A stretch of DNA of 64,000 nucleotides from Chrysophaeum taylorii. Taxonomy: Eukaryota > Sar > Pelagophyceae > Pelagomonadales > Pelagomonadaceae. Location of the stretch: contig JAQMWT010000330.1 in assembly GCA_029834535.1 (NCBI GenBank), forward strand, positions 496,001 through 560,000, written 5' to 3'. This document shows, in pieces, positions 1-64,000 of this stretch. How positions within the stretch are numbered: the first letter of the stretch is position 1; each line of letters opens with the position of its first letter. A program made the position numbers and the translations under genes. The notes beneath the pieces were generated by a model. That model was not told the DNA's origin. It worked only from the letters and a program-made list of their open reading frames with translations, and searched no databases.

Positions 1-1835
1 GATGAACAGTGGAAGGGAGGGGTATTGTGGCGGAGGGGTCTCGCGAGGACAAGTTTCATCGCCTCGGAGTTTTTGAGGTTGTCGGCGCGGAGCGTGCGGA
101 CGAGGGCTTTTGGGTTGAGGGCCGTCGCCGCGCAGACCGGGACTCGGTGCTTTCGGAGGGTGTAGGAGAGCTTGCCGCAGCAGCCCGCGTCGACGCGCGC
201 GGGGTAGGAGGAGGAGCAGTTTGGCCCGAAGAAGTCGTCGTAGTGTCGTCGGATGTAGACGTCAGCGGCGGCTCTGTCGAGGATGGCCCACTCCTCGTCG
301 ACGCAGAGGGACCCGCAACTATCCCGCAAAAAGGCAACGATTGCGCCCGCGGGCCACGGGAGCGGAGGAAGGCGCGCGGAGTAGACCTGGTCCGGGCGGA
401 TTAGAAGGTAGTGGTCGTAGTCGGGGGCCATCTCGTAGGCCGCCAGCGCGTGGATCGCCCGCGGCGCGGCGACGCACTGTTGCTTCCGGTCGTCGCGACG
501 ACGTCGCAGCCGGCACTCGCACAAAGACCTGTCGTCGACGTGATGCCATCCGACTTTTTTCGGTTTGAAGAGCTCGAAAATCTCGGGGGAAAGAATTCCG
601 TAGACCTTGCGCTCGGGGTATCTCCGTGGCTTGGTCGACCAGTACGCGTCGAGCATAAAGAAAACGTCGGCATTTTCCCGGATCGGCGCGACCATCGCCT
701 CGTATATGTTCCGGTACACGAAGGTCGCGTTGAAGGACCGCGCCTGGCCGGTGACGAGGACGGCGACAGTTTTTTTTTTAATAGCAATCGAAGCGTCGAG
801 GGCGACACACAGAGCGCGCCGACGATGCGTCTTCGCGAACGCGTCGTTGATGCGACAGAGGGCGTTGCGACGTCTTTCGACGTCCGGCGGCAGTCGCGCG
901 AGCAGTTCGGTCGGCGAACGCATGCGCGCCACCTCGGATTCGGGGATCCGCACGACCAGCGGCTCCCAATCGATGACGCGATCGCACGGCAGCGTCAAAC
1001 GGTCGGCGACGATAACCGGCACCGAACACGCGCCGACGGCTTCGACGAACCGGTGGGAGTACCGGTTGTGGCCGTGGACGACGAGCGAAAAATTTGAACT
1101 CGACAGCACGTCTTCGTACGTCTCCTTGGATCGCGGCGATTTTTTTCCGTCTTTGGGACCGTTGCAGACGAACTTGACGGAGGCTGGCGGCTTCCGGAAC
1201 AACCGAGCGAGGTCGCTTCTCGCGTGGCTCCGGAACCCCCACTTTTCGACGCCGTCGTGTCCGACGCACGACCCGACGAAAGATAACATAAACCTAGCCG
1301 GACGCGAACCACCACCACCACCACCTCCAAAAAGCTTCCACGAAAAATCCGTTACCGCCGGCACCATTCTGTCGATGCCCCGGATCATGCCCCCCGCGTG
1401 GCCGCCAACACCCTCGTACCCCGGCTCGGGCTCCTGGTCCCCGAGGTCGAGGTTTGTCAGCACGACGTCGTCGCGCGACAGCACGGATTCCCACGACTCC
1501 GAAAGTCGCTGCTTTCCGAACTTGAAGGCGGCCATCATCCGAACGATGTACGGCCGATATGCCGTTCGACGCGGCAACGCGAGAAAACTCTTCACACTCT
1601 GTTCGTTGCGAAGCGTGATTCGCTCGAATCGCTCCGCAGCTAAGGCTTCGAACTCGCACATCGTTCCGTTGAACAGCGACGCCGGCAGCCGTTCCCCCGT
1701 CTCGCAGAACTCCTCCTCCTCCTCCTCCTCGCACAGCTCTTTCCAGCACGTGCTTCTCTCGACGCCGCCGCCGTGGCTCTCGGGCGGCAACAACAACAAC
1801 AACAACAACAACAACACTCCCCACGACGCCATCAT
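1..1835 (-). CDS. Exostosin-family (GT47) glycosyltransferase with a second C-terminal transferase-like domain; 3' end outside window
   Basis: One open frame of about 611 codons runs from ATG at 1835 to the left edge without a stop. It opens with MMASWGV and a run of nine Leu, a likely signal peptide or Golgi signal-anchor. Residues about 180-290 read as an exostosin domain: FMLSFVGS, then FSLVVHGHNRYSHRFVEAVG, then PVIVADRLTLP and a VIDW motif, the usual order of the GT47 nucleotide-sugar-binding half. From residue about 355 a second block starts with VAVLVTGQARSFN and an ADVFFMLDAYW stretch. This resembles a transferase-like domain common in algae, recognised only by feel. The expected role is transfer of a sugar to glycans in the Golgi. 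No intron is needed in the visible part. The GT47 call is firm; the second domain and substrate are inference. Confidence 0.8.
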   Translation of the reverse strand, partial: MMASWGVLLLLLLLLLPPESHGGGVERSTCWKELCEEEEEEEFCETGERLPASLFNGTMCEFEALAAERFERITLRNEQSVKSFLALPRRTAYRPYIVRMMAAFKFGKQRLSESWESVLSRDDVVLTNLDLGDQEPEPGYEGVGGHAGGMIRGIDRMVPAVTDFSWKLFGGGGGGGSRPARFMLSFVGSCVGHDGVEKWGFRSHARSDLARLFRKPPASVKFVCNGPKDGKKSPRSKETYEDVLSSSNFSLVVHGHNRYSHRFVEAVGACSVPVIVADRLTLPCDRVIDWEPLVVRIPESEVARMRSPTELLARLPPDVERRRNALCRINDAFAKTHRRRALCVALDASIAIKKKTVAVLVTGQARSFNATFVYRNIYEAMVAPIRENADVFFMLDAYWSTKPRRYPERKVYGILSPEIFELFKPKKVGWHHVDDRSLCECRLRRRRDDRKQQCVAAPRAIHALAAYEMAPDYDHYLLIRPDQVYSARLPPLPWPAGAIVAFLRDSCGSLCVDEEWAILDRAAADVYIRRHYDDFFGPNCSSSYPARVDAGCCGKLSYTLRKHRVPVCAATALNPKALVRTLRADNLKNSEAMKLVLARPLRHNTPPFHCS

Positions 1836-1950
1836 CACATCATTTTCGTCGTCGACCGCACAATAGGGTCCGGAGGTAAGGATGGATGGATGGATGGATG
1901 CCACCCCCAAAAAAGTTGTTTTTCTCTACGTTCTTATTATCCATCATCAC

Positions 1951-3925
1951 TCAATCATCATCAGGTCGTCGTCGTCGTCGTTCTTTCCCAAGGTGATCGT
2001 CGTCGTGCGGCGCGGACTCGGTGAGCATGTTGAAGAGTCTCGAGCGGTCGGCACGGCGCTCGGAGACATCGGCGCGGCCTGCGCGTGATGATGATGATGA
2101 TGATGATGAAGGAGAGTGATGAATAAGACGTACGTTGCCAGGTTTCGGCGTCCCGGCGCGCCGCGCGGACGTGGGAGTCCCAGAGCTCGGCGGCGAAGCG
2201 CATGGTCGGGAGACGGGCGTCGGGGTCCGAGAGGGGGTCGTCCGGGTCGTCGCGGGGAACGAAAGGGGGGGCGGAGTAGCGCATGTGGTAGTCGGCCCAG
2301 AGGTTGACGTTGCGGAGGAGGTAGGAGAGGGGTGGCAGGAGGATAGGGTCGCTCGAGGAGTCGTCGTCGTAGAGAGAGGCGGAAAGATGGTGTTTGTTGG
2401 CGCGGACGTAGTCCCAGACGGAGGCACACGGGGCGGGTCGGTTCGCGCGGATTTTGGCGCGCGCGTCGACGGTGTCGCAAACGAACGTGTCGAAGCGACA
2501 CGCGTAGAGCTGGTCGGCGAGCAAGATCAAGAGTCTCGCGTCGAACTCGAAACGGGTAGGGAAAAGGGCGACGAGCTGGGCGACGGCGTCGAGGAACTGG
2601 AGGAATATCGGCGCCGTCTGATCGGTGGCCTTGGATTGGTTGCGGCCAGAACGAGTCGCGAACGGATGGCCGAAAGCGACGAAGTCTTTCTCGATCAACC
2701 TGCCAAAGCCGTCGAGCGTTCGGGTTTTGGGGTCGACGAAGATCTGGGCGAGGGAGACAACTTGCGATGTCCGATCCCAGCCGTGGCTGCAGTGGACGAG
2801 GACGCGGCACCGATGTCGATGGACCTTGTTGGCCACGTCCCAGGCGGCCGCGAGGAGTCGGCGAATGGCGGCTAACCATTTCGTCTCTTCGACGAGCGCG
2901 AGCCACGAGAGATCCGAAGTCGAGGGCTTGGTGGTGAGAAGGTCGTTGCGCGGCGAAGGGTCGTCGCTGTCGTCGCGCGACGGCGCCCGGGTCGCGAGGG
3001 CCCAGAGCTGCTTATAAGAGTCGCGCATCGAGTGCATGTTGGGCACGTTAGCGAACGAGACGCGGCACTCCTTGTACCTGTCGCGGCTCTCGAAGCCGTG
3101 CCCCCCCAAGCGATTCGCGTTGGCGCTCGTCTTGGGTCGGCAGTCCACGATCTCGCACCCGCGCCCGCCCGCCGCCGTCGCGATCGCCCGCACGAGAGCC
3201 TCGTCGCTCGCGTTCGTCGCGCCTTGAACGCCGACCTTTGGCTGCGAACTGCGCCAGATCGACGCGCCGTCCTCTGCGGACGCCCAGGTCAGCGCGGGCA
3301 CCCGGCCCTCGGCGCGGAAGGTCGCCGCGGCGGCGACGACCCCGTCGCTGATGGACGCCGGGACCACGAGGCGCTCGGGATACGACGCGCACGACGCGTA
3401 CGAGACGTTCGCGTCGCTGAGTCGCCACGGCGCCGGAGTATTATCCGGGTGCAGCGCGGACCACGCCGCCAGCCATTCCTCGTAGGCGGCCCCGGGCTCC
3501 CAAATCTCCTCGCCCGTCGCGAACTGCGGGGCGTGGGACAGGCAAAAGGGTTCGCCGAAAGCGCACGCCCGCACGAGCTTGCACGCCTCGCTCGCTTCGC
3601 GCTCCGACATCAAAAACCTAACCCTCCGCACGTCCTTGCACACCACCGTTAGCGTACCGTTCTCGGCACCCACCGACAATATCGCCCCCAGCGGCACCGC
3701 GACTCCCCCAAGCAGCCGCAGCTGGTACGACGTCATCTCCAGAGCCCCCGTCACCTCCTCGACCGTCGCGCGCGGCAGCAGCATCAGCCGCGTCTCGCCG
3801 CTCAAGTACGCCACCATCAACCCCTCGCTCTGTTCCCACCGCGCCGCCAAACGCCCCGGCGACTTCACCGATACCGCCGCCGACGACGCCTGCAAGGGGT
3901 CCACCTCCACAGACGACCGCTCCAT
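1951..3925 (-). CDS. Myotubularin-family phosphoinositide 3-phosphatase
   Basis: Exons 3925-2134 and 2078-1951 give 639 residues. The intron at 2079-2133 is 55 bp (GTACGT..GCGCAG) and holds a TCA microsatellite. The splice restores frame (CAA C|GC) and replaces an Ile-run tail by one ending RRRRRPDDD. The P-loop VHCSHGWDRTSQ matches the family CX5R active site; the Cys, the second Asp and the Arg are kept, but the first Asp of CSDGWDR is His. An N-terminal PH-GRAM-like region precedes it, and NLWADYHMRYSAPPF is a typical late-domain block. It should remove the 3-phosphate from PI3P and PI(3,5)P2 on endosomes. The open frame runs further upstream without a stop, but only to a TTG codon and through AT-rich sequence, so Met at 3925 is preferred; Met at 3967 is possible. 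Confidence 0.88.
2079..2133 (-). other. 55-bp GT-AG intron in the myotubularin gene
   Basis: Reading on the minus strand, GTACGT begins at 2133 and GCGCAG ends at 2079, with a run of TCA triplets between. Without splicing the frame becomes a run of isoleucines. With splicing it joins to an Arg/Asp-rich tail ending in a stop at 1951. The splice is inferred from sequence only. Confidence 0.7.
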
Positions 3926-4047
3926 CTGCAGATTGATGATGATACTTAACCCAGACCGACCGACCATGACGGTATATTTATTGTTGTAGGACGCTTCCTC
4001 ACCCCCCAAGGTGAGGGTAATAAGTTAGTTAGAAGGGCGTCCGCAGG

Positions 4048-4662
4048 ATGAACGATGATCGGACGCGGGAAGGGTTTCTGCGGCTGCAGATGTACACAAC
4101 GCGCATGTCCCAAACCGCCGCGCGGACCCTCGCCGAGCTGAAGGAGCGGCCCCGTGTTCGGAACCCCGCAGAGGAGCGACTGATCGCGTCGTGGCGATGG
4201 ACGGCGCTGCAGTACGCGGGGTTGGGGGGGTTGTGCGTCTTCGGGGCCGCGCGGATTCCTCCGTGGCCGATGTCGACGCTCGCCTCGGCGACGCTCGGCA
4301 TATCGTCTGCGATCGGGCTGGGTTTTTTGACTGCCGCCAAGGAGGCGCCGCGCGTCATGGCGAAGCTAATCGATGCTCCCGGCGACTCTGACCTCGTGGA
4401 CCGCGCGATCTGCCCATCGCTCCGGGAATTGGAGGGCTGCGTCAACGATCCCAAGTGCAACGCCGCCCTTCAGTCCGCCTCTTCGTCCTTTCGTGACGCC
4501 AAGGCCGTTCTAGACCTCCTCGAGCGGTGCCGCAACCGGTCGGCGACCGAGAGCGCACCCCCCGAGGAAGATCGCTGGTACGAGCCTGCCCCTCCCGATC
4601 CGCCGGGGGAGTCCTTCGACTTTCCCCCCCAGCCCTCGAGCGACGCGAAAGACTACGATTGA
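4048..4662 (+). CDS. Hypothetical protein with two predicted membrane segments
   Basis: A 204-residue ORF starts at an ATG 122 bp from the divergent myotubularin start. Residues about 55-75 (AGLGGLCVFGAARIP) and 80-100 (LASATLGISSAIGLGFLT) are hydrophobic and could form a hairpin in a membrane. A Cys-containing segment follows (CPSLRELEGCVNDPKC, then ERC). The C-terminal 45 residues are rich in Pro, Glu and Asp. The spacing of the Cys residues would suit disulphides, but no family is recognised. An AT-rich stretch with AATAAAAAC follows the stop at about 4,670 and may serve 3'-end formation. Codon usage is GC-rich like the neighbours, which supports a real gene. Confidence 0.6.
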   Translation: MNDDRTREGFLRLQMYTTRMSQTAARTLAELKERPRVRNPAEERLIASWRWTALQYAGLGGLCVFGAARIPPWPMSTLASATLGISSAIGLGFLTAAKEAPRVMAKLIDAPGDSDLVDRAICPSLRELEGCVNDPKCNAALQSASSSFRDAKAVLDLLERCRNRSATESAPPEEDRWYEPAPPDPPGESFDFPPQPSSDAKDYD

Positions 4663-5117
4663 TAGTTGTAAATAATAAAAACAAACCACCGCTTTTTTTG
4701 TCCCTAGCTACGACTAAAGTTAGCACTACGCGCCCTTTCAAAGAAACAGCCGGGCGTCACACACACGTCGTCGCACGTAATTCCGGCAGCAGGATGAGGC
4801 CCGTCCTCTCTTCGACTTTCCCGATGACTGACGACGATGCCCCGTCGGGATACCACCGACCGCCTCCTTCCTGAGGCACAAATAAAAACCCGAACCCCTT
4901 CTTATTATTACTACTATTATTAGGTCATCATATGTCGTGGTACCAAAACGACGTCGTTTCCAGACAAATATATCGTTCGCCCCAAAATTTAAAACCCTTC
5001 GGTGATCGATCGTGATTGGTCGATTTATTCGAGCGGCAGCCAATCATCGTCGTCGACCAAAGCAAAAGAGCAGCAACAGCAGCAGAGTAAGATTCATTTC
5101 GAACAATAAGAGAAGCC
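4663..5117. other. Intergenic stretch, 455 bp
   Basis: This stretch is AT-richer than its flanks, with AATAAAAA near 4,670 and AATAAAAACC near 4,880, plausible 3'-end signals for the preceding gene. The rest would be the upstream region of the P450 gene. No gene is seen here. Confidence 0.5.
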
Positions 5118-6689
5118 ATGACGTTTGTTGCGTTGGTTGTGTCTGTGGGGTTGTTGTGGGTTGCGCAGTGCGTGGTGCGGCAGGCGTACAACCGGTTCGT
5201 GCGGTACGCGGACTGGCCATCGCCCAAGCGCACGCTTCCCTTGGCTGGAAACATCGTGGAGGCGGGTCCGGCGTTCATGCGGTACATCGTGCGCGAGGCC
5301 CGGCGTCACGCATCGAAAACCGGAAACTTTTTGTTCTGGCCCGGCGGCGCGACCCCGATCGCCGTCGTTATGACGCCGAAGGCCGTCAGGGAGGTGCTAT
5401 CGTCTCATACGACGTTCCCGAAAGGCCCCGACTACACCAACACGTTCGGTCGCGTGTTCGGAGCGGGTCTCGTGACCTCGACGGGCGCCCAACACTCGCG
5501 CGCGCGACGATGCCTGGGGCGATTCTTCGTCAAGACCGCCGTCGAGGCCGAACTCGCGACGATTAGGGACGTCGCGTCGCGCGTCGCCGAGATGGCGATC
5601 GAGCCCGCGTGCGGCGACGGCGCGACCGCGCGCGTCGACCTCCAGGAGTGCTTCCACATGATCACGCTCCAGGTGTTCTGCAAGCTCCAGCTGAGCGTGG
5701 ATGTCTGGACCCTCGGGACGGCCTCCTGTCCGCTCGCGCTGCATCCATCGCTGAATTCTATCAAGCGAGAACTCGGGGTCGCGCTCGACGAACCGCTGCC
5801 GCCGGGCGCCGTCGCCAACGTGTGGTCCCGCGAGGTGAGCTTTGGGTCCAACGTCGTCGGCACCCACATGATCTTCGGGATTCCGTTGTCCCGTATCTTT
5901 CCGGACGTTCGCCGAACGATACGCTCGGTGAGAGACGCGCACGACGTCTTCCTCGCGCTCGCGGCCCGGCGTAAGGCGATGATCGGGGACCCCGACTGCC
6001 CCGACGACTGCTTGACGGCGCTTGTGAAGGAGCAGATGGAGAACGGAATGACCGACCGCGAAATCTGCGATCAGATTCTTACCCTCGTCTCCGCCGGCCA
6101 CGACACGACCGCGTACTTCTGCTGTTACGCTATATTTCTGCTCGCCAAACACCCCGACCTCGCCGAAGACCTCCGCGCCGAGCTCAACGACCCCGACGCC
6201 TTCGACTTCCCGACCTCCCGCTTGAAGCGCGTCTTGCAAGAGGTCCTCCGCCTCTATCCGACGATTCCGATGGTCACGCGCGTCGCCGCTTCCGACGTCG
6301 TTATCTCCGCTGCCAACAACGCCAAGATGCGCCTTCCCCGAGGCTCCCGGATCCTCGTCCCCTTCTTCGCCATCAACCGCCTCACCTCCGTCTGGGGGGA
6401 CGACGCCGCTGTCTTCAACCCCGGCCGCTGGCTCGAGGCCAACGCGGAGGTCCGCTCGGACGGTATTCAGGCCAGCAAGCAGGGTTTCTTGCCCTTTAGC
6501 TACGGCTCGCGCACCTGCATCGGCTACTCCTTTGCGCTCGTGGAGACCCGCGCCATCCTCGCCCAGCTCCTCGACCGCTACGTCTTCACCGAGATTCCTG
6601 GTTTCTCGCCCACGATCAAGGCGGGCATCTCCCTCACGGTCGAGAACCCCAAGGGTATCCGCGTCCAAGTTCGGCACCGCGGAGCCTAA
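5118..6689 (+). CDS. Cytochrome P450 monooxygenase
   Basis: An uninterrupted 523-residue ORF has the full set of P450 landmarks: an N-terminal hydrophobic anchor (MTFVALVVSVGLLWVA), the I-helix oxygen-binding motif AGHDTT at about 325, the K-helix ExxR in EVLRLYP at about 374, and the haem loop FSYGSRTCIG at about 459 with the axial Cys near 466. Length is normal for an ER-bound P450. It would oxidise a small hydrophobic substrate with electrons from a P450 reductase. The general pattern recalls the CYP4/CYP97 side of the superfamily, but the subfamily and substrate cannot be fixed by eye. The ATG at 5118 sits directly before the anchor. No intron is needed. Confidence 0.93.
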   Translation: MTFVALVVSVGLLWVAQCVVRQAYNRFVRYADWPSPKRTLPLAGNIVEAGPAFMRYIVREARRHASKTGNFLFWPGGATPIAVVMTPKAVREVLSSHTTFPKGPDYTNTFGRVFGAGLVTSTGAQHSRARRCLGRFFVKTAVEAELATIRDVASRVAEMAIEPACGDGATARVDLQECFHMITLQVFCKLQLSVDVWTLGTASCPLALHPSLNSIKRELGVALDEPLPPGAVANVWSREVSFGSNVVGTHMIFGIPLSRIFPDVRRTIRSVRDAHDVFLALAARRKAMIGDPDCPDDCLTALVKEQMENGMTDREICDQILTLVSAGHDTTAYFCCYAIFLLAKHPDLAEDLRAELNDPDAFDFPTSRLKRVLQEVLRLYPTIPMVTRVAASDVVISAANNAKMRLPRGSRILVPFFAINRLTSVWGDDAAVFNPGRWLEANAEVRSDGIQASKQGFLPFSYGSRTCIGYSFALVETRAILAQLLDRYVFTEIPGFSPTIKAGISLTVENPKGIRVQVRHRGA

Positions 6690-6843
6690 ATCATGATGAC
6701 GACATCTCGAATGAAGCTTATTTCGCTATTCTTCTTCGACTAGTTACTTCCACAACAAGATTATTATTATTTCTTCGATTGTACGCGTTTCGACTCGGAG
6801 GTCCATCCACTTCGTCGCGCGCTCTCTGCTTCCTCATTATTTT

Positions 6844-8220
6844 TTAAGTCGACGACGAGTGAGTGTGGTGGTGCCGGCGGCGGCGGCGGCCGCTTACGAT
6901 GCCGCCGCCGTCTCTGTCGGCGTCGTCTTTTGGGGATATGAAGGAAGAGGTGTTCGTAATCGTGAAGCTTCGGATCTTGTCGAGGGCGGGGTGGGAGGTG
7001 ACCGCGTTTTTGAAGGCCGCGCGTTTTGAGTGTGCGGCCATGTCCGTAATGGCCGCGAGCATGACCGGGAGTTGCGCTTGGAGAATTTTGGCGGGGTCAG
7101 CTTCGGGCCTGAAGACGGAGGGCAGCTTCCGGACGCAGGACTTGAGGAGCCTGTGGACGTCATCGACCGCGAGGCAGCACTCGGAATCGAGGCGGTCCGG
7201 CTCGCCGCCGCCGCCGCCGACATCGTCGTCGCGGGCGTCAACCTCGATCGCGATCAGAAGATCGCCGAGCGGGGGCGGCGAGTCGTCGTTTCCACCTCCA
7301 GTCTTCAAGCGCTTCGAGGCGGAGCGCGAATCTTGGAGAGAGAAGCGGAGGAAGGGGGTGTCGGAGACAAAGGAGGCCTCGTAGCCCGCAAAATCGAAGT
7401 CCTGGACGAGCCTCGTAAGAGCGCAGCGATCTCCCCCGAAGCCGTCGACCAGTGGCTCGCGGTCGACGATCCGGATGAGCTCGAGGTGTCCCGCGCGGCG
7501 CCTGGCGCTCTTGGTGCGAAAGAGGGTGCCCCCGGGAAACCGAGCGACGGTGACGCGGCTGGATGCGGACTTTGCCGAGGCACAAGCGACGTCGCGGGCG
7601 CCCGAGACCATGCTCTTGCCGTAGGCGACCAGAGCGCGCTGCATGTCGTCGTCGTCGTCGCGAGCCGTGGCTCGAATCGCGTTTGTGAAGGAGCGCGACG
7701 AGGACCGCGCGACGACGACGTCGTTACGGCTGAGGCACACCTGAAGGGGCACGCGCGCCGTGTCCTCGCAGGCCCGCGCGAGAACGACGCGCGCGAGGAA
7801 CCGCGCGACGCGCCGCTCGACGTCGGCGACATGCGGTGGCGCGAGCCGCACGGCCGACACGAGCCGCGTCCCTCCCGCCGCCACTCCTATCTCCCCTCTC
7901 TCGACCACCGACGTCCCGTCCAGTTCGAATTGTTTCCATGTCGACCCCTTTTCTGCGGTCGTGCACAACGTCTTCGACCCGAATCGTTGCCTCAGCAAAT
8001 CGGCGACGCACAGGACGCGCTCGTCCACGGACGAGGAGGACCCCTGCAACACGCCCCGCGGGCAGTCGTCTTGGCACGCCACGATCACCTTTACCATCTC
8101 CGACCCGCCTGCCACCTCGGTCACCTTTACCTCGCACGTTCGGCACCCGCCCCCGACGGATCGCCGCACGAGCTCGCACACGCACCACACCACAACGTCG
8201 CTCTCCGACCGCCGCACCAT
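6844..8220 (-). CDS. Hypothetical protein, about 458 residues
   Basis: The open frame continues to a TTG at 8229; the first ATG in frame is at 8220 (MVRRSESDVVVW). The N-terminal part alternates beta-like hydrophobic residues and contains several Cys (WCVCEL, GGGCRTCEVK, CQDDCPRG) that might bind a metal. The central part is mixed and the C-terminal third is helical (LLKSCVRKLPSVF, QLPVMLAAITDMAAHSK). It ends with a basic and His-rich tail (GRRRRRHHHTHSSST). No signal peptide or membrane segment is seen. I do not recognise the family. The frame is long, GC-rich and free of stops, and its antisense frames look like shadows, so a real gene is likely. Confidence 0.6.
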   Translation of the reverse strand: MVRRSESDVVVWCVCELVRRSVGGGCRTCEVKVTEVAGGSEMVKVIVACQDDCPRGVLQGSSSSVDERVLCVADLLRQRFGSKTLCTTAEKGSTWKQFELDGTSVVERGEIGVAAGGTRLVSAVRLAPPHVADVERRVARFLARVVLARACEDTARVPLQVCLSRNDVVVARSSSRSFTNAIRATARDDDDDMQRALVAYGKSMVSGARDVACASAKSASSRVTVARFPGGTLFRTKSARRRAGHLELIRIVDREPLVDGFGGDRCALTRLVQDFDFAGYEASFVSDTPFLRFSLQDSRSASKRLKTGGGNDDSPPPLGDLLIAIEVDARDDDVGGGGGEPDRLDSECCLAVDDVHRLLKSCVRKLPSVFRPEADPAKILQAQLPVMLAAITDMAAHSKRAAFKNAVTSHPALDKIRSFTITNTSSFISPKDDADRDGGGIVSGRRRRRHHHTHSSST

Positions 8221-8804
8221 GATTCTCAAGTCGAGCTTCTCTTCTTTGCTTCTTTCTTTCGTGGCGAACTGTGGAAGTATTTAACGGATTTTTCATTTAA
8301 GTTTATGGCCGGGGGGGCTTTCTGTCATCTCTTCTCTCGAGAAGAATGGTGTTGCACGCACACACATAAGGAAGTCGTGGTGGCGGCGACAGTTCTGCGA
8401 TGGTACCTCGAAATATATCTCCTCGGGAAAACAGCTTGCTCGCGAGAACTTTTTTTCTCGAGTGGGTGGGTCGGTCGGTCGGTCGGTCGGTCTTTATGAT
8501 TCTTGTAGTCTGACTGCGTTTCGAGAGAGAGAGAGAGAGAGAAAAAGATAGGCCTCTCTGTCTCTCTCTCTCTCTCTCTGTCTGTCTGTTAAGGATGATG
8601 GCCTCCAGACCCTGGGCGGCGGCGAGGGGGATGTCGTCGTCGTCGAGGGCGGCGCTGCAACGGACGGGCGGGAGTTGTTTGAGAAGGCAACAGGCAGGGA
8701 GGGTCGGATCGAGCGTCGAATCAGAATCAGAATCAAAGAAGACCAGCAACGCGAAAGATATTCCTGGTTCCAGGCAAGATGAGTCCCGAGCACAGAATCA
8801 CGTA
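8221..8804. other. Intergenic stretch with GGTC and GA/CT microsatellites
   Basis: No gene is visible. A run of GGTC repeats lies at about 8,468-8,493, a GA run at about 8,524-8,542, and a CT/CTGT run at about 8,555-8,590. An open frame reads through this region on the minus strand but is simple-sequence peptide and is not called. Confidence 0.7.
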
Positions 8805-10264
8805 TCAGCTGTCGCGGTCGTCGCGATCCAAGTCCGTAGGGAAGAAGGCCCGACGGGCCGAGGCGCGCGGCGCGTCGATACCGCGGTCCCAAAGTCGGCG
8901 TTGGTCGATGAGGATGTCGACGAGGTGGTTCGGCGCAGGTCTCTGGCCGGTGAGTTTCGGAGGATCCGCTTCGTAGTTTCCGGTCGGCCCCCCAAAGTCG
9001 GCAAAGTCGACGGGGGAGAAGGCGAGGTTTGCCGCCTGGGCCGAGGAGAGGGGGGGGCTGTCGAAGCGGCGGAGATCGAAAATCGACAAGGCGGTGTCGG
9101 CTCGGCGGTGATCGTAGAGGGGTCGCCAGTTCTGGTGGAGCGCGAGGACGCGCCGGTTCGAGTCGCACTTGGCTTGCGAGACGAGCAAGAAGCTGTTGTC
9201 GTCGTTGGCCCTTTCGCCAACCATCGCCGCGAAGGGCGAGAAGGCGAAGAGCGAACCGACGAGCATCCACGAGACGTGCCAGAGGTCCTTGTCGCCGAGG
9301 GAGTAGGCACGCCACTTGGCGAGGGGGGAATCGGGCTCGGCCTTGGCGAGGGCGTCGGTGAGAGCGAGCTCGCGGCGCGTGCGCGCCTTGTCGACCACCA
9401 TGAGCCCCGTGTCGAAGCCCTGGCGCGCGGCCCACTGGGACGACGAGAATGTCGCCGCACCGCGGCGGGACGCGTAGTCGCGACGCTCGTCCCCCGGGCA
9501 GGGACACGAGGCCTCGTCGTCCTGCGGCGCGCCGCCGCATTCCGAGGATCGGCGCGCGCAGACCTCGCAGTCGTAGAGCCGGCCGTCCGAGCACCCGACG
9601 ACCTGCCAGAGGTCGTCGTCGCGCGTCTCGAAGAAGTCAAAGAGGTCAGGCCAGAACAGCGCGCCCGTCGCGAGGTAGCCCGTGTCGTCGAAGATCGAGT
9701 CGGGGTTCGACGCGAACACGGCGTCCTCGTCGATCCACAACACGTGCCGCGCGGGCGCGGCTAGGATGGCAGAAATTTTCGCGTACCCGTAGCCCTCGTC
9801 TTCGGCGATGACCGGATCCGTGAGGAAGCAGGTCACGTTGAGCGACGTTAGCACCACCGAATTCTGGCACTCCTCAAAGGCTTCGCGTTCCTCGTCGAAG
9901 GTCACCAGCACGATCGGCGTTCGCGCGCCCAACCGACGCGCCGACGCGGCCATCGCCATCACGCCGTCCATAGGCACTAGGGGTCGCCGGAACTGTCGCG
10001 TCGGGTGCGCCTTGAGCCACGCCTGCGCGACGCTCTAAGAAATGAAACGAAACGAAACGGGAGAGGTTTTCCTACCTTGGACCCCGCGCATGACGTCACG
10101 ATCGCTTGCTCGAATGCCCAAGGCCTCCCCATGTCGCTAAACTCCCGTCGTTGCTCCAGAATCTTCTCGAGCTCCTTCTCCGCCGGCCTCGTTCTCGTCG
10201 TCGCATTGAACCGCACCCGCGTCGCGCCGACGACCGTCGTCCCGAACACCACCGCCGCGAGCAT
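8805..10264 (-). CDS. Golgi glycosyltransferase, GT71-like (alpha-mannosyltransferase MNN1/MNT type)
   Basis: Exon 1 (10264-10076) and exon 2 (10034-8805) join in phase 0 across a 41-bp intron and give 472 residues. Exon 1 begins MLAAVVFGTTVVGATRVRF, a short signal-anchor fitting a type II Golgi protein. The core reads YGYAKISAILAAPARHVLWI, followed by DEDAVFASNP, a DxD metal/nucleotide-sugar motif at about residue 165. FDTGLMVVDK follows, as in the Mannosyl_trans3 (GT71) group, where a near-identical block picks the donor. A Cys-rich insert (CSDGRLYDCEVC, then CPCPGDE) sits between the two motifs. The reaction is likely transfer of a sugar from a nucleotide donor to a glycan. The transferase fold is firm; the exact family and donor are not. 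Confidence 0.75.
10035..10075 (-). other. 41-bp GT-AG intron in the GT71-like gene
   Basis: On the minus strand GTAGGA starts at 10075 and CTTAG ends at 10035. Exon 1 ends ..CAGSK and exon 2 resumes SVAQAWLK. Both flanking frames stay open and in phase, and the intron contains repeated TTTCG. Confidence 0.65.
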
Positions 10265-11068
10265 TGCGCCGTTGGCCCACAACAGAAAATTGCCTCCGAC
10301 TTTCGAGAGCGTAATACCGAGAGAGCCGCCGGACTTATTTTCCCCCTCGATTCACAAGGTTTTCCGGCATGCAACGCACGTCAAAACCCCGGCTATAATT
10401 CGTCCCAACGAAAAGATATTTTACCAGCAGAAACCAACTGAAGGAGACAACTTCCGAAACCTTTCTGAAAACCTATCAATTATTTCGGACACCACACCAA
10501 AAGATGAGACGTCATGGAGAAACAATCTTCTTCCCAGTTGCTCTGACTGTGTTTAAAGAGTGGGTTGCTCTGACTGTGAGCTCCTCTTATATCTTCGCCG
10601 AGACCAACAAAAGTTGAATCCGCCGCCGATGTTGATCGTGTCCATCATCAGCACCAATGGCGAAGCGCCCGCGGGCAGCTTCGAGATGGCGAATCCGGCG
10701 ACGCCAGCGCCTCCAAGGCGTCGCACAATCCCCGGTACGTATGAACGGGGGGCCGGCCACCTTTGAAAACTGCAGCAGCAAGAAGGGATGGAAGGAACTT
10801 TTTAATCATTAGCAGCAGCCCGATTTTCGTCGTACGCACAGACATACCCGACGTGCGCCGCGTCAGGCGTAAACGTGCGAAACTCGCGAGCGTCGATCGT
10901 CCGCCGAAATACGTACGTACGCTCGTCAGGCGGCGAGGATGTGTCATCGCAACAGAGACCATTATTATCGTCATCATCTGCAGCGCGCCCTCCATCCAGA
11001 CAGACAGAGCCTCGCTCTATCCAAAAATAACTTGTAAAATACGATGGTCGATCGGTCGCCGACAAGGA
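10265..11068. other. Intergenic stretch, about 800 bp
   Basis: Only short open frames without recognisable content are seen on either strand. It holds the upstream region of the GT71-like gene and the downstream region of the deacetylase gene. The near-repeat GAGTGGGTTGCTCTGACTGT around 10,540-10,580 is the only local feature noticed. Confidence 0.5.
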
Positions 11069-12007
11069 TCAGGAGAGGCGGTATTTGCGCCAGACGTGAA
11101 TCGCCGCCCGGAGGACGATGGCGTGGCGCTTGGCGAGGCGGGCCCGGTCGTGGTCGTAGCCGCCCCCAATGACCGTCGCGACGGGGATCTGTCTCCTCAC
11201 ACACTGTTCGATGACGTAGAGGTCGCGGACGTAGATCCCAGTTCGCGTGCAGTCGAACTTGCCGAGGGCGTCGACCTTGTCGACGTCGACGCCGGCGTCG
11301 TAGAGGACGAGGGTTGGTTTGAGGTCGTCGAGGAGAGGGGGGAGGTGGCGTCGGAGGGCCGCGAGAACCTCGGCATCGCCGGACCCCGCGGGAAGGGCAA
11401 CGTCGAGATCGCTCTCGTCACCCCCCAGGTGGGGAAAGGCCTGTCTCGAAAATCCAAAGGGGAAGTTGGCGTCGCAGTGGAGGCTGAAGCACGAGGCGTG
11501 GGTCCCTTTGAGGATGTCGGCCGTGCCGTCGCCCTGGTGCACGTCGCAATCGACGACCAGAGGTCGCCCGGATGCCGCGAGCGCTGCGACGGCGAGGTCG
11601 TTGAGTGCCGTGTAGCCACTTCCGTAATCTCGATGGGCGTGGTGCGTGCCGCCGCCCAGGTTGCACGCGAGGCCGTAGGTCTGCGCGAGATCTGCGGCGA
11701 GGAGCGTTCCGCCGACCTCGAGCGAGGTGCGACGAACGAGCGCCGCGTGGTCTGGTCGCTGTGTGAAACCGATGCGACGCCAGAGGTGCGGCGGCAAGGT
11801 ATCTGTTTCCCAGGCTCGGAGGTACGCGGCGTCGTGCGCGCGATGGAGGGCCTCGCTCGGCGCTTCCGACGGCTCGTAGAACCGCGTCGCGAGACCGCTC
11901 GCCGTCGCCTCGCGCCACAAGTCCTCGAACTTCCACATAGCGAAGCGGTGCGTCTCGGGCCACGGGATGCTATACTGTGGGTGAAACACCATCGGCGGCG
12001 ACCTCAT
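11069..12007 (-). CDS. Histone deacetylase family protein, class IV/AcuC-like
   Basis: The 312-residue ORF starts MRSPPMVFHPQYSIPWPETH, matching the start of short bacterial and plant HDAC-superfamily proteins, so the ATG is probably right. Catalytic signatures are present in order: GGGTHHAHRDYGSGY (tandem His at 122-123), VVDCDVHQGDGT (zinc ligands Asp155 and His157), LYDAGVDVDKVD (third ligand Asp) and GGGYD near the end. It should deacetylate lysine or a small acetylated amine with a zinc cofactor. It lacks transit or membrane segments. Its ATG overlaps the TGA of the upstream small ORF by the tetranucleotide ATGA. Family assignment is firm; whether the target is histone is not. Confidence 0.92.
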   Translation of the reverse strand: MRSPPMVFHPQYSIPWPETHRFAMWKFEDLWREATASGLATRFYEPSEAPSEALHRAHDAAYLRAWETDTLPPHLWRRIGFTQRPDHAALVRRTSLEVGGTLLAADLAQTYGLACNLGGGTHHAHRDYGSGYTALNDLAVAALAASGRPLVVDCDVHQGDGTADILKGTHASCFSLHCDANFPFGFSRQAFPHLGGDESDLDVALPAGSGDAEVLAALRRHLPPLLDDLKPTLVLYDAGVDVDKVDALGKFDCTRTGIYVRDLYVIEQCVRRQIPVATVIGGGYDHDRARLAKRHAIVLRAAIHVWRKYRLS

Positions 12008-12243
12008 TTTTTATCCGGCGGCGGAATTTCGTAGAAGAATTTTAGGCTCGCGTCGTAAGCGGCTTCAACTTTCTCGCGACGGCTCTTGGTGGCGAGCGAC
12101 CGCAGCATCGACGCGACCTCCTCCTCGCGTCCCTCGGACCGCCGCAGCTTCTTTACCGATGATGATTTGTTGTTTGTGGTCGCGGCGAACAGTACGTACC
12201 CGGCGGCGACGAAATTGAGGGCTAAAAGGATGGCATCTCGCAT
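12004..12243 (-). CDS. Small single-pass membrane protein, 79 residues
   Basis: The ORF reads MRDAILLALNFVAAGYVLFA, one hydrophobic segment, then a basic stretch and a helical tail ending FFYEIPPPDKK. A longer version from ATG at 12291 would overlap the divergent neighbour by 28 bp, so 12243 is preferred. Such a shape fits a small mitochondrial inner-membrane protein, but no family is recognised. Its TGA overlaps the deacetylase ATG (ATGA at 12004-12007), suggesting that both are on one transcript or that this is a conserved upstream ORF. Existence as a protein is not certain. Confidence 0.5.
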   Translation of the reverse strand: MRDAILLALNFVAAGYVLFAATTNNKSSSVKKLRRSEGREEEVASMLRSLATKSRREKVEAAYDASLKFFYEIPPPDKK

Positions 12244-12263
12244 CCCTAGAGGAGGGTAAAAGG

Positions 12264-12848
12264 ATGGTGTCCGACGGTCTCGCGAAAGCATCGACGCGCG
12301 TGCTTCTGCGGCTCGCGCGCCAGTACGGTGTCGAAGACGAACTCCCGCGCGGATCCCTCGAGAAGCGGGAGATTATCGCCGTGGTGCGCGAGGCGATCGC
12401 AGCCGCCGAGGCGCGGGCCTCGTCGCGGGCGCGCGCTTCCTTTCTGCGGCGGACCGGCCTCGTCGGCGTGGTTGTCCTTGTCATCGTAGTCCTCCTCCGC
12501 GAGCGCCAGGGGTGGGACTTCTTCGCCGAAAGGCGAACGCTCGCGCGCTACGCCATCGACCTCGGCGCCCCGCTCGCCGCGGCCGCCGTCGCTCTCGCGG
12601 GACTCCTCGACCTCCTCTCGACGTGGCTGCGCGCGAGCGTCCTCGCCTCGTGGGTCCTCACCCCGCGCGGGATGCTCCGGTGGTGCCTCCTCACCGCCTG
12701 GATCCCCTCGTTCCCCGTCTCCCTCCATCACGCCTCGGCCGCCATCGACCTCGCGCCAGTTTTCTTCCTCTGGCTCCTCCGCGTCGCGCAGCGCCGCCTC
12801 GAGAACTTCATCGTAACCAGAATGCGACGCAGACACGCCGGGGCCTGA
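12264..12848 (+). CDS. Predicted integral membrane protein, 194 residues
   Basis: The N-terminal 65 residues are soluble and helical, with a pattern like a small helical DNA- or protein-binding motif (VLLRLARQYGVEDELPRGSL, then REIIAVVREAI). Three or four hydrophobic segments follow: TGLVGVVVLVIVVLL at about 64-79, LGAPLAAAAVALAGLLDLL at about 99-118, MLRWCLLTAWIPSFPVSL and APVFFLWLLRVA. The ATG lies 20 bp from the preferred divergent start of the 79-residue protein, so a shared promoter is likely. The tail is Arg-rich. No family is recognised. Confidence 0.6.
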   Translation: MVSDGLAKASTRVLLRLARQYGVEDELPRGSLEKREIIAVVREAIAAAEARASSRARASFLRRTGLVGVVVLVIVVLLRERQGWDFFAERRTLARYAIDLGAPLAAAAVALAGLLDLLSTWLRASVLASWVLTPRGMLRWCLLTAWIPSFPVSLHHASAAIDLAPVFFLWLLRVAQRRLENFIVTRMRRRHAGA

Positions 12849-13104
12849 CTACCGACTACCGACTTATGATGACGGACGGACGGACGGCGTGAGGGTACGT
12901 ACTGCGTCGATAGATAAGTTGTAGAAGGGAAAACAAACGAAAGACAACAACGACGACACACAACACGAGCCTCTCCACGAAGATCTTCGAGGCTGGACGA
13001 AGAGGGTGCTTGCTTTCTTGTTGTTGCGGGTGCCGTTGGTCTGTCTCTCCGTGTCCTGAGGGCCACATTCATTCATTCATTCATTCATTCCACCGCCACC
13101 ATCA

Positions 13105-13947
13105 TCAAGAAGCGTCAGGCGGCGCTTCTTCGGTAGCGGTGGTTCTGCCATCTTCGGCGGCGGCAGCAGCGGGATCGGGGGCCTCGGCTCGGCGGCGGGA
13201 GCGGGGGGCGTCCGAGCGGCCCCTGCCGCGGCCGCGGCCTCGGGATCTGCCGCGACCGCGACCGCGAGAAACTCCCGGAGCGGGCGCCGGATCCTCGCCC
13301 GGGGGATCGTCCCCGTCCGGCTCGCCGTTGAGGCGCTTCTTGGCGCCGTTGTCATCCTTCTCGACGAAGGAATCGGTCTTGAAGTCCTTCATGAGTTTCT
13401 CAGGCTCTGAAAAAACGAGGCCGTGCATGACCACGTGAGCGCCCGGAGGAAGGTACTGGACGGCAGCGAACGCCGCCCCCAAATTGAAGCCCGCGTCGCT
13501 CTCCTTGAACGCGGCCGGTCGCATCGCGCCCGTGAGCACGACGACCTTGTTCCCAGCGATCGCCGCCTCCTGCACGCCCAGCGCCGTTTTCCACATGGTG
13601 TCCGTACCGTGAGTCACGACGATCGACGTCTCCCGCGCCGAGCGCACCGTCTCCGTGATCAACTCCCGGTCTTCGTCCGTCAGCGACAGCGAGTCCTTTC
13701 GCATCAACTCCTTGTAGCTCACGTGGTGCGCGCACTTGCACCCGCCTGTGTTTCGAGTTCTTCTCCCTCCTCGCGCAATAACGCACGGAGGTAGCTCTTC
13801 ACGATGGGGGTGCCCACCACAAAGTCAGACGCCTCGCTCGAGTACGTCTTGTCGATACTCCCGCCAGTCGTAATCACCTACAAAACCAACGACACCAACT
13901 TTGGCCAACTTCAAAACACGCCGCACCAGCACGCGCTGCTTAGGCAT
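13105..13947 (-). CDS. Single-domain L-asparaginase with Arg/Gly-rich C-terminal tail
   Basis: Exons 13947-13927, 13877-13787 and 13745-13105 give 250 residues. Introns are 49 and 41 bp with GT..AG ends. Splicing yields MPKQRVLVITTGGSIDKTYS, then SYLRGCKCAHHVSYKELM and RKDSLSLTDEDRELI, a colinear match to short bacterial asparaginases. The catalytic threonines lie in TTGGSID and in VVTHGTDTM; VLTGAMRPAAFKESDAGFN and AVQYLPPGAHVVMHG follow. The family body ends near residue 165. About 85 further residues are acidic/Pro-rich, then GRGRGRSRGRGRGRGR. The reaction is asparagine to aspartate plus ammonia. The tail is outside the known domain and may bind RNA or act as a localisation signal. A bacterial origin of the domain is an inference. 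Confidence 0.85.
13746..13786 (-). other. 41-bp GT-AG intron 2 of the asparaginase gene
   Basis: It starts GTGCGT at 13786 and ends ACACAG at 13746 on the minus strand. Removing it joins SYLR to GCKCAHHVSYKELM with the length expected for the family. Leaving it in gives a stop before RKDSL. Confidence 0.75.
13878..13926 (-). other. 49-bp GT-AG intron 1 of the asparaginase gene
   Basis: It starts GTGCGG at 13926 and ends TTGTAG at 13878 on the minus strand. It separates MPKQRVL from VITTGGSID, restoring the conserved first strand of asparaginases. Confidence 0.75.
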
Positions 13948-15737
13948 CGTCCGTTCCTTACTACTGCTCGCGACCACCCAATTAATTCAACGGACCGGTC
14001 AAACCAACGGAATTATTTGGCTGGTCTGGACCTACTTTGGTGGACGCGGGGGGCTGCGAATGCAAGAGCTGCACACGCAGGACATTGGTGCGGGCATTGT
14101 TCGGCGCGTTCTTGCGAGCGTCTTCTGATTCCCGAGGCATTTGTTTACGTCACACAGTTCGCGACGCCAGCGCCGCCGGTTCAACGCCGTTGACTAGACG
14201 CCACGCATCAGCAAGCGAGAGCCCAGAGGTCGTCGCCTCGAGGATCAGGTGTCAGCCTGACATGCGAGCGACGATGCTAAGGCGTCCTTGTTAATCGCGA
14301 CTCGCATCTGCCACTTTACAAGCACCACCTCGCTATTGACTCGCGCCGATCAACTCGGTACCTTTACGACAACAACAAGTTTCGAGGTGGCGTTCGTTTC
14401 AACTTCAAGTCAGTCGGGTGAGCCCTCAGGAAAGTAGAGAGGTCGTTGCTCGCGGTGGGGTGATTGTTGGAGAGTGCGGCGTGTCCGCTACAGAAGAAGA
14501 AGGCTCCTTCTTTCAAACTTGAGATGATGTCGACTTCAAGGACAATATCCTTGGGGCTACCCCCCCGCAGACGTCGATAACACGCTGCTGCTGGTGGGCG
14601 CTGCTGTTGCTGCGCGTCGACGTGGACTCGTCGCCGGTCTCTGTGCGGGCGGTTACGTCCTTAAGCCTACCTTAGTTGAATTGGGGCGAAGTAGGTGAAC
14701 CATCAGTTTTTGGTTTTCGAGTGCAGCCTCGCGCTCCTCAAGTTCAACGACGCGGCGCTTTTGATCATCTTCTGCTTGCGCGTTTCTCCTTCTCTAACAC
14801 GAAGCTATTCTAACTGCCGGAATATTAGCCTGGTACTTGAAAAAACTTCCGCTACTCCATCGCTAGCTTCGAGTCATCCAGCGTAAGAATGTCATCAAAC
14901 GCGATGGTGGCGCACGGAAACGATGGCTGCCCACAGATCGACGATTTGAGACCGCATCGACACTTCGCCGTCGAGTCGCAATCAAGCACTACATCAGTGA
15001 GTAGCGCGATCCTTCCGAGATATCTAGCGACGCGGGTTTCCCATCACACCCCTGGAGGCCTTACCTCCGGTCGACCCATTTCGCCTGCCTTCGAGTAGAG
15101 TATGCGCGGCATGCCAGCGGTCTCGTCTTCGGCGCGTGGGGAGGGCAGCGAGGCGTGCCACGCGCTTGTCAGCCTCAGTCACGCCACATACCCGCACGGA
15201 CCTAATCGACAGCTTCTGTTCCATCGTTCATCGCGAGCGAACCGCCTCTCCCACGACATTGCCGCGGCCATGGGCCGTGCCTATTTACCTCCCTCGCGTC
15301 CTCCGTCACGGGCACCACGAACCAAAGTCGCAAGCAGCGCAGCATTGCGCGCCTAAATCTGCAGTGCCCGCGACATGTCGACCCCGCGGCACTAGGTGGT
15401 AACGTGACCACAGACCAGGAGTAGTATTAGGGAAAGTACGTAAGACTCGGAAGTATTTTATGTCAGGGCAAGCCACGTACCGCTACCCTCTGCCGCCTCC
15501 GGCCGTCAGGACATCATAAAATGCGGATGCCGATCACGGTATTGGGAGTCACCGCATACATACATTAAATAACATTTTACGCCGACACACAGGCATGCCG
15601 TGGTACACTTTGAATCGTTAGGGACCTCTACAGACGAAGCGCACTTTAAAACAGGGGTGGGCGTGTACGCAGTCACCTGTTTGATGTTTTTTGTTCGCCA
15701 CACTCGCCACTTGGTTCCGACTGGGGTTGGTGTTGGC
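13948..15737. other. Gene-poor stretch, 1.8 kb
   Basis: Only short, uninformative open frames are present and base composition is lower in GC than the neighbours. No RNA gene, repeat family or conserved motif was recognised. It may hold old transposon debris or regulatory DNA. Confidence 0.5.
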
Positions 15738-17801
15738 TCACAGACTGCACAGTACGACGACGATTGGATCGACAGACTCGGTGTCGCTGACAGTCAATGT
15801 GCACAAACGGGACGTGCGCCGCGACGACACGTGCTCGAGCCCATTTACTTCGTCACATGAGAGCGATTTCAGTGGCGTCGTCGTGAGTGGCATCGACTTG
15901 ATAGGCTTGGGGATTGCTTCGACCACCTTGATGGCTTCCTCGACTGGCGCGTCCTGCATGACCTCCTTTTGCGAAAAACGCGACTCGATTGGAATCTCCA
16001 CCGGCTTGTCGTCCGCGGCAGGCTCCACTGGCATCTCCACCGGCTTGTCGTCCGCGGCAGGCTCCACTGGCATCTCCACCGGCGTGTCGTCCGCCGCAGG
16101 CTTCACTGGCATCTCCACCCGCGTGTCGTCCGCTGCAGGCTCCACTGGCATCTCCACCGGCGTGTCGTCAACAGCAGGATCCACTCGCATCTCCACCGGC
16201 GTGTCGTCAACAGCAGGATCCACTCGCATCTCCACCGGCGTGTCGTCCGCAACAGGATCCACTGGCTTGTCGTCTGCCGCAGGATCCACTGTTGTCTCCA
16301 CCGACGTATCGTCCGCCGCAGGATCCACTGGCGTCTCCACCGACGTGTCGAGCTCCTCCGGCGTCTCCAACGGCTTGTCCACCGACGTGTCGTCCGTAGC
16401 AGGATCCAATGGCTTGTCGTCCGCCGCAGGATCCACTGGCGTCTCCACCGACGTGTCGAGCTCCTCCGGCGTCCCCAACGGCTTGTCCACCGACGTGTCG
16501 TCCGCAGCAGGATCCAATGGCTTGTCGTCCGCCGCAGGATCCACTGGCGTCTCCACCGACGTGTCGAGCTCCTCCGGCGTCTCCAACGACGCGTCATCAG
16601 CAGCAGGATCCACTGGCTTGTCGTCCGCCGCAGGATCCACTAGCGTCTCCACCGATGTGTCATCAGCAGCAGGATCCACTGGCTTGTCGTCCGCCGCAGG
16701 ATCCACTGGCGTCTCTACCGACGTGTCATGCTCCTCCGGCGTCTCCAACGACGCGTCATCAGCAGCAGGATCCACTGGCTTGTCGTCCGCCGCAGGATCC
16801 ACTGGCGTCTCCACCGACGTGTCATGCTCCTCCGGCGTCTCCAACGACGCGTCATCAGCAGCAGAATCCACTGGCTTGTCGTCCGCCGCAGGATCCACTG
16901 GCGTCTCCACCGACGTGTCGTGCTCCTCCGGCGTCTCCAACGACGCGTCATCAGCAGCAAGATCCACTGGCTTGTCGTCAGCCGCAGGATCCACTGGCGT
17001 CTCCACCGACGTGTCGTGCTCCTCCGGCGTCTCCAACGACGCGTCATCAGCAGCAAGATCCACTGGCTTGTCGTCCGCCGCAGGATCCACTGGCGTCTCC
17101 ACCAGCGAGTCATCAGCAGCGTGCTCCTCCGGCAGCGTCGTCAGCACAGTCTTCAACGGCTTATCATCAGCAGCGTGCTCCTCCGGCAGCGCCGTCAGCG
17201 CAGTCTTCAACGGCTTATCATCAGCAGCGTGCTCCTCCGGCAGCGTCGTCAGCGCAGTCTTCAACGGCTTATCACCAGCAGCATGCTTCGCCTCAACGAC
17301 CACGGTCTGGTCAACCACAGACCCCTTCCTATCTTCCTGCAATGGCACGTCTTGCTCGACTGGCACCGGCTCGACCTTGGCCGTGTCGGCGAGTTCCTCC
17401 TTGGATTCATCATCCTCAAGCTTAGGCGTCTTCGTGAGCGAGTCGTCATCTGCGAGCGCAACCAGCGCGTCGTCCGCCTTCTCCTCGGCACGGACCGTAG
17501 GCGGTTCGACCACTGGATCAATCCTGTCTTCCTCCACTGTCAAGCCTTGCTTCACTACCAACGGCTCGACCTCGACCGGCTCCTCCTTGGTCTCCTCCTC
17601 CCCAAGCTTAGGCACCTCACGCACGCGGGAATCAGTCTTGAGGAACGAGTTCCTCGCCTTGCCGCTCAAGAAACCATGCAATCCCGTCACCCGAGCCGCC
17701 CTCTTCCTTGCCACACGAAGCGAGGACTTCCGCTTGAGCAAAGTCTTCACCGGCTGAGCTGCCATCTCTTGCGAAACGCTTGCGGAATAAGTGGCCGACA
17801 T
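15738..17801 (-). CDS. Acidic tandem-repeat protein, 687 residues
   Basis: ATG at 17801 opens a 687-residue frame. The first 60 residues are basic (LLKRKSSLRVARKRAARV). The rest is acidic and built from degenerate repeats: DTSVETPVDPAADDKPVD and AADDASLETPEEH alternate about ten times, preceded by three LKTALTTLPEEHAADDKP units and followed by VEMPVEPAADDTP units. There is no signal peptide or membrane segment. Such low-complexity acidic proteins may be scaffold, cell-wall-associated or disordered nuclear proteins; no family is recognised. A TATATA element 155 bp upstream supports this strand. The opposite strand is also open for the whole length (a Ser/Gly/Val-rich frame), because the repeat unit length is a multiple of three. 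Confidence 0.6.
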   Translation of the reverse strand: MSATYSASVSQEMAAQPVKTLLKRKSSLRVARKRAARVTGLHGFLSGKARNSFLKTDSRVREVPKLGEEETKEEPVEVEPLVVKQGLTVEEDRIDPVVEPPTVRAEEKADDALVALADDDSLTKTPKLEDDESKEELADTAKVEPVPVEQDVPLQEDRKGSVVDQTVVVEAKHAAGDKPLKTALTTLPEEHAADDKPLKTALTALPEEHAADDKPLKTVLTTLPEEHAADDSLVETPVDPAADDKPVDLAADDASLETPEEHDTSVETPVDPAADDKPVDLAADDASLETPEEHDTSVETPVDPAADDKPVDSAADDASLETPEEHDTSVETPVDPAADDKPVDPAADDASLETPEEHDTSVETPVDPAADDKPVDPAADDTSVETLVDPAADDKPVDPAADDASLETPEELDTSVETPVDPAADDKPLDPAADDTSVDKPLGTPEELDTSVETPVDPAADDKPLDPATDDTSVDKPLETPEELDTSVETPVDPAADDTSVETTVDPAADDKPVDPVADDTPVEMRVDPAVDDTPVEMRVDPAVDDTPVEMPVEPAADDTRVEMPVKPAADDTPVEMPVEPAADDKPVEMPVEPAADDKPVEIPIESRFSQKEVMQDAPVEEAIKVVEAIPKPIKSMPLTTTPLKSLSCDEVNGLEHVSSRRTSRLCTLTVSDTESVDPIVVVLCSL
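16000..17130. repeat. In-frame tandem repeat array inside the acidic protein gene
   Basis: The plus-strand core GGATCCACTGGCTTGTCGTC alternates with GGCGTCTCCACCGACGTGTC in units of mainly 42-96 bp, all multiples of three. Later units (16,560-17,100) are nearly identical, so recent unit duplication is likely. Units at the 5' side of the window are more diverged. Confidence 0.85.
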
Positions 17802-17955
17802 CGAAGGTGCGCAACTATTCGTTTCTGATGATACACAAGGGTAAACGTAAGTACATACTGCTGCGATAGAGACGCAAAATCAAACCACGTCACCGGATTG
17901 AGTTCTGATCGTGCTGTCGTGTGCGCTGTCTCATCAGAAGACTGAGTGACATCCC

Positions 17956-17962
17956 ATATATA
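17956..17962 (-). promoter_or_regulatory. TATA-like element for the acidic repeat gene
   Basis: CTATATATGGG on the minus strand lies about 155 bp upstream of the ATG at 17801. The surrounding 150 bp is AT-richer than the coding region. The call rests on position and motif only. Confidence 0.4.
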
Positions 17963-18357
17963 GGGTACTGGGGCGTCTGTTTCGCTAACCCTTCTGTCCT
18001 TGACCTGTGGTAGCGGCGCGGTAGCGATAGCGTAGCCCCTTCACCACACTCTTGTCACCACCTCATCTGTTCTCCCCATCACCTCTCTTCCCTCTTTACC
18101 CTTCTCTTCAACTTTTCACCGCCTCTTCCCCACCTTCCTTATTCTTATTAATTCGGCGCGCGACGTGGGGGCCTAAGTGGCTCTACTCACCACGATGCCG
18201 TTGGCTTCTAATACAACATCCGGCGCATCGGGAATGCCCGTGGGGCGAATGAGGGTCGTGTGGGCGTTTAAGATGTGCCTTTTGCGCGCTGGGACCACTT
18301 CTAATCTCCTCTTGCTGGGCGCACGGGGAACACTGGCATCAGGGACCGTGAATGCCG

Positions 18358-19345
18358 CTATGAGAAGTCGTCGTCGTTCTCGTCCCCCACCTCCTCCTCG
18401 TCCCCCGCCTCCTCCTCGTCGTCGTATTCGTTGCCCTCGGACACGAAGCGCCAAGAAGCTGGCTTGGAGCCGTAGAAGAAGGTCGGGCGGTTCGCGCGGA
18501 GCCACCCGCTGAAACCGTCGTCAAAGGAAACGAAGATCCAACCCAACCTGACTTTTTTACGACCGTCCTCGTAGTTTTCGTCGGATCCCACCTCGATGGT
18601 GCCGGGCTTCCCCAGTAGCAACCGAAATGACCCGACTACTCCCGGGAACCTTGATGCGCGACCCAACCAACGCCACCACGTCGATCGATCGATAGCTTCG
18701 AGCTGCCACTCGTTTTCCGCGTCCGCGGCACTCCTCAACCTTGACCTCGTGCTCGTCAACGCTCAAGTGCCGCCTCGCATCGAGTTCACCAAGCTGGGTT
18801 GTCACGGTTCCAGCTGCCGTCGACGCTCGCCCGGGACCACTGCCTCGGCGACATCAGGAGTTGGTCTTGATCTGTTCGTAGACGTACTTGAGGTGCGCGG
18901 CGAGGAATTCGACGTTGAGAAACTTGGAACCGGCCTGGCCGATAGTCCGTTCCTTGCCCGAGGCGTAGGATTTGGGTTTAAGATCGCCTATGCCGACTAT
19001 GGCCGATTGTCGGGTCGTTGCCGTAGGGCTTGAGGTCGCCCATATGCCACGAATGTACCTTTCATTGTTCGCATCGAGGAGGACAGTTGAACGCGCAGCG
19101 TCGCTCGGGAGCTGCTGAAGTGCCGCGTCGAGTCGCCACTTGACCGTCGAGAGCTGGGTCCTCCCGAAGAGAGCATGCTCGTCGACGACGCCAGACTCGA
19201 CTTTCATGGCCTCCAGTGATTCGGCGTAGTCGTTCACCTGGCGCTCGAGGGAATTCTCGACGGCCGCGACGCGGAACGGCGATGGTGCTCCATCGCCGCC
19301 GCCGCCTCCCGGCGCGCGGCAGCCCGTTGCGGTTCTCCCGACCAC
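18358..19345 (-). CDS. Possible gene or decayed gene in two open frames, unknown product
   Basis: Two minus-strand frames are suggestive. The frame at 18759-18358 (133 residues) contains WQLEAIDRSTWWRWLGR, LGWIFVSFDDGFSGWL and a very acidic tail (EYDDEEEAGDEEEVGDE). The frame at 19345-18854 lacks an ATG at its start and contains LSTVKWRLDAALQQLPSDAA, NNERYIRGIWA and LAAHLKYVYEQIK. They could be exons of one gene or fragments of a broken one; no consistent splice was found. The first resembles a small beta domain of Tudor or SH3 shape by eye only. Treat as unconfirmed. Confidence 0.3.
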
Positions 19346-19674
19346 GGCGAGCCGCCTCCATCAACACTCTCCTTGGACGTCATCTCTGAGCGCGGCGATA
19401 TGCGTTCATCAAACTAAAACACTCCCGGTCGGTGCACACAAGCACTAAAACACACAGGAAGATGATTGATTGATTGATTGATTGATTTACTCTGCCGCGT
19501 TCCCCCCCGTTCACGCACGCAAAGACACACAGAAAAGGAGCGCGCGAGCCAGAGAGACAGAGAAACAAGAAGAGAAAAAAGGAGCAGGAAGACCGCAGTG
19601 GACAAGCACATGGACCCCACGATTCGGCGGCGGCGGCGCGGGCGGGGAGATGATCAAACAAGGTAGAAGGAGCC

Positions 19675-20655
19675 CTAGATGGATGACCCTCCCCTCCCCG
19701 GTGGCGGGTACCGCGGGAAGGGGTCAACCGGGACCGGAATAGGAATCGGCACGAAGCCAGGGATGCGGACACCGTCATCGCAACAAATTTTGAAGAAGCC
19801 GTAGTCGCAGCAGGCCATGCCGTTATCGCAGTCCCACACGTTCTCGCAGGTTTGGGGGAGAACGTCGGCGAGGGGGCCTTTGGTAGGTTTTTCGACGGAG
19901 GTTTTCTCGACGACGACGTCCTTGTTGTTGTTGGTTTTGCCGTCAGGATTCGTCGCACTCATGGGGAGCGTCGTCATCTTCGCGTCGAGTCGCTGCGCGA
20001 GACAGGGGACGGGAGCGCGGCGCCTCGCGTCCAAGCCGGCGAGCACGTACTGCCTGAAGGCGAGCCAGCCGTAATAGGGGGGGTGGACCGGGTCCGAATT
20101 CACGAGGACCTTGTGAATCTCGTGCCTCATAACCAAGCCCTTGTCGTTCAAGTAGAAGTGAGAGACGCCGTCGACGCACCCGGGATTCCTAGAACCTCTC
20201 GCGGTCCACTTGGTGTACCACGTCACCACGATGCGCTTCCCGGCTGGATCGTGCCGGAGACGAAAGGTCACCGAGGTGTCGTCGATCATGATGCGCCGGA
20301 ACAAACGGACGAGCGCGAAGATCTGTTTGTACGCCGCGAGGCCCTGGACCTGGACGCCCGACGGGTCTCTAATCTCTAAATCCTTCGCGTATATGTCCCA
20401 GTTTAGCTCGCGGTCCATGAACGCGGGCATGTCGGCGCGGAGCACGTCGATGCACCGCCCCACATTCAGCTCGTACTCCGAGGGACCCTGCGACAACGGG
20501 CACTTCTGCCGATCTTCTTCGCAGAGATAGTTCGCCCAAGCCGCGCTCGTCGCGTTCTCCGCGTGACCACTCGGGGCCACGGTCACGCGAGTGCCGGGCC
20601 GCGCAATCGTCGGCAGGAGGCCGCACGCGCCGGGCAACAGGAATAACAGGGCCAT
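19675..20655 (-). CDS. NTF2-like (DUF2358-type) protein with Cys-rich C-terminal tail
   Basis: The frame is open to a GTG at 20745, but the first ATG followed by a signal-like segment is at 20655 (MALLFLLPGACGLLPTIA), which is preferred. This leader could direct the protein to the secretory route or, in a secondary alga, to the plastid. Residues about 85-220 fit an NTF2/SnoaL-like fold of the DUF2358 kind: DMPAFMDRELNWDIYAKDLE, DPSGVQVQGLAAYKQIF, then VVTWYTKWTARG, DGVSHFYLNDKGLVMRHEI. After a linker there is a compact Cys block, CENVWDCDNGMACCDYGF then KICCDDGV, and a Pro-rich end. DUF2358 proteins are often plastid proteins of unknown role. The binding partner is unknown. Confidence 0.65.
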   Translation of the reverse strand: MALLFLLPGACGLLPTIARPGTRVTVAPSGHAENATSAAWANYLCEEDRQKCPLSQGPSEYELNVGRCIDVLRADMPAFMDRELNWDIYAKDLEIRDPSGVQVQGLAAYKQIFALVRLFRRIMIDDTSVTFRLRHDPAGKRIVVTWYTKWTARGSRNPGCVDGVSHFYLNDKGLVMRHEIHKVLVNSDPVHPPYYGWLAFRQYVLAGLDARRRAPVPCLAQRLDAKMTTLPMSATNPDGKTNNNKDVVVEKTSVEKPTKGPLADVLPQTCENVWDCDNGMACCDYGFFKICCDDGVRIPGFVPIPIPVPVDPFPRYPPPGRGGSSI

Positions 20656-20791
20656 GCTTTGCCACGCCAGCGCCCACAAATATACCGCCGAAGCTTCCTT
20701 CCTTCCTTGAGGCGTCAACCCAACAACAAGATCGAATGCTGCCACCTCAGAGGTGGTATTAGGGTAATAATTATGTTAAAATGATGATCTT

Positions 20792-21793
20792 CTATCTGTC
20801 GTGGACGGAGGCCAACAAGGCGGCTTGGAGCTGGAGGCGTTCGTCGGTGGTGTCGAGGCGGGCGTCACCTCCTCGACGGGAGGAGGAGGAGGAGGAGGAG
20901 AAGGAGGGTTGTTTGAACTCGTGGCCGAACTTGCGCCTCGGGGCGAAGAGGTGGGCTTTGGGGCCGCAGTGGCGGAGGTGGTCCCGGAGTTTGTTGAGCG
21001 GGAGGGAGTCGCCGCAGTGACAGTAGCCCGTGAGGTACTTGAGGCGCGCGCGGGAGGCGGCGTGGGGTCTGGCGTCGACGCGACCCTGAGGGTCGCAGAG
21101 CTTTGAGCGGCACATGGGGCAGGCGCAGTCGTCCGGGCGCGCGGCCTTGGCGACGTGGTCCTCGAGGCAGGCGCGGCAGAAGACGTGAGCGCAGGCGCGG
21201 GGCACCGAGACGGCGGCTTCGACGACTTCGGTGCATATGGGACACGCGAAGCGTTCGTCGAATTTAACAGAGAGAATCAAGAGAGCGTCCGAGTCGCGGT
21301 CGCGCGCTCGGGCGGCCGAGGCCGCGTGTCGCGCCGCGAGCTTGGCCTGGCGCCTGTCCTCGATCGCGGCGAGATCGCGCCGCACGGTCGCGAGCTCGCG
21401 CTCGACGGCTTCGCGCCTCTTGATCTTCGTGATGACTTGCGCGTCGTGAAGTCCTTTTTCGACCTTGGACTCGGCGGCCTCGATCTGCTTGAGCATCTTC
21501 GAGAGCCGCCGAGACCGCCGTTCCAGCTCGCCCAGGGTTTCGACCTCCTCCTGAGACTCTGACTCTGACTCTGACGATTTGTCGCGGTCTTTAGAGTCTT
21601 CTTGACGGCGACGACGACGGTGACGAGGCTCGGTTGGGGCCTTGTTGCTCCGCTCCTTGCGACGTTCGCTGCGCTTGCGGTTCTTGAGCTGCTGCTTGGT
21701 GAGGTGCTTTGGTGGGTCCTCGCTTTCCTCCTTCTCCTCAGGCACCGGCGGCGCCGCCTTCCGCGCGATGGTGACCTCAACCCACTCTGTCAT
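20792..21793 (-). CDS. RING-finger protein with C-terminal zinc finger, likely E3 ubiquitin ligase
   Basis: The 333-residue ORF starts MTEWVEVTIARK. The first 80 residues are charged, with a basic/Ser-Glu tract. Residues about 85-165 are a predicted coiled coil (ELERRSRRLSKMLKQIEAAE). A C3HC4 RING spans about 184-230: FACPICTEVV, then CAHVFCRACLEDH, then CACPMC. A second zinc site follows at about 258-278 (GYCHCGDSLPLNKLRDHLRH with a further CG), resembling the zinc finger next to the RING in RNF114/Di19-type proteins. It should pass ubiquitin from an E2 to an unknown target. Its ATG lies 31 bp from the divergent SUZ12-like start. Confidence 0.85.
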   Translation of the reverse strand: MTEWVEVTIARKAAPPVPEEKEESEDPPKHLTKQQLKNRKRSERRKERSNKAPTEPRHRRRRRQEDSKDRDKSSESESESQEEVETLGELERRSRRLSKMLKQIEAAESKVEKGLHDAQVITKIKRREAVERELATVRRDLAAIEDRRQAKLAARHAASAARARDRDSDALLILSVKFDERFACPICTEVVEAAVSVPRACAHVFCRACLEDHVAKAARPDDCACPMCRSKLCDPQGRVDARPHAASRARLKYLTGYCHCGDSLPLNKLRDHLRHCGPKAHLFAPRRKFGHEFKQPSFSSSSSSSRRGGDARLDTTDERLQLQAALLASVHDR

Positions 21794-21824
21794 TGTTCAA
21801 ATCCGAACGGTCTTCCCAACGGCA
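21794..21824. promoter_or_regulatory. 31-bp divergent intergenic space between RING and SUZ12-like genes
   Basis: The two start codons, at 21793 (minus) and 21825 (plus), face away from each other with only 31 bp between. A shared bidirectional promoter must overlap one or both coding regions or the transcripts overlap. If the upstream in-frame Met at 21768 is used for SUZ12, the coding regions overlap. Confidence 0.5.
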
Positions 21825-23576
21825 ATGCAAAGCGATGGGGCTTTCCAAGCCGCCCACGCCCCCGCGGCTGTCTGGGCGCGGCACCTTGCCGAGAGGCACA
21901 AGGCCAACCCGCTCTACCTCCCGAAGACCCTGAGCTACCGTCGGGCGCGACCGGTGCCGCGGCGGGCCCTCGGCGTGGGCCTCGAACTGCTGGTTGCCGA
22001 GAATCTCGGGGTCGACGACAAGGTGGGGGGAAAACGGCGGCGAACCGAGAAAACGCCCGCGGTGCTGTGCGCGACGCTCTATCGGGTCATCGACCACAAA
22101 AGCTTCCTGCCCCTCGAGGCGCTCGTGCCCGTAACGGTGACCATCTCCGACGACAACGACGAAGAAGAAGAAGAAGAAGAAGAAGAATCGACGCGTTCTT
22201 CTTCCGCCTGCAAAGTAGTAGTGGACAAACAACAACTCGCGAAAGCGCTCCGATTCAAAACCGATGTCTCAAAGGCCCTCGAAGCCAAGGACGACGACCT
22301 GAGGATCTGCTTGCAGGTGTTCGAGACGGGGGAAAGCTTCGACGCTGCTTGGCCGTCGGCGACGACGCTCGCGGCGACGCCCCTCGATTCGGAGACCGTT
22401 CGAGATTGCTGGCCGGTCGCCCAGCACGCCTCCACGGGACCCCTCCGGGCGGCCTCCCATGCTCTTCTTGTCCCCGTTACCGCCTTCGCCGAGCCCAACC
22501 TCGACGCGTCCAACCCCGCGGCCCGCGGCGGCGCTCTACGTCTCCGATTGGAACCGAGAAAATCGGATAGTTCGGGACTCGCGTTGCGCGCCGGCGCCGC
22601 CCTCGTGGTCGCGCCTGCCGACCCACCCGCGCCGGCCGAAGCACCCTCCCACCCAACCGTCCACTTCCACTTGTTGTACCAGCCAAAGAAAGGCGAGCTC
22701 TCTTCGCGAGTCGAGACCAAAACGAACGGCCGCTGTTTGTGGTGCGACGAGTACTGCGGTCCCGACCCGCGCGGCCTGCTCGCTCACGTCGACGCCCACC
22801 ACACCCCTTCCCTATCCTTCCAGTGCCTCGCCGACCCCAAGGGCCACGTCCATATCCTCGCTCTGCCCCGGCAGCTCCAGGACGACGACGACGAGGTCGG
22901 GAGGGACGACGACGTCGAGAACGACTTTATATTCGTAGGACCCCCGCCCCCTCTCCCCGAGATCCCCGAGGCACGCGGCACCGACGAAGCCTCGATGCGC
23001 GTCGCCTCGCAGCTCGCCGCGAGGTCACCCCCAAAATTGTACGTCCCCCCCCCGCGACAATACTATCACTCTCGTACCGGCGCTCCCATCCACCCCCGCC
23101 TCCTCGCGACAGACTACGACTCGGACGACGACGTCGACGAGACCTGGCGCCTCGAGCTCAGCGACCGCCTCCTCGACGAATTCGAGGATGTCACCTCTCC
23201 GGAGAAGGATTTTATGAAACTCTGGAACGCCTATGTCTTCAACAACCCGGTTCGCGCCGACAGAGTCGTCCCGGCCGCCTGCCTGGCCTTTGCGCGAACG
23301 CGCGGCCCCGCGATCCTCAAAGCCAACCTCCGCCACAACTTTCTCCTCCACCTTTTTCACCTCTGGGACAACTCCCTCCTCGCAGCGACCCACATTTCCG
23401 ACTGCCTCAAGGCCCTAGACGACGACGACGACGACAAACGCGAACACGACGCGGCTGTCCGGGACCGCCGCCGCCGCCGCCTTTTCCAGGAGGAGGAGGA
23501 GGAGGAGGAGGGGCCTGGGGAGCCAGGCATCACTCGATTGATTAACTGTAACTCGCCTCCCCAGGCCGCCGATTGA
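21825..23576 (+). CDS. SUZ12: SUZ12-like Polycomb repressive complex 2 subunit (VEFS-box)
   Basis: An intronless ORF of 583 residues from ATG at 21825; an upstream in-frame ATG would overlap the divergent RING gene. The start (AVWARHLAERHKANPLYLPK then TLSYRRAR) matches the N-terminal block of SU(Z)12 proteins. A C2H2-type finger lies at about 300 (NGRCLWCDEYC, HVDAHH). The VEFS box occupies about 412-535: YYHSRTGAPIHPRLL, DYDSDDDVDETW, DEFEDVTSPEKDFMKLWNAY, ACLAFARTRG, NFLLHLFHLW. This subunit joins E(z) methyltransferase in PRC2 and is needed for H3K27 methylation. Acidic spacers (EEEEEEEEES and DDDDDD) are lineage-specific. Confidence is high for the family. Confidence 0.9.
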   Translation: MQSDGAFQAAHAPAAVWARHLAERHKANPLYLPKTLSYRRARPVPRRALGVGLELLVAENLGVDDKVGGKRRRTEKTPAVLCATLYRVIDHKSFLPLEALVPVTVTISDDNDEEEEEEEEESTRSSSACKVVVDKQQLAKALRFKTDVSKALEAKDDDLRICLQVFETGESFDAAWPSATTLAATPLDSETVRDCWPVAQHASTGPLRAASHALLVPVTAFAEPNLDASNPAARGGALRLRLEPRKSDSSGLALRAGAALVVAPADPPAPAEAPSHPTVHFHLLYQPKKGELSSRVETKTNGRCLWCDEYCGPDPRGLLAHVDAHHTPSLSFQCLADPKGHVHILALPRQLQDDDDEVGRDDDVENDFIFVGPPPPLPEIPEARGTDEASMRVASQLAARSPPKLYVPPPRQYYHSRTGAPIHPRLLATDYDSDDDVDETWRLELSDRLLDEFEDVTSPEKDFMKLWNAYVFNNPVRADRVVPAACLAFARTRGPAILKANLRHNFLLHLFHLWDNSLLAATHISDCLKALDDDDDDKREHDAAVRDRRRRRLFQEEEEEEEGPGEPGITRLINCNSPPQAAD

Positions 23577-23596
23577 TAAAAAAAAAAAGTTATTAG

Positions 23597-24445
23597 TCAC
23601 TTCATCGCCGCCCGGTACTTGGCGACGGCCTGTTCGAGCGTTGCGCCGGTGATGAAGCGCTGGTATAAGTGGAACACTTTGGTGATGGTGCTCTTCTTCT
23701 CTGCCTCGAGGCCAATAGAGGGAACGTCGGCGAGACACGCGGCGCGCCACTTTGAGAGGCGAGGGCAGCGGGCCTCGAGGTCGAAACCGACGAGGGCTAG
23801 CCTGTGGACCGTCGGAAACCACACGATGTCGTTCAGAGAGACCTCGTCGCCGCCAAAAAAAGTCTTTCCCTCCAACCGTGCCTCGAGCCCCCCAAACGCC
23901 TCGCAGATCCTGTCGTAAGCCACGACGATTTCGCGGCCGGAACACCCGCCGTTCGCGTCGTACCGCGTCCAAAATTCGACCTGCGTGTCGTGATCCTGCC
24001 CGGGCCCCTCAACTTTCTTACCATACTCCCTGTACGCCTCCATCTTCTGCTTCGGCGGCTTGGCGAGCACCGGTGGGATCCCAAAGGTAAACGTCATCGC
24101 CCGCATCGACAGGTGCAAATCATCCTCGGAATCCCGGTCCGACGCCGGCCCCAACAATGGCGGAAACTTTGCGTCCAAATAGTCGACGATGTCGTTCGAC
24201 TCCACGATCACCTTCCCGTCGTCCACCAGCACGGGCACGAGACCGCGGGGGTTCACGTTTTTTAGGTACCACTCGCTCTTGTTCTCGTGCGCCACGAGGT
24301 CCATCAAGTGCGGAGTCCACTTGACGCCTTTCAGCCGCATCACCATCCGCACCTTCTGGCAGCACGTCGACGTCGGAAATTCGTATAGGTGCAGCCCCTT
24401 TAACCTCAGCACCTCGGATCCTTCGGGCGGCGTGATGACGACCAT
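23597..24445 (-). CDS. Glutathione S-transferase-like protein
   Basis: The preferred ATG at 24445 gives MVVITPPEGSEVLRLKGLHL; an upstream Met is in AT-rich leader. Residues about 17-100 form a thioredoxin-like GST N-domain: YEFPTSTCCQKVRMVMRLKG, NPRGLVPVLVDDGK, and VIVESNDIVDYLD, the Glu-Ser pair that binds the glutathione gamma-glutamyl group. The Cys-Cys in the first motif could make it an omega/lambda-like (thiol) transferase rather than a Ser/Tyr type. The helical C-domain contains FFGGDEVSLNDIVWFPTVHR, the usual GST capping motif. It should conjugate or reduce substrates with glutathione. Its upstream flank is the Helitron-derived array, which begins 22 bp from the ATG. Confidence 0.85.
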   Translation of the reverse strand: MVVITPPEGSEVLRLKGLHLYEFPTSTCCQKVRMVMRLKGVKWTPHLMDLVAHENKSEWYLKNVNPRGLVPVLVDDGKVIVESNDIVDYLDAKFPPLLGPASDRDSEDDLHLSMRAMTFTFGIPPVLAKPPKQKMEAYREYGKKVEGPGQDHDTQVEFWTRYDANGGCSGREIVVAYDRICEAFGGLEARLEGKTFFGGDEVSLNDIVWFPTVHRLALVGFDLEARCPRLSKWRAACLADVPSIGLEAEKKSTITKVFHLYQRFITGATLEQAVAKYRAAMK

Positions 24446-24467
24446 TGCTTTTCTTATTATAAATAAA

Positions 24468-25519
24468 CAAGTGCAGGCCAGTAAGTTCACCTAGTCCCAA
24501 TCTCTAACCCCAGTAAGTTCACCTGGTCGCAGTAAGTTCACCTGGTCAGTAAGTTCACCTAGTCCAAATCTCTAACCCCAGTAAGTTCACCGTAAACCCA
24601 CTCGTGCTCACACCCACTCCTTTGAGCTCGTCGCTCTCACCCCCGCCAATCCAAACTGCTATGATCCGCACGCGCCGCCAATCCTTGAGTTTACTCTGAA
24701 AACCCCAGTATGTTCACCTGGTCCCAGTTAGTTCACCTGGGCACTCAGCTCACCTAGTCCCAATCTCTAACCCCAGTAAGTTCACCTGGTCCCAGTAAGT
24801 TCACCTACAGTGCGCGTGTAGACGCCGTGAGGGGGCTTATCGGTATTGCGCAGCACGTGTGGGGTAGGGTGGAGTCGTCGACCCAGAAGAGCAAATCCTC
24901 GGGGTTGCCGATCGACAGAGAGCCACGTAGAGCTGGACGTGACAGAAGACGGGCTTGGGCAAGAGGACGCCGACCTCGCGGGGCGTCTGGCCCTGGCTCT
25001 TGTTGATCGCTTGGCGTAGGCGGGCCTTACGGGATACAGGTTGGAGGAGCCTCGGTGACAACGACACGATCGATCATGTATCTGGTACCGTTGCAGTGGC
25101 CGTGCGACGGGTCGAGGTTGCGAAGACTTTAAGCTCGCGATCAAAGTCAGCATGCCGTTGGTTGTCAGGGAGTTGAAAACTCGACTGTAAAGAGCGAGGC
25201 GTCGTCTTCCGACCCAGCCTAGTCAGCCGAAAAGAACTCCGACGCCTCGTCTCCGGGAAAAAAAGGCCGCGGTCATGCGCGCGTTGTCAGCATCGACAAC
25301 ATCGTTTCGACGGGGCGTGAGAATGGCGCGCTGAAAGAGCCGCCGCGGGTCGTGGAAATAGTCTGCGAGGTCGCCGTAGACGGCTTGGAGGATCACTGTC
25401 TGGCTCTCGCGCCTACCTGATCCTTACTCTCGCGCCTACCTGATCCTTACCCTAAATCGAGGGACAAACAAACAGACAGACAGACAGACAGACAAACATC
25501 TGTCGATTAGTAGTTAGGA
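24468..25519 (-). mobile_element. Helitron-derived unit 1 (1,052 bp), decayed helicase segment
   Basis: On the minus strand this unit reads ESQTVILQAVYGDLADYFHD, then FQRAILTPRRNDVV and, in other frames, LRNLDPSHGHCNGTRYMID and RQAINKSQGQTPREVGVLLP followed by PVFCHVQLYVALCRSAT. These are the late motifs of a Helitron PIF1-type helicase. They lie in different frames with stops between, so the copy is dead. The 5' end of the unit (minus strand) begins TCCTAACTACTAATCGACAG and the 3' end finishes CTGCACTTG. The outer flanks are A before TC and T after TTG, as Helitrons insert between A and T. The left 340 bp hold a subrepeat CCAGTAAGTTCACCTGGTC. The Rep part is missing. Confidence 0.8.
24475..24812. 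repeat. Subrepeat array CCAGTAAGTTCACCTGGTC in unit 1
   Basis: About nine copies of the 19-bp core, some shortened or altered (CCTAGTC, TATGTTCACC), are spread over this stretch. The same array is present in unit 2 at about 25,525-25,855 with internal differences. It lies at the 3' end of the Helitron-derived unit. Confidence 0.75.
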
Positions 25520-26528
25520 CAAGTGCAGGCCAGTAAGTTCACCTAGTCCCAATCTCTAACCCCAGTAAGTTCACCTGGTCCCAGTAAGTTTCATATAAGT
25601 TCACCTGGTCAGTATTATTATTGACAGTAAGTTCACCTAGCTCACACCAACTCCTTTGAGCTCGTCGCTCTCGCCTCCGCCAATCTAAGCTGCTTTGATC
25701 CGCACGCGCCTCCAACCTTTGAGTTTACTCTAAAAACCCTTTACTCTAAAAACCCCAGTATGTTCACCTGGTCCCAGTTTCACCTGGTCACTCAGCTCAC
25801 CTAGTCCCAATCTCCAACCCCAGTAAGTTCACCTGGTCCCAGTAAGTTCACCTACAGTGCGCGTGTAGACGCCGGGAGGGGGCTTATCGGTATTGCGCAG
25901 CACGTGTGGGGTAGGGTGGAGTCGTCGACCCAGAAGATATCCTCGGGGTTGCAGATCGACAGAGAGCCACGTAGAGCTGGACGTGGCAGAAGACGGGCTT
26001 GGGAAAGAGGACGCCGACCTCGCGGGGCGTCTGGCCCTGGCTCTTGTTGATCGTTTGGCGTCGGCGGGCCTTAAGGGATACAGGTTGGAGGAGCCTCGGT
26101 GACAACGACACGATCGATCATGTATCTGGTACCGTTGCAGTGGCCGTGCGACGGGTCGAGGTTGCGAAGACATTAAGCTCGCGATCAAAGTCAGCATGCC
26201 GTTGGTTGTCAGGGAGTTGAAAACTCTACTGTAAAGAGCGAGGCGTCGTCTTCCGACCCAGCCTAGTCAGCCGAAAAGAACTCCGACGCCTCGTCTCCGG
26301 GAAAAAAAGGCCGCGGTCATGCGCGCGTTGTCAGCATCGACAACATCGTTTCGACGGGGCGTGAGAATGGCGCGCTGAAAGAGCCGCCGCGGGTCGTGGA
26401 AATAGTCTGCGAGGTCGCCGTAGACGGCTTGGAGGATCACTGTCTGGCTCTCGCGCCTACCTGATCCTTACTCTCGCGCCTACCTGATCCTTACCCTAAA
26501 TCGAGGGACAAACAAACAAACAGAAAAA

Positions 26529-26543
26529 CGGACGTTTCCGGAC
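26529..26543 (+). repeat. Left 15-bp terminal inverted repeat
   Basis: CGGACGTTTCCGGAC is the perfect reverse complement of 29990-30004. It is followed by a C-run rather than continuing the match. Confidence 0.9.
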
Positions 26544-26569
26544 CCCCCGTGCCGGAAAAAAAAGTACCG

Positions 26570-26940
26570 GCGCCGGAGGCGCCGGCGCCGAAGGCGCCGA
26601 AAAGGTGGCGAAAAGGCGCCGAAGGCGCCGAAGGCGCCGAAAAGGTGGCGAAAAGGCGCCGAAGCGCCGAAGGCGCCGAAGGCCCCAAAGCGCCGAAGCG
26701 CCGAAGCGCCGAAGGCGCCGAAGGAGGCGCCGAAGCCTTCGGGGCCGGCGCTGGAGGCGCCAAAGGCGCCGAAGGCGCCAGCGGCTTTGGCGGCGCCGGT
26801 GACGCCGCCGCCGGAGGCCCTGGCGGCTTTGGCGGCGCCGAAGGCTTTAGTGGCGCCCTCCAGCGCCGTGGCGGCTTCTCCGACGCCGCCGGCGGCTTTT
26901 GTGGTGCCCTCCGGCGTCTCGGCACCTCCGCGCCGCTAAA
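26570..26940. repeat. GCGCCGAAG simple-sequence tract inside the transposon
   Basis: A dense array of GGCGCCGAA-type units, partly palindromic because GGCGCC is self-complementary. Several frames are open here only because of the low complexity, giving Ala/Pro/Ser peptides. No gene is called. Confidence 0.8.
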
Positions 26941-27136
26941 GCCGCTTCTTCGACACCGGCGGCTCGCGCCGCGTAGAAGGACCCTTTCGCGGCCTTCTGG
27001 CACGAGGCTACGGGGTCGGCCCGAGGTTGCTAACCGAAGGGTGATGCTTTTCTTACTTGTTAATGTCAGCTTGTTCCCCCGGCCGCGGACGGCCGGCGGC
27101 TTAGGGCGGTTCCAGGGCGTGCTCGCGGTGTTCGGA

Positions 27137-29659
27137 TTAGTTGCTGCTCGCGATGCGCGGCCGTTTGGCAGCGGGGGCGAAATCGGGGTCGAACGTGTCG
27201 TCGATCTCCTTTCGGAAATTGTGGAAGTTTGCTCTTGAGATTGGGAAATTCCGGCGGGAGATTCCGGGGAGTTTGGAGATCTGACTGACTCGGTCGTCGA
27301 TGTAGTTGGCCTTCATGCCGCCCTTCGCTTCGAAGGCCTTGGGCATCGGATCCGATGGGTTCTTGTGCTTCATATACAACATCGCAAGGTAGCGGCGTAC
27401 GAAGCCGAGGAGTTTGGTGGCAAGTGCGCGCTTTTTGCCAATTTCCATGTTCGACGATGCCAATCCCTTGATTTCGGCGTCGGTTCCCATAAACCTGACA
27501 TACTTGAGCAGATTCTCGCAGCGTCTCTTGTCCTGGCGTGTCATGGTGGGAGGCAATTTATGTCCTAACCACCCGACAACGACATCCACGGCGGCGACGC
27601 CACTGAGTTTGTCGAGGTCGAATGAGGGTGCTGCGCTGGAACGCACGAGCATGTTGTTGGCTGTTGGAGGAGCGGTCGCGTGAGTGCAGGCCGGGAAGAC
27701 GGAGGGTGGGAGAGGGCCTCGAGATTGCATGACCAAAGGCGGCATGACTGCCGCCGGCGTGGGCGGGGGCACGACAACGGCTGTGGGCGCCGGTGCGGGG
27801 ATTGGTGCATTCACGATCTGCTCGGGCTGAGGCACGACAGGGGCCGGGGCCAAGGCCGGGACCGACGCCGATGCCATCGCGGGAGGCGGCGGCGGTGGTG
27901 GAAGCGGAGCGACGGGGTTGTGCGCTGCTGGAGGCGGCAGCGCCGGTGGAGGCGGCAGGAGTGGCTGCTCCGGTGGCTCGATTGGCTGCAGTTGCGGTGG
28001 TTGGGCTGGCAGCGCGACTCCAAAGTTATCGAGCAGGCACCCAACCATCATCTGCAGCTGATCGAACTTTCCGTGGAGTTGATCGAACTTTCCGTGGAGT
28101 TGATCGACCTTTCCGTGGAGCTCGCGGTTTTCGTTGCGCTGGCGAGCCATCTCACGATCCTCATCGCCCGAGATCCAGCGGCCTGTGAGGTGAAGGTTGG
28201 CCTCGTCGAACGCAGAGCGAATTTTGCGGCTCCATTGGCGAAGGACGGCGTCGGGCGCGCCATACTGGGTACTAAAGATATGATTGACGGCGTCTCGAAG
28301 CTTAAGGTTAACGAACAGGAAATAATTGCCGTCCTGCCGCTCGGGGTAGTACATGACGATGCTGGCGAAGGCCGCCGTGATGAGGCTCCACAGCTTCCCG
28401 TCGCGTTGATATTCTTCGGGGTACTGGGTGTCGATCTGAAGCACGGCTTTTATGACATCGACGAGCTTGTCGGGGTCAACGCCGAGGGCGAGGATGACGT
28501 CGATGGACGCCGGCACGGGACCGCGGGGTATTTGGCTCCAAGCCGGCTTGCGCCAGCCCGCGAGGATGATAGCGCCCGGCATGACTTGGCAGTTCAACTT
28601 CCGGAAGTATTCGAAGAATGCTGAGACAGAGCGAAGCTCGTGTCCCGTCACCATTACGCAGTGCTCGAGGGCCAACGAGCCGGCAAGATACTCGCAGACA
28701 CCGTGGCGGAAGCTAGCCGCGGAGGCGTTGTCGGGAGGCTTGTCGTCGCCGCCAGTAATTTCGACGGCTTCGAAGCTGCGAGCACGCGAGCCTCGGGCCG
28801 CCGTTGAGGAATGCGGCAACAGGTCCTTGACGTATCGCCCGATCCTCTTCGCGGAGCTGTCGGTGTTGACGAGGTCGGGGAAGAGCCAGCGAGTGCCGTC
28901 GTCCTCCTGGACTTCGAGGCGATTGAGGACCATGTTGTCGGCAAAGGACGTAAGAATGCAGCGTTCCCACCCGTTCCCCGCAATCCAGGCAGTGAGCTTG
29001 GTCTTCGAGACCTTGGACTGCGGCACCGTGATGAACCACGCGTTGAACTGGACGTCGAAGCGTCCCACGTTTCCTAGCGCCATCCACCTGGGCTCGCTCG
29101 ATCGAGCCCCTGCCATCCAGAGGCCGTGGATCGTGTGGATGCGCTTGGCGGATTCCTGGCTGCCCTTCCGAGCGTAGGCCCGGACAATGCGGTCAATTTG
29201 GCAAGGGTAGATAGCTGGAGCCGTGTGGTCCTCATCTTCGCCCGCCGCCATCGAGCGTTGAGACTTGATGCGCTGGATGTTGTGGCGTATACCACGATAC
29301 CAGACGGCCCATTCCGAGCGCGAATCCGAGTTGAGACACATGAAGAAGTCTTTGACGTCCGCCGCCGCTCCCCGAACGTCGAACCTGGTCTTGGCGGCCC
29401 GGAGGACGATGCCCAAAATGTCGAGGATGCTCGTCGTTCCGAGGCTCGTTTCCTGGACGAGATAGAAGGCGAAGCGTTCCCAAACCCTGGGCGCCGCCAA
29501 GACCGCAACGTCCACATCGCTGAAGGGGCCCCGGGGCCGGTCGCCTTTGCCGTTGGCGAAAGCATTGAAGTGCCGAATCGCGTTCGTTCGAGCTCGGTCG
29601 CGGTCTCCAGACATTCCTGCGCTCCCGATGGTTCCGCTGGGAACCGCGGCGCCGCTCAT
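27137..29659 (-). CDS. Tyrosine recombinase of the Crypton-like transposon, 840 residues
   Basis: Residues about 145-355 hold the catalytic core: HGLWMAGARSSEPRWMALGN (Arg186, box I), ASAASFRHGVCEYLAG (Arg318 with His319), VMVTGHELRSV (His340) and FFEYFRKL (Tyr351 as nucleophile), with spacing as in lambda-integrase-type enzymes. The His of the usual HxxR motif is Ala here. An N-terminal helical domain precedes. A triplicated VDQLHGKF heptad-like stretch near 525 may form a coiled coil, a Pro-rich linker follows, and a C-terminal domain of about 160 residues (WLGHKLPPTMTRQDKRRCEN) is unrecognised. It should excise and insert the element by strand exchange via a covalent phosphotyrosine. A TATA stretch lies only 17 bp upstream of Met1, so Met16 at 29614 may be the real start. 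Confidence 0.85.
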   Translation of the reverse strand: MSGAAVPSGTIGSAGMSGDRDRARTNAIRHFNAFANGKGDRPRGPFSDVDVAVLAAPRVWERFAFYLVQETSLGTTSILDILGIVLRAAKTRFDVRGAAADVKDFFMCLNSDSRSEWAVWYRGIRHNIQRIKSQRSMAAGEDEDHTAPAIYPCQIDRIVRAYARKGSQESAKRIHTIHGLWMAGARSSEPRWMALGNVGRFDVQFNAWFITVPQSKVSKTKLTAWIAGNGWERCILTSFADNMVLNRLEVQEDDGTRWLFPDLVNTDSSAKRIGRYVKDLLPHSSTAARGSRARSFEAVEITGGDDKPPDNASAASFRHGVCEYLAGSLALEHCVMVTGHELRSVSAFFEYFRKLNCQVMPGAIILAGWRKPAWSQIPRGPVPASIDVILALGVDPDKLVDVIKAVLQIDTQYPEEYQRDGKLWSLITAAFASIVMYYPERQDGNYFLFVNLKLRDAVNHIFSTQYGAPDAVLRQWSRKIRSAFDEANLHLTGRWISGDEDREMARQRNENRELHGKVDQLHGKFDQLHGKFDQLQMMVGCLLDNFGVALPAQPPQLQPIEPPEQPLLPPPPALPPPAAHNPVAPLPPPPPPPAMASASVPALAPAPVVPQPEQIVNAPIPAPAPTAVVVPPPTPAAVMPPLVMQSRGPLPPSVFPACTHATAPPTANNMLVRSSAAPSFDLDKLSGVAAVDVVVGWLGHKLPPTMTRQDKRRCENLLKYVRFMGTDAEIKGLASSNMEIGKKRALATKLLGFVRRYLAMLYMKHKNPSDPMPKAFEAKGGMKANYIDDRVSQISKLPGISRRNFPISRANFHNFRKEIDDTFDPDFAPAAKRPRIASSN

Positions 29660-29675
29660 GTTTTGTCGATCCGCG

Positions 29676-29685
29676 TATATATATA
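29676..29685 (-). promoter_or_regulatory. TATA-like element of the recombinase gene
   Basis: TATATATATA lies 17 bp upstream of Met1 at 29659. With usual TATA-to-start spacing, transcription would begin near or within the first codons, favouring the in-frame Met at 29614. Confidence 0.45.
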
Positions 29686-29708
29686 GACTACGTCCGTCGG
29701 ACTCACCC

Positions 29709-29816
29709 CGCGTTCGACTTGGCGACCTCCTCGACTTGGTCGTCCACGACTTGGTCGCACCCCGCTTTCGACTTGGCGACCTCCTCGACTTGGTCGTCCA
29801 CGACTTGGTCGCGTCC
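29709..29816. repeat. 54-bp tandem duplication upstream of the recombinase gene
   Basis: The segment TTCGACTTGGCGACCTCCTC with its continuation CGACTTGGTCGTCCACGACT occurs twice in direct order with few differences. Inside, GACTTGG recurs as a shorter subrepeat. It may be a binding region for the recombinase or transcription factors. Confidence 0.75.
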
Positions 29817-29989
29817 TACGACTTTGGCGCGTCGGACGTTTGGCTCGGCTTTGGCTTTGGCGTCGCATCTATATATCCTCACGCAATGCTTTGGTTTGAA
29901 AATGCCGCGAACGTTGGGCTTCGCGACTCTTCCCCCGGTCCTTCCCCTCTGGTCTTCCGCGTGTAGGAAGCAAGCACTTCTAACGTACC

Positions 29990-30004
29990 GTCCGGAAACG
30001 TCCG
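29990..30004 (-). repeat. Right 15-bp terminal inverted repeat
   Basis: GTCCGGAAACGTCCG is the perfect reverse complement of 26529-26543. Outside it the Helitron-derived sequence resumes with CAGAGACAGACAGAC. Confidence 0.9.
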
Positions 30005-30045
30005 CAGAGACAGACAGACAAACATCTGTCGATTAGTAGTTAGGA

Positions 30046-30690
30046 TACCCTGCGTTCACTACGCGAGGGGGGGGAACGGTTAAGAACAAGTATTTTTACA
30101 ATCACTCGTGTTACGCCGCCGGGAATAAATCTGCGCGCCCTTGACAGTGCTAGGGTCGGATAAGAAAACGAGACTAGCCCGCGCCGCAACGACGGGTCCT
30201 ACAACGCGTGGGCTTTTTCCTTTTTTTGCGTGAGGGGGCGAAAGGATGCCGACTTCACTATGGGGACTAGTTCCATCGCGACGATCTCGCGGCGTGGCGG
30301 CACATACTGCTTGAGTACAAATGAACATAGCTCAGCGATCCGTTGAGTATGTCTTAGTACAAACTGAAACATAGTTAACGGCTCGTACGAACTTTCTTAT
30401 CCGACCCTGCCCTTGTGGTTGGTTTTGGTTTGTTGGTTCTAAGAATACGGAACGTTCGCAGCGGCGCGGTTTTTTATGGCCGGGGGAGGCGCAGAAGAAA
30501 AAGCTAGTGACGAGATGGTTGTCAGTCGAATCGCAGCGTCTTCTTGCATGGCGACAGTCACCAACTCTCCTTCGACGCTCCTTTCACCACCCCTCGTCTC
30601 TTAGCCCCGCGATTCTGATCCTGCGCGCTAGACAGCGTCTGGATTGACTTGCATACGCCCGCAGACGCACTGCCACTGGGCTAGTTATTA
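30046..30690. other. Intergenic stretch, 645 bp
   Basis: No gene is seen. GACAGTGCTAGGGTCGGATAAG near 30,140 and TCTTATCCGACCCTGC near 30,397 form an imperfect inverted pair around GGGTCGGATAAGA, which may mark a small non-coding or transposon remnant of about 270 bp. Confidence 0.45.
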
Positions 30691-31575
30691 TTAGTTGTGG
30701 ACGTAGAGGGTCTGGGGTATTTTGACCGCGCGGAGACCCCGGAGTTGGAGTTCGCGTTGGCAGGCTTGAATGTAGGCGAAGTCGGCCGCGTGGTGGCGCC
30801 AGCGATACCCGGCGTGGCGCGCGATGTCGGTGCGTACGGCGACGGCGCCGACGTCGACGTCGCCCTCGCGGTCGAGGCGCGCGGAAACGTGGCCCGAGTA
30901 CGGAGGCAGCGCGCGCGGTGGTCTGAGGGGTTGGTCGGCTCGCATCGCTCTCACGAGGACTTGGACGACACAGTCGGCGTCGTCGCAGCCCCCGCCTTTG
31001 GTCAGGCCGTGCTGGTCGACGAAGGCGCGCGCGACGGCGTGCAAGTCGTCGTCGTCGCCGTCGTCGTTACCGTACCAGAGCTCCTCGACCTTGCCGTCGA
31101 GGAGCACGAGGCGTTTGTTGTTGCCTTGGGCGGAGGGCGTGTAGTGTCGCATCGCGCGGTCGTACTCGAGGCCCGCCTCGAGCTCGCCCTTCATGTCGAG
31201 AAGAAAGTCAAAATACACGAGACCTATACTTTCTTCGATCGCTCGAGCTACGGTCTCGACCATGACGGGGACGTAGTAATTGTCGATGCCGCTCAGGAGC
31301 GTCCAGGGTGTCGTCGAGGCGTTGAGGCCGACCTCGCGCGGAGTGTGGCCGTGGTCCCGGGAGGCGCTAGAAGTTTCGAGGTAGGTGATGCGCGGATCAT
31401 GATGATACCGGCCCAAGACGGCCGCCCTGATGCGCGGGTCGGGGCCGTCGGCGACGATTGTCAGCGACCACTCCTGCAGAGTCTGCGCGAGCATGCAGTT
31501 GACCATCACCTCGATCGACGCGTTGGAAATGGTCGCGTGGACGGGCGCTACGAGGTTCAACAAAGGTGACATCAT
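30691..31575 (-). CDS. Family 2 (GT2) glycosyltransferase
   Basis: The 294-residue ORF begins MMSPLLNLVAPVHATISNAS at ATG 31575, directly at the first beta strand of a GT-A fold. The following CMLAQTLQEWSLTIVADGPD matches the usual SLLAQTYxxxELIIVDDGS block, with the Asp for nucleotide-sugar binding. YLETSSASRDHGHTPREVGL and TTPWTLLSGIDNYYVP correspond to the donor-site region, where a DxD is replaced by SGIDN. The C-terminal AGYRWRHHAADFAYIQACQR is the acceptor-side end. There is no signal peptide or membrane segment, so cytosolic action is likely. The start codon lies 3 bp from that of the divergent isomerase gene. An antisense frame continues upstream over the neighbour and is not coding. 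Confidence 0.8.
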   Translation of the reverse strand: MMSPLLNLVAPVHATISNASIEVMVNCMLAQTLQEWSLTIVADGPDPRIRAAVLGRYHHDPRITYLETSSASRDHGHTPREVGLNASTTPWTLLSGIDNYYVPVMVETVARAIEESIGLVYFDFLLDMKGELEAGLEYDRAMRHYTPSAQGNNKRLVLLDGKVEELWYGNDDGDDDDLHAVARAFVDQHGLTKGGGCDDADCVVQVLVRAMRADQPLRPPRALPPYSGHVSARLDREGDVDVGAVAVRTDIARHAGYRWRHHAADFAYIQACQRELQLRGLRAVKIPQTLYVHN

Positions 31576-31578
31576 AGT

Positions 31579-33210
31579 ATGTGGTGGTGGCTGGCGTGGT
31601 GCAACACCGAGGCGTTGGTGAGACCCGACATCATCGTGGTGGGGTCGGGGATCGGCGGGCTGAGCGCGGGTGCGCTCCTGAGCACGTACGGGTACGGCGT
31701 GACCGTGTTGGAGTCCCACGACCGCATCGGCGGGTGCGCGCACGGGTTCTCTCGGCGGACCAAGGCAGGGACCTTTCATTTCGACTCGGGACCCTCGCTT
31801 TTTAGCGGATGCTCGATAAGCCCCTCGGGAAACCCGCTGCGGCAGGTACTCGACGCCGTCGGCGAAAGCCCCGAATGGCGCACCTACGACTCGTGGCGGA
31901 TGTACGGCGACGAGACGATGAGCGTCTCGTCGGGAGACTCGAGAAAGTTCGCCGCCGAGCTCGAAAGGCTCGACGAGAGGGCCGGCGAGGACTGGCGACG
32001 GCTGATGCGGGTGAACGAGAACCTCGGATACCTGATCGGTGCGGTCCCGTCGATCGCTTTGAGGGCGGACCCGGGCGTCGCGGTCACGGCTTGGCCGTAC
32101 GCTTCTCGGCTCGATCCGCTGCGCGTGCTGGGGTTTGGGCTCGACGCGGGTCGGGGAATCGATCCATCGGGGCCGTTTTCGCGGCTCCTCGACGCGGCCC
32201 GCGTCCCGCGCGGTTCGCTCTGCTATCGATGGTGCGACTTTCTCGCGTTCGCGCTCTCCGGTTTGCCCGCGACGGAAACCTCGGCGGCGGCCGTCTCGTT
32301 CATGCTTCGGGAATTCTTCGCCCCCGGCGCCGTCATGGACCAGCCCGTCGGTGGCTCGCAGGCGGTCGCCGATGCGCTCGCGCGAGCTATTACGAAAAAC
32401 GGCGGCGAAGTGGTGCTGCGAGCGCGCGCCGACGAGTTTCTCCTCGAAAATAATCGTTGTCGCGGCGTCCGCGTCGGAGACGAAGAGCGGCGCGCGGGCG
32501 TCGCGGTCGTCTCGAACGCCCACGTCGCGACGACGGCCGCGATGCTGCCGCCGCAATACCGCGAAAAAAATTCTTGCCTCGACGACTCGGCTCCGATGAC
32601 GCAGTCTTTCCTCCACTTGCACCTCGGCTTTCGAGCGAAACAGGATGAGGACGACGCCGCCTGGAATTCGACGGTCCACCACATCACCGTCCGGTCCTGG
32701 GACTTGCCGGTCGACGCCCCCGACAACCTCGTCTTCATCAGCATTCCCTCGGTCCTCGACGCCGACCTCGCCCCCCCGGGCTACCACGTCCTCCACGCCT
32801 ACTTGCCCGCGACCGAGCCCTACGACCGCTGGACCAACCTCGACCGCGACGCCTACGACGCCCTCAAAAAAGAGCGCGGCGAGGTCCTCTGGCGTGCTGT
32901 AGAGCGCGTTATTCCCGACGTCAGAGACCGAGTTGAAGTTTCGATGGTGGGAACGCCCACCACGCACGAGCGCTTCTTGCGGCGACCCCGCGGCACCTAC
33001 GGCCCCGCCCTCGCCGCCGGTCAACGCCTCTTTCCGGGACACAAGGCCCCCGGCATCCAGGGACTCTACTGCTGTGGCGACTCGACCTTTCCCGGCATCG
33101 GCGTCCCGGCCGTCGCCGGCTCGGGCATTGCCGTCGCCAACGCGATCGCCCCCCTCCATCGCCACACTTCTCTCCTCGACGCCATGCGACGCGATAATCT
33201 CTTGTTGTAG
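31579..33210 (+). CDS. CRTISO-like carotenoid isomerase / FAD-dependent oxidoreductase
   Basis: The 543-residue ORF has an FAD/NAD-binding start, DIIVVGSGIGGLSAGALLST, with the GxGxxG and the acidic residue at the end of strand 2 (VLESHDRIGGCAHGF). FHFDSGPSLFSG, then NPLRQVLDAVGE, are typical of CRTISO and related members of the phytoene desaturase superfamily. The C-terminal flavin block GLYCCGDSTFPGIGVPAVAG closes the fold. It probably isomerises or oxidises a carotenoid in the plastid. The first Met leaves only 16 residues before the fold, with no clear plastid leader, so an upstream exon or different start may be missing. The ATG is 3 bp from the divergent GT2 start. Confidence 0.85.
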   Translation: MWWWLAWCNTEALVRPDIIVVGSGIGGLSAGALLSTYGYGVTVLESHDRIGGCAHGFSRRTKAGTFHFDSGPSLFSGCSISPSGNPLRQVLDAVGESPEWRTYDSWRMYGDETMSVSSGDSRKFAAELERLDERAGEDWRRLMRVNENLGYLIGAVPSIALRADPGVAVTAWPYASRLDPLRVLGFGLDAGRGIDPSGPFSRLLDAARVPRGSLCYRWCDFLAFALSGLPATETSAAAVSFMLREFFAPGAVMDQPVGGSQAVADALARAITKNGGEVVLRARADEFLLENNRCRGVRVGDEERRAGVAVVSNAHVATTAAMLPPQYREKNSCLDDSAPMTQSFLHLHLGFRAKQDEDDAAWNSTVHHITVRSWDLPVDAPDNLVFISIPSVLDADLAPPGYHVLHAYLPATEPYDRWTNLDRDAYDALKKERGEVLWRAVERVIPDVRDRVEVSMVGTPTTHERFLRRPRGTYGPALAAGQRLFPGHKAPGIQGLYCCGDSTFPGIGVPAVAGSGIAVANAIAPLHRHTSLLDAMRRDNLLL

Positions 33211-34218
33211 CGTCGCTTGTAGTAATAGAAACAAATGCGTTGGGGGAGAGTTTTTGATTTACACCCCAGCGCGCAGACGAGGGGTGGTGAAAAGTGGTGA
33301 GGGCTTGATGCTCGAGACGTCCGTAAGTGGCACCAGTGTGTTGTTGCTATGTGGAACTAATAACTCGCGGCGTGCCGTGTTGTTGCAACCCCGCCCGTAG
33401 GTGGGACGGGACACACAACGCAATGCTTGTTTGGGGCGCACCAGGAAGCATGCGGACAACGAGGCCTAGCAGGGCTGTCGGCGAGAGCCAAGAGGGTTGA
33501 AGTTTTGATACAACAAAATATCCTCCGTCGTGAGTAGTAAACAAAGCGCATCACGCGTGCGCGCTACGCACTGTGCGCGAAAGTGTGTGGCCGAAAGACA
33601 AGACGTCGGTTACCTTAATTAGTTAGGCACCACGATTCCGACGCGTCGTAGACAGTTCGAGCGGTGACGTATCTCGATGGGAAAACGCATTGACGAAGCG
33701 CACCGAACCGCCGCTACACACACAACCGGGATGTGACGACCATCACCTAACGTCGTCTAATAAGTCGTAGAGATCGGCATTCTCGTTTAAAATTGCCAGG
33801 TCGTTGTAGAGAATGTCTGGCGTGGCAATGAACAGTAACTCGGACTTGCACTTTCCCTGCTTTGCGGTTGCCCGTGTGTGTGGACTTCCATACCCCATCT
33901 GGCAGAGTGCTTTGCGAGACGAGGCGTCTCCCCACGAGCATCGGAAACGCCACGTCAGCAGCTGCATACGCTGACTCACTCTCCTTCGAGCGCGACAACC
34001 TCGGTGCCGCGTCGTAACGATGTTTAGTGAGCGAGTACATCATCGTCGCTCCATCTTGTATAAAACGCATATTGGCTCCCGACGACCTTGACGACGTCGT
34101 CGGTCGCCGCCATGATCTGAAGAAACCACCGCGAGGGTATCGTCCGCGTGCAGAAAGCAGGCGGGGTTATTATTATTACACAGAGTTTCGCGCGCCGCCG
34201 ACCATACCGATAGGATAT
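33211..34218. other. Gene-poor stretch, 1.0 kb
   Basis: Only short frames without recognisable content are present. GC content drops compared with the flanking genes. The last 100 bp would hold the promoter of the VPS50-like gene. Confidence 0.5.
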
Positions 34219-37200
34219 ATGTGGAAGGCGAAGGAGGCCCTGGAGGTGGTGGACGCGTCGCTGGACGCCGTGAGTGCTGTCGCGAGGGAGGGAAGGTCGT
34301 GGCGGCGACGCGAGCTGTGGGAGTTCATGGACGTGGACGAGTCGGGGGGGCGTCGGCTGTTCAAGAAGGGGATGGTTGGGGAGTGCGTGACCGTGGAACG
34401 GATTTTGAAGGGCTCCAAGTTCGTGGAGGAGGAGGAGGAGGAGATGAGGTGTGAGCCGCCACGGCCCCCCCTCGAGGCCGATTTCTTCGAGGAATCGTTC
34501 GACGCGAAACGGCGCGTCCTCGAAGAAGCGCCGGAGACGGAGACGGAAGAGTGGTGTTCGGCGAGCATTAGCGATAGGGACGTCGCTTCAGACGTTGTCC
34601 AGGCGCAGCTGGTGAAGGCGCTCAAGGAGAACGCGGGGCACATAATGCGCGGCATGGCCCACGTGCGCGGGGTCGAGCTGAATTTGTCGCACGCGAGCGT
34701 GCAGACGGCGAACGCTCGAAGGAAGCTCGCGTTGGCCCGGCGCGACACGGTCGTCGACGTGCTAGCCCTCCTCCAGCTGCGGCGGCGGCGGCTCCGCGCG
34801 GCGGCCGTGGCCGACGTGGCCCTCGCCGCGCGGAAGGCCGTCGAGCGCAGGGAAGCGGCGAGGCAGGCTGCTCTGGACGGCGATTACGAGCTCGCGGTCG
34901 GGCTGGCCCTCGACGCTCTCGACGCGCTCGAGTCGGAACCCGTTTGCCGACTCGCCGCCCTCGCCGACGCGCGCCGCGACCTCGCCGAGCGCCGCGTCCC
35001 GGCCCTCGGTATTTCGCTCGACGAAGAACTCTGGCGGCTCATGGACGAGGACCGGGTCGAGGTTCCGCGGCTGGCCAAGCTGTGTCGCGCGGCCGCCGCG
35101 CTCGACGAGGGTTTCGTGGCGCGGCCAGATCCGTCCGCAGCGGTGGCCGACCTCGCCGACGACTACTACGCGGGGCCGGCCCGAAGGCCAAGGCTCTTTG
35201 GGGTGCCCCCGGGCCTCCGCGGCTTTGGGAGCCGCGTCGGCGCCTACGCGTGCTTCCGCCTCGCGCGCGTCGCCGCCGAGGTGTTGGTCGACGCCGACGC
35301 GGGCGACCGAGACCGCGTCGTCGACGCGCTCGCGCGATCGCGCGACGACCCCTCGCACAAACTGGACGTTTTTGCCGGGACGACCGCGCGCCTCGAGGCG
35401 CCGACCTTTGCCATCGACATGCTCAAGCTCTGCGCCGCGGCCGTTCGTTCTCTCGACGCGGTCGCGACCGCGCGAAGGTGGCACGACGAGATAGAGGTCC
35501 CGACCTTTGACGACGACGCCGACGACGACGACGAAGAGGACGAGGACGCCTCGCCCTCCTCCCCGCGGCGCGCGCGCCGCAAGACTCTCGTGCTTCGCGA
35601 TTTGGCCACGCGCGCGGCCCTGGCCGCCAGCGCGGACGCGACGTGGCGGGTCGCGTCTCGCGTGCTCGTCGCGGGTCTCCGGTGCGCGTCGTCGCTCCCG
35701 CGCCTCGAGGACCTCGTCGTCGCCCAGTGTGCTGTCGCCTGCGTGCGCGGTTTCGCGAGAGCTGTTGTTTCGGAGGGGGCCGACCACGCCCCGGGGGCCC
35801 TCCGCGAGGTCGGTCGGGCTTACCTGCGCGCGACGCGAGCCAACGCGACTAGCGTCCTCGATTCGATGCTCGAATGCGAGCCGTGGTGCGCGGTCCGCGT
35901 CGACGACGACGCCGAGGACGCCGAGGACCCTTTCGCAGACCCACAAATCTGCCGCGCGGCAGCCCGCCGCCTCGAGCGCCTCGTCGCGACCGACCTGTCG
36001 CGCGTCGCGCGCGACCGCGTTTCCGACCTCGCCTCGCTCTGCGCCTCTATCCGCGCTCGCCTCGACCCCGGCCACCCCCTCGAACGCCGCCTCGCTCTCG
36101 ACGGCAGCGTCGATACTTCTGCTGCTGCTGCTGCTGCTGAGATGAGTACTTTCCTCGACGCGCGCGCCGACGCGGCCCTCGCCGCCATATTTTCGCCGCC
36201 CGAACCCGCCTCGCCGCCGCGCAAGGCGACGAGTGCTTTTGGCGTCGTCACGCAGGCCGCGTACAACGGGCTCTGGCGCGCGACCACAAAGTTCGCGCAG
36301 ATCGCGCTCCTGGTCGAGGGCGCCGAAGACGACGTCGTCGACGCGAGCTTGGATATCTGCGACTCGTACGCCCGAACCCTCGCTTCGACCTTCGTCCCCG
36401 CGCGAATTCTGAGAGCTTACGCGCGCGGTAGCGGCGATGCGGTCCTCGCGTGCGACGTCGCGACGGCGGGATCCCTCGCGCGCCTCGCGGCGCGCATCGC
36501 GGTTCTTTCGAATAATCGCGCTGAAGACACCCGCGACCTCGACGAAAACGAGTGGCGCCGAGAAGCGACGCGACGGGTCGTGGCCGCCGAGTCCCTCGAC
36601 TTTGCCGCGAAAAGGACGCGCGCCGCCCTCGGTGCCGCCTTAGACCGCGCGACACCCGGCAGGCGCTCGGCGGCGCGACGCCGGTGTGCCGAGGCCGTCG
36701 ACGCCGCCGCACAGCTCCGGGGTCTCGTCTACCGCGCGCTCGGACCCGAGCTCGCCGGCGCGAACGCGATCGTCTCGGCGATTTCCGCCATACCCCACGT
36801 CTGGGCCGCAGCGACTATCCAGGAGGAAAACAACTCCTACGTCCACGACGCCGCGACCCGTTTCCAAGCCCTCTGGGCCACCCTCGCCCGCGCCGATCTT
36901 CCCGGCGGCGATTCCTCGACGACGACGAGAGAAATTTTGTGGACCGAGACCGTCCAGGCCGCCTTCGAGGCCCTCGTCGACGGCTTCGCCGCCGTTTCGC
37001 ACTGCTCCACCGAGGGACGTGCCATCATGTCCATGGACCTCCAGGTTCTCCAGTTCAGCCTCGACAAAATTCACCGCGCGCGCCCTTCGAGAGGGGCCGT
37101 CTACGCCGACGCCTACATCAAGGCCTTCTACTTTGCCGACGACGACCTCCACGCCTGGATCTCCCAGAATCGAGACAGCTACAAGCCAGCGCACCTCGCC

Positions 37201-37422
37201 GCCCTCGCGCACGCAAAGTTTGGCGCCGCACACCCCTACACCATCGCCAATGCAACTGCTTTCGCCGCCGCCGCCGCCGCCGCCGGAAACCCCGCCGACG
37301 CCCCCGCCTCCTCGAATGCCGCTAAGCCCGGTACCGGGGCTGCCGCCAGGAAAAAGGCCACCCAGCACCTCCGCGGCATGCTCCACCGCGCCCTCCAGCA
37401 GCAGCCGCCGCAACCTCCTTAG
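34219..37422 (+). CDS. VPS50: Syndetin / VPS50-like subunit of the EARP tethering complex
   Basis: A long intronless frame; the first suitable ATG is 34219 (MWKAKEALEVVDASLDAVSA), giving 1,067 residues; the open frame upstream starts with GTG. The N-terminal region has the VPS50/VPS54-type helical segment VVQAQLVKALKENAGHIMRG followed by VELNLSHASVQTANARRKLA. The C-terminal domain carries the syndetin signature: STEGRAIMSMDLQVLQFSLD, then DAYIKAFYFADDDLHAWISQ. EARP is the endosomal variant of the GARP tether and works with VPS51-53 in recycling. Acidic inserts (DDDADDDDEEDEDA) separate helical rods. Composition is extremely GC-rich, with Ala and Arg above the family norm. The assignment rests on the two end domains. 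Confidence 0.85.
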   Translation: MWKAKEALEVVDASLDAVSAVAREGRSWRRRELWEFMDVDESGGRRLFKKGMVGECVTVERILKGSKFVEEEEEEMRCEPPRPPLEADFFEESFDAKRRVLEEAPETETEEWCSASISDRDVASDVVQAQLVKALKENAGHIMRGMAHVRGVELNLSHASVQTANARRKLALARRDTVVDVLALLQLRRRRLRAAAVADVALAARKAVERREAARQAALDGDYELAVGLALDALDALESEPVCRLAALADARRDLAERRVPALGISLDEELWRLMDEDRVEVPRLAKLCRAAAALDEGFVARPDPSAAVADLADDYYAGPARRPRLFGVPPGLRGFGSRVGAYACFRLARVAAEVLVDADAGDRDRVVDALARSRDDPSHKLDVFAGTTARLEAPTFAIDMLKLCAAAVRSLDAVATARRWHDEIEVPTFDDDADDDDEEDEDASPSSPRRARRKTLVLRDLATRAALAASADATWRVASRVLVAGLRCASSLPRLEDLVVAQCAVACVRGFARAVVSEGADHAPGALREVGRAYLRATRANATSVLDSMLECEPWCAVRVDDDAEDAEDPFADPQICRAAARRLERLVATDLSRVARDRVSDLASLCASIRARLDPGHPLERRLALDGSVDTSAAAAAAEMSTFLDARADAALAAIFSPPEPASPPRKATSAFGVVTQAAYNGLWRATTKFAQIALLVEGAEDDVVDASLDICDSYARTLASTFVPARILRAYARGSGDAVLACDVATAGSLARLAARIAVLSNNRAEDTRDLDENEWRREATRRVVAAESLDFAAKRTRAALGAALDRATPGRRSAARRRCAEAVDAAAQLRGLVYRALGPELAGANAIVSAISAIPHVWAAATIQEENNSYVHDAATRFQALWATLARADLPGGDSSTTTREILWTETVQAAFEALVDGFAAVSHCSTEGRAIMSMDLQVLQFSLDKIHRARPSRGAVYADAYIKAFYFADDDLHAWISQNRDSYKPAHLAALAHAKFGAAHPYTIANATAFAAAAAAAGNPADAPASSNAAKPGTGAAARKKATQHLRGMLHRALQQQPPQPP

Positions 37423-37849
37423 CTTATGTCAGGTGTCGGAGTGAGTCGTCGGTGGTGGGTTATCATCCATGGGGGCCCGCGTCGTGCATACGCGCCCTGG
37501 CGCCAAGGACACGTGCGCGAGTATGGAGTGCACATCTCAGCCCAGCCGCGGAAGCGAAGAGTCGGGCGGCCACGAGCTGATGAAGGTGGGAGAGAAGGGG
37601 GGATCCCACGATGACGCCACGACCAGCATCGTCGGTCGGAAGCGTGGCTACCAGTCGCCACCAGAGGCCCGAGATGCTTCGCGCCGAGAGGTGAATGCAC
37701 GTTGGAGCGAGGAGTTTCGGAGCGGCGGGGTGTCGGAGCGGCGGGATGCGCGAGAACGCCTATGGAGGCGAACTTTTGGCGAGAGGACCGTCGACGAGCT
37801 GGACGTTCGTTGTCGGGGTCACCAGAGCGAGCACCGCCGTGGGAAGTTA
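37423..37849. other. Intergenic stretch next to a retroelement remnant
   Basis: Several frames are open on both strands but none is recognisable. It is likely the 3' side of the reverse-transcriptase remnant to the right. Confidence 0.4.
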
Positions 37850-39060
37850 GCGTCGCGCGGGGGTCTTTTCCTCTCCTATGCATCCTCGAGAGCCCGCGTC
37901 GGGCGGCAGCCGGAGACGACAAGAAGGGCCGGAGGCGCAGTGCAAACGAATGCGGCGGGGTTGAGGTCGGCACAGGAGCCCACACCCCCCTTTCCGCGCC
38001 GGAAGACGGAGACGTTGGTTGCCGATGTCGTCAGTCTGAAATGCCCGAAGCGGCTCTGCTCCGAGGGCGGTGACGACTACGAAGTTGAGAAGGGCGGCGT
38101 TGAAGCGGCGGAGCGCGACCAAGGCAGTAGCGGGGTAGCAGTGCCGTGCGAAGTAGTCCATGTGCGGAGTATTATTAGAGGAAGATGTTCTAGACCGTAT
38201 TAAGTGCGACAACATTGTTCATGCAGTTTGATCGTCAACCCCGCGTTGCAAAGAAGAGACAACATACGATTCCCAGGGGACACGATGGGCATGCCACAGG
38301 CAACGAGGCCGTCGGCATTAACAGGGATGCCTGCAAGGGTGCGAGTGCCATCCGGCACATCTTGGATGATGATGTCGTAAGCGTCGGGGTGGTCATGCGC
38401 GAGACGCACGTCTAGCGCCGGGCAGAACGCCGCGCGCCTGTTCCAAGCCTGCGGAGCTCCACGCCGCTAACTTGTTAGATGTCAAGGGCGTACTGCAGGA
38501 GAGCGTCGACAATTTGAACAGGGGAACCGAAGATGACGCCGTCGCCCGTGCCAAAACGTGCGTAGCCGCCACACGCGCGCAGGCGGGCATCGAGGGCCTG
38601 AGTGGCGTCATGTGTCGAGTAGGCAAACGAAAAAAAATAGATCGCCTTGCTGGCTCTGCCCACTTGAGATTCGAAGGGGGCGCGAGCCAGACCCAGTCCG
38701 GCCGTAGACCACCACCCATGACACGCCGCCTGAAGTTGCTCGAACATGAAGTAAGACCCACGGCTTAATTGCACTGGCGTGGTGGGCAAGCTTACCCAAG
38801 AACGTTCGTCGCCGCGTGAGCTCGTTGAAGGTACGAACGTTGTCCAAGAGAAGACGTGCGAGGCGATACATGGGGCAGCCGCAGGATGGATGATACTTCG
38901 TTGCCAGTATGACGCGTGCGAGAGCCAACTATAGATGTCAGCGCGGGAGGAATGGGCGGCTGCGCGGTGAGCGTCAGCGCGGGTAGCGGCGGCGGCAGCA
39001 GCCTGTACAGCGTCGAGGTAGACTGGCGACATAGATGCTGGATGCCCTCAATTTAGTCAT
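37850..39060 (-). mobile_element. Reverse-transcriptase remnant, probably from a non-LTR retrotransposon
   Basis: Minus-strand frames carry pieces of a polymerase domain in the expected order. At 39,032-38,475 there is FSFAYSTHDATQALDARLR followed by FGTGDGVIFGSPVQIVDAL, which resemble the palm region. GIPVNADGLVACGMPIVSP at 38,409-38,200 resembles the thumb, and FNAALLNFVVVTALGAEPL with RLPARKGGCGLL at 38,215-37,847 resembles the block after it. The pieces are in several frames, so the copy is broken in a few places and looks old. The family is guessed; no termini were found. Confidence 0.55.
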
Positions 39061-39203
39061 TGAACCACCACGTCATATAATGAAGTACTTCTTCGGGTGC
39101 CGTTCAAGACGTCTTCTTTCACCTCGGGCAGTTTGCCCGAAGCCTTTCCCCAGACGGCGGTTACGCCTTTTGAAGAAGGTTGCCAGGTAAACGAGTGACT
39201 GCC

Positions 39204-41776
39204 ATGTTGATGACGGCGGACGACTTGGGTGGCGGCGGCGGCGACTCGGCCAATAGTGTGGCGTCGAAGGTCGACGATCTCGAGATCGACGACTTGACGC
39301 TGGCCGAAGCGAAGGAGAGCGCCCGGGGCGGCCGCCACAGGGTCGATCCCCGGCCGGCGTCGGCGCACCGTCGGAAGGAGGGCCGCAAAATCATGGTGCC
39401 GCCCTCGACGGCGCCGCCCGGCCACGACGACATCACTACCGCCGCCGCCAAGGCAGCACCTTTCGATAAAAACGACGACCAAAAGCGTGACGACTCGGGC
39501 AACTACGGGATGTCTGGCGCGTTGCCCGAGTCGACGCAGAGCCGAGCGCGCGCCCTCGCGCGGCAGCGCGAAATCCAGATGAGAAAGCGCCAGCAGTCCA
39601 TGCAGTCTGCCGCGATGATGCGCGGTGCGAGCGGTATGCTACCAAATGGGCAGTTCACGCCGGGCGTCGCCCAGTTCTCGGCCCCTCGGGCCGTCGACGA
39701 CGATCCGTATGGACCCTTTGGGGACCGGGGGGACGCCTGGCGCCCGGCACTCGCGTCGGCCTCGATGGCTGGTCCCCACGCTGCACGCGACCCCGAAAAC
39801 TACGGCGCAACGCACTTGGCCGACGCCCGCGCGACAACCCAACGCCTCCGGCAGCCGGCCGAGAGCCGCCCGCAAACGGCGAGCTCTGTCTACTCGGACG
39901 ACCCGCAGCGCTACGACCGCCAGCTCACCTCCCGGAGCCCACCGACCCGCGATACCCCAGACGCCGACTACCGCAGTCCGCAGTCACTCAGGTCCTCGGG
40001 CCACTCGCCCTACCGCGCCCATCCCGAAGAGCGATGGTCGTCTTCGGACTATCGCCGCGAATCCGACGCGCGACAGCAACAGCCACCACCCCAAAGGGGT
40101 CCCGACGACGAGTATTATCGGCGCCAGCGTTCCGACCGCGACGGCGCCGAATCGTGGCGCCGCGACGACGACGTTGAACAATCCGGCCGTCGCCGTCGCC
40201 GAGAAGATGATCCTGACCCACCTCGCCGCCGCGACGATAACGCCGACCGACGGGCCGACGCGCGCCGCGACTACGACGACGACCGCCGAAGAAGAGGTGG
40301 TCGTGCCTACCGTAGTGGCAACGACGACAACGACGACGACGACGGCTACCGCGACGACAGGCGTCGCGACGACAGATATCGCGACGACAGGCGTCGCGAC
40401 GACGACGAATATCGCGACGACCGGCGTCGCGACAGGCGTCACGACGACGACGAATATCGCGACGACCGGCGTCGCGACGACGAATATCGCGACGACAGAC
40501 GTCGCGACGACATACGCCGAGACGGCTACGACGAACGCCGACCGCGCCGCGACGGAAGGCGCGGCGACGACGACGAGTTTCACGACGGCGATCGCCGCGC
40601 GAGTCGCGACGACGACGACGAGTATCACGACGACGATCGCCGCGCGCGTCGCGACGACGACGAGCATCACGACGACGATCGCCGCGCGCGTCGCGACGAC
40701 GACGACTACGACGAGTACCCGCGCGAGACCTATCGGAGCTACTCGTCTCGGGGCGACGACCCGGACCGCAGAGACTGGCAGCGCAGGAGCGACGAAGAAC
40801 CGAGTCGCGAGCCGACCCGGTCGAACCGGGACGACGACGATTACGAGCCGCCACCGCGCCCGGAGGAACGCGAGGCCGCCGACGGGGCGGCAGCAGCAAA
40901 GTCCAAAGCTGAGCCGCCGCCGCCCGAGTTCGACATCACGGCGCTCCCGCTTCACAACATGCGCAAGTTTCTCACCGAGCCGTGCCCGCGCGCCGCTGGC
41001 ATCGTCCAATGCTACATCAAGCGTAACCGATCGGGCACCAACAAGCTCTTTCCCGAGTACACCGTCTACATGAAAGAGGGCGACCGGTTCCTCATGTGCT
41101 CCAAGAAGCGGCCGAACAACAAGACGTCCAACTACCTCATCTCCATGGGTGCGTACGTAGACGTAGGTCGTGGTGATTGATGCCAACAGGCGAGAACGAC
41201 CTCAAGCGCAACTCGCCTAACTACATCGGAAAGCTGCGGGCCAACTTTGCCGGGACCGAGTTCCAAATATTTGACGCCGGCTGGAACCCAAAGAGCTTCG
41301 AGCCAGACCTCGAAGACGAGGGCGCGCAAATGCGCAACGAACTCGGTGCCGTCATCTACACGTCCAACGTCCTCGGGTCGCGCGGTCCTCGAAAAATGCA
41401 GGTCGCCATCCCAAAAATTGAGGACGTTGTCGTCAAGGACGACGCCAAGCCCTCGCAGCAACCCGCGCGCGGCGTCACCGACATTCTCACGAAAATGAAG
41501 GCCCACGACTACGCGAGCCTCATCTACATGATCAACAAACCCCCGCGTTGGAACGAGCAGGTTGGTGCCTACGTCCTCAACTTCAACGGCCGCGTTACCA
41601 TGGCCTCGGTCAAGAACTTCCAGCTCGTGCAGCCCGAGGAACAAGAGTCAATTTTCCTCCAGTTCGGCCGCGTCGGTAAGGACGAGTTTACGATGGACTT
41701 TCAGTGGCCCATGACCCCCTTCGCCGCCTTCGCGATCACGCTTTCCTCCTTTGACTCGAAGATCGCCTGCGAGTGA
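39204..41776 (+). CDS. Tubby-like protein (TULP) with Arg/Asp-rich low-complexity region
   Basis: Exons 39204-41148 and 41190-41776 join across a 41-bp intron to give 844 residues. The ATG at 39204 is preferred over an upstream TTG. Residues about 575-844 are a tubby domain: FDITALPLHNMRKFLTEPCP, VQCYIKRNRSG, NYLISMGENDLKRNSPNYIG across the splice, VIYTSNVLGSRGPRKMQVAI, and the C-terminal FGRVGKDEFTMDFQWPMTPF then FDSKIACE. Tubby domains bind PI(4,5)P2 and help deliver cargo to cilia or plasma membrane. Residues about 340-530 are a degenerate YRDDRRRDD repeat, disordered and unusual for the family. An upstream exon cannot be excluded. Confidence 0.9.
41149..41189 (+). other. 41-bp GT-AG intron in the tubby-like gene
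   Basis: GTGCGTACG at 41149 and CCAACAG ending at 41189. The splice restores the conserved tubby-domain block NYLISM|GENDLK. Without it the frame stops nine codons later. Confidence 0.85.
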
Positions 41777-42053
41777 TTGAGTGACTGAGTGAGTGAGTGA
41801 GTGCCCGACCAAATGTTCTCTCTCGAGATGTGAGCGGTGGTGGGTGGTAGTATACGTAGTAATAATGTAACAACAAAACGAGAACCGCCACATAGGAGGA
41901 CTGGGGCTGCACGCTTATTAGAGCAACAGCTAGTATGTCGCACCAACAACAACAACAACAACAACAACAAGAACAAGAACGAGGTCGTTGAGCCATAACA
42001 CCGACGCAATGATGATGATGACGACGATGATGATGCTGCTGCTTAAAACTAAC

Positions 42054-43367
42054 TTACCACGCCATGAGGCGGCTGGTGGCTTCGAGCTGGAGACAGAGCT
42101 CGAAACAGGCCCGTTCTAGGCTCTCGATGAGGTCGAGCTGCTGCCTGATGGTGGTATCGTTGTCGCGCATCTTCTGGAGGAGGTGATCGATCGAGCGCTT
42201 GAGGCGGTCGATTTCTGCCGTCTCGGCGTCGACGTTCCTGAGCTCGCGCTCGTAGGTGGCGAGATTGGTGTCGTACTTGGCGCGGAGAGACTCGGGAACG
42301 CGGTCCTCAACTCCAAGTCTCGTCCCGAGCTCGCGCATCAAGCCGACCGGACCTCCGACGGCTCCTATTTTCCGGAGGAATACGTCTTTCCACTCGGAAA
42401 ATGTCTCGAGGACCTCCTGAATCACGACATTCAAGAGGTCGCGCTTCTCGTTGGCCTTTTGTTCGCTGGTGTCGAGCTCGGCGCGCAGGCGCGCAGCCTC
42501 GAGTTCTCGTCGCTCGTTCTCGGCGCGCAATTCTTCCGCGAGTCGACGCGCCGAGTCGGTCCCCGAGCGGACAGAACTCGCGCGGTCCTCGAGGTGCTGC
42601 AGGTCGGCGGGCGTTGTCGCATCGTCGTATGCCGCAAAAACCTCGGATATCTCTGAAGACGCGGCTCCAACCTGCTCGCGAAGCGATTCGGATCGCTTTT
42701 CTATTTCCTCGACGCCGCGCGACGTCTCCGGCTCGCTCCGTTGGACTTCGCGGATATGTGCGGAAGCCCCCGAATCCATCGTCATGCGCGCGGCGTGCCA
42801 GTCTTGCTTCGCCTCCTGCTCGCGCATCTTTTCGACCTCGGACCGAGAGTCCGCCGCCGAGAGTCGCTTCGCGGTCAACTTGACGTAGTACAGATTATCC
42901 TCCTTCACCAACTCGCTCAACGGCAGCATAAAAAAATGGTGGTCCTCGTCGCGATCCGCCAAAAACGTCTCGTCCTGCTCGAAGGTCTTCCACCGGTTCT
43001 CGAATCGGACCGCACAGTCGCTCACCACGATATCCGCGCGCCTCGCGTCGATCTCGTGACCGCACGCCTCGCACCGGAACTCGGCCAGACCCGACGGCTC
43101 GAGAAACGTCACGGTCGAGTCGTACCCGAAATTCATCGCCCCCTTGTGGTACGTCCGAACCTTGCGGCCGTTTTCCTTCGCCTCGTCGATCAGCACCTTG
43201 TGGCACGCGCGGCACCCGCACCGCTCCACGCATCCCCCGACACCCAAGTTCAGGCCCGGCTTGCACCACGACTCGATTCGCGGCTCGCGTTTCCCGAACG
43301 CCTCCCCGCGCAGCAGGCACGACACGGACGACCTGCTTCCTGCTTTTTGAGACGACGACGATAACAT
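42054..43367 (-). CDS. Zinc-binding N-domain plus coiled-coil protein, unknown function
   Basis: The ATG at 43367 (MLSSSSQKAGSRSSV) is chosen; the open frame upstream begins with TTG in AT-rich DNA. Residues about 37-110 contain Cys/His pairs: CKPGLNLGVGGCVERCGCRA, CHKV, then FRCEACGHEIDA, which would bind one or two zinc ions. The motif KPGLNLxG with later CxxC is shared by small zinc domains in several protist proteins, recognised loosely. Residues about 175-430 are a long predicted coiled coil, with a break at about 330 (FLRKIGAVGGPVG). It ends SRLMAW. No signal peptide is present. A cytoskeletal or centrosomal role would fit the shape, but this is only inference. Confidence 0.65.
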   Translation of the reverse strand: MLSSSSQKAGSRSSVSCLLRGEAFGKREPRIESWCKPGLNLGVGGCVERCGCRACHKVLIDEAKENGRKVRTYHKGAMNFGYDSTVTFLEPSGLAEFRCEACGHEIDARRADIVVSDCAVRFENRWKTFEQDETFLADRDEDHHFFMLPLSELVKEDNLYYVKLTAKRLSAADSRSEVEKMREQEAKQDWHAARMTMDSGASAHIREVQRSEPETSRGVEEIEKRSESLREQVGAASSEISEVFAAYDDATTPADLQHLEDRASSVRSGTDSARRLAEELRAENERRELEAARLRAELDTSEQKANEKRDLLNVVIQEVLETFSEWKDVFLRKIGAVGGPVGLMRELGTRLGVEDRVPESLRAKYDTNLATYERELRNVDAETAEIDRLKRSIDHLLQKMRDNDTTIRQQLDLIESLERACFELCLQLEATSRLMAW

Positions 43368-44279
43368 TTTTTCGAAAAATATTTTATTATAATAAGTGCG
43401 TTTTAGGGAAAATAAATCATCAGAATATTCGCGCTTACCCCAATCGCCAACGCCACCAAAATCGTACAAAGGAACAAAAAAAAATGTCAGAACACAGAAA
43501 ACCGGTTCGATTGTAGACGGAAGCTACCGCAGTCCATACATGACCCAACAAACAAACCGCGTGCCGTTCTAATTGTTGACTGCAACGGCTTTTGACGTCA
43601 GTCATACACTTACTTGGTGCCGGTCTGGCGGTGGTAGTTTTTAAACTACTAGCTGTGCTGTCGTCGACCCAAAAACAATCGATCGATCAGGTTCTATCGT
43701 CGAGCTCAATGTTGTTTGTGCCAACCACCCCGTTTGCGGGGGGCGACGAAAGTCGACCTTGAGAGACTTTTTGCTTCATCATTCAAGAGCGGAATGAGAG
43801 AGAGGAGCGCTATGCTCTCGCTAGTTGCGATGATGACATACCTCTTCTGTTCTCCTACGAGGATCCCCCCCCAGTCACTTAGGATTTATCGACCCGCACG
43901 CACCGTCGTCTTACATCACGGAACGCCGCCCACTTCGACTTCATGCGTAGGACAACTTTCGACTTCAACAACTATGACACTCTTACTTACTTACACTCGC
44001 TTATTCTTCACGATATTGTCATTCCATCATTATTTCATCAGTCACTACTGAACAAGTTGATGATCTGATCTCTCGTACAGTGTGAACGAACGACAAAATA
44101 GTTTATTCTCACACAGCCATGATGAGTCCAGTTCAACATCACCCCAAAAGTAGTTTATCTCTTTGTGGCAATTTCAACAATCCCCAAACGCGCAGTCCTC
44201 GAATAGGTCCGCCGTTACACGGACGGCTCCCTCCAACGGCTCGAAACGTTTTGACAACGAAGGGTAAGGGTCAGGAAGG
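43368..44279. other. Intergenic stretch, 0.9 kb
   Basis: AT-rich compared with the genes on either side; no recognisable reading frame. Short direct and palindromic words such as GATCGATC near 43,678-43,690 are present. It should include the promoters of the two flanking divergent genes. Confidence 0.5.
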
Positions 44280-44655
44280 ATGACTTCGAAGCCGACTGTG
44301 CTGGACCTCGAGAAGTACATCGACCAAGAAGTGAGCGTCAAGTTTCAGGGCGGGCGCGAAGTCCGGGGCATCCTCAAGGGCTTCGACCCGCTTGTGAACG
44401 TCGTACTCGACGAATGCGTGGAGACGCTAAGAGGTGGGACGGGCTTCTGGCGTCGTGTTATGATGTGTGTCTTAGATCCGAATGATGCCTACCGCCTCAC
44501 TGACAAGACGCGTCGATTAGGCTTGGTTGTCTGCCGCGGACTCCAGGTAAGCGAGAATCGCCAAGTTTTGAATCGCCTCGTAGGTGAGCCTGGTGTGTCC
44601 GAACGAGGGCCTCCAGGAGATCGAAAATCCGTTTGGACAGCAACCTCAAATATGA
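44280..44655 (+). CDS. LSM7: U6 snRNA-associated Sm-like protein LSm7
   Basis: Exons 44280-44433, 44476-44546 and 44584-44655 give a 98-residue protein. The Sm1 motif reads VLDLEKYIDQEVSVKFQGGR, then GILKGFDPLVNVVLDECVET. After the first splice DPNDAYRLTDKTRRLGLVVC follows, and after the second VSLVCPNEGLQEIENPFG, colinear with LSm7 of animals and plants. LSm7 is part of the LSm1-7 ring in mRNA decapping and the LSm2-8 ring on U6 snRNA. Introns are 42 and 37 bp. Both splices are required to keep the family match, so the exon model is well supported. The SGNH hydrolase starts 151 bp downstream on the same strand. Confidence 0.95.
44434..44475 (+). other. 42-bp GT-AG intron 1 of LSM7
   Basis: GTGGGACGG at 44434 to GTCTTAG at 44475; the splice makes CTA AGA G|AT CCG, reading LRDPNDAY as in the family. 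Unspliced, the frame stays open with 14 extra residues. Confidence 0.9.
44547..44583 (+). other. 37-bp GT-AG intron 2 of LSM7
   Basis: GTAAGCGAG at 44547 to CTCGTAG at 44583; it joins RGLQ to VSLVCPNEG. At 37 bp it is the shortest intron that can be placed here. Confidence 0.9.
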
Positions 44656-44806
44656 CGGACGCCCCCTCTGTCGCTTATTTCCAGCGCTCTTTCGTGTCGT
44701 GTCGGGCCGGTCGGAACGTTCGTAGTGGGGGGGGATTTGACGACGACGGGTTGGCCTCTCTCGTTGAGGGGAACCTTACTTACCCTTGAACCCTTGTGTG
44801 TAGCCA

Positions 44807-45553
44807 ATGGCTTCTGTCCTCCTTGTCGTCGCAACAACGGCCGCGGCGGAGGTTCCCCGGGTGGTTTGCGGCGGCGATTCGATCACGTTTGGGTGGCACG
44901 GGCACATCCCTGGCGAACCCGGAGGAAGCTATCCGCTGTGGCTCGAGTTGCTGTGGCAAGGTAATGTGTCGGTGTCGAATTTTGGGGTATCCGGCGTGAC
45001 GGCGACGGCCAACCGGGCATACCGATTGACGCGCGAGTTTGGCATGCTTTTGGAATCGCGGTTCGACGTCGCTGTGGTGATGCTCGGAACGAACGACGCA
45101 AAGCGAAAACTGTGGAACGAGGACGAGTACGTCGAGTCGTACCTGGCTCTCCTACGACTGGTGGCTAACTCGAGCCCTCGCGGCACGTTGCTGGTTGGAT
45201 TGCCGCCACCTTATCTCGGTCCCGTCGCGCCCCAGGCGACCCCCTTCACGCGGTCGACGTGGGGAGTCAACTCTACAATAAACGAACTGCTCCGGAACGC
45301 TGCCGCGCGCGTCGCGACCCTCGCCGGCATGCAGACGATAGACTTCTTCGCCTCACTCGGTGGCGCGAACGCCGATCGAGCTCTCTACCACGACGCGATT
45401 CATCCCAACAACCGGGGCTACAAGGCGATGGCTACCTACGCTTTCCCCATACTATCCGCATTCCTCCAGCCTTTTTCGTTACGCCATGCGACGCCCAAGT
45501 CGCGACGGAGGCCCTACGGCGTCCGCAAGAGGCGGATGGCCCCCCGTCAATAA
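44807..45553 (+). CDS. Secreted SGNH/GDSL-type hydrolase
   Basis: The 248-residue ORF starts with a signal peptide (MASVLLVVATTAAAEVP). The SGNH blocks are present: VVCGGDSITFGW (nucleophile Ser25), NFGVSGVTA (block II Gly), MLGTNDAK (block III Asn) and YHDAIHPNNRGY (block V with Asp and His of the triad). It should hydrolyse an ester, such as an acetyl group on a polysaccharide or a lipid, outside the cell or in the secretory path. An N-glycosylation-type NSS and NST site are present. Length is typical. The C-terminal 35 residues are basic. The substrate cannot be told from sequence. Confidence 0.88.
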   Translation: MASVLLVVATTAAAEVPRVVCGGDSITFGWHGHIPGEPGGSYPLWLELLWQGNVSVSNFGVSGVTATANRAYRLTREFGMLLESRFDVAVVMLGTNDAKRKLWNEDEYVESYLALLRLVANSSPRGTLLVGLPPPYLGPVAPQATPFTRSTWGVNSTINELLRNAAARVATLAGMQTIDFFASLGGANADRALYHDAIHPNNRGYKAMATYAFPILSAFLQPFSLRHATPKSRRRPYGVRKRRMAPRQ

Positions 45554-47089
<1,536 letters not shown>

Positions 47090-48497
47090 ATGAGCTCGGA
47101 GCGCTCGGCGATCTTCGAGCGCGACGGTGTTGAGCTCGCTTGTGGAGAGACCTATGCGCCCGGAGAGACGCTTGTTGCCAAGATGACGAAGGCACCATGC
47201 ACCTCATGGAGCTCGAGGGCGTGACGTTCGTCGACGACGCGGGCTGCGACGTCGAGGGCGACACGTGCGGCGGCACGCGCCGTGCTAAGGACGCGCTTAC
47301 CTCGGAAGGTCAAGCAATCATAACGTCGACGAACGGGTCGAACATCACTCTGTCTGCCGGATGGGCCACGGGCTTCGAGTCCATCACGATCACCGATTCG
47401 CGCACGCTCGTGCCCGAGGAGTAATTTGGCGAACGGAGCGCCACGGAGATTGAAGACGGGCACAAACCTTACGGATTATTTTGGGTATTTGGTTGATATT
47501 CTGTGCTGGGAACTTGACGACCACTTCGCGCTTGACGGCGCCGACCTGTTGAACTCCCCCGCGGATCACACGGTTCACTGCATGCGCGACATTCAAGCGC
47601 GTCGCGATGGCGGCTTCGGCATTTTGGTTAGCCAACAGTATCTTTGGACTTGCGTACGCGTTCGATGCGGCTGGCAACGAAGCGGCGCTCGCGCTGATGG
47701 ACGAGACGGGCCTCGTTAACAACGTCGCGGTGACCGTCTATGCGATGGAGACCGGCGAGTTCGTAACGAAAAACCTCGTGCCCGAATTGACGTCGGTCGT
47801 CTGCGCGAGACCGTCACACACACGGGATTTTTGATCGATATTTTGTGCTGGGAGCGCGAGGGCCACGTTGCGATCGACGGAGCCATCCTCGACGAGAACC
47901 CCGAGTTTCACTCGATCAAGTGCACGCAGGCCGCGGTATCCCGCGCCAGATGGTTGTGGTTACGACCTCAAATACGCTTTCGACGAGCTCGGCAGCGCGC
48001 TCGCTCTTGCGTACGTTGACGCCGCGACCAAAGACGACAACGTTCTCCTCACCGTCGCGGGCGAGCGGGACTCCGCGGAGTATTTGTATGTGGAGACGTT
48101 AGACGAGGTGGATCTCCAAGTTCGTGAGGGATATTCGATTGATTCGTACTGCTGGAATCTCGAGGGCCATAGCGCCTTCGATGGCGCCGATCTCGTTAAT
48201 TCCCCCCAAGACCACTCAGTCCTTTGCTTCACCGATGTCCCGGAGTGCCGCGTCAACGGCTCTGGTCTGCTCCAAGACCCCGTAGGTGACGGAACCTTTA
48301 ACCTCACAATGACCTTCGACTCTGGCTCGGACCAGACAGTCCTGGATTTCGTCGACGCCCAGACCTCCGTATTGGACACGGTCTACGTGCGAGTCACGGG
48401 CGTGATGACCGACGGAGTCCCCGCGAATGTCGAGATTGATGACTTCGTCCCGCACGCGTGCAATTATTTCACAGGTACAACTTTTGCGACGCTTTAG
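47090..48497 (+). pseudogene. Decayed gene for a multi-module Cys-containing surface-type protein
   Basis: Three copies of one module are visible: YFGYLVDILCWELDDHFALD at about 47,475, FLIDILCWEREGHVAIDGA at about 47,828, and YSIDSYCWNLEGHSAFDGAD at about 48,125. Each is followed by a P..H.v.C block (SPADHTVHCMRDIQ, NPEFHSIKCTQAA, SPQDHSVLCFTDV) and a YAFDxxGNxAALAxxDE strand. An upstream segment (LEGVTFVDDAGC, ITSTNGSNITLSAGWATG) is a different beta module. The pieces sit in changing frames. Some of the breaks could be unseen small introns, but several have no GT..AG solution that I could find, so decay is favoured. The last open piece is 209 codons, ending at 48497. The function of the module is unknown. 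Confidence 0.55.
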
Positions 48498-48702
48498 GTA
48501 TTAGTCGCGCGACTTTGAATTAACTTCCTACCCTGCTAGCTAGATTCGATATAGATAGATAGAACTAGAACAACACGTGCTTCTCAATCGAAAGCACACC
48601 TGCCGCTTTGATACGACAGGCACGACGCTCGTTTCACTTCCGCAAGGTTCACACATCACCACCACTCCACCGGAGAAAAATGTCGTCGTCGCGAGATTGA
48701 GA

Positions 48703-49659
48703 TTATTTTGTCTGAAAGTAGGGACTCGCCGCCGGGCGGCTCGCGCGCTGTTGTTCGAGTTGGCGGCGGCGCATAAGGGCTGCTTGCTTGTTCTGCTCGA
48801 TGCGGAGGAGCTGGGCTTGCGTAAGGGTCGGTTTGGCGTCGGCAACTGCTGGTCGCCTCGTTGGTGGTTTTGTGGTTTGGGCGGCGTCCCTGGACGGAGC
48901 AGGTGGTCGCCGAGGAGGAGGGGGTGGGGGTCGGCGCGCGGGGAGGGGTGAGAGTGGGGGTGCAGGTGGTCGCCGAGGAGGAGGGGGTGGGGGTCGGCGC
49001 GCGGGAAGTGGTGAGAGTAGGAGTCTCGCCGGCGAGGCGATAGGCGAGGTAAGGTCGATAGGTGGCGGCGGGTCCCAGTCTTCCTCGTCGTCAGTGTCGT
49101 CGTAGCGCGAATCGAGAGTCGACGCCGGCGTAGAATTTAGGGACGCGAATTCGCCTCTCAAAAACGAAGCCTCGAAATCAGCGGCGCTGCCCGCGTGCAT
49201 CATCGCCGCGCGCAGCACGCCGCCGCGTCGCACACGCTTCGCCCCCCGGCCCAGACCCCGGAGCCCGTCGCTCTGTTCCAGGTTCGCGAGGATGGCGCGA
49301 TGGCAAGCGTCGTCGTCTATGGTCGCGTCGTCGATCAGACTGTCGTCCTCTTCGTCGTCCTCGTCCTCCTCGTCGCTCGAGTCCGAGCCGTCGACCGCCG
49401 CCTCGTCCTCGACGAGCACCTCGCCGCCGGCCTGCGGGAGTCTTTGCCTTTTCTTCTTGGCGCCTGCGGGCCGCCGTCGGAGTCGCTTGAAAAAGCGTTT
49501 CGATTTCGGCGAGCTCAAGGACGACGACGCCCGCCGTTGTTTGCGTCGCGACAACGTCAGCTGGAGCCGCCTTTTCCGAGCGCTCGTGTCTTCGTTGTTG
49601 AAGTGCGGCGACTTGGCGCACACCCGCGCGGGAGCGACGTTCTCCTTACCGCTCATCAT
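48703..49659 (-). CDS. Acidic/Pro-rich nuclear-type protein, 318 residues
   Basis: ATG at 49659 opens MMSGKENVAPARVCAK. A basic segment follows (RRKQRRASSSL, SKRFFKRLRRRPAGAKKKRQ), a good nuclear-localisation candidate, and then an acidic block (SDSSDEEDEDDEEDDS). IDDATIDDDACHRAILANLE and LRAAMMHAGSAADFEASFLR are the only globular-looking parts. The centre is a Pro/Arg repeat, LPARRPPPPPPRRPPAP twice. The C-terminus LTQAQLLRIEQNKQAALMRR then QLEQQ and SPYF resembles the short RIExNxxxAL helix found in several DNA-repair and helicase proteins. I do not recognise the family; a role in chromatin or DNA repair is inference. Confidence 0.6.
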   Translation of the reverse strand: MMSGKENVAPARVCAKSPHFNNEDTSARKRRLQLTLSRRKQRRASSSLSSPKSKRFFKRLRRRPAGAKKKRQRLPQAGGEVLVEDEAAVDGSDSSDEEDEDDEEDDSLIDDATIDDDACHRAILANLEQSDGLRGLGRGAKRVRRGGVLRAAMMHAGSAADFEASFLRGEFASLNSTPASTLDSRYDDTDDEEDWDPPPPIDLTSPIASPARLLLSPLPARRPPPPPPRRPPAPPLSPLPARRPPPPPPRRPPAPSRDAAQTTKPPTRRPAVADAKPTLTQAQLLRIEQNKQAALMRRRQLEQQRASRPAASPYFQTK

Positions 49660-49733
49660 GCCAACGGTTTAACGGATCTCATTATTAAAGAATCCGTTGG
49701 ATGGAAAAGAAAAACGGGGGGTAATACTATAAT

Positions 49734-49800
49734 CACAGGGGTATATATAGCCCCGGGCACTCGCACACACCAGGACCGGCATTCCTACCCTCACCTTTTG
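49734..49800 (+). repeat. Upstream copy of a duplicated promoter-like block (67 bp)
   Basis: CACAGGGGTATATATAGCCC, then CGGGCACTCGCACACACCAG and GACCGGCATTCCTACCCTCA with CCTTTTG, match 50100-50169 except for one 3-bp difference at the TATA. It points to the plus strand, where no gene follows for 400 bp. Confidence 0.9.
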
Positions 49801-50099
49801 GTTATGGGCCCTTAAAGCGCTCGAGGTGGATCGCGCGTTCGAATCCGCCCCACCGCTGCGCCGCAAGGAGTGTGTGAGTGCCTTCGAAGCAGTTGCCATC
49901 GCCAACTGCCGGAGCCCCGCCGTCTAGCACACACACTAGAACCCCCCTCATCTGGGCGCTTTACCAGGACCGGATGTTCATCTCCGACGCAGATGTTCAT
50001 CTTAAGCAGATGGCGTCGTCGTCTGCTGGGTCCCCACCGTCTCGCATACATGCTTGACTCGCCCCATGATGATGTTCACGTTTCACTATGATGGGGAAG
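49801..50099. other. Spacer between the two promoter-like blocks
   Basis: About 300 bp without a convincing gene. ACCAGGACCGG at about 49,965 repeats part of the block. GCGTTCGAATCC at about 49,840 resembles a tRNA B box, but no tRNA fold was found around it. Confidence 0.5.
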
Positions 50100-50169
50100 C
50101 ACAGGGGTATAATATATAGCCCCGGGCACTCGCACACACCAGGACCGGCATTCCTACCCTCACCTTTTG
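50100..50169 (+). promoter_or_regulatory. Promoter block of the DNAJC9-like gene (70 bp, second copy)
   Basis: It contains a TATAATATATAG element at 50107-50118 and ends 41 bp before the ATG at 50211. The same block is present 366 bp upstream in direct orientation. Spacing fits a core promoter with a short leader. Confidence 0.6.
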
Positions 50170-50210
50170 ATAATCTCAAATCGTCGGCAGTTTTGAAAAA
50201 CTCGGCAAGG

Positions 50211-50990
50211 ATGGCGCCGGTGAACTTGTACGCGCTGCTCAAGGTGAAAAAGACGGCGACGGCGGGTGAGATCCGCAAGGCGTACTACGCCCTCGCGCGG
50301 AAGGTGCACCCCGACAAGAATCCCGGGTCTGGCGATGACTTTTTGGCGCTGAAGCGGGCGTACGACGTGTTGATAGACACGTCGAGGCGCGCGCGGTACG
50401 ATCGCGCCGGGACGGTCGACGAGGCGGAGTCTCGCGCGTTCGAGGAGGCGTACGAGCGGTACAAGAGCGTCGAGATAACGCCGGAGGACATGGAAGACTT
50501 CGTGAGCGGGTACAAGGAGAGCGAGGCGGAGGTCGCGGATCTGGTATCCTTCGTGTCGCGGACCAAGGGGGACGTGTCGCGCATCCTCGAGGCCATCATC
50601 GGGAGCGACGACTTCGACCCGCCGAGGTACGTCGAGATCATCGAGCAGGCCTTTCGCGATGGCAAGATTCTGGGAAAGTTCCGCAAGAAGTTCGACGAGA
50701 CCAAGACGGCCATTCTGTCGCTCTCGGACCTCGAGGGCGAGGACCTTTCTTCTTCTTCTTCTTGTTCTGGGGAGAAGGGGGCGCCGCAGGAGGTCGGGAC
50801 CACCGACCTCGTCGCGCTCATCGCCGCGCGCCGCAAGGAGCGCGAACAGAAATTTGAGGAGTTCGCCCAGAAGTGGCAGGCGGTCTCCGAGGCCGAGAAC
50901 AACAACAACAACAACAACAACCCGGCGTCGTCGTCGTCGTTGTCGTCGAAAAAGCGCAAACGCCGCCGCCCGAAGAAAAAAGCGCCGTAG
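50211..50990 (+). CDS. DNAJC9: DNAJC9-like J-domain protein
   Basis: From ATG 50211 the protein has 259 residues. Residues 5-70 are a J domain: LYALLKVKKTATAGEIRKAY, then LARKVHPDKNPG with the HPD tripeptide, and AYDVLIDTSRRARYDRAG. The C-terminal half is helical with FEEAYERYKSVEITPEDMED, FVSGYKESEAEVADLVSF and YVEIIEQAFRDGKI, the pattern of DNAJC9, a histone H3-H4 chaperone that recruits HSP70. The tail has an Asn run, a Ser run and KKRKRRRPKKKAP, a nuclear signal. The upstream frame from 50088 is not used because it precedes the TATA block or lies in the leader. The assignment is good; partners are from family knowledge. Confidence 0.85.
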   Translation: MAPVNLYALLKVKKTATAGEIRKAYYALARKVHPDKNPGSGDDFLALKRAYDVLIDTSRRARYDRAGTVDEAESRAFEEAYERYKSVEITPEDMEDFVSGYKESEAEVADLVSFVSRTKGDVSRILEAIIGSDDFDPPRYVEIIEQAFRDGKILGKFRKKFDETKTAILSLSDLEGEDLSSSSSCSGEKGAPQEVGTTDLVALIAARRKEREQKFEEFAQKWQAVSEAENNNNNNNNPASSSSLSSKKRKRRRPKKKAP

Positions 50991-51004
50991 TAGTAAGGTA
51001 GTTT

Positions 51005-52984
51005 TTAGCAGCGCAGGGAGGTGCGGGACTTGACGAGGGGGATCGAAGGGGCGGCGTAGGGGGATGCGTTTTTTTTCGGCGGCGGTAAAGGGTCTTCGGC
51101 GGCGGGGAGGCGGCCGGCGCGGGCCGCCCGGAAGATTTCGAGCTTGCGGCGCGCGAAGTCGAGGTCGAGCTTCTCGTCGCGGTCGCGGTCGGCGTCGTCG
51201 TCGGACCTCGCGCGATCCACCCTAGCCCGCTCTCGGCGGATGAGGGAGAGGACGGTGCGGTGGGGGAACTCGGCGTTGGACGCGGCGAGGGCGAGCTGGT
51301 CGGTCGCGGCGCGTTCGACGGCGGCGACCGTCTCCGCGACCTCGAGGGCCTTGGAGACCGCGGCCGTCGCCGTCGCGAGGGCGCCTGTTTCGCGCCACCG
51401 AGTCCATCGCGGCGGCGGCGGCGGCGTCTGGGACGCCACAGAAGACGACGACTCGGCCGCGGCGCGTTCGCAGAAGACCTGGACGGTCGCCCCGAGCTTG
51501 CCGTTCCAGAGCTCGGCGAGGAGAGCAGAGTCTTGATGATGATGATAACGATGCTTTTTTTTGCGCCGGCGGGGCGGGAGATACCTCGAACTTTCGTCGG
51601 CAGAGATGGCTGCCTTGAGGTCGGCGTGCCAGGCGCACAGCACCACCCGTTGGGCGTCGCGGCGGCCGTCGCGCGCGCAGGCGCGCCACTCGCACACGTC
51701 GGCGACGGTCGGCTCGTCGGCGTTCTCGGCCCGGTCGGGCGGGGCAGAGGTCCACGCGACGAGGAGCGAATCGTCGCCGCCCCACGCCCTCGGCGCCAGC
51801 AGCGAGAAGGACGCGCGGTCGTCGGGACACGCGGGAAGGGGCGGCGAATCTTCGGTATCCGAGGAGGTAAAGGCGTTTAGGAGGAGGCGGACGCCGCAGG
51901 GCGAGAGGCGCCGGACGTCGAGCGGAAAATCATCGCCGGAACCGTTTCTCGCGGGGCACCGCGACGCGAGGACGTAGAGGGCGGAAACGGCCGATACGTG
52001 TCTCGCCGTCGCGGGCGCGAAGAGGCGGTCGCCCGACCGGAACCCGAGGGGCGCGCTCTCGTCCCCCCGAACGAGGCCGTCGCCTTTTTTCGCGTTCGCG
52101 AGCGCGGTCTCGGCCGTTCCGACCGGCCGCGTGACTTCGTAGTAGACGCGCGCGGTCCCGAGGCACAGAACACACGGGTCCTCGGCGGCGGCGGGAAGCC
52201 CCTCGACAAAGCACTTTTCGGGGGCGGCCAGAGCGAGCCAGGCGAGCGGCGCGGCGACGACGTACGTTTCGGGGTCGACGACGCGAGCTCTTTCGCGGCG
52301 ATTAGGCGCGGGAAAAAGGTCGCGCGGGTCGCGCGCGTGCGGCTTCGGGCTCCGCGGCGCCCCCCTCACCACGGCGCACCGCAGGACGCGGATCGGCGCA
52401 TTCATCGAGGCCTCGAGGGCGGCGGCCGCGCGCCTCGAGGTTGAGTCGTCGTCGCGCAGACTCGCGTTCTCGATTCGCGCCAAAAAGAGCGCCCACCGCG
52501 CCCGAGCCCGCGCGGCGCACCGCTCGGCCTCGACTTTGGATGCCCCCCGCGCCGCGCACACCTCGAGCTGTCGCGAGACCTTCTCGCGCTCGCCGACGCA
52601 CTCGCGCGCGAGTTCGGTCAGCCGCCGATCGGCCGCCTCCTCGAGCCGCGCGAGCCGCGAGTCCACCCGCGCGAGCGAGCCCGCGCACAAGCTCCGCGCC
52701 CACGCGCATCGTGCCTCGAGGGTCTCGGAACGCAGCCGCCCTATCTCCCGCCGCCGCCCCCGCGCCTTTGCGGACGCCCGCCGCGCGGCGCGGACGCTCG
52801 ACACCCGCAACCGCGCCGCCCGTCGCACCGCCTCGACGCACCAGGGGCTCGCCAGGCCCACCAGCATCATGTCTTCCTCGGCGGTGGCGGCGGCGGCGGC
52901 GGCGGCACTACCGGGATGAGGGAGGGGACACCCACCCGCGACCACGCGACCCACGGCTTGGAGGGCGGCCTTCGAACAAGCCAT
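51005..52984 (-). CDS. Hypothetical Arg/Ala-rich protein, 659 residues
   Basis: ATG at 52984 begins MACSKAALQAVGRVVAGGC. Residues about 50-190 are helical and Arg/Ala/Glu-rich (RRAARLRVSSVRAARRAS, ELARECVGEREKVSRQLEVC), likely a coiled coil. The middle third is a mixed alpha/beta region with TYVVAAPLAWLALAAPEKCF, CVLCLGTARVYYEVTRPVG and SAVSALYVLASRC. The C-terminal part is again helical, ending SIPLVKSRTSLRC. Low-complexity tracts (KKKHRYHHHQDS, TPPPPPRW) are inserted. No known domain was recognised by eye. Absence of stops over 2 kb and codon use like the neighbours favour a real gene. A UVRAG/Atg14-like layout (coiled coil then mixed domain) was considered but cannot be supported. Confidence 0.6.
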   Translation of the reverse strand: MACSKAALQAVGRVVAGGCPLPHPGSAAAAAAATAEEDMMLVGLASPWCVEAVRRAARLRVSSVRAARRASAKARGRRREIGRLRSETLEARCAWARSLCAGSLARVDSRLARLEEAADRRLTELARECVGEREKVSRQLEVCAARGASKVEAERCAARARARWALFLARIENASLRDDDSTSRRAAAALEASMNAPIRVLRCAVVRGAPRSPKPHARDPRDLFPAPNRRERARVVDPETYVVAAPLAWLALAAPEKCFVEGLPAAAEDPCVLCLGTARVYYEVTRPVGTAETALANAKKGDGLVRGDESAPLGFRSGDRLFAPATARHVSAVSALYVLASRCPARNGSGDDFPLDVRRLSPCGVRLLLNAFTSSDTEDSPPLPACPDDRASFSLLAPRAWGGDDSLLVAWTSAPPDRAENADEPTVADVCEWRACARDGRRDAQRVVLCAWHADLKAAISADESSRYLPPRRRKKKHRYHHHQDSALLAELWNGKLGATVQVFCERAAAESSSSVASQTPPPPPRWTRWRETGALATATAAVSKALEVAETVAAVERAATDQLALAASNAEFPHRTVLSLIRRERARVDRARSDDDADRDRDEKLDLDFARRKLEIFRAARAGRLPAAEDPLPPPKKNASPYAAPSIPLVKSRTSLRC

Positions 52985-53091
52985 TTTTTTTCAACAACAA
53001 ACAACACCCACAACAACAAGGGTTTTTTTTGAAGAGAATTTAAGTCGGGGTTAGTAATCCACACAAAGGAGTCATCGTACATAGTTCGGCG

Positions 53092-53988
53092 ATGATCAAC
53101 GACGAGCTCATCTGGCAGAGTCTGAACAAGAACTTCTGCAGCTTTAAAAGCAAGGTGCAGACCCACAACTTTTGCCGTCACGAGATGAACGTGACGGGGC
53201 TTTGCAACCGGTCGGCCTGCCCCCTGGCCAACGGAAGATACGCCACCATCCGCGAGGAAGAGGGCCGCTGCGTCTTGTACATAAAGACGATCGAGCGCGC
53301 GCACATGCCCAACAAGCTCTGGCAAAAGCTCCTGCTCCCGCGGAACTACGACCAGGCCCTCGCCCTCGTCTCCGAGCACCTCGAACACTTTCCTAAATTC
53401 CTCGTCCATAGAAACAAGCAACGTCTAACGCGGATCCACCAGTACCTCATTCGAATGCGAAAGCTCGCTCTCCGCGAACGACCGACGCGTGTCACCACCT
53501 CGACCAAAGTCGACCGCCGCGAAGCGCGCCGCGAGCAGAAAGCCCTCGTCGCCGCGAGGCTCGCGCAGTCCATCCAATCAGAGCTCCTCGACCGCCTCAG
53601 GCAGGGCACCTACGGCGACATCTACAACTTTCCCGAGACCGAGTACAACGCCGCTCTCAACGACGTCCAGGAGGACACGGTCGACGACCTTTTGGACGCC
53701 GAGGACACCAACGACCATCTCGTCCATTTCGTCGAGGCCGACCTCGAAGAAGAGGAGGAGGAGAATCCCGCGATCGAGGACCTACATAATGATGACCTTC
53801 AGGAAGACGACGATGCCACGTCCTTGAAACGGGGACGACATCCACGAAAAGACCAGCCACCGGCACAGAGAATAAGAGCGGAACCCACCAAGAGAAAGAA
53901 GAAGAAGCGCCGCGTCGAGATCGAATACGACGACGAGGAGGAGGTGCTGGAGCCCCCCCAACTTGCCCCTCCGCTCCAAATTTCTTAA
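53092..53988 (+). CDS. MAK16: MAK16-like ribosome biogenesis protein
   Basis: The 298-residue ORF begins MINDELIWQSLNKNFCSFKS, the hallmark start of MAK16, and continues with HNFCRHEMNVTGLCNRSACP, where four Cys may bind a metal/Fe-S cluster. ANGRYATIREEEGRCVLYIK, TIERAHMPNKLWQKLLL and RNYDQALALVSEHLEHFPKF follow the family without gaps. The region near 130-160 matches the lysine-rich core, and the last 100 residues are acidic then basic (KRKKKKRRVEIEYDDEEE), as usual. MAK16 acts in the nucleolus in 60S subunit assembly with RPF1. No intron is present. ATG choice is certain from conservation. Confidence 0.96.
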   Translation: MINDELIWQSLNKNFCSFKSKVQTHNFCRHEMNVTGLCNRSACPLANGRYATIREEEGRCVLYIKTIERAHMPNKLWQKLLLPRNYDQALALVSEHLEHFPKFLVHRNKQRLTRIHQYLIRMRKLALRERPTRVTTSTKVDRREARREQKALVAARLAQSIQSELLDRLRQGTYGDIYNFPETEYNAALNDVQEDTVDDLLDAEDTNDHLVHFVEADLEEEEEENPAIEDLHNDDLQEDDDATSLKRGRHPRKDQPPAQRIRAEPTKRKKKKRRVEIEYDDEEEVLEPPQLAPPLQIS

Positions 53989-55295
53989 GTAAGAAGTTTG
54001 GTGGATGGGAAGGGGCTTTTTCTGGAAGAAGGGATTAAGGAGGTGGGGGAGAGTTCTGGAATGAGAGAGCATTGTCGGACAAAGTCAGATCAAACGATGA
54101 CTGCCTCGGGAGAGTCGGGCCCAGGTCAACTGGGGCCCGACGAGGAAATAAATGGGCCTACCGCCTGGGGTCTAGGAGGCCACCTAGTTCTTCTTCTCGT
54201 TCTCGTCGAGTAGGGATGATGGGGTCCATTGCATAAGTAAGTACTCGGCGCCACACCATGAATGACCACTCTGCTCATGCGCAAAAAAAAGGTCGCCGCA
54301 CTTTGCGGCCGGGAGCAAATGGCCGATAGAGCCAAGGCACGGGCGAGGCGTGAGAGGAAGCCGTGCTTAAGGTCCTTCTCGATTGTCTGGTGGAACGGAA
54401 TTGGTGCCGAGTCAAGAGCTAGATCCAGAGTTTAGTAGTCACAGTTCAAGGGATATATGGCAAAGTTAAAAGTTCCTCGACTCTCATGATGAGAATCAAC
54501 ACTGGAGCTCCTCCGTCACAGCGACGAAACCCGGATGTTTTTCCTCCCTGTACTACGGAGGCGGCGCGAGGTCTGAGGGGGTCAACGCAAAAGCGCGGGA
54601 TGTAGTATAGCTCACCGACTTTTGTCTTGACCTGGAGCTCAAGCGCCCTCGCGTGATCTTCCGGAACTTCCCTCTGCACTTCGGCCCTATTTCGCGTACC
54701 ACTCACCTGCGCTGTGCCTCGCACTTCGTATCCACCGTACGTTGTGCCGCCGCCTTTGCTTTGGTCCGCGCCCTCGCCTGCTCTTCTGCGCGCCTCCTTT
54801 TGCACTTCCATAGCTGCCACGTGCCGATCTTTGCGCCACTCTCTCTCTTCTTTTAATTCCCCTCCGCGTTTCCACCTTGCTCTTCTTTTCTCTTTCTCTG
54901 CGCTCACCCATTTTTGGCTCTTTGAGCCTGGAAGTTGCAAACCATAATAGTAAGAATCAGATAGACTCGTAGTAGCTTTTAAAAAAGATAAATAAAAGAT
55001 CTTTCATCGCATAATACGAATACACGAATTTGTTCGGCTCGTCGGCCCGAAATTCTCGAGTTTTTTAATGCAACGAAAATAAACTTTGACGACTTTGCAA
55101 ATTTGTCATGAGTTCTCGAGATTTCTTGTGTGGAATGTTGACTGTCGTCAACAGTTTAACAGTACTTCAAGATAGCTGTTTGGCGAGTGTTGACTACTGG
55201 CTCTGAGACTCTCAACAAGTGGTTTCTGACGTCGCCTGAATTCGACAAAAGTGTACTCTCACAACGCCGCAAGACCGCCGACCGACAGCGGCTCG
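53989..55295. other. Gene-poor stretch, 1.3 kb
   Basis: A minus-strand frame at 54,446-54,940 (KWVSAEKEKRRARWKRGGEL) is charged and has an ATG only part-way; it is not called. The right 350 bp are AT-rich and include the upstream region of the kinase gene. Confidence 0.5.
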
Positions 55296-58023
55296 ATGGG
55301 GAACGGAAACTTCAAGGCGACCGAGATGATGCACGCGGCTGTCGAGTTGGACCGCTCGACGGCCCGCGGGGACGCGGTCGAGGATGAGGAGGAGGCGGAG
55401 GACACCGCCACTCCGCGAAGCAATTATCACCGATTCACATCGCGGCGACGCAAATGCACCCAGCAGGAGTTGTCTGCCTTTGGCGTGCTGACCTTCCTGC
55501 TCGCCTTTTTCATTGTTCTCGGAGGCCTCACGATCGTGAAACTGCAAACGACGGACGTCACTGATGGACTCGAGCGTCGCTTGGTCAACCTAGAACGCGA
55601 GTTGCTGTTGACCGGCATGAGCCGCTATCAGGCCTACTCGGCGGCAATCGTCGCGCTTGTCTCCAACGACACAATGACTCTCGAGCGCGCGACGACCACT
55701 TGGCCCGACAACCCGCTGGCCAATCTCGAGGACTTTGAAGTCGATTACCGGCGCGCGCGGCGGAAGGTCGGCAGCCTTCCCGCGCACGAATTCAAGCACT
55801 TCAAGGAAGCCTACCAAAACGTCGTCCGCGTTCTCGACGACACGACTGGTGCGTTTGCCTGGGACAACGACGAAGACGCGCTCGAGACGCTGCTCGCGGT
55901 ACTCCGGGGTTCGCCGCCGCCGCCGCCGCCGGGTGACGACGACGGTGGCACTGGCTTAGCGACCACCGCCGCGGCTGACGAGGAGCTCACGATCGCGATG
56001 CGGGACTACGACAGCGCGAACGACGCATTGAAGAGGCGCATTCGGACGACGAGCCTCGGGGTTGAGGTAACGCATGCCGTGCTCGCGGTCAGCTCGTCGG
56101 TCGTGGCCGTCACGCTCTTCATTGTCTTCGCTTGCGTCTGGCACAAGGCCATTCTTGAGGCGCGGAAGGCGGAGGAAGCCGAGCGCAAGACAGAGGCGGC
56201 CGTCCGCGCCCGCGACGCATTAATCGACGGCATCGGTTGCGCCGGCGTCCCTGGCTTCATCGTCGACGCAAACGCGGAGGTCATCGACGTCAATCCTGCC
56301 GTTATCAACACGTTTGGCTTTGGGAAGGATGAGCTCGTAGGAAAGGACATCAACTGCATCCTCGTCTCGGCGAATCGTCTCCCGCACACGCCGCGTGCAT
56401 CGTCCCGGGGCAGGCAGGTCTCGGGCCGCGACATTTGCGGGAACCAGATCCAGCTCGTCTGCCACACGACGAGGACTGTCGACGTCGACGGCAAGAAACG
56501 CTATCTTATCGTCTGCCAGGACATTACCGAGCTTCTCCACAAACACGACGAGCTCGAGATCCAAAAAAAGGTTCTCTCGCGTGAGTTACTTAGTTGTTGT
56601 TGTTGTTGTCGGAGCGTTGCGTCTCTTTTTCGCGGCATCGACTTTGGTCGGCACGACCGGTTGTTGGAGTCGTCATCCCCCTTTCGCCGGACCGACGGCG
56701 TGGCTCTCGTCGCAGAATTCACGCACGAGCTTCGAAACAAGTATACGCCGGCGGCGCACATGCTCGAGCACATTTTTCAGAATCTGTCAACCAAGCCCGC
56801 GACCGAACTCAAGAGCGAGCTCTCGGCAATCCAAGACGACGTGCGGCTGAGCGTTGCGCTGCTGCACGAGGCGGACCAGCTGATCGCGACGCGACTCGAA
56901 CTCCACAAGGTATACTCGGGAAACTACGTGTCGGCGCCTAACATCCAGACCATCGAGCTCGAATCACTCATGAAGGGCCGCGTCGAGGGGGCGGGCGCGC
57001 TCGCGCGCAACGACGTGAACTTTGTCTCGGAGAATGCGAGCAGATTCCGCGGAGACATTTTCGTGCGCCTCGACCTCTACATGTTCAACCACATAAGCAA
57101 CAACCTGCTATCGAACGCAAGGAAGCACACATTCTACGGGAGCGTGCGTCTGCGATTCCTCGAGGAAGCGAACGGCATGCTTCACTTCGCCGTCCTCGAT
57201 AGCGGGCGCGGCATCCCCGAATCAATAGCCGACCGCCTCTTCAAGGAGGAGGTCTGTTCGGCAGACGTGCGCGGCGTGGGGCTCGGTCTCGTGTCGTGCA
57301 GGAAGTTTGCGGAAGCGATCAAGGGTTCGGTGTGGCTCCAGGAGACGAAGGTGTGCTCGCTCGAAGACTCTACGGGGGGTACCGAGTTCCGCTTCTGCCT
57401 CCCGGGCAGGATCGTCAAGGTTGACGCCAAGGTCGACGCCGCGACGACCTACGACGCGCCATCCAGGACCCCAAGCCCCAAGCCCAACCTCCCCTCGAGC
57501 GTGACAGTTTACGTCGTCGAGGATTCCCCTCTCATCCGCAAGTCGATCATCGCAAAGATGCGCGCCGTTGCACGTACCTCGCAGCAAGCCACCTGGAATT
57601 TCCACGAACACGAGACCGTCGAGTCTATTCTTCCTGCCGTCGAGGACATTTCTCGCGACCCTGATTCCATCATCACCGTCGACCACAATCTAGGTATAAG
57701 CGAGTGGTGGTGCTCGTCGGTAACGCGAAATTTTCTCCAGATTCGTGCGGCGGCCAGCTCCGGGGCAGCGATCTCATCACTGCACTCAAGCGCGCTGGCT
57801 TTCGAGGAGTTATCATCTCGGTGCGGCCTGACCTGAACGCTAAATGCAAAAACTTGTTCGTCAGGCGAGCGGCGATGACACGACCGCCGCAGAACACACC
57901 CGGCTCGGTGCCGACGTTCGTTTCGGCGAGCTACCCGAGTCCCGAATACAAGAACTTTTCTATTCTGGCTGGTCGTTCTCATCATGTGCGCAGGCAAGCC
58001 GCTCCCGCCTATCTCACAGATAA
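55296..58023 (+). CDS. Hybrid sensor histidine kinase with PAS, HisKA, HATPase and receiver domains
   Basis: Exons 55296-56580, 56716-57693, 57741-57820 and 57865-58023 give 833 residues. The ATG at 55296 is the first in frame. Two membrane segments (FGVLTFLLAFFIVLGGLTIV; HAVLAVSSSVVAVTLFIVFA) flank an extracytoplasmic sensor loop. A PAS domain follows (GVPGFIVDANAEVIDVNPAV). Then come the phosphoacceptor FTHELRNKYTPA, an HATPase (SNNLLSNARKH N-box, VLDSGRGIPESIADRLF G1, VGLGLVSCRKFAEAIKG G2) and a receiver (VYVVEDSPLIRKS, TVDHNLDS, then VIISASGDDTT). The third and fourth exons restore the conserved SASG and the final helix. It should sense an outside signal and relay phosphate. Intron 1 (135 bp) is a multiple of three without stops. 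Confidence 0.88.
56581..56715 (+). other. 135-bp intron 1 of the histidine kinase gene (in-frame if retained)
   Basis: GTGAGTTAC at 56581 to CGTCGCAG at 56715. Splicing gives KKVLSQFTHELRNKY, the normal lead-in to the phosphoacceptor His. Retention adds 45 residues including five Cys in a row, with no stop. Confidence 0.75.
57694..57740 (+). other. 47-bp intron 2 of the histidine kinase gene
   Basis: GTATAAGCG at 57694 to TTCTCCAG at 57740; joins VDHNL to DSCGGQLRGSDL, a typical receiver-domain loop after the phosphoacceptor Asp. Confidence 0.8.
57821..57864 (+). other. 44-bp intron 3 of the histidine kinase gene
   Basis: GTGCGGCCTG at 57821 to TTCGTCAG at 57864; joins VIIS to ASGDDTTAAEH, restoring the conserved Ser/Thr and following loop. 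Confidence 0.8.
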
Positions 58024-59834
58024 GCGAACTCCTCGGTTTCGCTTTCGCCTGCAAGCACCCCAAGATCATCCCTGATTCGCTGCCCGCGCTCGACGATCAC
58101 TATCACCACCGATCGCGAGCAAAACTACCGTTTTCACAGCCAAGCTGCCTCGCACCCTCCAGTTGACACATTCTCTTTCCGATAGCTTTACAAAGCCGCT
58201 GCTGATCTCTTGAAGAACATCCCCCCCCCCACCCCTTAAGCAGTCGACCTATAAAAACTTCAATTCAAGCATCCGCCCCCCCCCTCTTGGCAGTCTACCT
58301 TAAAAACCCCTCGAACAGAGGACCTTCACAACCCGCTCGCGCGCACCACCGGCGGCACCGCATACCCCATTTTTGAACACTGATAATAACAGTTACTTTT
58401 TTGGCGGCCATCCTACCGCCATTTCGGCGGTGGTGACCCGGCACCAGTGAAGATCGACCCTTCCCCCGGCTGATTTTCGAGGTTAATGGTGCCACGAGTA
58501 GAGAACTGTGCAAATCACTGTGCCTCTGGTAGAGAATGGTGGCAGTGGTAGTGCTGCCTTTAGTCCTGTCCTCTAACGACACAAAGTCATTGTCAAAGAG
58601 CAGCACGGCGTGCGACACAGCAATTTAGTGGTTGTAAGTGTGAACGATGTGGTTAAGGGGGGGGGGGGGGTTCCTAATGTGGCGGCAACTGTGGCGGCAA
58701 CTCCCGCCTCCTAAGGCTTACCCCTCTTCTAGCCCCCCCCCCCCCCCCCTTATCAGGGGCACCCTACTCCGTTCTGATGATGTCAGTTTTCTTTATGACA
58801 TCATCTTCCTTTTCCGCGACATGTGTCACCCTGATTTCTGTGTTTCGATAATATCTTAATCATAAAGCAAAAGCCGATCCTCAAGTTGTGAGGACCAGGC
58901 ACGGAAGTTGTTTGTGGTTGTGTGGCGGGAGAACGGCCGTCCTCGTCCAGTGACTCCACCAAGGGCATGTGGCAGTAATGCCCATTTCCCCCACTTGCCT
59001 GCCTGCCACCTGACTTACCCTGATTGTTGCCTTGGTATTGACCTTGCATTTATGGGGGGGTGTCATCTTGACACCTTCACCTGCGCTTCCACTGGGCCCA
59101 ATGTACCGGGCATTTGTATTGCTTTCTTGCTGTATTCTTGATATTACCCTCTTTTGATTGTCCGATTTCGTGATGGCGTGAGGTATTACGCTGAGATCGG
59201 GCGTGTGGTGGTTTCACCCGCGGTTCGGGTTGGGAGGAAGGGTTGTTGAGGCCCCCGGTCCGGCCAGGAGGGGCGGGTATCTGAGAAAACCACTACAGGC
59301 ACGGACGCGAGCGGCGAGCCAGGATTCGAAGGCACGCCAGGTAGCCCCCTAAATTCTCCTTACGCCACAGGTGGTGGAGGAATACGAGATTCGAGCGACT
59401 ATATCGGTCGCAACGAACGAGTGCATCTTGCATTCTCTACACGGTCCGGACAAGCCGTGCGCGCCCTGATCAAGCGCGCCGACAAGGAATTCCAGAAAGA
59501 CCACTGCCGTGGGAAAGTTCCCCGGCCGGATACGTTAGTCGTCGGAAGTGACGACACGCGATTCGGTGCTAGCCGACGCGCAACCCGGGTACCGCTGCCG
59601 CAGGCGAGCGGAGTGAGATCGCAACTCACTGATAAGGCATTGATTGCCGGGCAGAGACGAATTCTGCCGCCGACCGGACTGATAGATTTGTCGCTGGAAG
59701 ACGCACGCAACGACGATATTACGCGTGTCGTGGACGAGTAGAAGTCCCAGAGTCGAAGGAACACGAGAACGACGGCGACTCAACCATTTTGGACCCGCTC
59801 TGATCTTGGCCGACTAGAACGAGCCAGAGCCGAT
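58024..59834. other. Gene-poor stretch, 1.8 kb, with long G and C tracts
   Basis: No gene is recognised. A G run of about 12 at 58,658-58,670 and a C run of about 18 at 58,732-58,750 lie 60 bp apart and are complementary. GTGGCGGCAACT is repeated twice between them. CCCCCCC runs are also found near 58,215 and 58,275. The right end may contain the undetected 5' part of the retroelement. Confidence 0.6.
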
Positions 59835-62800
59835 ATGGAAGACGATGATGCTGCCGTCGAGCAGCAACGATATGAAGAACCGCCAAGCCGTCAGGATGAG
59901 ACGAGCGAGCGGAATGACGATGATGATAATGATGACGATGAAGAAGAGCACGACACAGAAGTTGACGACGAGGAAGAAGAGCTACAACGACGGCGAGCCC
60001 ACGGAGAGACCGCCGGGAGGACGATCGACAGCTCCGTCAACGCGTGCAGGACCCCCGGATGTAACAGGAATGAATGAGTTCTACGAGGCTCACTTGCGGG
60101 CATTACGCGAAGAGAACGAACGCGCGCAGCAACGACTTTTAAAACAAATAGAAGAAGAAAACGAACGAAAAGAGCGGCTACAACGGAAGGAGGCAGAAGA
60201 ATTCAGAGAGCAAGTGCGTAGGGCCAATGCTCGAGCAGACGACCTCCAAGATCAAGTAAGCTCGTTGACACGTGAAAGAGACGAGCTGCGTACGCCGAGT
60301 CGATCAAGGCGAGCGAGCAGCCCGGGGTCCCGAGCTGAAGAGGAGCCGCCAACTACACGATCACGCGCGAAAGCTAGGAAGCCGCGCTATGAAGACGATG
60401 ATGACGAAGAAAAGGAAGAGACGCGTGGCGACGGAAGGATCGACACCCAAGAGTTCTTGATGGGTTTTACGGATCGATTCGCCAGCGCATTAGCTAAACA
60501 CGATCGCAACAATGAGCGGCGATCAACCTCCGGATTAAAGACCGAAACTTTTAAACTGGTTCTCGATGGACGCGATCAGGACCAGTTCGATTTAGATGCG
60601 GGCGCGGTGATGAGTACGTTAGCCGAAGACCATTTCAGCTTGGAGAAACTACGGTACCTGCTACCCGCGACCCTGCGCGACACAGTCGCACCGATTTTTC
60701 GAGAACACTTAAAAAAGTACGAAGACCTGTGTAAAGATCTCGACCACCCAGCGTCTTTTTATTTACGTCGGGTTATCGACGATGAGGATTGCGGTTCAGT
60801 GGTACGACAATTACGACGATTGAACGAGAAGTATTGCCTCAAGATTTTGAAATATTTCCGAGAGAGTTGTCCACTGCCGGTGACGGCAGAGGAATCGCTA
60901 CGAAAGTTACAATGCACGACCCAAGCGACCGTTCCGAAACGCTCTGGGGAACGCCACGTGCATACGTATTGCATTAAATTTCAGCAAGAGGCCATGGCGT
61001 ACTGTTCCGTGGCCAACCGAGATCTCAACGATGTGGAGATCATTTCTTACTTGATACGCGGACTGGAGTCCAGCGAATTGAAATCCCGCGTGCGAACAAT
61101 GCGCAGCGGACACCCGACGACGTATAAGACGCTTACGTCTACGTTGTCATTGATTACACGGCTCGAGAACGACTTCGCGACAGCCATGGCGGAGAAGAAC
61201 AGCCGAAATTCAACGAACCCATCGGTCGGGGAGCCGCAGAAGCCACCGTCTGGACGCGGAGGACGGGCGCTCGCCTCGGGAACGAAAGATAAAACGACGA
61301 AATATGAAGCATTGCGCCTCGAAGAGAATCCGAAAAAGTGGTTCGAGAGGACAAACAAGGATTGTGGGTTTTCTTAACGACCCACGACAAGGATGAACAC
61401 GGGAACCGGGTCATTTGCAACCGCGAGCCTGACGACTATTATGTGGCGATGTGCAAATACATCGAAGACGGCAGAAAGCCCATTTCGCGAGGACGATGGG
61501 AGAGCCGACAAAGGAAAGATAATCATTCGCGTGACGACGGCAGTTCTAATGCCACCCTCGGTTCGAGCGCTGCTCACGATATTCAGAGCAGACTCAATGA
61601 TATGGGCACGCAGCTGACCACGGTTATGGATTCCGTGAAGCACTTGAAAGATGGACACGGCCGATCGTCTTCGACACGACCGGGCCGTCGAGATAGCCGG
61701 AGCCCCCGACGCCACGACAAGAGCCGTAGCAGCTCGCGCCCGCGCCGACGGAAAGATAGCCGGAGCTCTAGCAGACATTCACGCCGCCGCCGGCGACGAA
61801 GATCTCGCGATCGAAATTCGGACGATGGTCGTTACCGGGAAGACTCGGGACATTCATCTGCCACGTTCGCGTTTACGACCCCTTGCGGTCAACAGTTACC
61901 ATTAGGAGTGATGGCGTACCCGAACACGGACACCCGCACCGATGACGCAGCCGACGCCTTTGCCGCGGCCGCATTCGAAGATCTTGCTCGCCCGCCGATG
62001 GACGAGCCACCCAACGACGTGCTGACCAATCGTCGGTCTTTGGCACAGATTTATGAGCAGATGTCGAGCGATGAACTCGAAGACTCGAGCGATGAACTCG
62101 AAGCTCCACGATACTGGGAAGGCGATTCAGATTCGGAAGATGAAGAAGCTACACCTTGTGAACCAGTGTCCGGGATAACGTTATTTGACGAGTCGTCCAC
62201 GGACGACCCACCGTTTATTTTTGACGAGGAAGCCCTCGATGCCATCGGCTTATCCTTGGACCCTCCAGGGACGACCCTTGGCGACCGAACTGGCTGTGAG
62301 CCAGACATGGATTTCTGCAGTTTTAGCTCGGATGATCATTCGACGGACGAGTCGATGACCATCGCGAGTGAAGCAGACGACGATCCTACGATAGAGTTGA
62401 CGTCGGGGACGACGCCATCTTTTCCTGCCGAAACCCCCGAAACGGTTTCGGTCACGATGGATCGAGCCACGGACACGCCGCCGGAAGAAAAGGATAGATT
62501 TAAGAAGAAGATTAGCAGCGTTCTCGAGTGGGACGAAGACGAGCCGACGTGGAACCTGCAGGATTGGTGGACGAGAACTCGGAACTTCTTGCTAAACAAG
62601 CCACCAGAACAACCGCTCAGCTACGGACTCGAAGCTGCAGCCGACACGGAACCGATCGCCGACGATGGTGATGATCAACCGAGGACGAATGAATTTACAG
62701 ATGCAATCTGGAAAGACGAAATGAATGACTTATGGGAGGGGTCCTTTGCTTCCGTGAACTACGAAGACCAGGATCCCCTACCAGCACTGATTCCCTCGGA

Positions 62801-64000
62801 GATTGTCTTGGAGGAAGAGCGGAAGCCGCCAGATAAAGAGGCTGCCGCGAGCGTTACGTCGATGACGCCGATAACAGATGATACGAGAGCTCAAGCCGCG
62901 GTATCGATGCCCAACCCCGGAGATGAGCGAGTCAGAGCCCGATGTGCTCACACTTCGTTGACGCCGCGAGATGGCAAGACGATCGAAGATGATTTGGTTA
63001 CCCTCCGTTGTTTAGATACGGGTACTCTTACGTTTATAGCCTGTCACATCTACAGGAATCGTGACGGACCGAAATTCTCGACGACCATCGGTGTCGATGG
63101 AATGGTAGATGTTTCTTATATTTGCCGAGAAATGGTCAGAAAGTTGGCAAAAGATCAGTTGATTTTCGATGAAGGCGAACTTCCGATTAAGCGCAAGCTG
63201 TACGGATCAGGGTTGAATACGACGACGATCTTTCGTTGGATCGCGATTCGGGTCGCCCTCGCCGACCACATCGCTGCCCCCATTGTCACTATTGTGGCCG
63301 ATACGAACTGTCTGTTCCTGTTGGGAGGGCGCGATATACGAGTTTTAGGAGCCGTCGTGGACTATCCCCGCGATCGGATCTGTTTTTATCGAACCCAAGT
63401 CGTCTACGGGCGCAAAAAGATTAAGTTCAAGGACGAACGAATTGATGCACCAATCGTGACCTTTCGATCTATTTACGATCGAGATCCGATAACCGTACCG
63501 ATTTACAATCATCAACACGATGCCTTTCGGAAGAGTCTCGACCTGGTCCAGGCTCGAGTTTACGCTCGTTTGAGCACGATTAAAGATCTCCGAAGCCCGC
63601 CGCCGGAACGAACGGTAGCCTTGGCCACGCGGGGACATGCTACGACCAAATTCTCCCCAGCTCCGGGAGAAGGCGCGCGAGAAGTAGTGGCATACGCTGC
63701 GCGCACGCTTCAAATCGAGCCCGGTCGAACTTACAATCTACCGGTTATTTGGTCGAAGCCTATGGAAATGGGACAGGTTTTCGTCGCTACGTTTGCTAAG
63801 AATGAGCAGTTGGGAGATGTCGATGAAGTGTGTTCTTCTTGCGAAGAGCACGACCGGTCCGCTGCTCGGGTTGCGGTTACTGCCGCGGAAGAAGCGCCGA
63901 CGGTCGTCACTCAAGGCGAAGTCCTTGCGGTTGGCGATATCGCTAGGTACGAAGATGAGTTGAACATCTCTACGATCAACGAACTTACGAAAGAATGTGA
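59835..64000 (+). mobile_element. LTR-type retroelement fossil: gag-like and protease/pol-proximal region, running off the window
   Basis: The left part (59,835-61,377) codes a gag-like protein with an acidic start, a coiled coil (EENERAQQRLLKQIEEENER) and a helical capsid-like region. The right part, to the window edge, is an acidic spacer followed by a retropepsin-like segment (ADTNCLFLLGGRDIRVLGAV). Gag and pol lie in different frames, as is normal in this kind of element. No 5' LTR or primer-binding site was recognised. Base composition is lower in GC than host genes. It cannot be said whether the copy is whole, as pol and the 3' LTR are outside the window. It is assigned to LTR elements with moderate confidence, clade unknown. 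Confidence 0.65.

Follow-up and report, generated by a model that had tools for sequence, protein, structure and literature searches.

A family of inverted-repeat DNA transposons with a candidate tyrosine recombinase lies at TCT in (TCTG/TTTG)n arrays of Chrysophaeum taylorii

In the account of their ends cited here, Cryptons lack terminal inverted repeats, carry 4-6-bp direct repeats and are proposed to move through a circle intermediate (PMC3212892). For Tn916/Tn1549, the inverted repeats are described as meeting in a circle on either side of a short crossover region that may be heteroduplex and variable in sequence and length (PMC5871717). Starships use a tyrosine recombinase, and in one set of them terminal inverted repeats accompany 18 of 20 elements and 2-12-bp direct repeats 19 of 20 (PMC12153272). 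Phaeovirus elements have a two-base core, CC, flanked by inverted repeats (PMC13236599), nimavirus recombinases accompany insertion into telomeric microsatellites (PMC10871703), and the ciliate Tec elements are DNA elements with a tyrosine recombinase (PMC4157794), to which Tec1 and Tec2 add a DDE transposase (PMC3212892).

The element analysed here is ~3.5 kb long in the window, the whole 64,000-nucleotide stretch of contig JAQMWT010000330.1. It resembles Cryptons in having a recombinase-like gene as its only enzyme, a short direct repeat and a proposed circle (PMC3212892), but it differs from them in its 15-bp inverted repeats, a 3-bp repeat, a variable triplet and the lack of any match to a Crypton-derived Pfam domain, and the contrast that the preliminary description of this locus had drawn with Cryptons that have no terminal inverted repeats holds to that extent. 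The variable triplet, at the centre of the predicted circle junction, may be a counterpart of the varying crossover region of Tn916/Tn1549, although the latter are bacterial conjugative elements with 11-bp imperfect repeats. Starships, with their fungal captain recombinases, span ~20-700 kb and dozens of genes, whereas this element has a single large ORF. Endogenous viruses of the phaeovirus type and nimaviruses are large viruses; no viral gene was found in the element. It also differs from Tec1 and Tec2, as no DDE transposase was found in it, and from DIRS/Ngaro, as reverse transcriptase and RNase H were not found in the ORFs searched.

The perfect 15-bp inverted termini first reported for this locus were confirmed (Table 1), and the search for further copies that had been proposed with them yielded 47 exact occurrences of the terminus across the 70.8-Mb genome, with both termini exact in 17 pairs. 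When CAA and CGG simple repeats were set aside, the only other exact inverted 15-mers lying 0.5-6 kb apart in the window were four words that overlap within a single 18-bp pair at 30582/33275. The 40 regions that we fetched comprised 23 paired copies, 7 with a left end only, 8 unrelated regions and two (L081 and L084, one-ended or fragment) that were unused in the junction counts; L092 provided the 31st left end of the junction set. The element is a multi-copy mobile family with conserved inverted arms, whose members measure 3.3-4.6 kb, carry one large ORF and differ in the length of the region upstream of it. The eight unrelated regions (L083 and L085-L091), with mismatched termini including CTGACGTTTCCGGAC and CGGACGTTGCCGGAC, were rejected for having no similarity to the element body. 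Matches to the 15-mer in viral contigs, 41 stretches with one match each, were read as chance, while protein or alignment searches of viral and genome contig collections and tblastn searches of phages returned no relatives of the element.

Table 1 Features of the window copy and its surroundings
Feature	Position in window	Strand	Remark
Neighbouring empty R unit, unfilled-site control	25380..25519	+	Uninterrupted array 25463-25498
Filled unit of host repeat R, first flank	26425..26521	+	Aligned with the empty neighbouring unit
AGA (coding TCT), core common to element and target, right junction	26522..26524	-	TTTTTCT in 19/23; array restored in 15/18
AAAA (coding TTTT), right end beyond the inverted repeat	26525..26528	-	TTTTTCT in 19/23 paired copies
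15-bp inverted arm, right end in coding orientation	26529..26543	+	CGGACGTTTCCGGAC
GGCGCCGAA-type array between gene and right end	26569..26724	.	Tandem Repeats Finder
840-aa ORF, presumed tyrosine recombinase	27137..29659	-	R186, E189, K216, R318, H340, Y351
21-bp tandem repeat within the ORF, heptad-like HGKFDQL units, perhaps coiled coil	28059..28120	-	Tandem Repeats Finder; CLZ far below cut-off
54-bp tandem repeat upstream of the ORF	29704..29812	.	Tandem Repeats Finder
15-bp inverted arm, left end in coding orientation	29990..30004	-	Exact inverse of CGGACGTTTCCGGAC
CAG (coding CTG), read as the variable NNN triplet	30005..30007	-	L066 compared with L072, L074
AGA (coding TCT), left-junction core	30008..30010	-	
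Filled unit of host repeat R, second flank: CAGA array plus CATCTGTCGATTAGTAGTTAGGA end	30011..30045	+	

On the coding strand, copies have the layout TCT-NNN-TKGG-(15-bp arm) ... (arm)-TTTT-TCT. The right arm is followed by TTTTTCT in 19 of the 23 paired copies, 30 of 31 left junctions have TCT ten bases ahead of the left arm, and the fourth base ahead of that arm is T in all 31. The preliminary description had taken the inverted repeats as the element's borders and had named ends lying elsewhere as a finding that would speak against it; the ends extend 4 bp past one repeat and 7 bp past the other. Its border was misplaced because the window copy (L066) is atypical at the left end, where TKGG is missing beside the arm and related copies have TGGG. 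In the fixed register, the left end of the window copy reads TCT-GTC-TCTG. The TCT found ten bases ahead of its left arm may be there by chance, given the periodicity of the array.

That insertion picks a microsatellite, as previously suggested, was borne out, since the copies lie in (TCTG/TTTG)n arrays, mostly within a ~1-kb host repeat, R, whose marker occurs at 2,954 places in the genome. In the 31 left junctions it is the coding strand that reads TNTG, and insertion at TCT occurs in one direction with one TCT on each side. Removing the element together with one TCT brought the array back into phase in 15 of 18 copies, and in one of the three exceptions, L070, removal restored a naturally occurring array border. 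Element and target have TCT in common as their core, which reads AGA on the + strand of the window, rather than CAGA, with which the spacer had been supposed to begin; the terminal direct repeat is this 3-bp TCT alone, and the bases on either side of it differ. Because the flank of the window copy had only one full-length match in the genome, itself, apart from a MITE inside that flank, the neighbouring R unit was used as the unfilled-site control. Exact empty R arrays number 1,035, and those listed consist of TNTG units with few deviations and do not contain the TTTT right end.

The R motif lies within 110 bp of 27 of the 31 left junctions, as would be expected if R were itself the mobile unit and the 3.5-kb element were merely carried along. 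We consider this highly improbable, since the position within the array varies from copy to copy, the R flanks next to them fall into two classes, and one copy (L053) lies inside a TCTG array without the R motif. R is also tens of times more numerous than the element, so that most R units are unfilled.

The three bases between TCT and TKGG behave differently from the rest of the element. Pairwise comparison covered 22 of the 31 copies (all but L053, L056, L066, L071, L072, L073, L075, L078 and L092), and in the 29 copy pairs diverging by less than 0.5% the NNN difference was 0.37 per site against 0.003 in the body, with NNN differing in 20 of these 29 closest pairs. Among ten young copies, a set without L066, the NNN window was the most variable of 2,776 three-base windows. 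L063, L064 and L068, separated by 1-4 body differences, share AAA at three different sites. Since near-identical copies differ in NNN while L063, L064 and L068 keep AAA despite their different locations, the triplet travels with the element and turns over fast, and it appears to behave like a crossover 'coupling' sequence. We rejected the idea that NNN is copied from the array, as it is mostly GTT or GTC that follows TCT in the listed empty arrays.

Gene conversion or local mutation, unrelated to strand exchange, could also generate such turnover. NNN distance partly tracks body distance (rho 0.47), so part of the variation is ordinary descent, and variants such as ATG, CTG and GTG are one base apart. 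Against this origin, L054 and L058 differ at 4 of 5 bases in the triplet region and at 7 of 3,366 elsewhere, being alike in the other informative columns of the first ~700 bases, and NNN is exactly central in the predicted joined-end spacer. On balance we regard conversion or mutation as a rather unlikely source of the triplet turnover, though one that carries some weight.

These observations make it probable that the family consists of DNA transposons with a probable tyrosine recombinase, which form a circle with the site arm-TTTT-TCT-NNN-TKGG-arm and enter arrays guided by TCT. The recombinase would join the element ends into the circle, placing the two arms around a 14-bp spacer, TTTT-TCT-NNN-TKGG, symmetric about the six-base core TCTNNN. 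Pairing of the circle's TCT with a TCT of the array would fix register and direction; a match between NNN and the target would be unnecessary, the crossover region being tolerant in a way that resembles Tn916/Tn1549-type integration, and confinement to the repeat would offer a safe landing place. The joined-end junction was found at 0 places in the assembly. The loxP-like layout proposed earlier was retained in that the two arms would flank a core with bases in common with the target, while the predicted spacer is 14 bp in ordinary copies instead of up to 8.

Integron cassettes are said to use one-strand exchange that is completed by replication. If the element did likewise, its left junction would keep the element's own triplet and its right junction would take target bases, with the donor copy staying in place, and this pattern holds for 29 of 31 junctions on the left and 19 of 23 on the right. 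Had both strands been exchanged and replication followed, the target's GTY should often lie at the left junction, which counts against that mode; GTY is absent from 29 of 31 left junctions, and L066 and L071 are ambiguous. It is nevertheless a doubtful proposition that the family forms a separate lineage of eukaryotic tyrosine-recombinase transposons, moving by one-strand exchange finished by replication (copy-out) with the triplet as a portable coupling sequence.

If TCT-guided entry from a circle is correct, copies of a eukaryotic transposon display the crossover site of a recombinase, with its arms, its core, the match it needs and the mismatch it tolerates, and the role of homology in such recombination would be testable from genome sequence. 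Inverted-repeat ends would be added to the small recombinase-only transposons of eukaryotes, and the copies would point to a natural enzyme that enters (TCTG/TTTG)n arrays in a single register and direction.

The assignment of the enzyme is plausible, not proved. Arg186, Arg318, His340 and Tyr351 are present in the 840-aa ORF as first described, and the residues R, E, K, R, GH and Y follow in tyrosine-recombinase order; this order and one weak profile alignment are in keeping with the earlier identification. The R318-H340 spacing of 22 equals that of R311-H333 in lambda integrase; the position of the box-II His (HxxR) is Ala315, and Tyr351 lies at His+11 with Phe at His+9, where lambda has its Tyr. 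Within-genome relatives, many of them decayed copies, carry Tyr at His+9 in 6 of the 10 that cover the last motif, and among those covering each site, as read from the alignments, they keep R186 in 7/9, K216 in 8/8, R318 in 9/11 and His340 in 4/10. Against ten phage integrases, hhalign placed R186 on lambda R212 and K216 on lambda K235 with a score of 19.7, above 60/60 shuffles (E 0.11). For the N-terminal half, 1 of 200 shuffles aligned as well to integrases; the C-terminal half, which includes a Pro-rich stretch, is out of register, with 18 of 100 shuffles scoring as well. AlphaFold models had very low confidence (mean pLDDT 34.7 and 32.9).

Searches of Pfam, PHROG and PDB with the 840-aa protein gave no recombinase match, and PF00589 had none at E<=1 in the organism's own genome. 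The only Pfam family at E<=1 for the protein was a sub-threshold coiled-coil model, and hence neither GCR1_C nor DUF3504 was detected. This result, together with the lack of terminal inverted repeats and the 4-6-bp direct repeats of Cryptons in the cited account (PMC3212892), makes it unlikely that the element is a true Crypton (F, S, A or I) that gained its inverted repeats secondarily, even though recombinase-only gene content, a short direct repeat at the ends and the circle movement proposed for Cryptons in that account (PMC3212892) are in keeping with such an origin.

Inverted repeats and a 3-bp direct repeat would equally suit a DDE cut-and-paste transposon with TCT as its target-site duplication and a transposase too diverged to recognise, and no family model backs the recombinase identity. 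This reading is quite unlikely: the inverted repeats are not at the tips, three end bases change among copies with 0.2% body difference, which a tip-recognising transposase should not tolerate, and both the order of the motifs, R-E-K-R-GH-Y, and the alignment of box I and K with integrases speak for a recombinase. Pfam searches of the 840-aa ORF and five other ORFs gave no DDE domain and no reverse transcriptase or RNase H match, and those five ORFs had no Pfam match at E<=0.1. From the substitution pattern we infer purifying selection on the large ORF; pN/pS was 0.32-0.61 in seven copy pairs and ranged from 0.28 to 0.87 by segment (five segments in two pairs, with few changes).

The assembly containing the window (70.8 Mb, 697 contigs) was searched for further copies of the 15-bp inverted termini, hereafter arms. 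Both arms of the window copy proved exact, as the preliminary description had claimed, and its proposed search for other copies yielded 47 exact places genome-wide; at ≤2 mismatches there were 339 places versus 81 for the reversed control pattern. Among 40 regions retrieved around the termini, the window copy included, 23 gave paired copies 3,267–4,637 bp long, seven had a left end only, two (L081 and L084) were one-ended or fragmentary, and eight were discarded as copies for having no similarity to the element body. The left-junction set (n = 31) takes in one extra left end beyond these regions. The window carries eukaryotic-type genes (polycomb VEFS-box, syndetin and Tub).

On the coding strand, which is minus in the window, the upstream flank runs TGTCT-NNN-TKGG into the left arm, where NNN is a variable triplet, and the downstream flank starts with TTTTTCTG directly past the right arm. 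Of the 31 left junctions, 30 had TCT at the position preceding NNN-TKGG; for the window copy, the periodic array alone may account for it. The second base of TKGG was mostly G or T (C in L075 and L078), and L061 carried TTTG in its place. Immediately after the right arm came TTTTTCT in all paired copies but L057, L061, L069 and L076 (19 of 23). Of 18 testable copies, 15 returned to a TNTG array in phase once the element plus one TCT was deleted; at the remaining three joined sites the array was followed by TTAAATG, TTAAAGG or TTCC, of which the TTAAATG case recreates the border TTTGTCTTTAAATGTCGACTGC present in an empty unit beside L061.

These arrays belong mainly to R, a host repeat with units of ~1 kb, found both in tandem and dispersed, whose motif lay ≤110 bp away in 27 of 31 left junctions; among the four junctions without it, L073 offered just 18 bases of flank. 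The L053 insertion sits in a TCTG array without the R motif. A 16-base R marker matched 2,954 places in the genome at ≤1 mismatch (reversed control, 0), and 1,035 R units matched the empty-array pattern exactly (control, 0). Among the matches listed, contigs C1, C5 and C7 opened with rows of the marker. In the left junctions the coding strand was the TNTG strand, as would be expected of a non-palindromic core.

When 2,776 three-base windows were ranked by variability across ten young copies, the window copy not among them, NNN came first. Of 231 pairs from 22 copies, 29 diverged by <0.5%, and in these NNN differed in 20 pairs, with 0.37 differences per site versus 0.0030 in the body; L054 (CAATTGG) and L058 (ATGTGGG), for instance, differ at 7 of 3,366 body positions. 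AAA was common to L063, L064 and L068 at three separate sites (1–4 body differences), and across all pairs NNN distance grew with body distance (rho 0.47). This sharing, the high turnover in close pairs and the correlation therefore indicated that the triplet is element-borne, temporarily inherited and often replaced. The bases after TCT in empty arrays were mostly GTT or GTC among the matches listed, and these were missing from 29 of 31 left junctions, the ambiguous ones being the window copy (L066) and L071 (TCTGTCTTGGG, longer by one base).

The left side of the window copy is TCTGTCTCTG-arm. We read this end as TCT-CTG-arm with TGGG lost, because the close relatives L072 and L074 have TCT-CTG-TGGG-arm and L072 has the same base at position 19. 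In a fixed register it would be TCT-GTC-TCTG, and half of it may derive from the array. Under either register, the borders given in the preliminary description came from an unusual copy.

The ends, joined as in a circle, would form arm-TTTT-TCT-NNN-TKGG-arm, symmetric around a six-base core in which TCT would be the matching half and NNN a tolerated mismatch; an exact-pattern search of the assembly for this junction gave none. Recombinase sites are typically 11–13-bp inverted repeats around 6–8 bp (PMC3212892). Plain two-strand exchange followed by replication would be one integration route, but it would leave the target GTY at the left of many copies, which was not observed. One-strand exchange completed by replication, our boldest reading, would account for the rarity of GTY at the left and retain the donor copy. 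Integration of the element would work like that of Tn916/Tn1549: 5–7 heteroduplex bases lie between the inverted repeats of the Tn1549 circle, and its enzyme tolerates differing crossover sequences (PMC5871717). Phaeovirus elements have a two-base core between inverted repeats (PMC13236599). Among the papers listed by our literature searches, none was recognised as describing this element. It differs from Cryptons, as described, in its inverted repeats and direct repeat length, both of which were tested. Starships share inverted and direct repeats with it but are unlike it in size and cargo (PMC12153272); nimavirus recombinases are likewise associated with microsatellite insertion (PMC10871703).

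An ORF of ≥800 codons was present in 13 of 29 copies examined, a survey that takes in two short pieces. pN/pS was 0.32–0.61 in seven pairs and 0.28–0.87 by segment, with 0.31 for columns 140–440 (few changes, two pairs). Recombinase profile models and solved structures gave no match to the 840-aa window-copy protein, and two single-sequence AlphaFold runs yielded no usable fold. An hhalign alignment with ten phage integrases matched R186 to lambda R212 and K216 to lambda K235 (probability 0.53%, E 0.11), with a score beating 60 of 60 column shuffles; rerun by itself, the R186/K216 half was equalled by 1 of 200 shuffles, and for the other half the correct alignment was not obtained. We consider the protein likely to be a tyrosine recombinase.

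Relatives in the same genome were 26–48% identical, many of them decayed. By alignment reading, R186 was kept in 7 of 9 relatives covering the position (Gln in L100 and L109), K216 in 8 of 8, R318 in 9 of 11 and H340 in just 4 of 10 (otherwise Asn, Gln or Lys). Tyr occurred at His+9 in 6 of 10 and at His+11 in 7 of 10; the element family itself has Phe at His+9 and Tyr at His+11. The relative L098/P0002 (32% identity, 717-codon open frame) has Gln in place of H340, Tyr at His+9 and Phe at +11, and might, as a side suggestion, be another family or a domesticated copy. A further multi-copy related family lies on contigs C446, C445 and C550.

The MITE-like repeat near the element recurred in at least 39 other places at 98–100% identity (40 of 473 candidates scored).

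Features in the window, and one relative on another contig of the same assembly
Feature	Position	Strand	Remark
Window copy of the element, arm to arm	26529-30004	-	
Repeat R	25380-26521 and 30011-30045		TNTG array
Unfilled neighbouring R unit	25380-25519	+	control for empty site in window
MITE-like repeat, ~257 bp	30152-30408		16-bp inverted ends AGGGTCGGATAAGAAA
Twelve AGTAAGTTCACC units	24480-25841		clustered, single strand
Inverted 18-bp pair TTTCACCACCCCTCGTCT	30582-30599 / 33275-33292		~2.7 kb separation
Relative L098/P0002	C531:75300-77000
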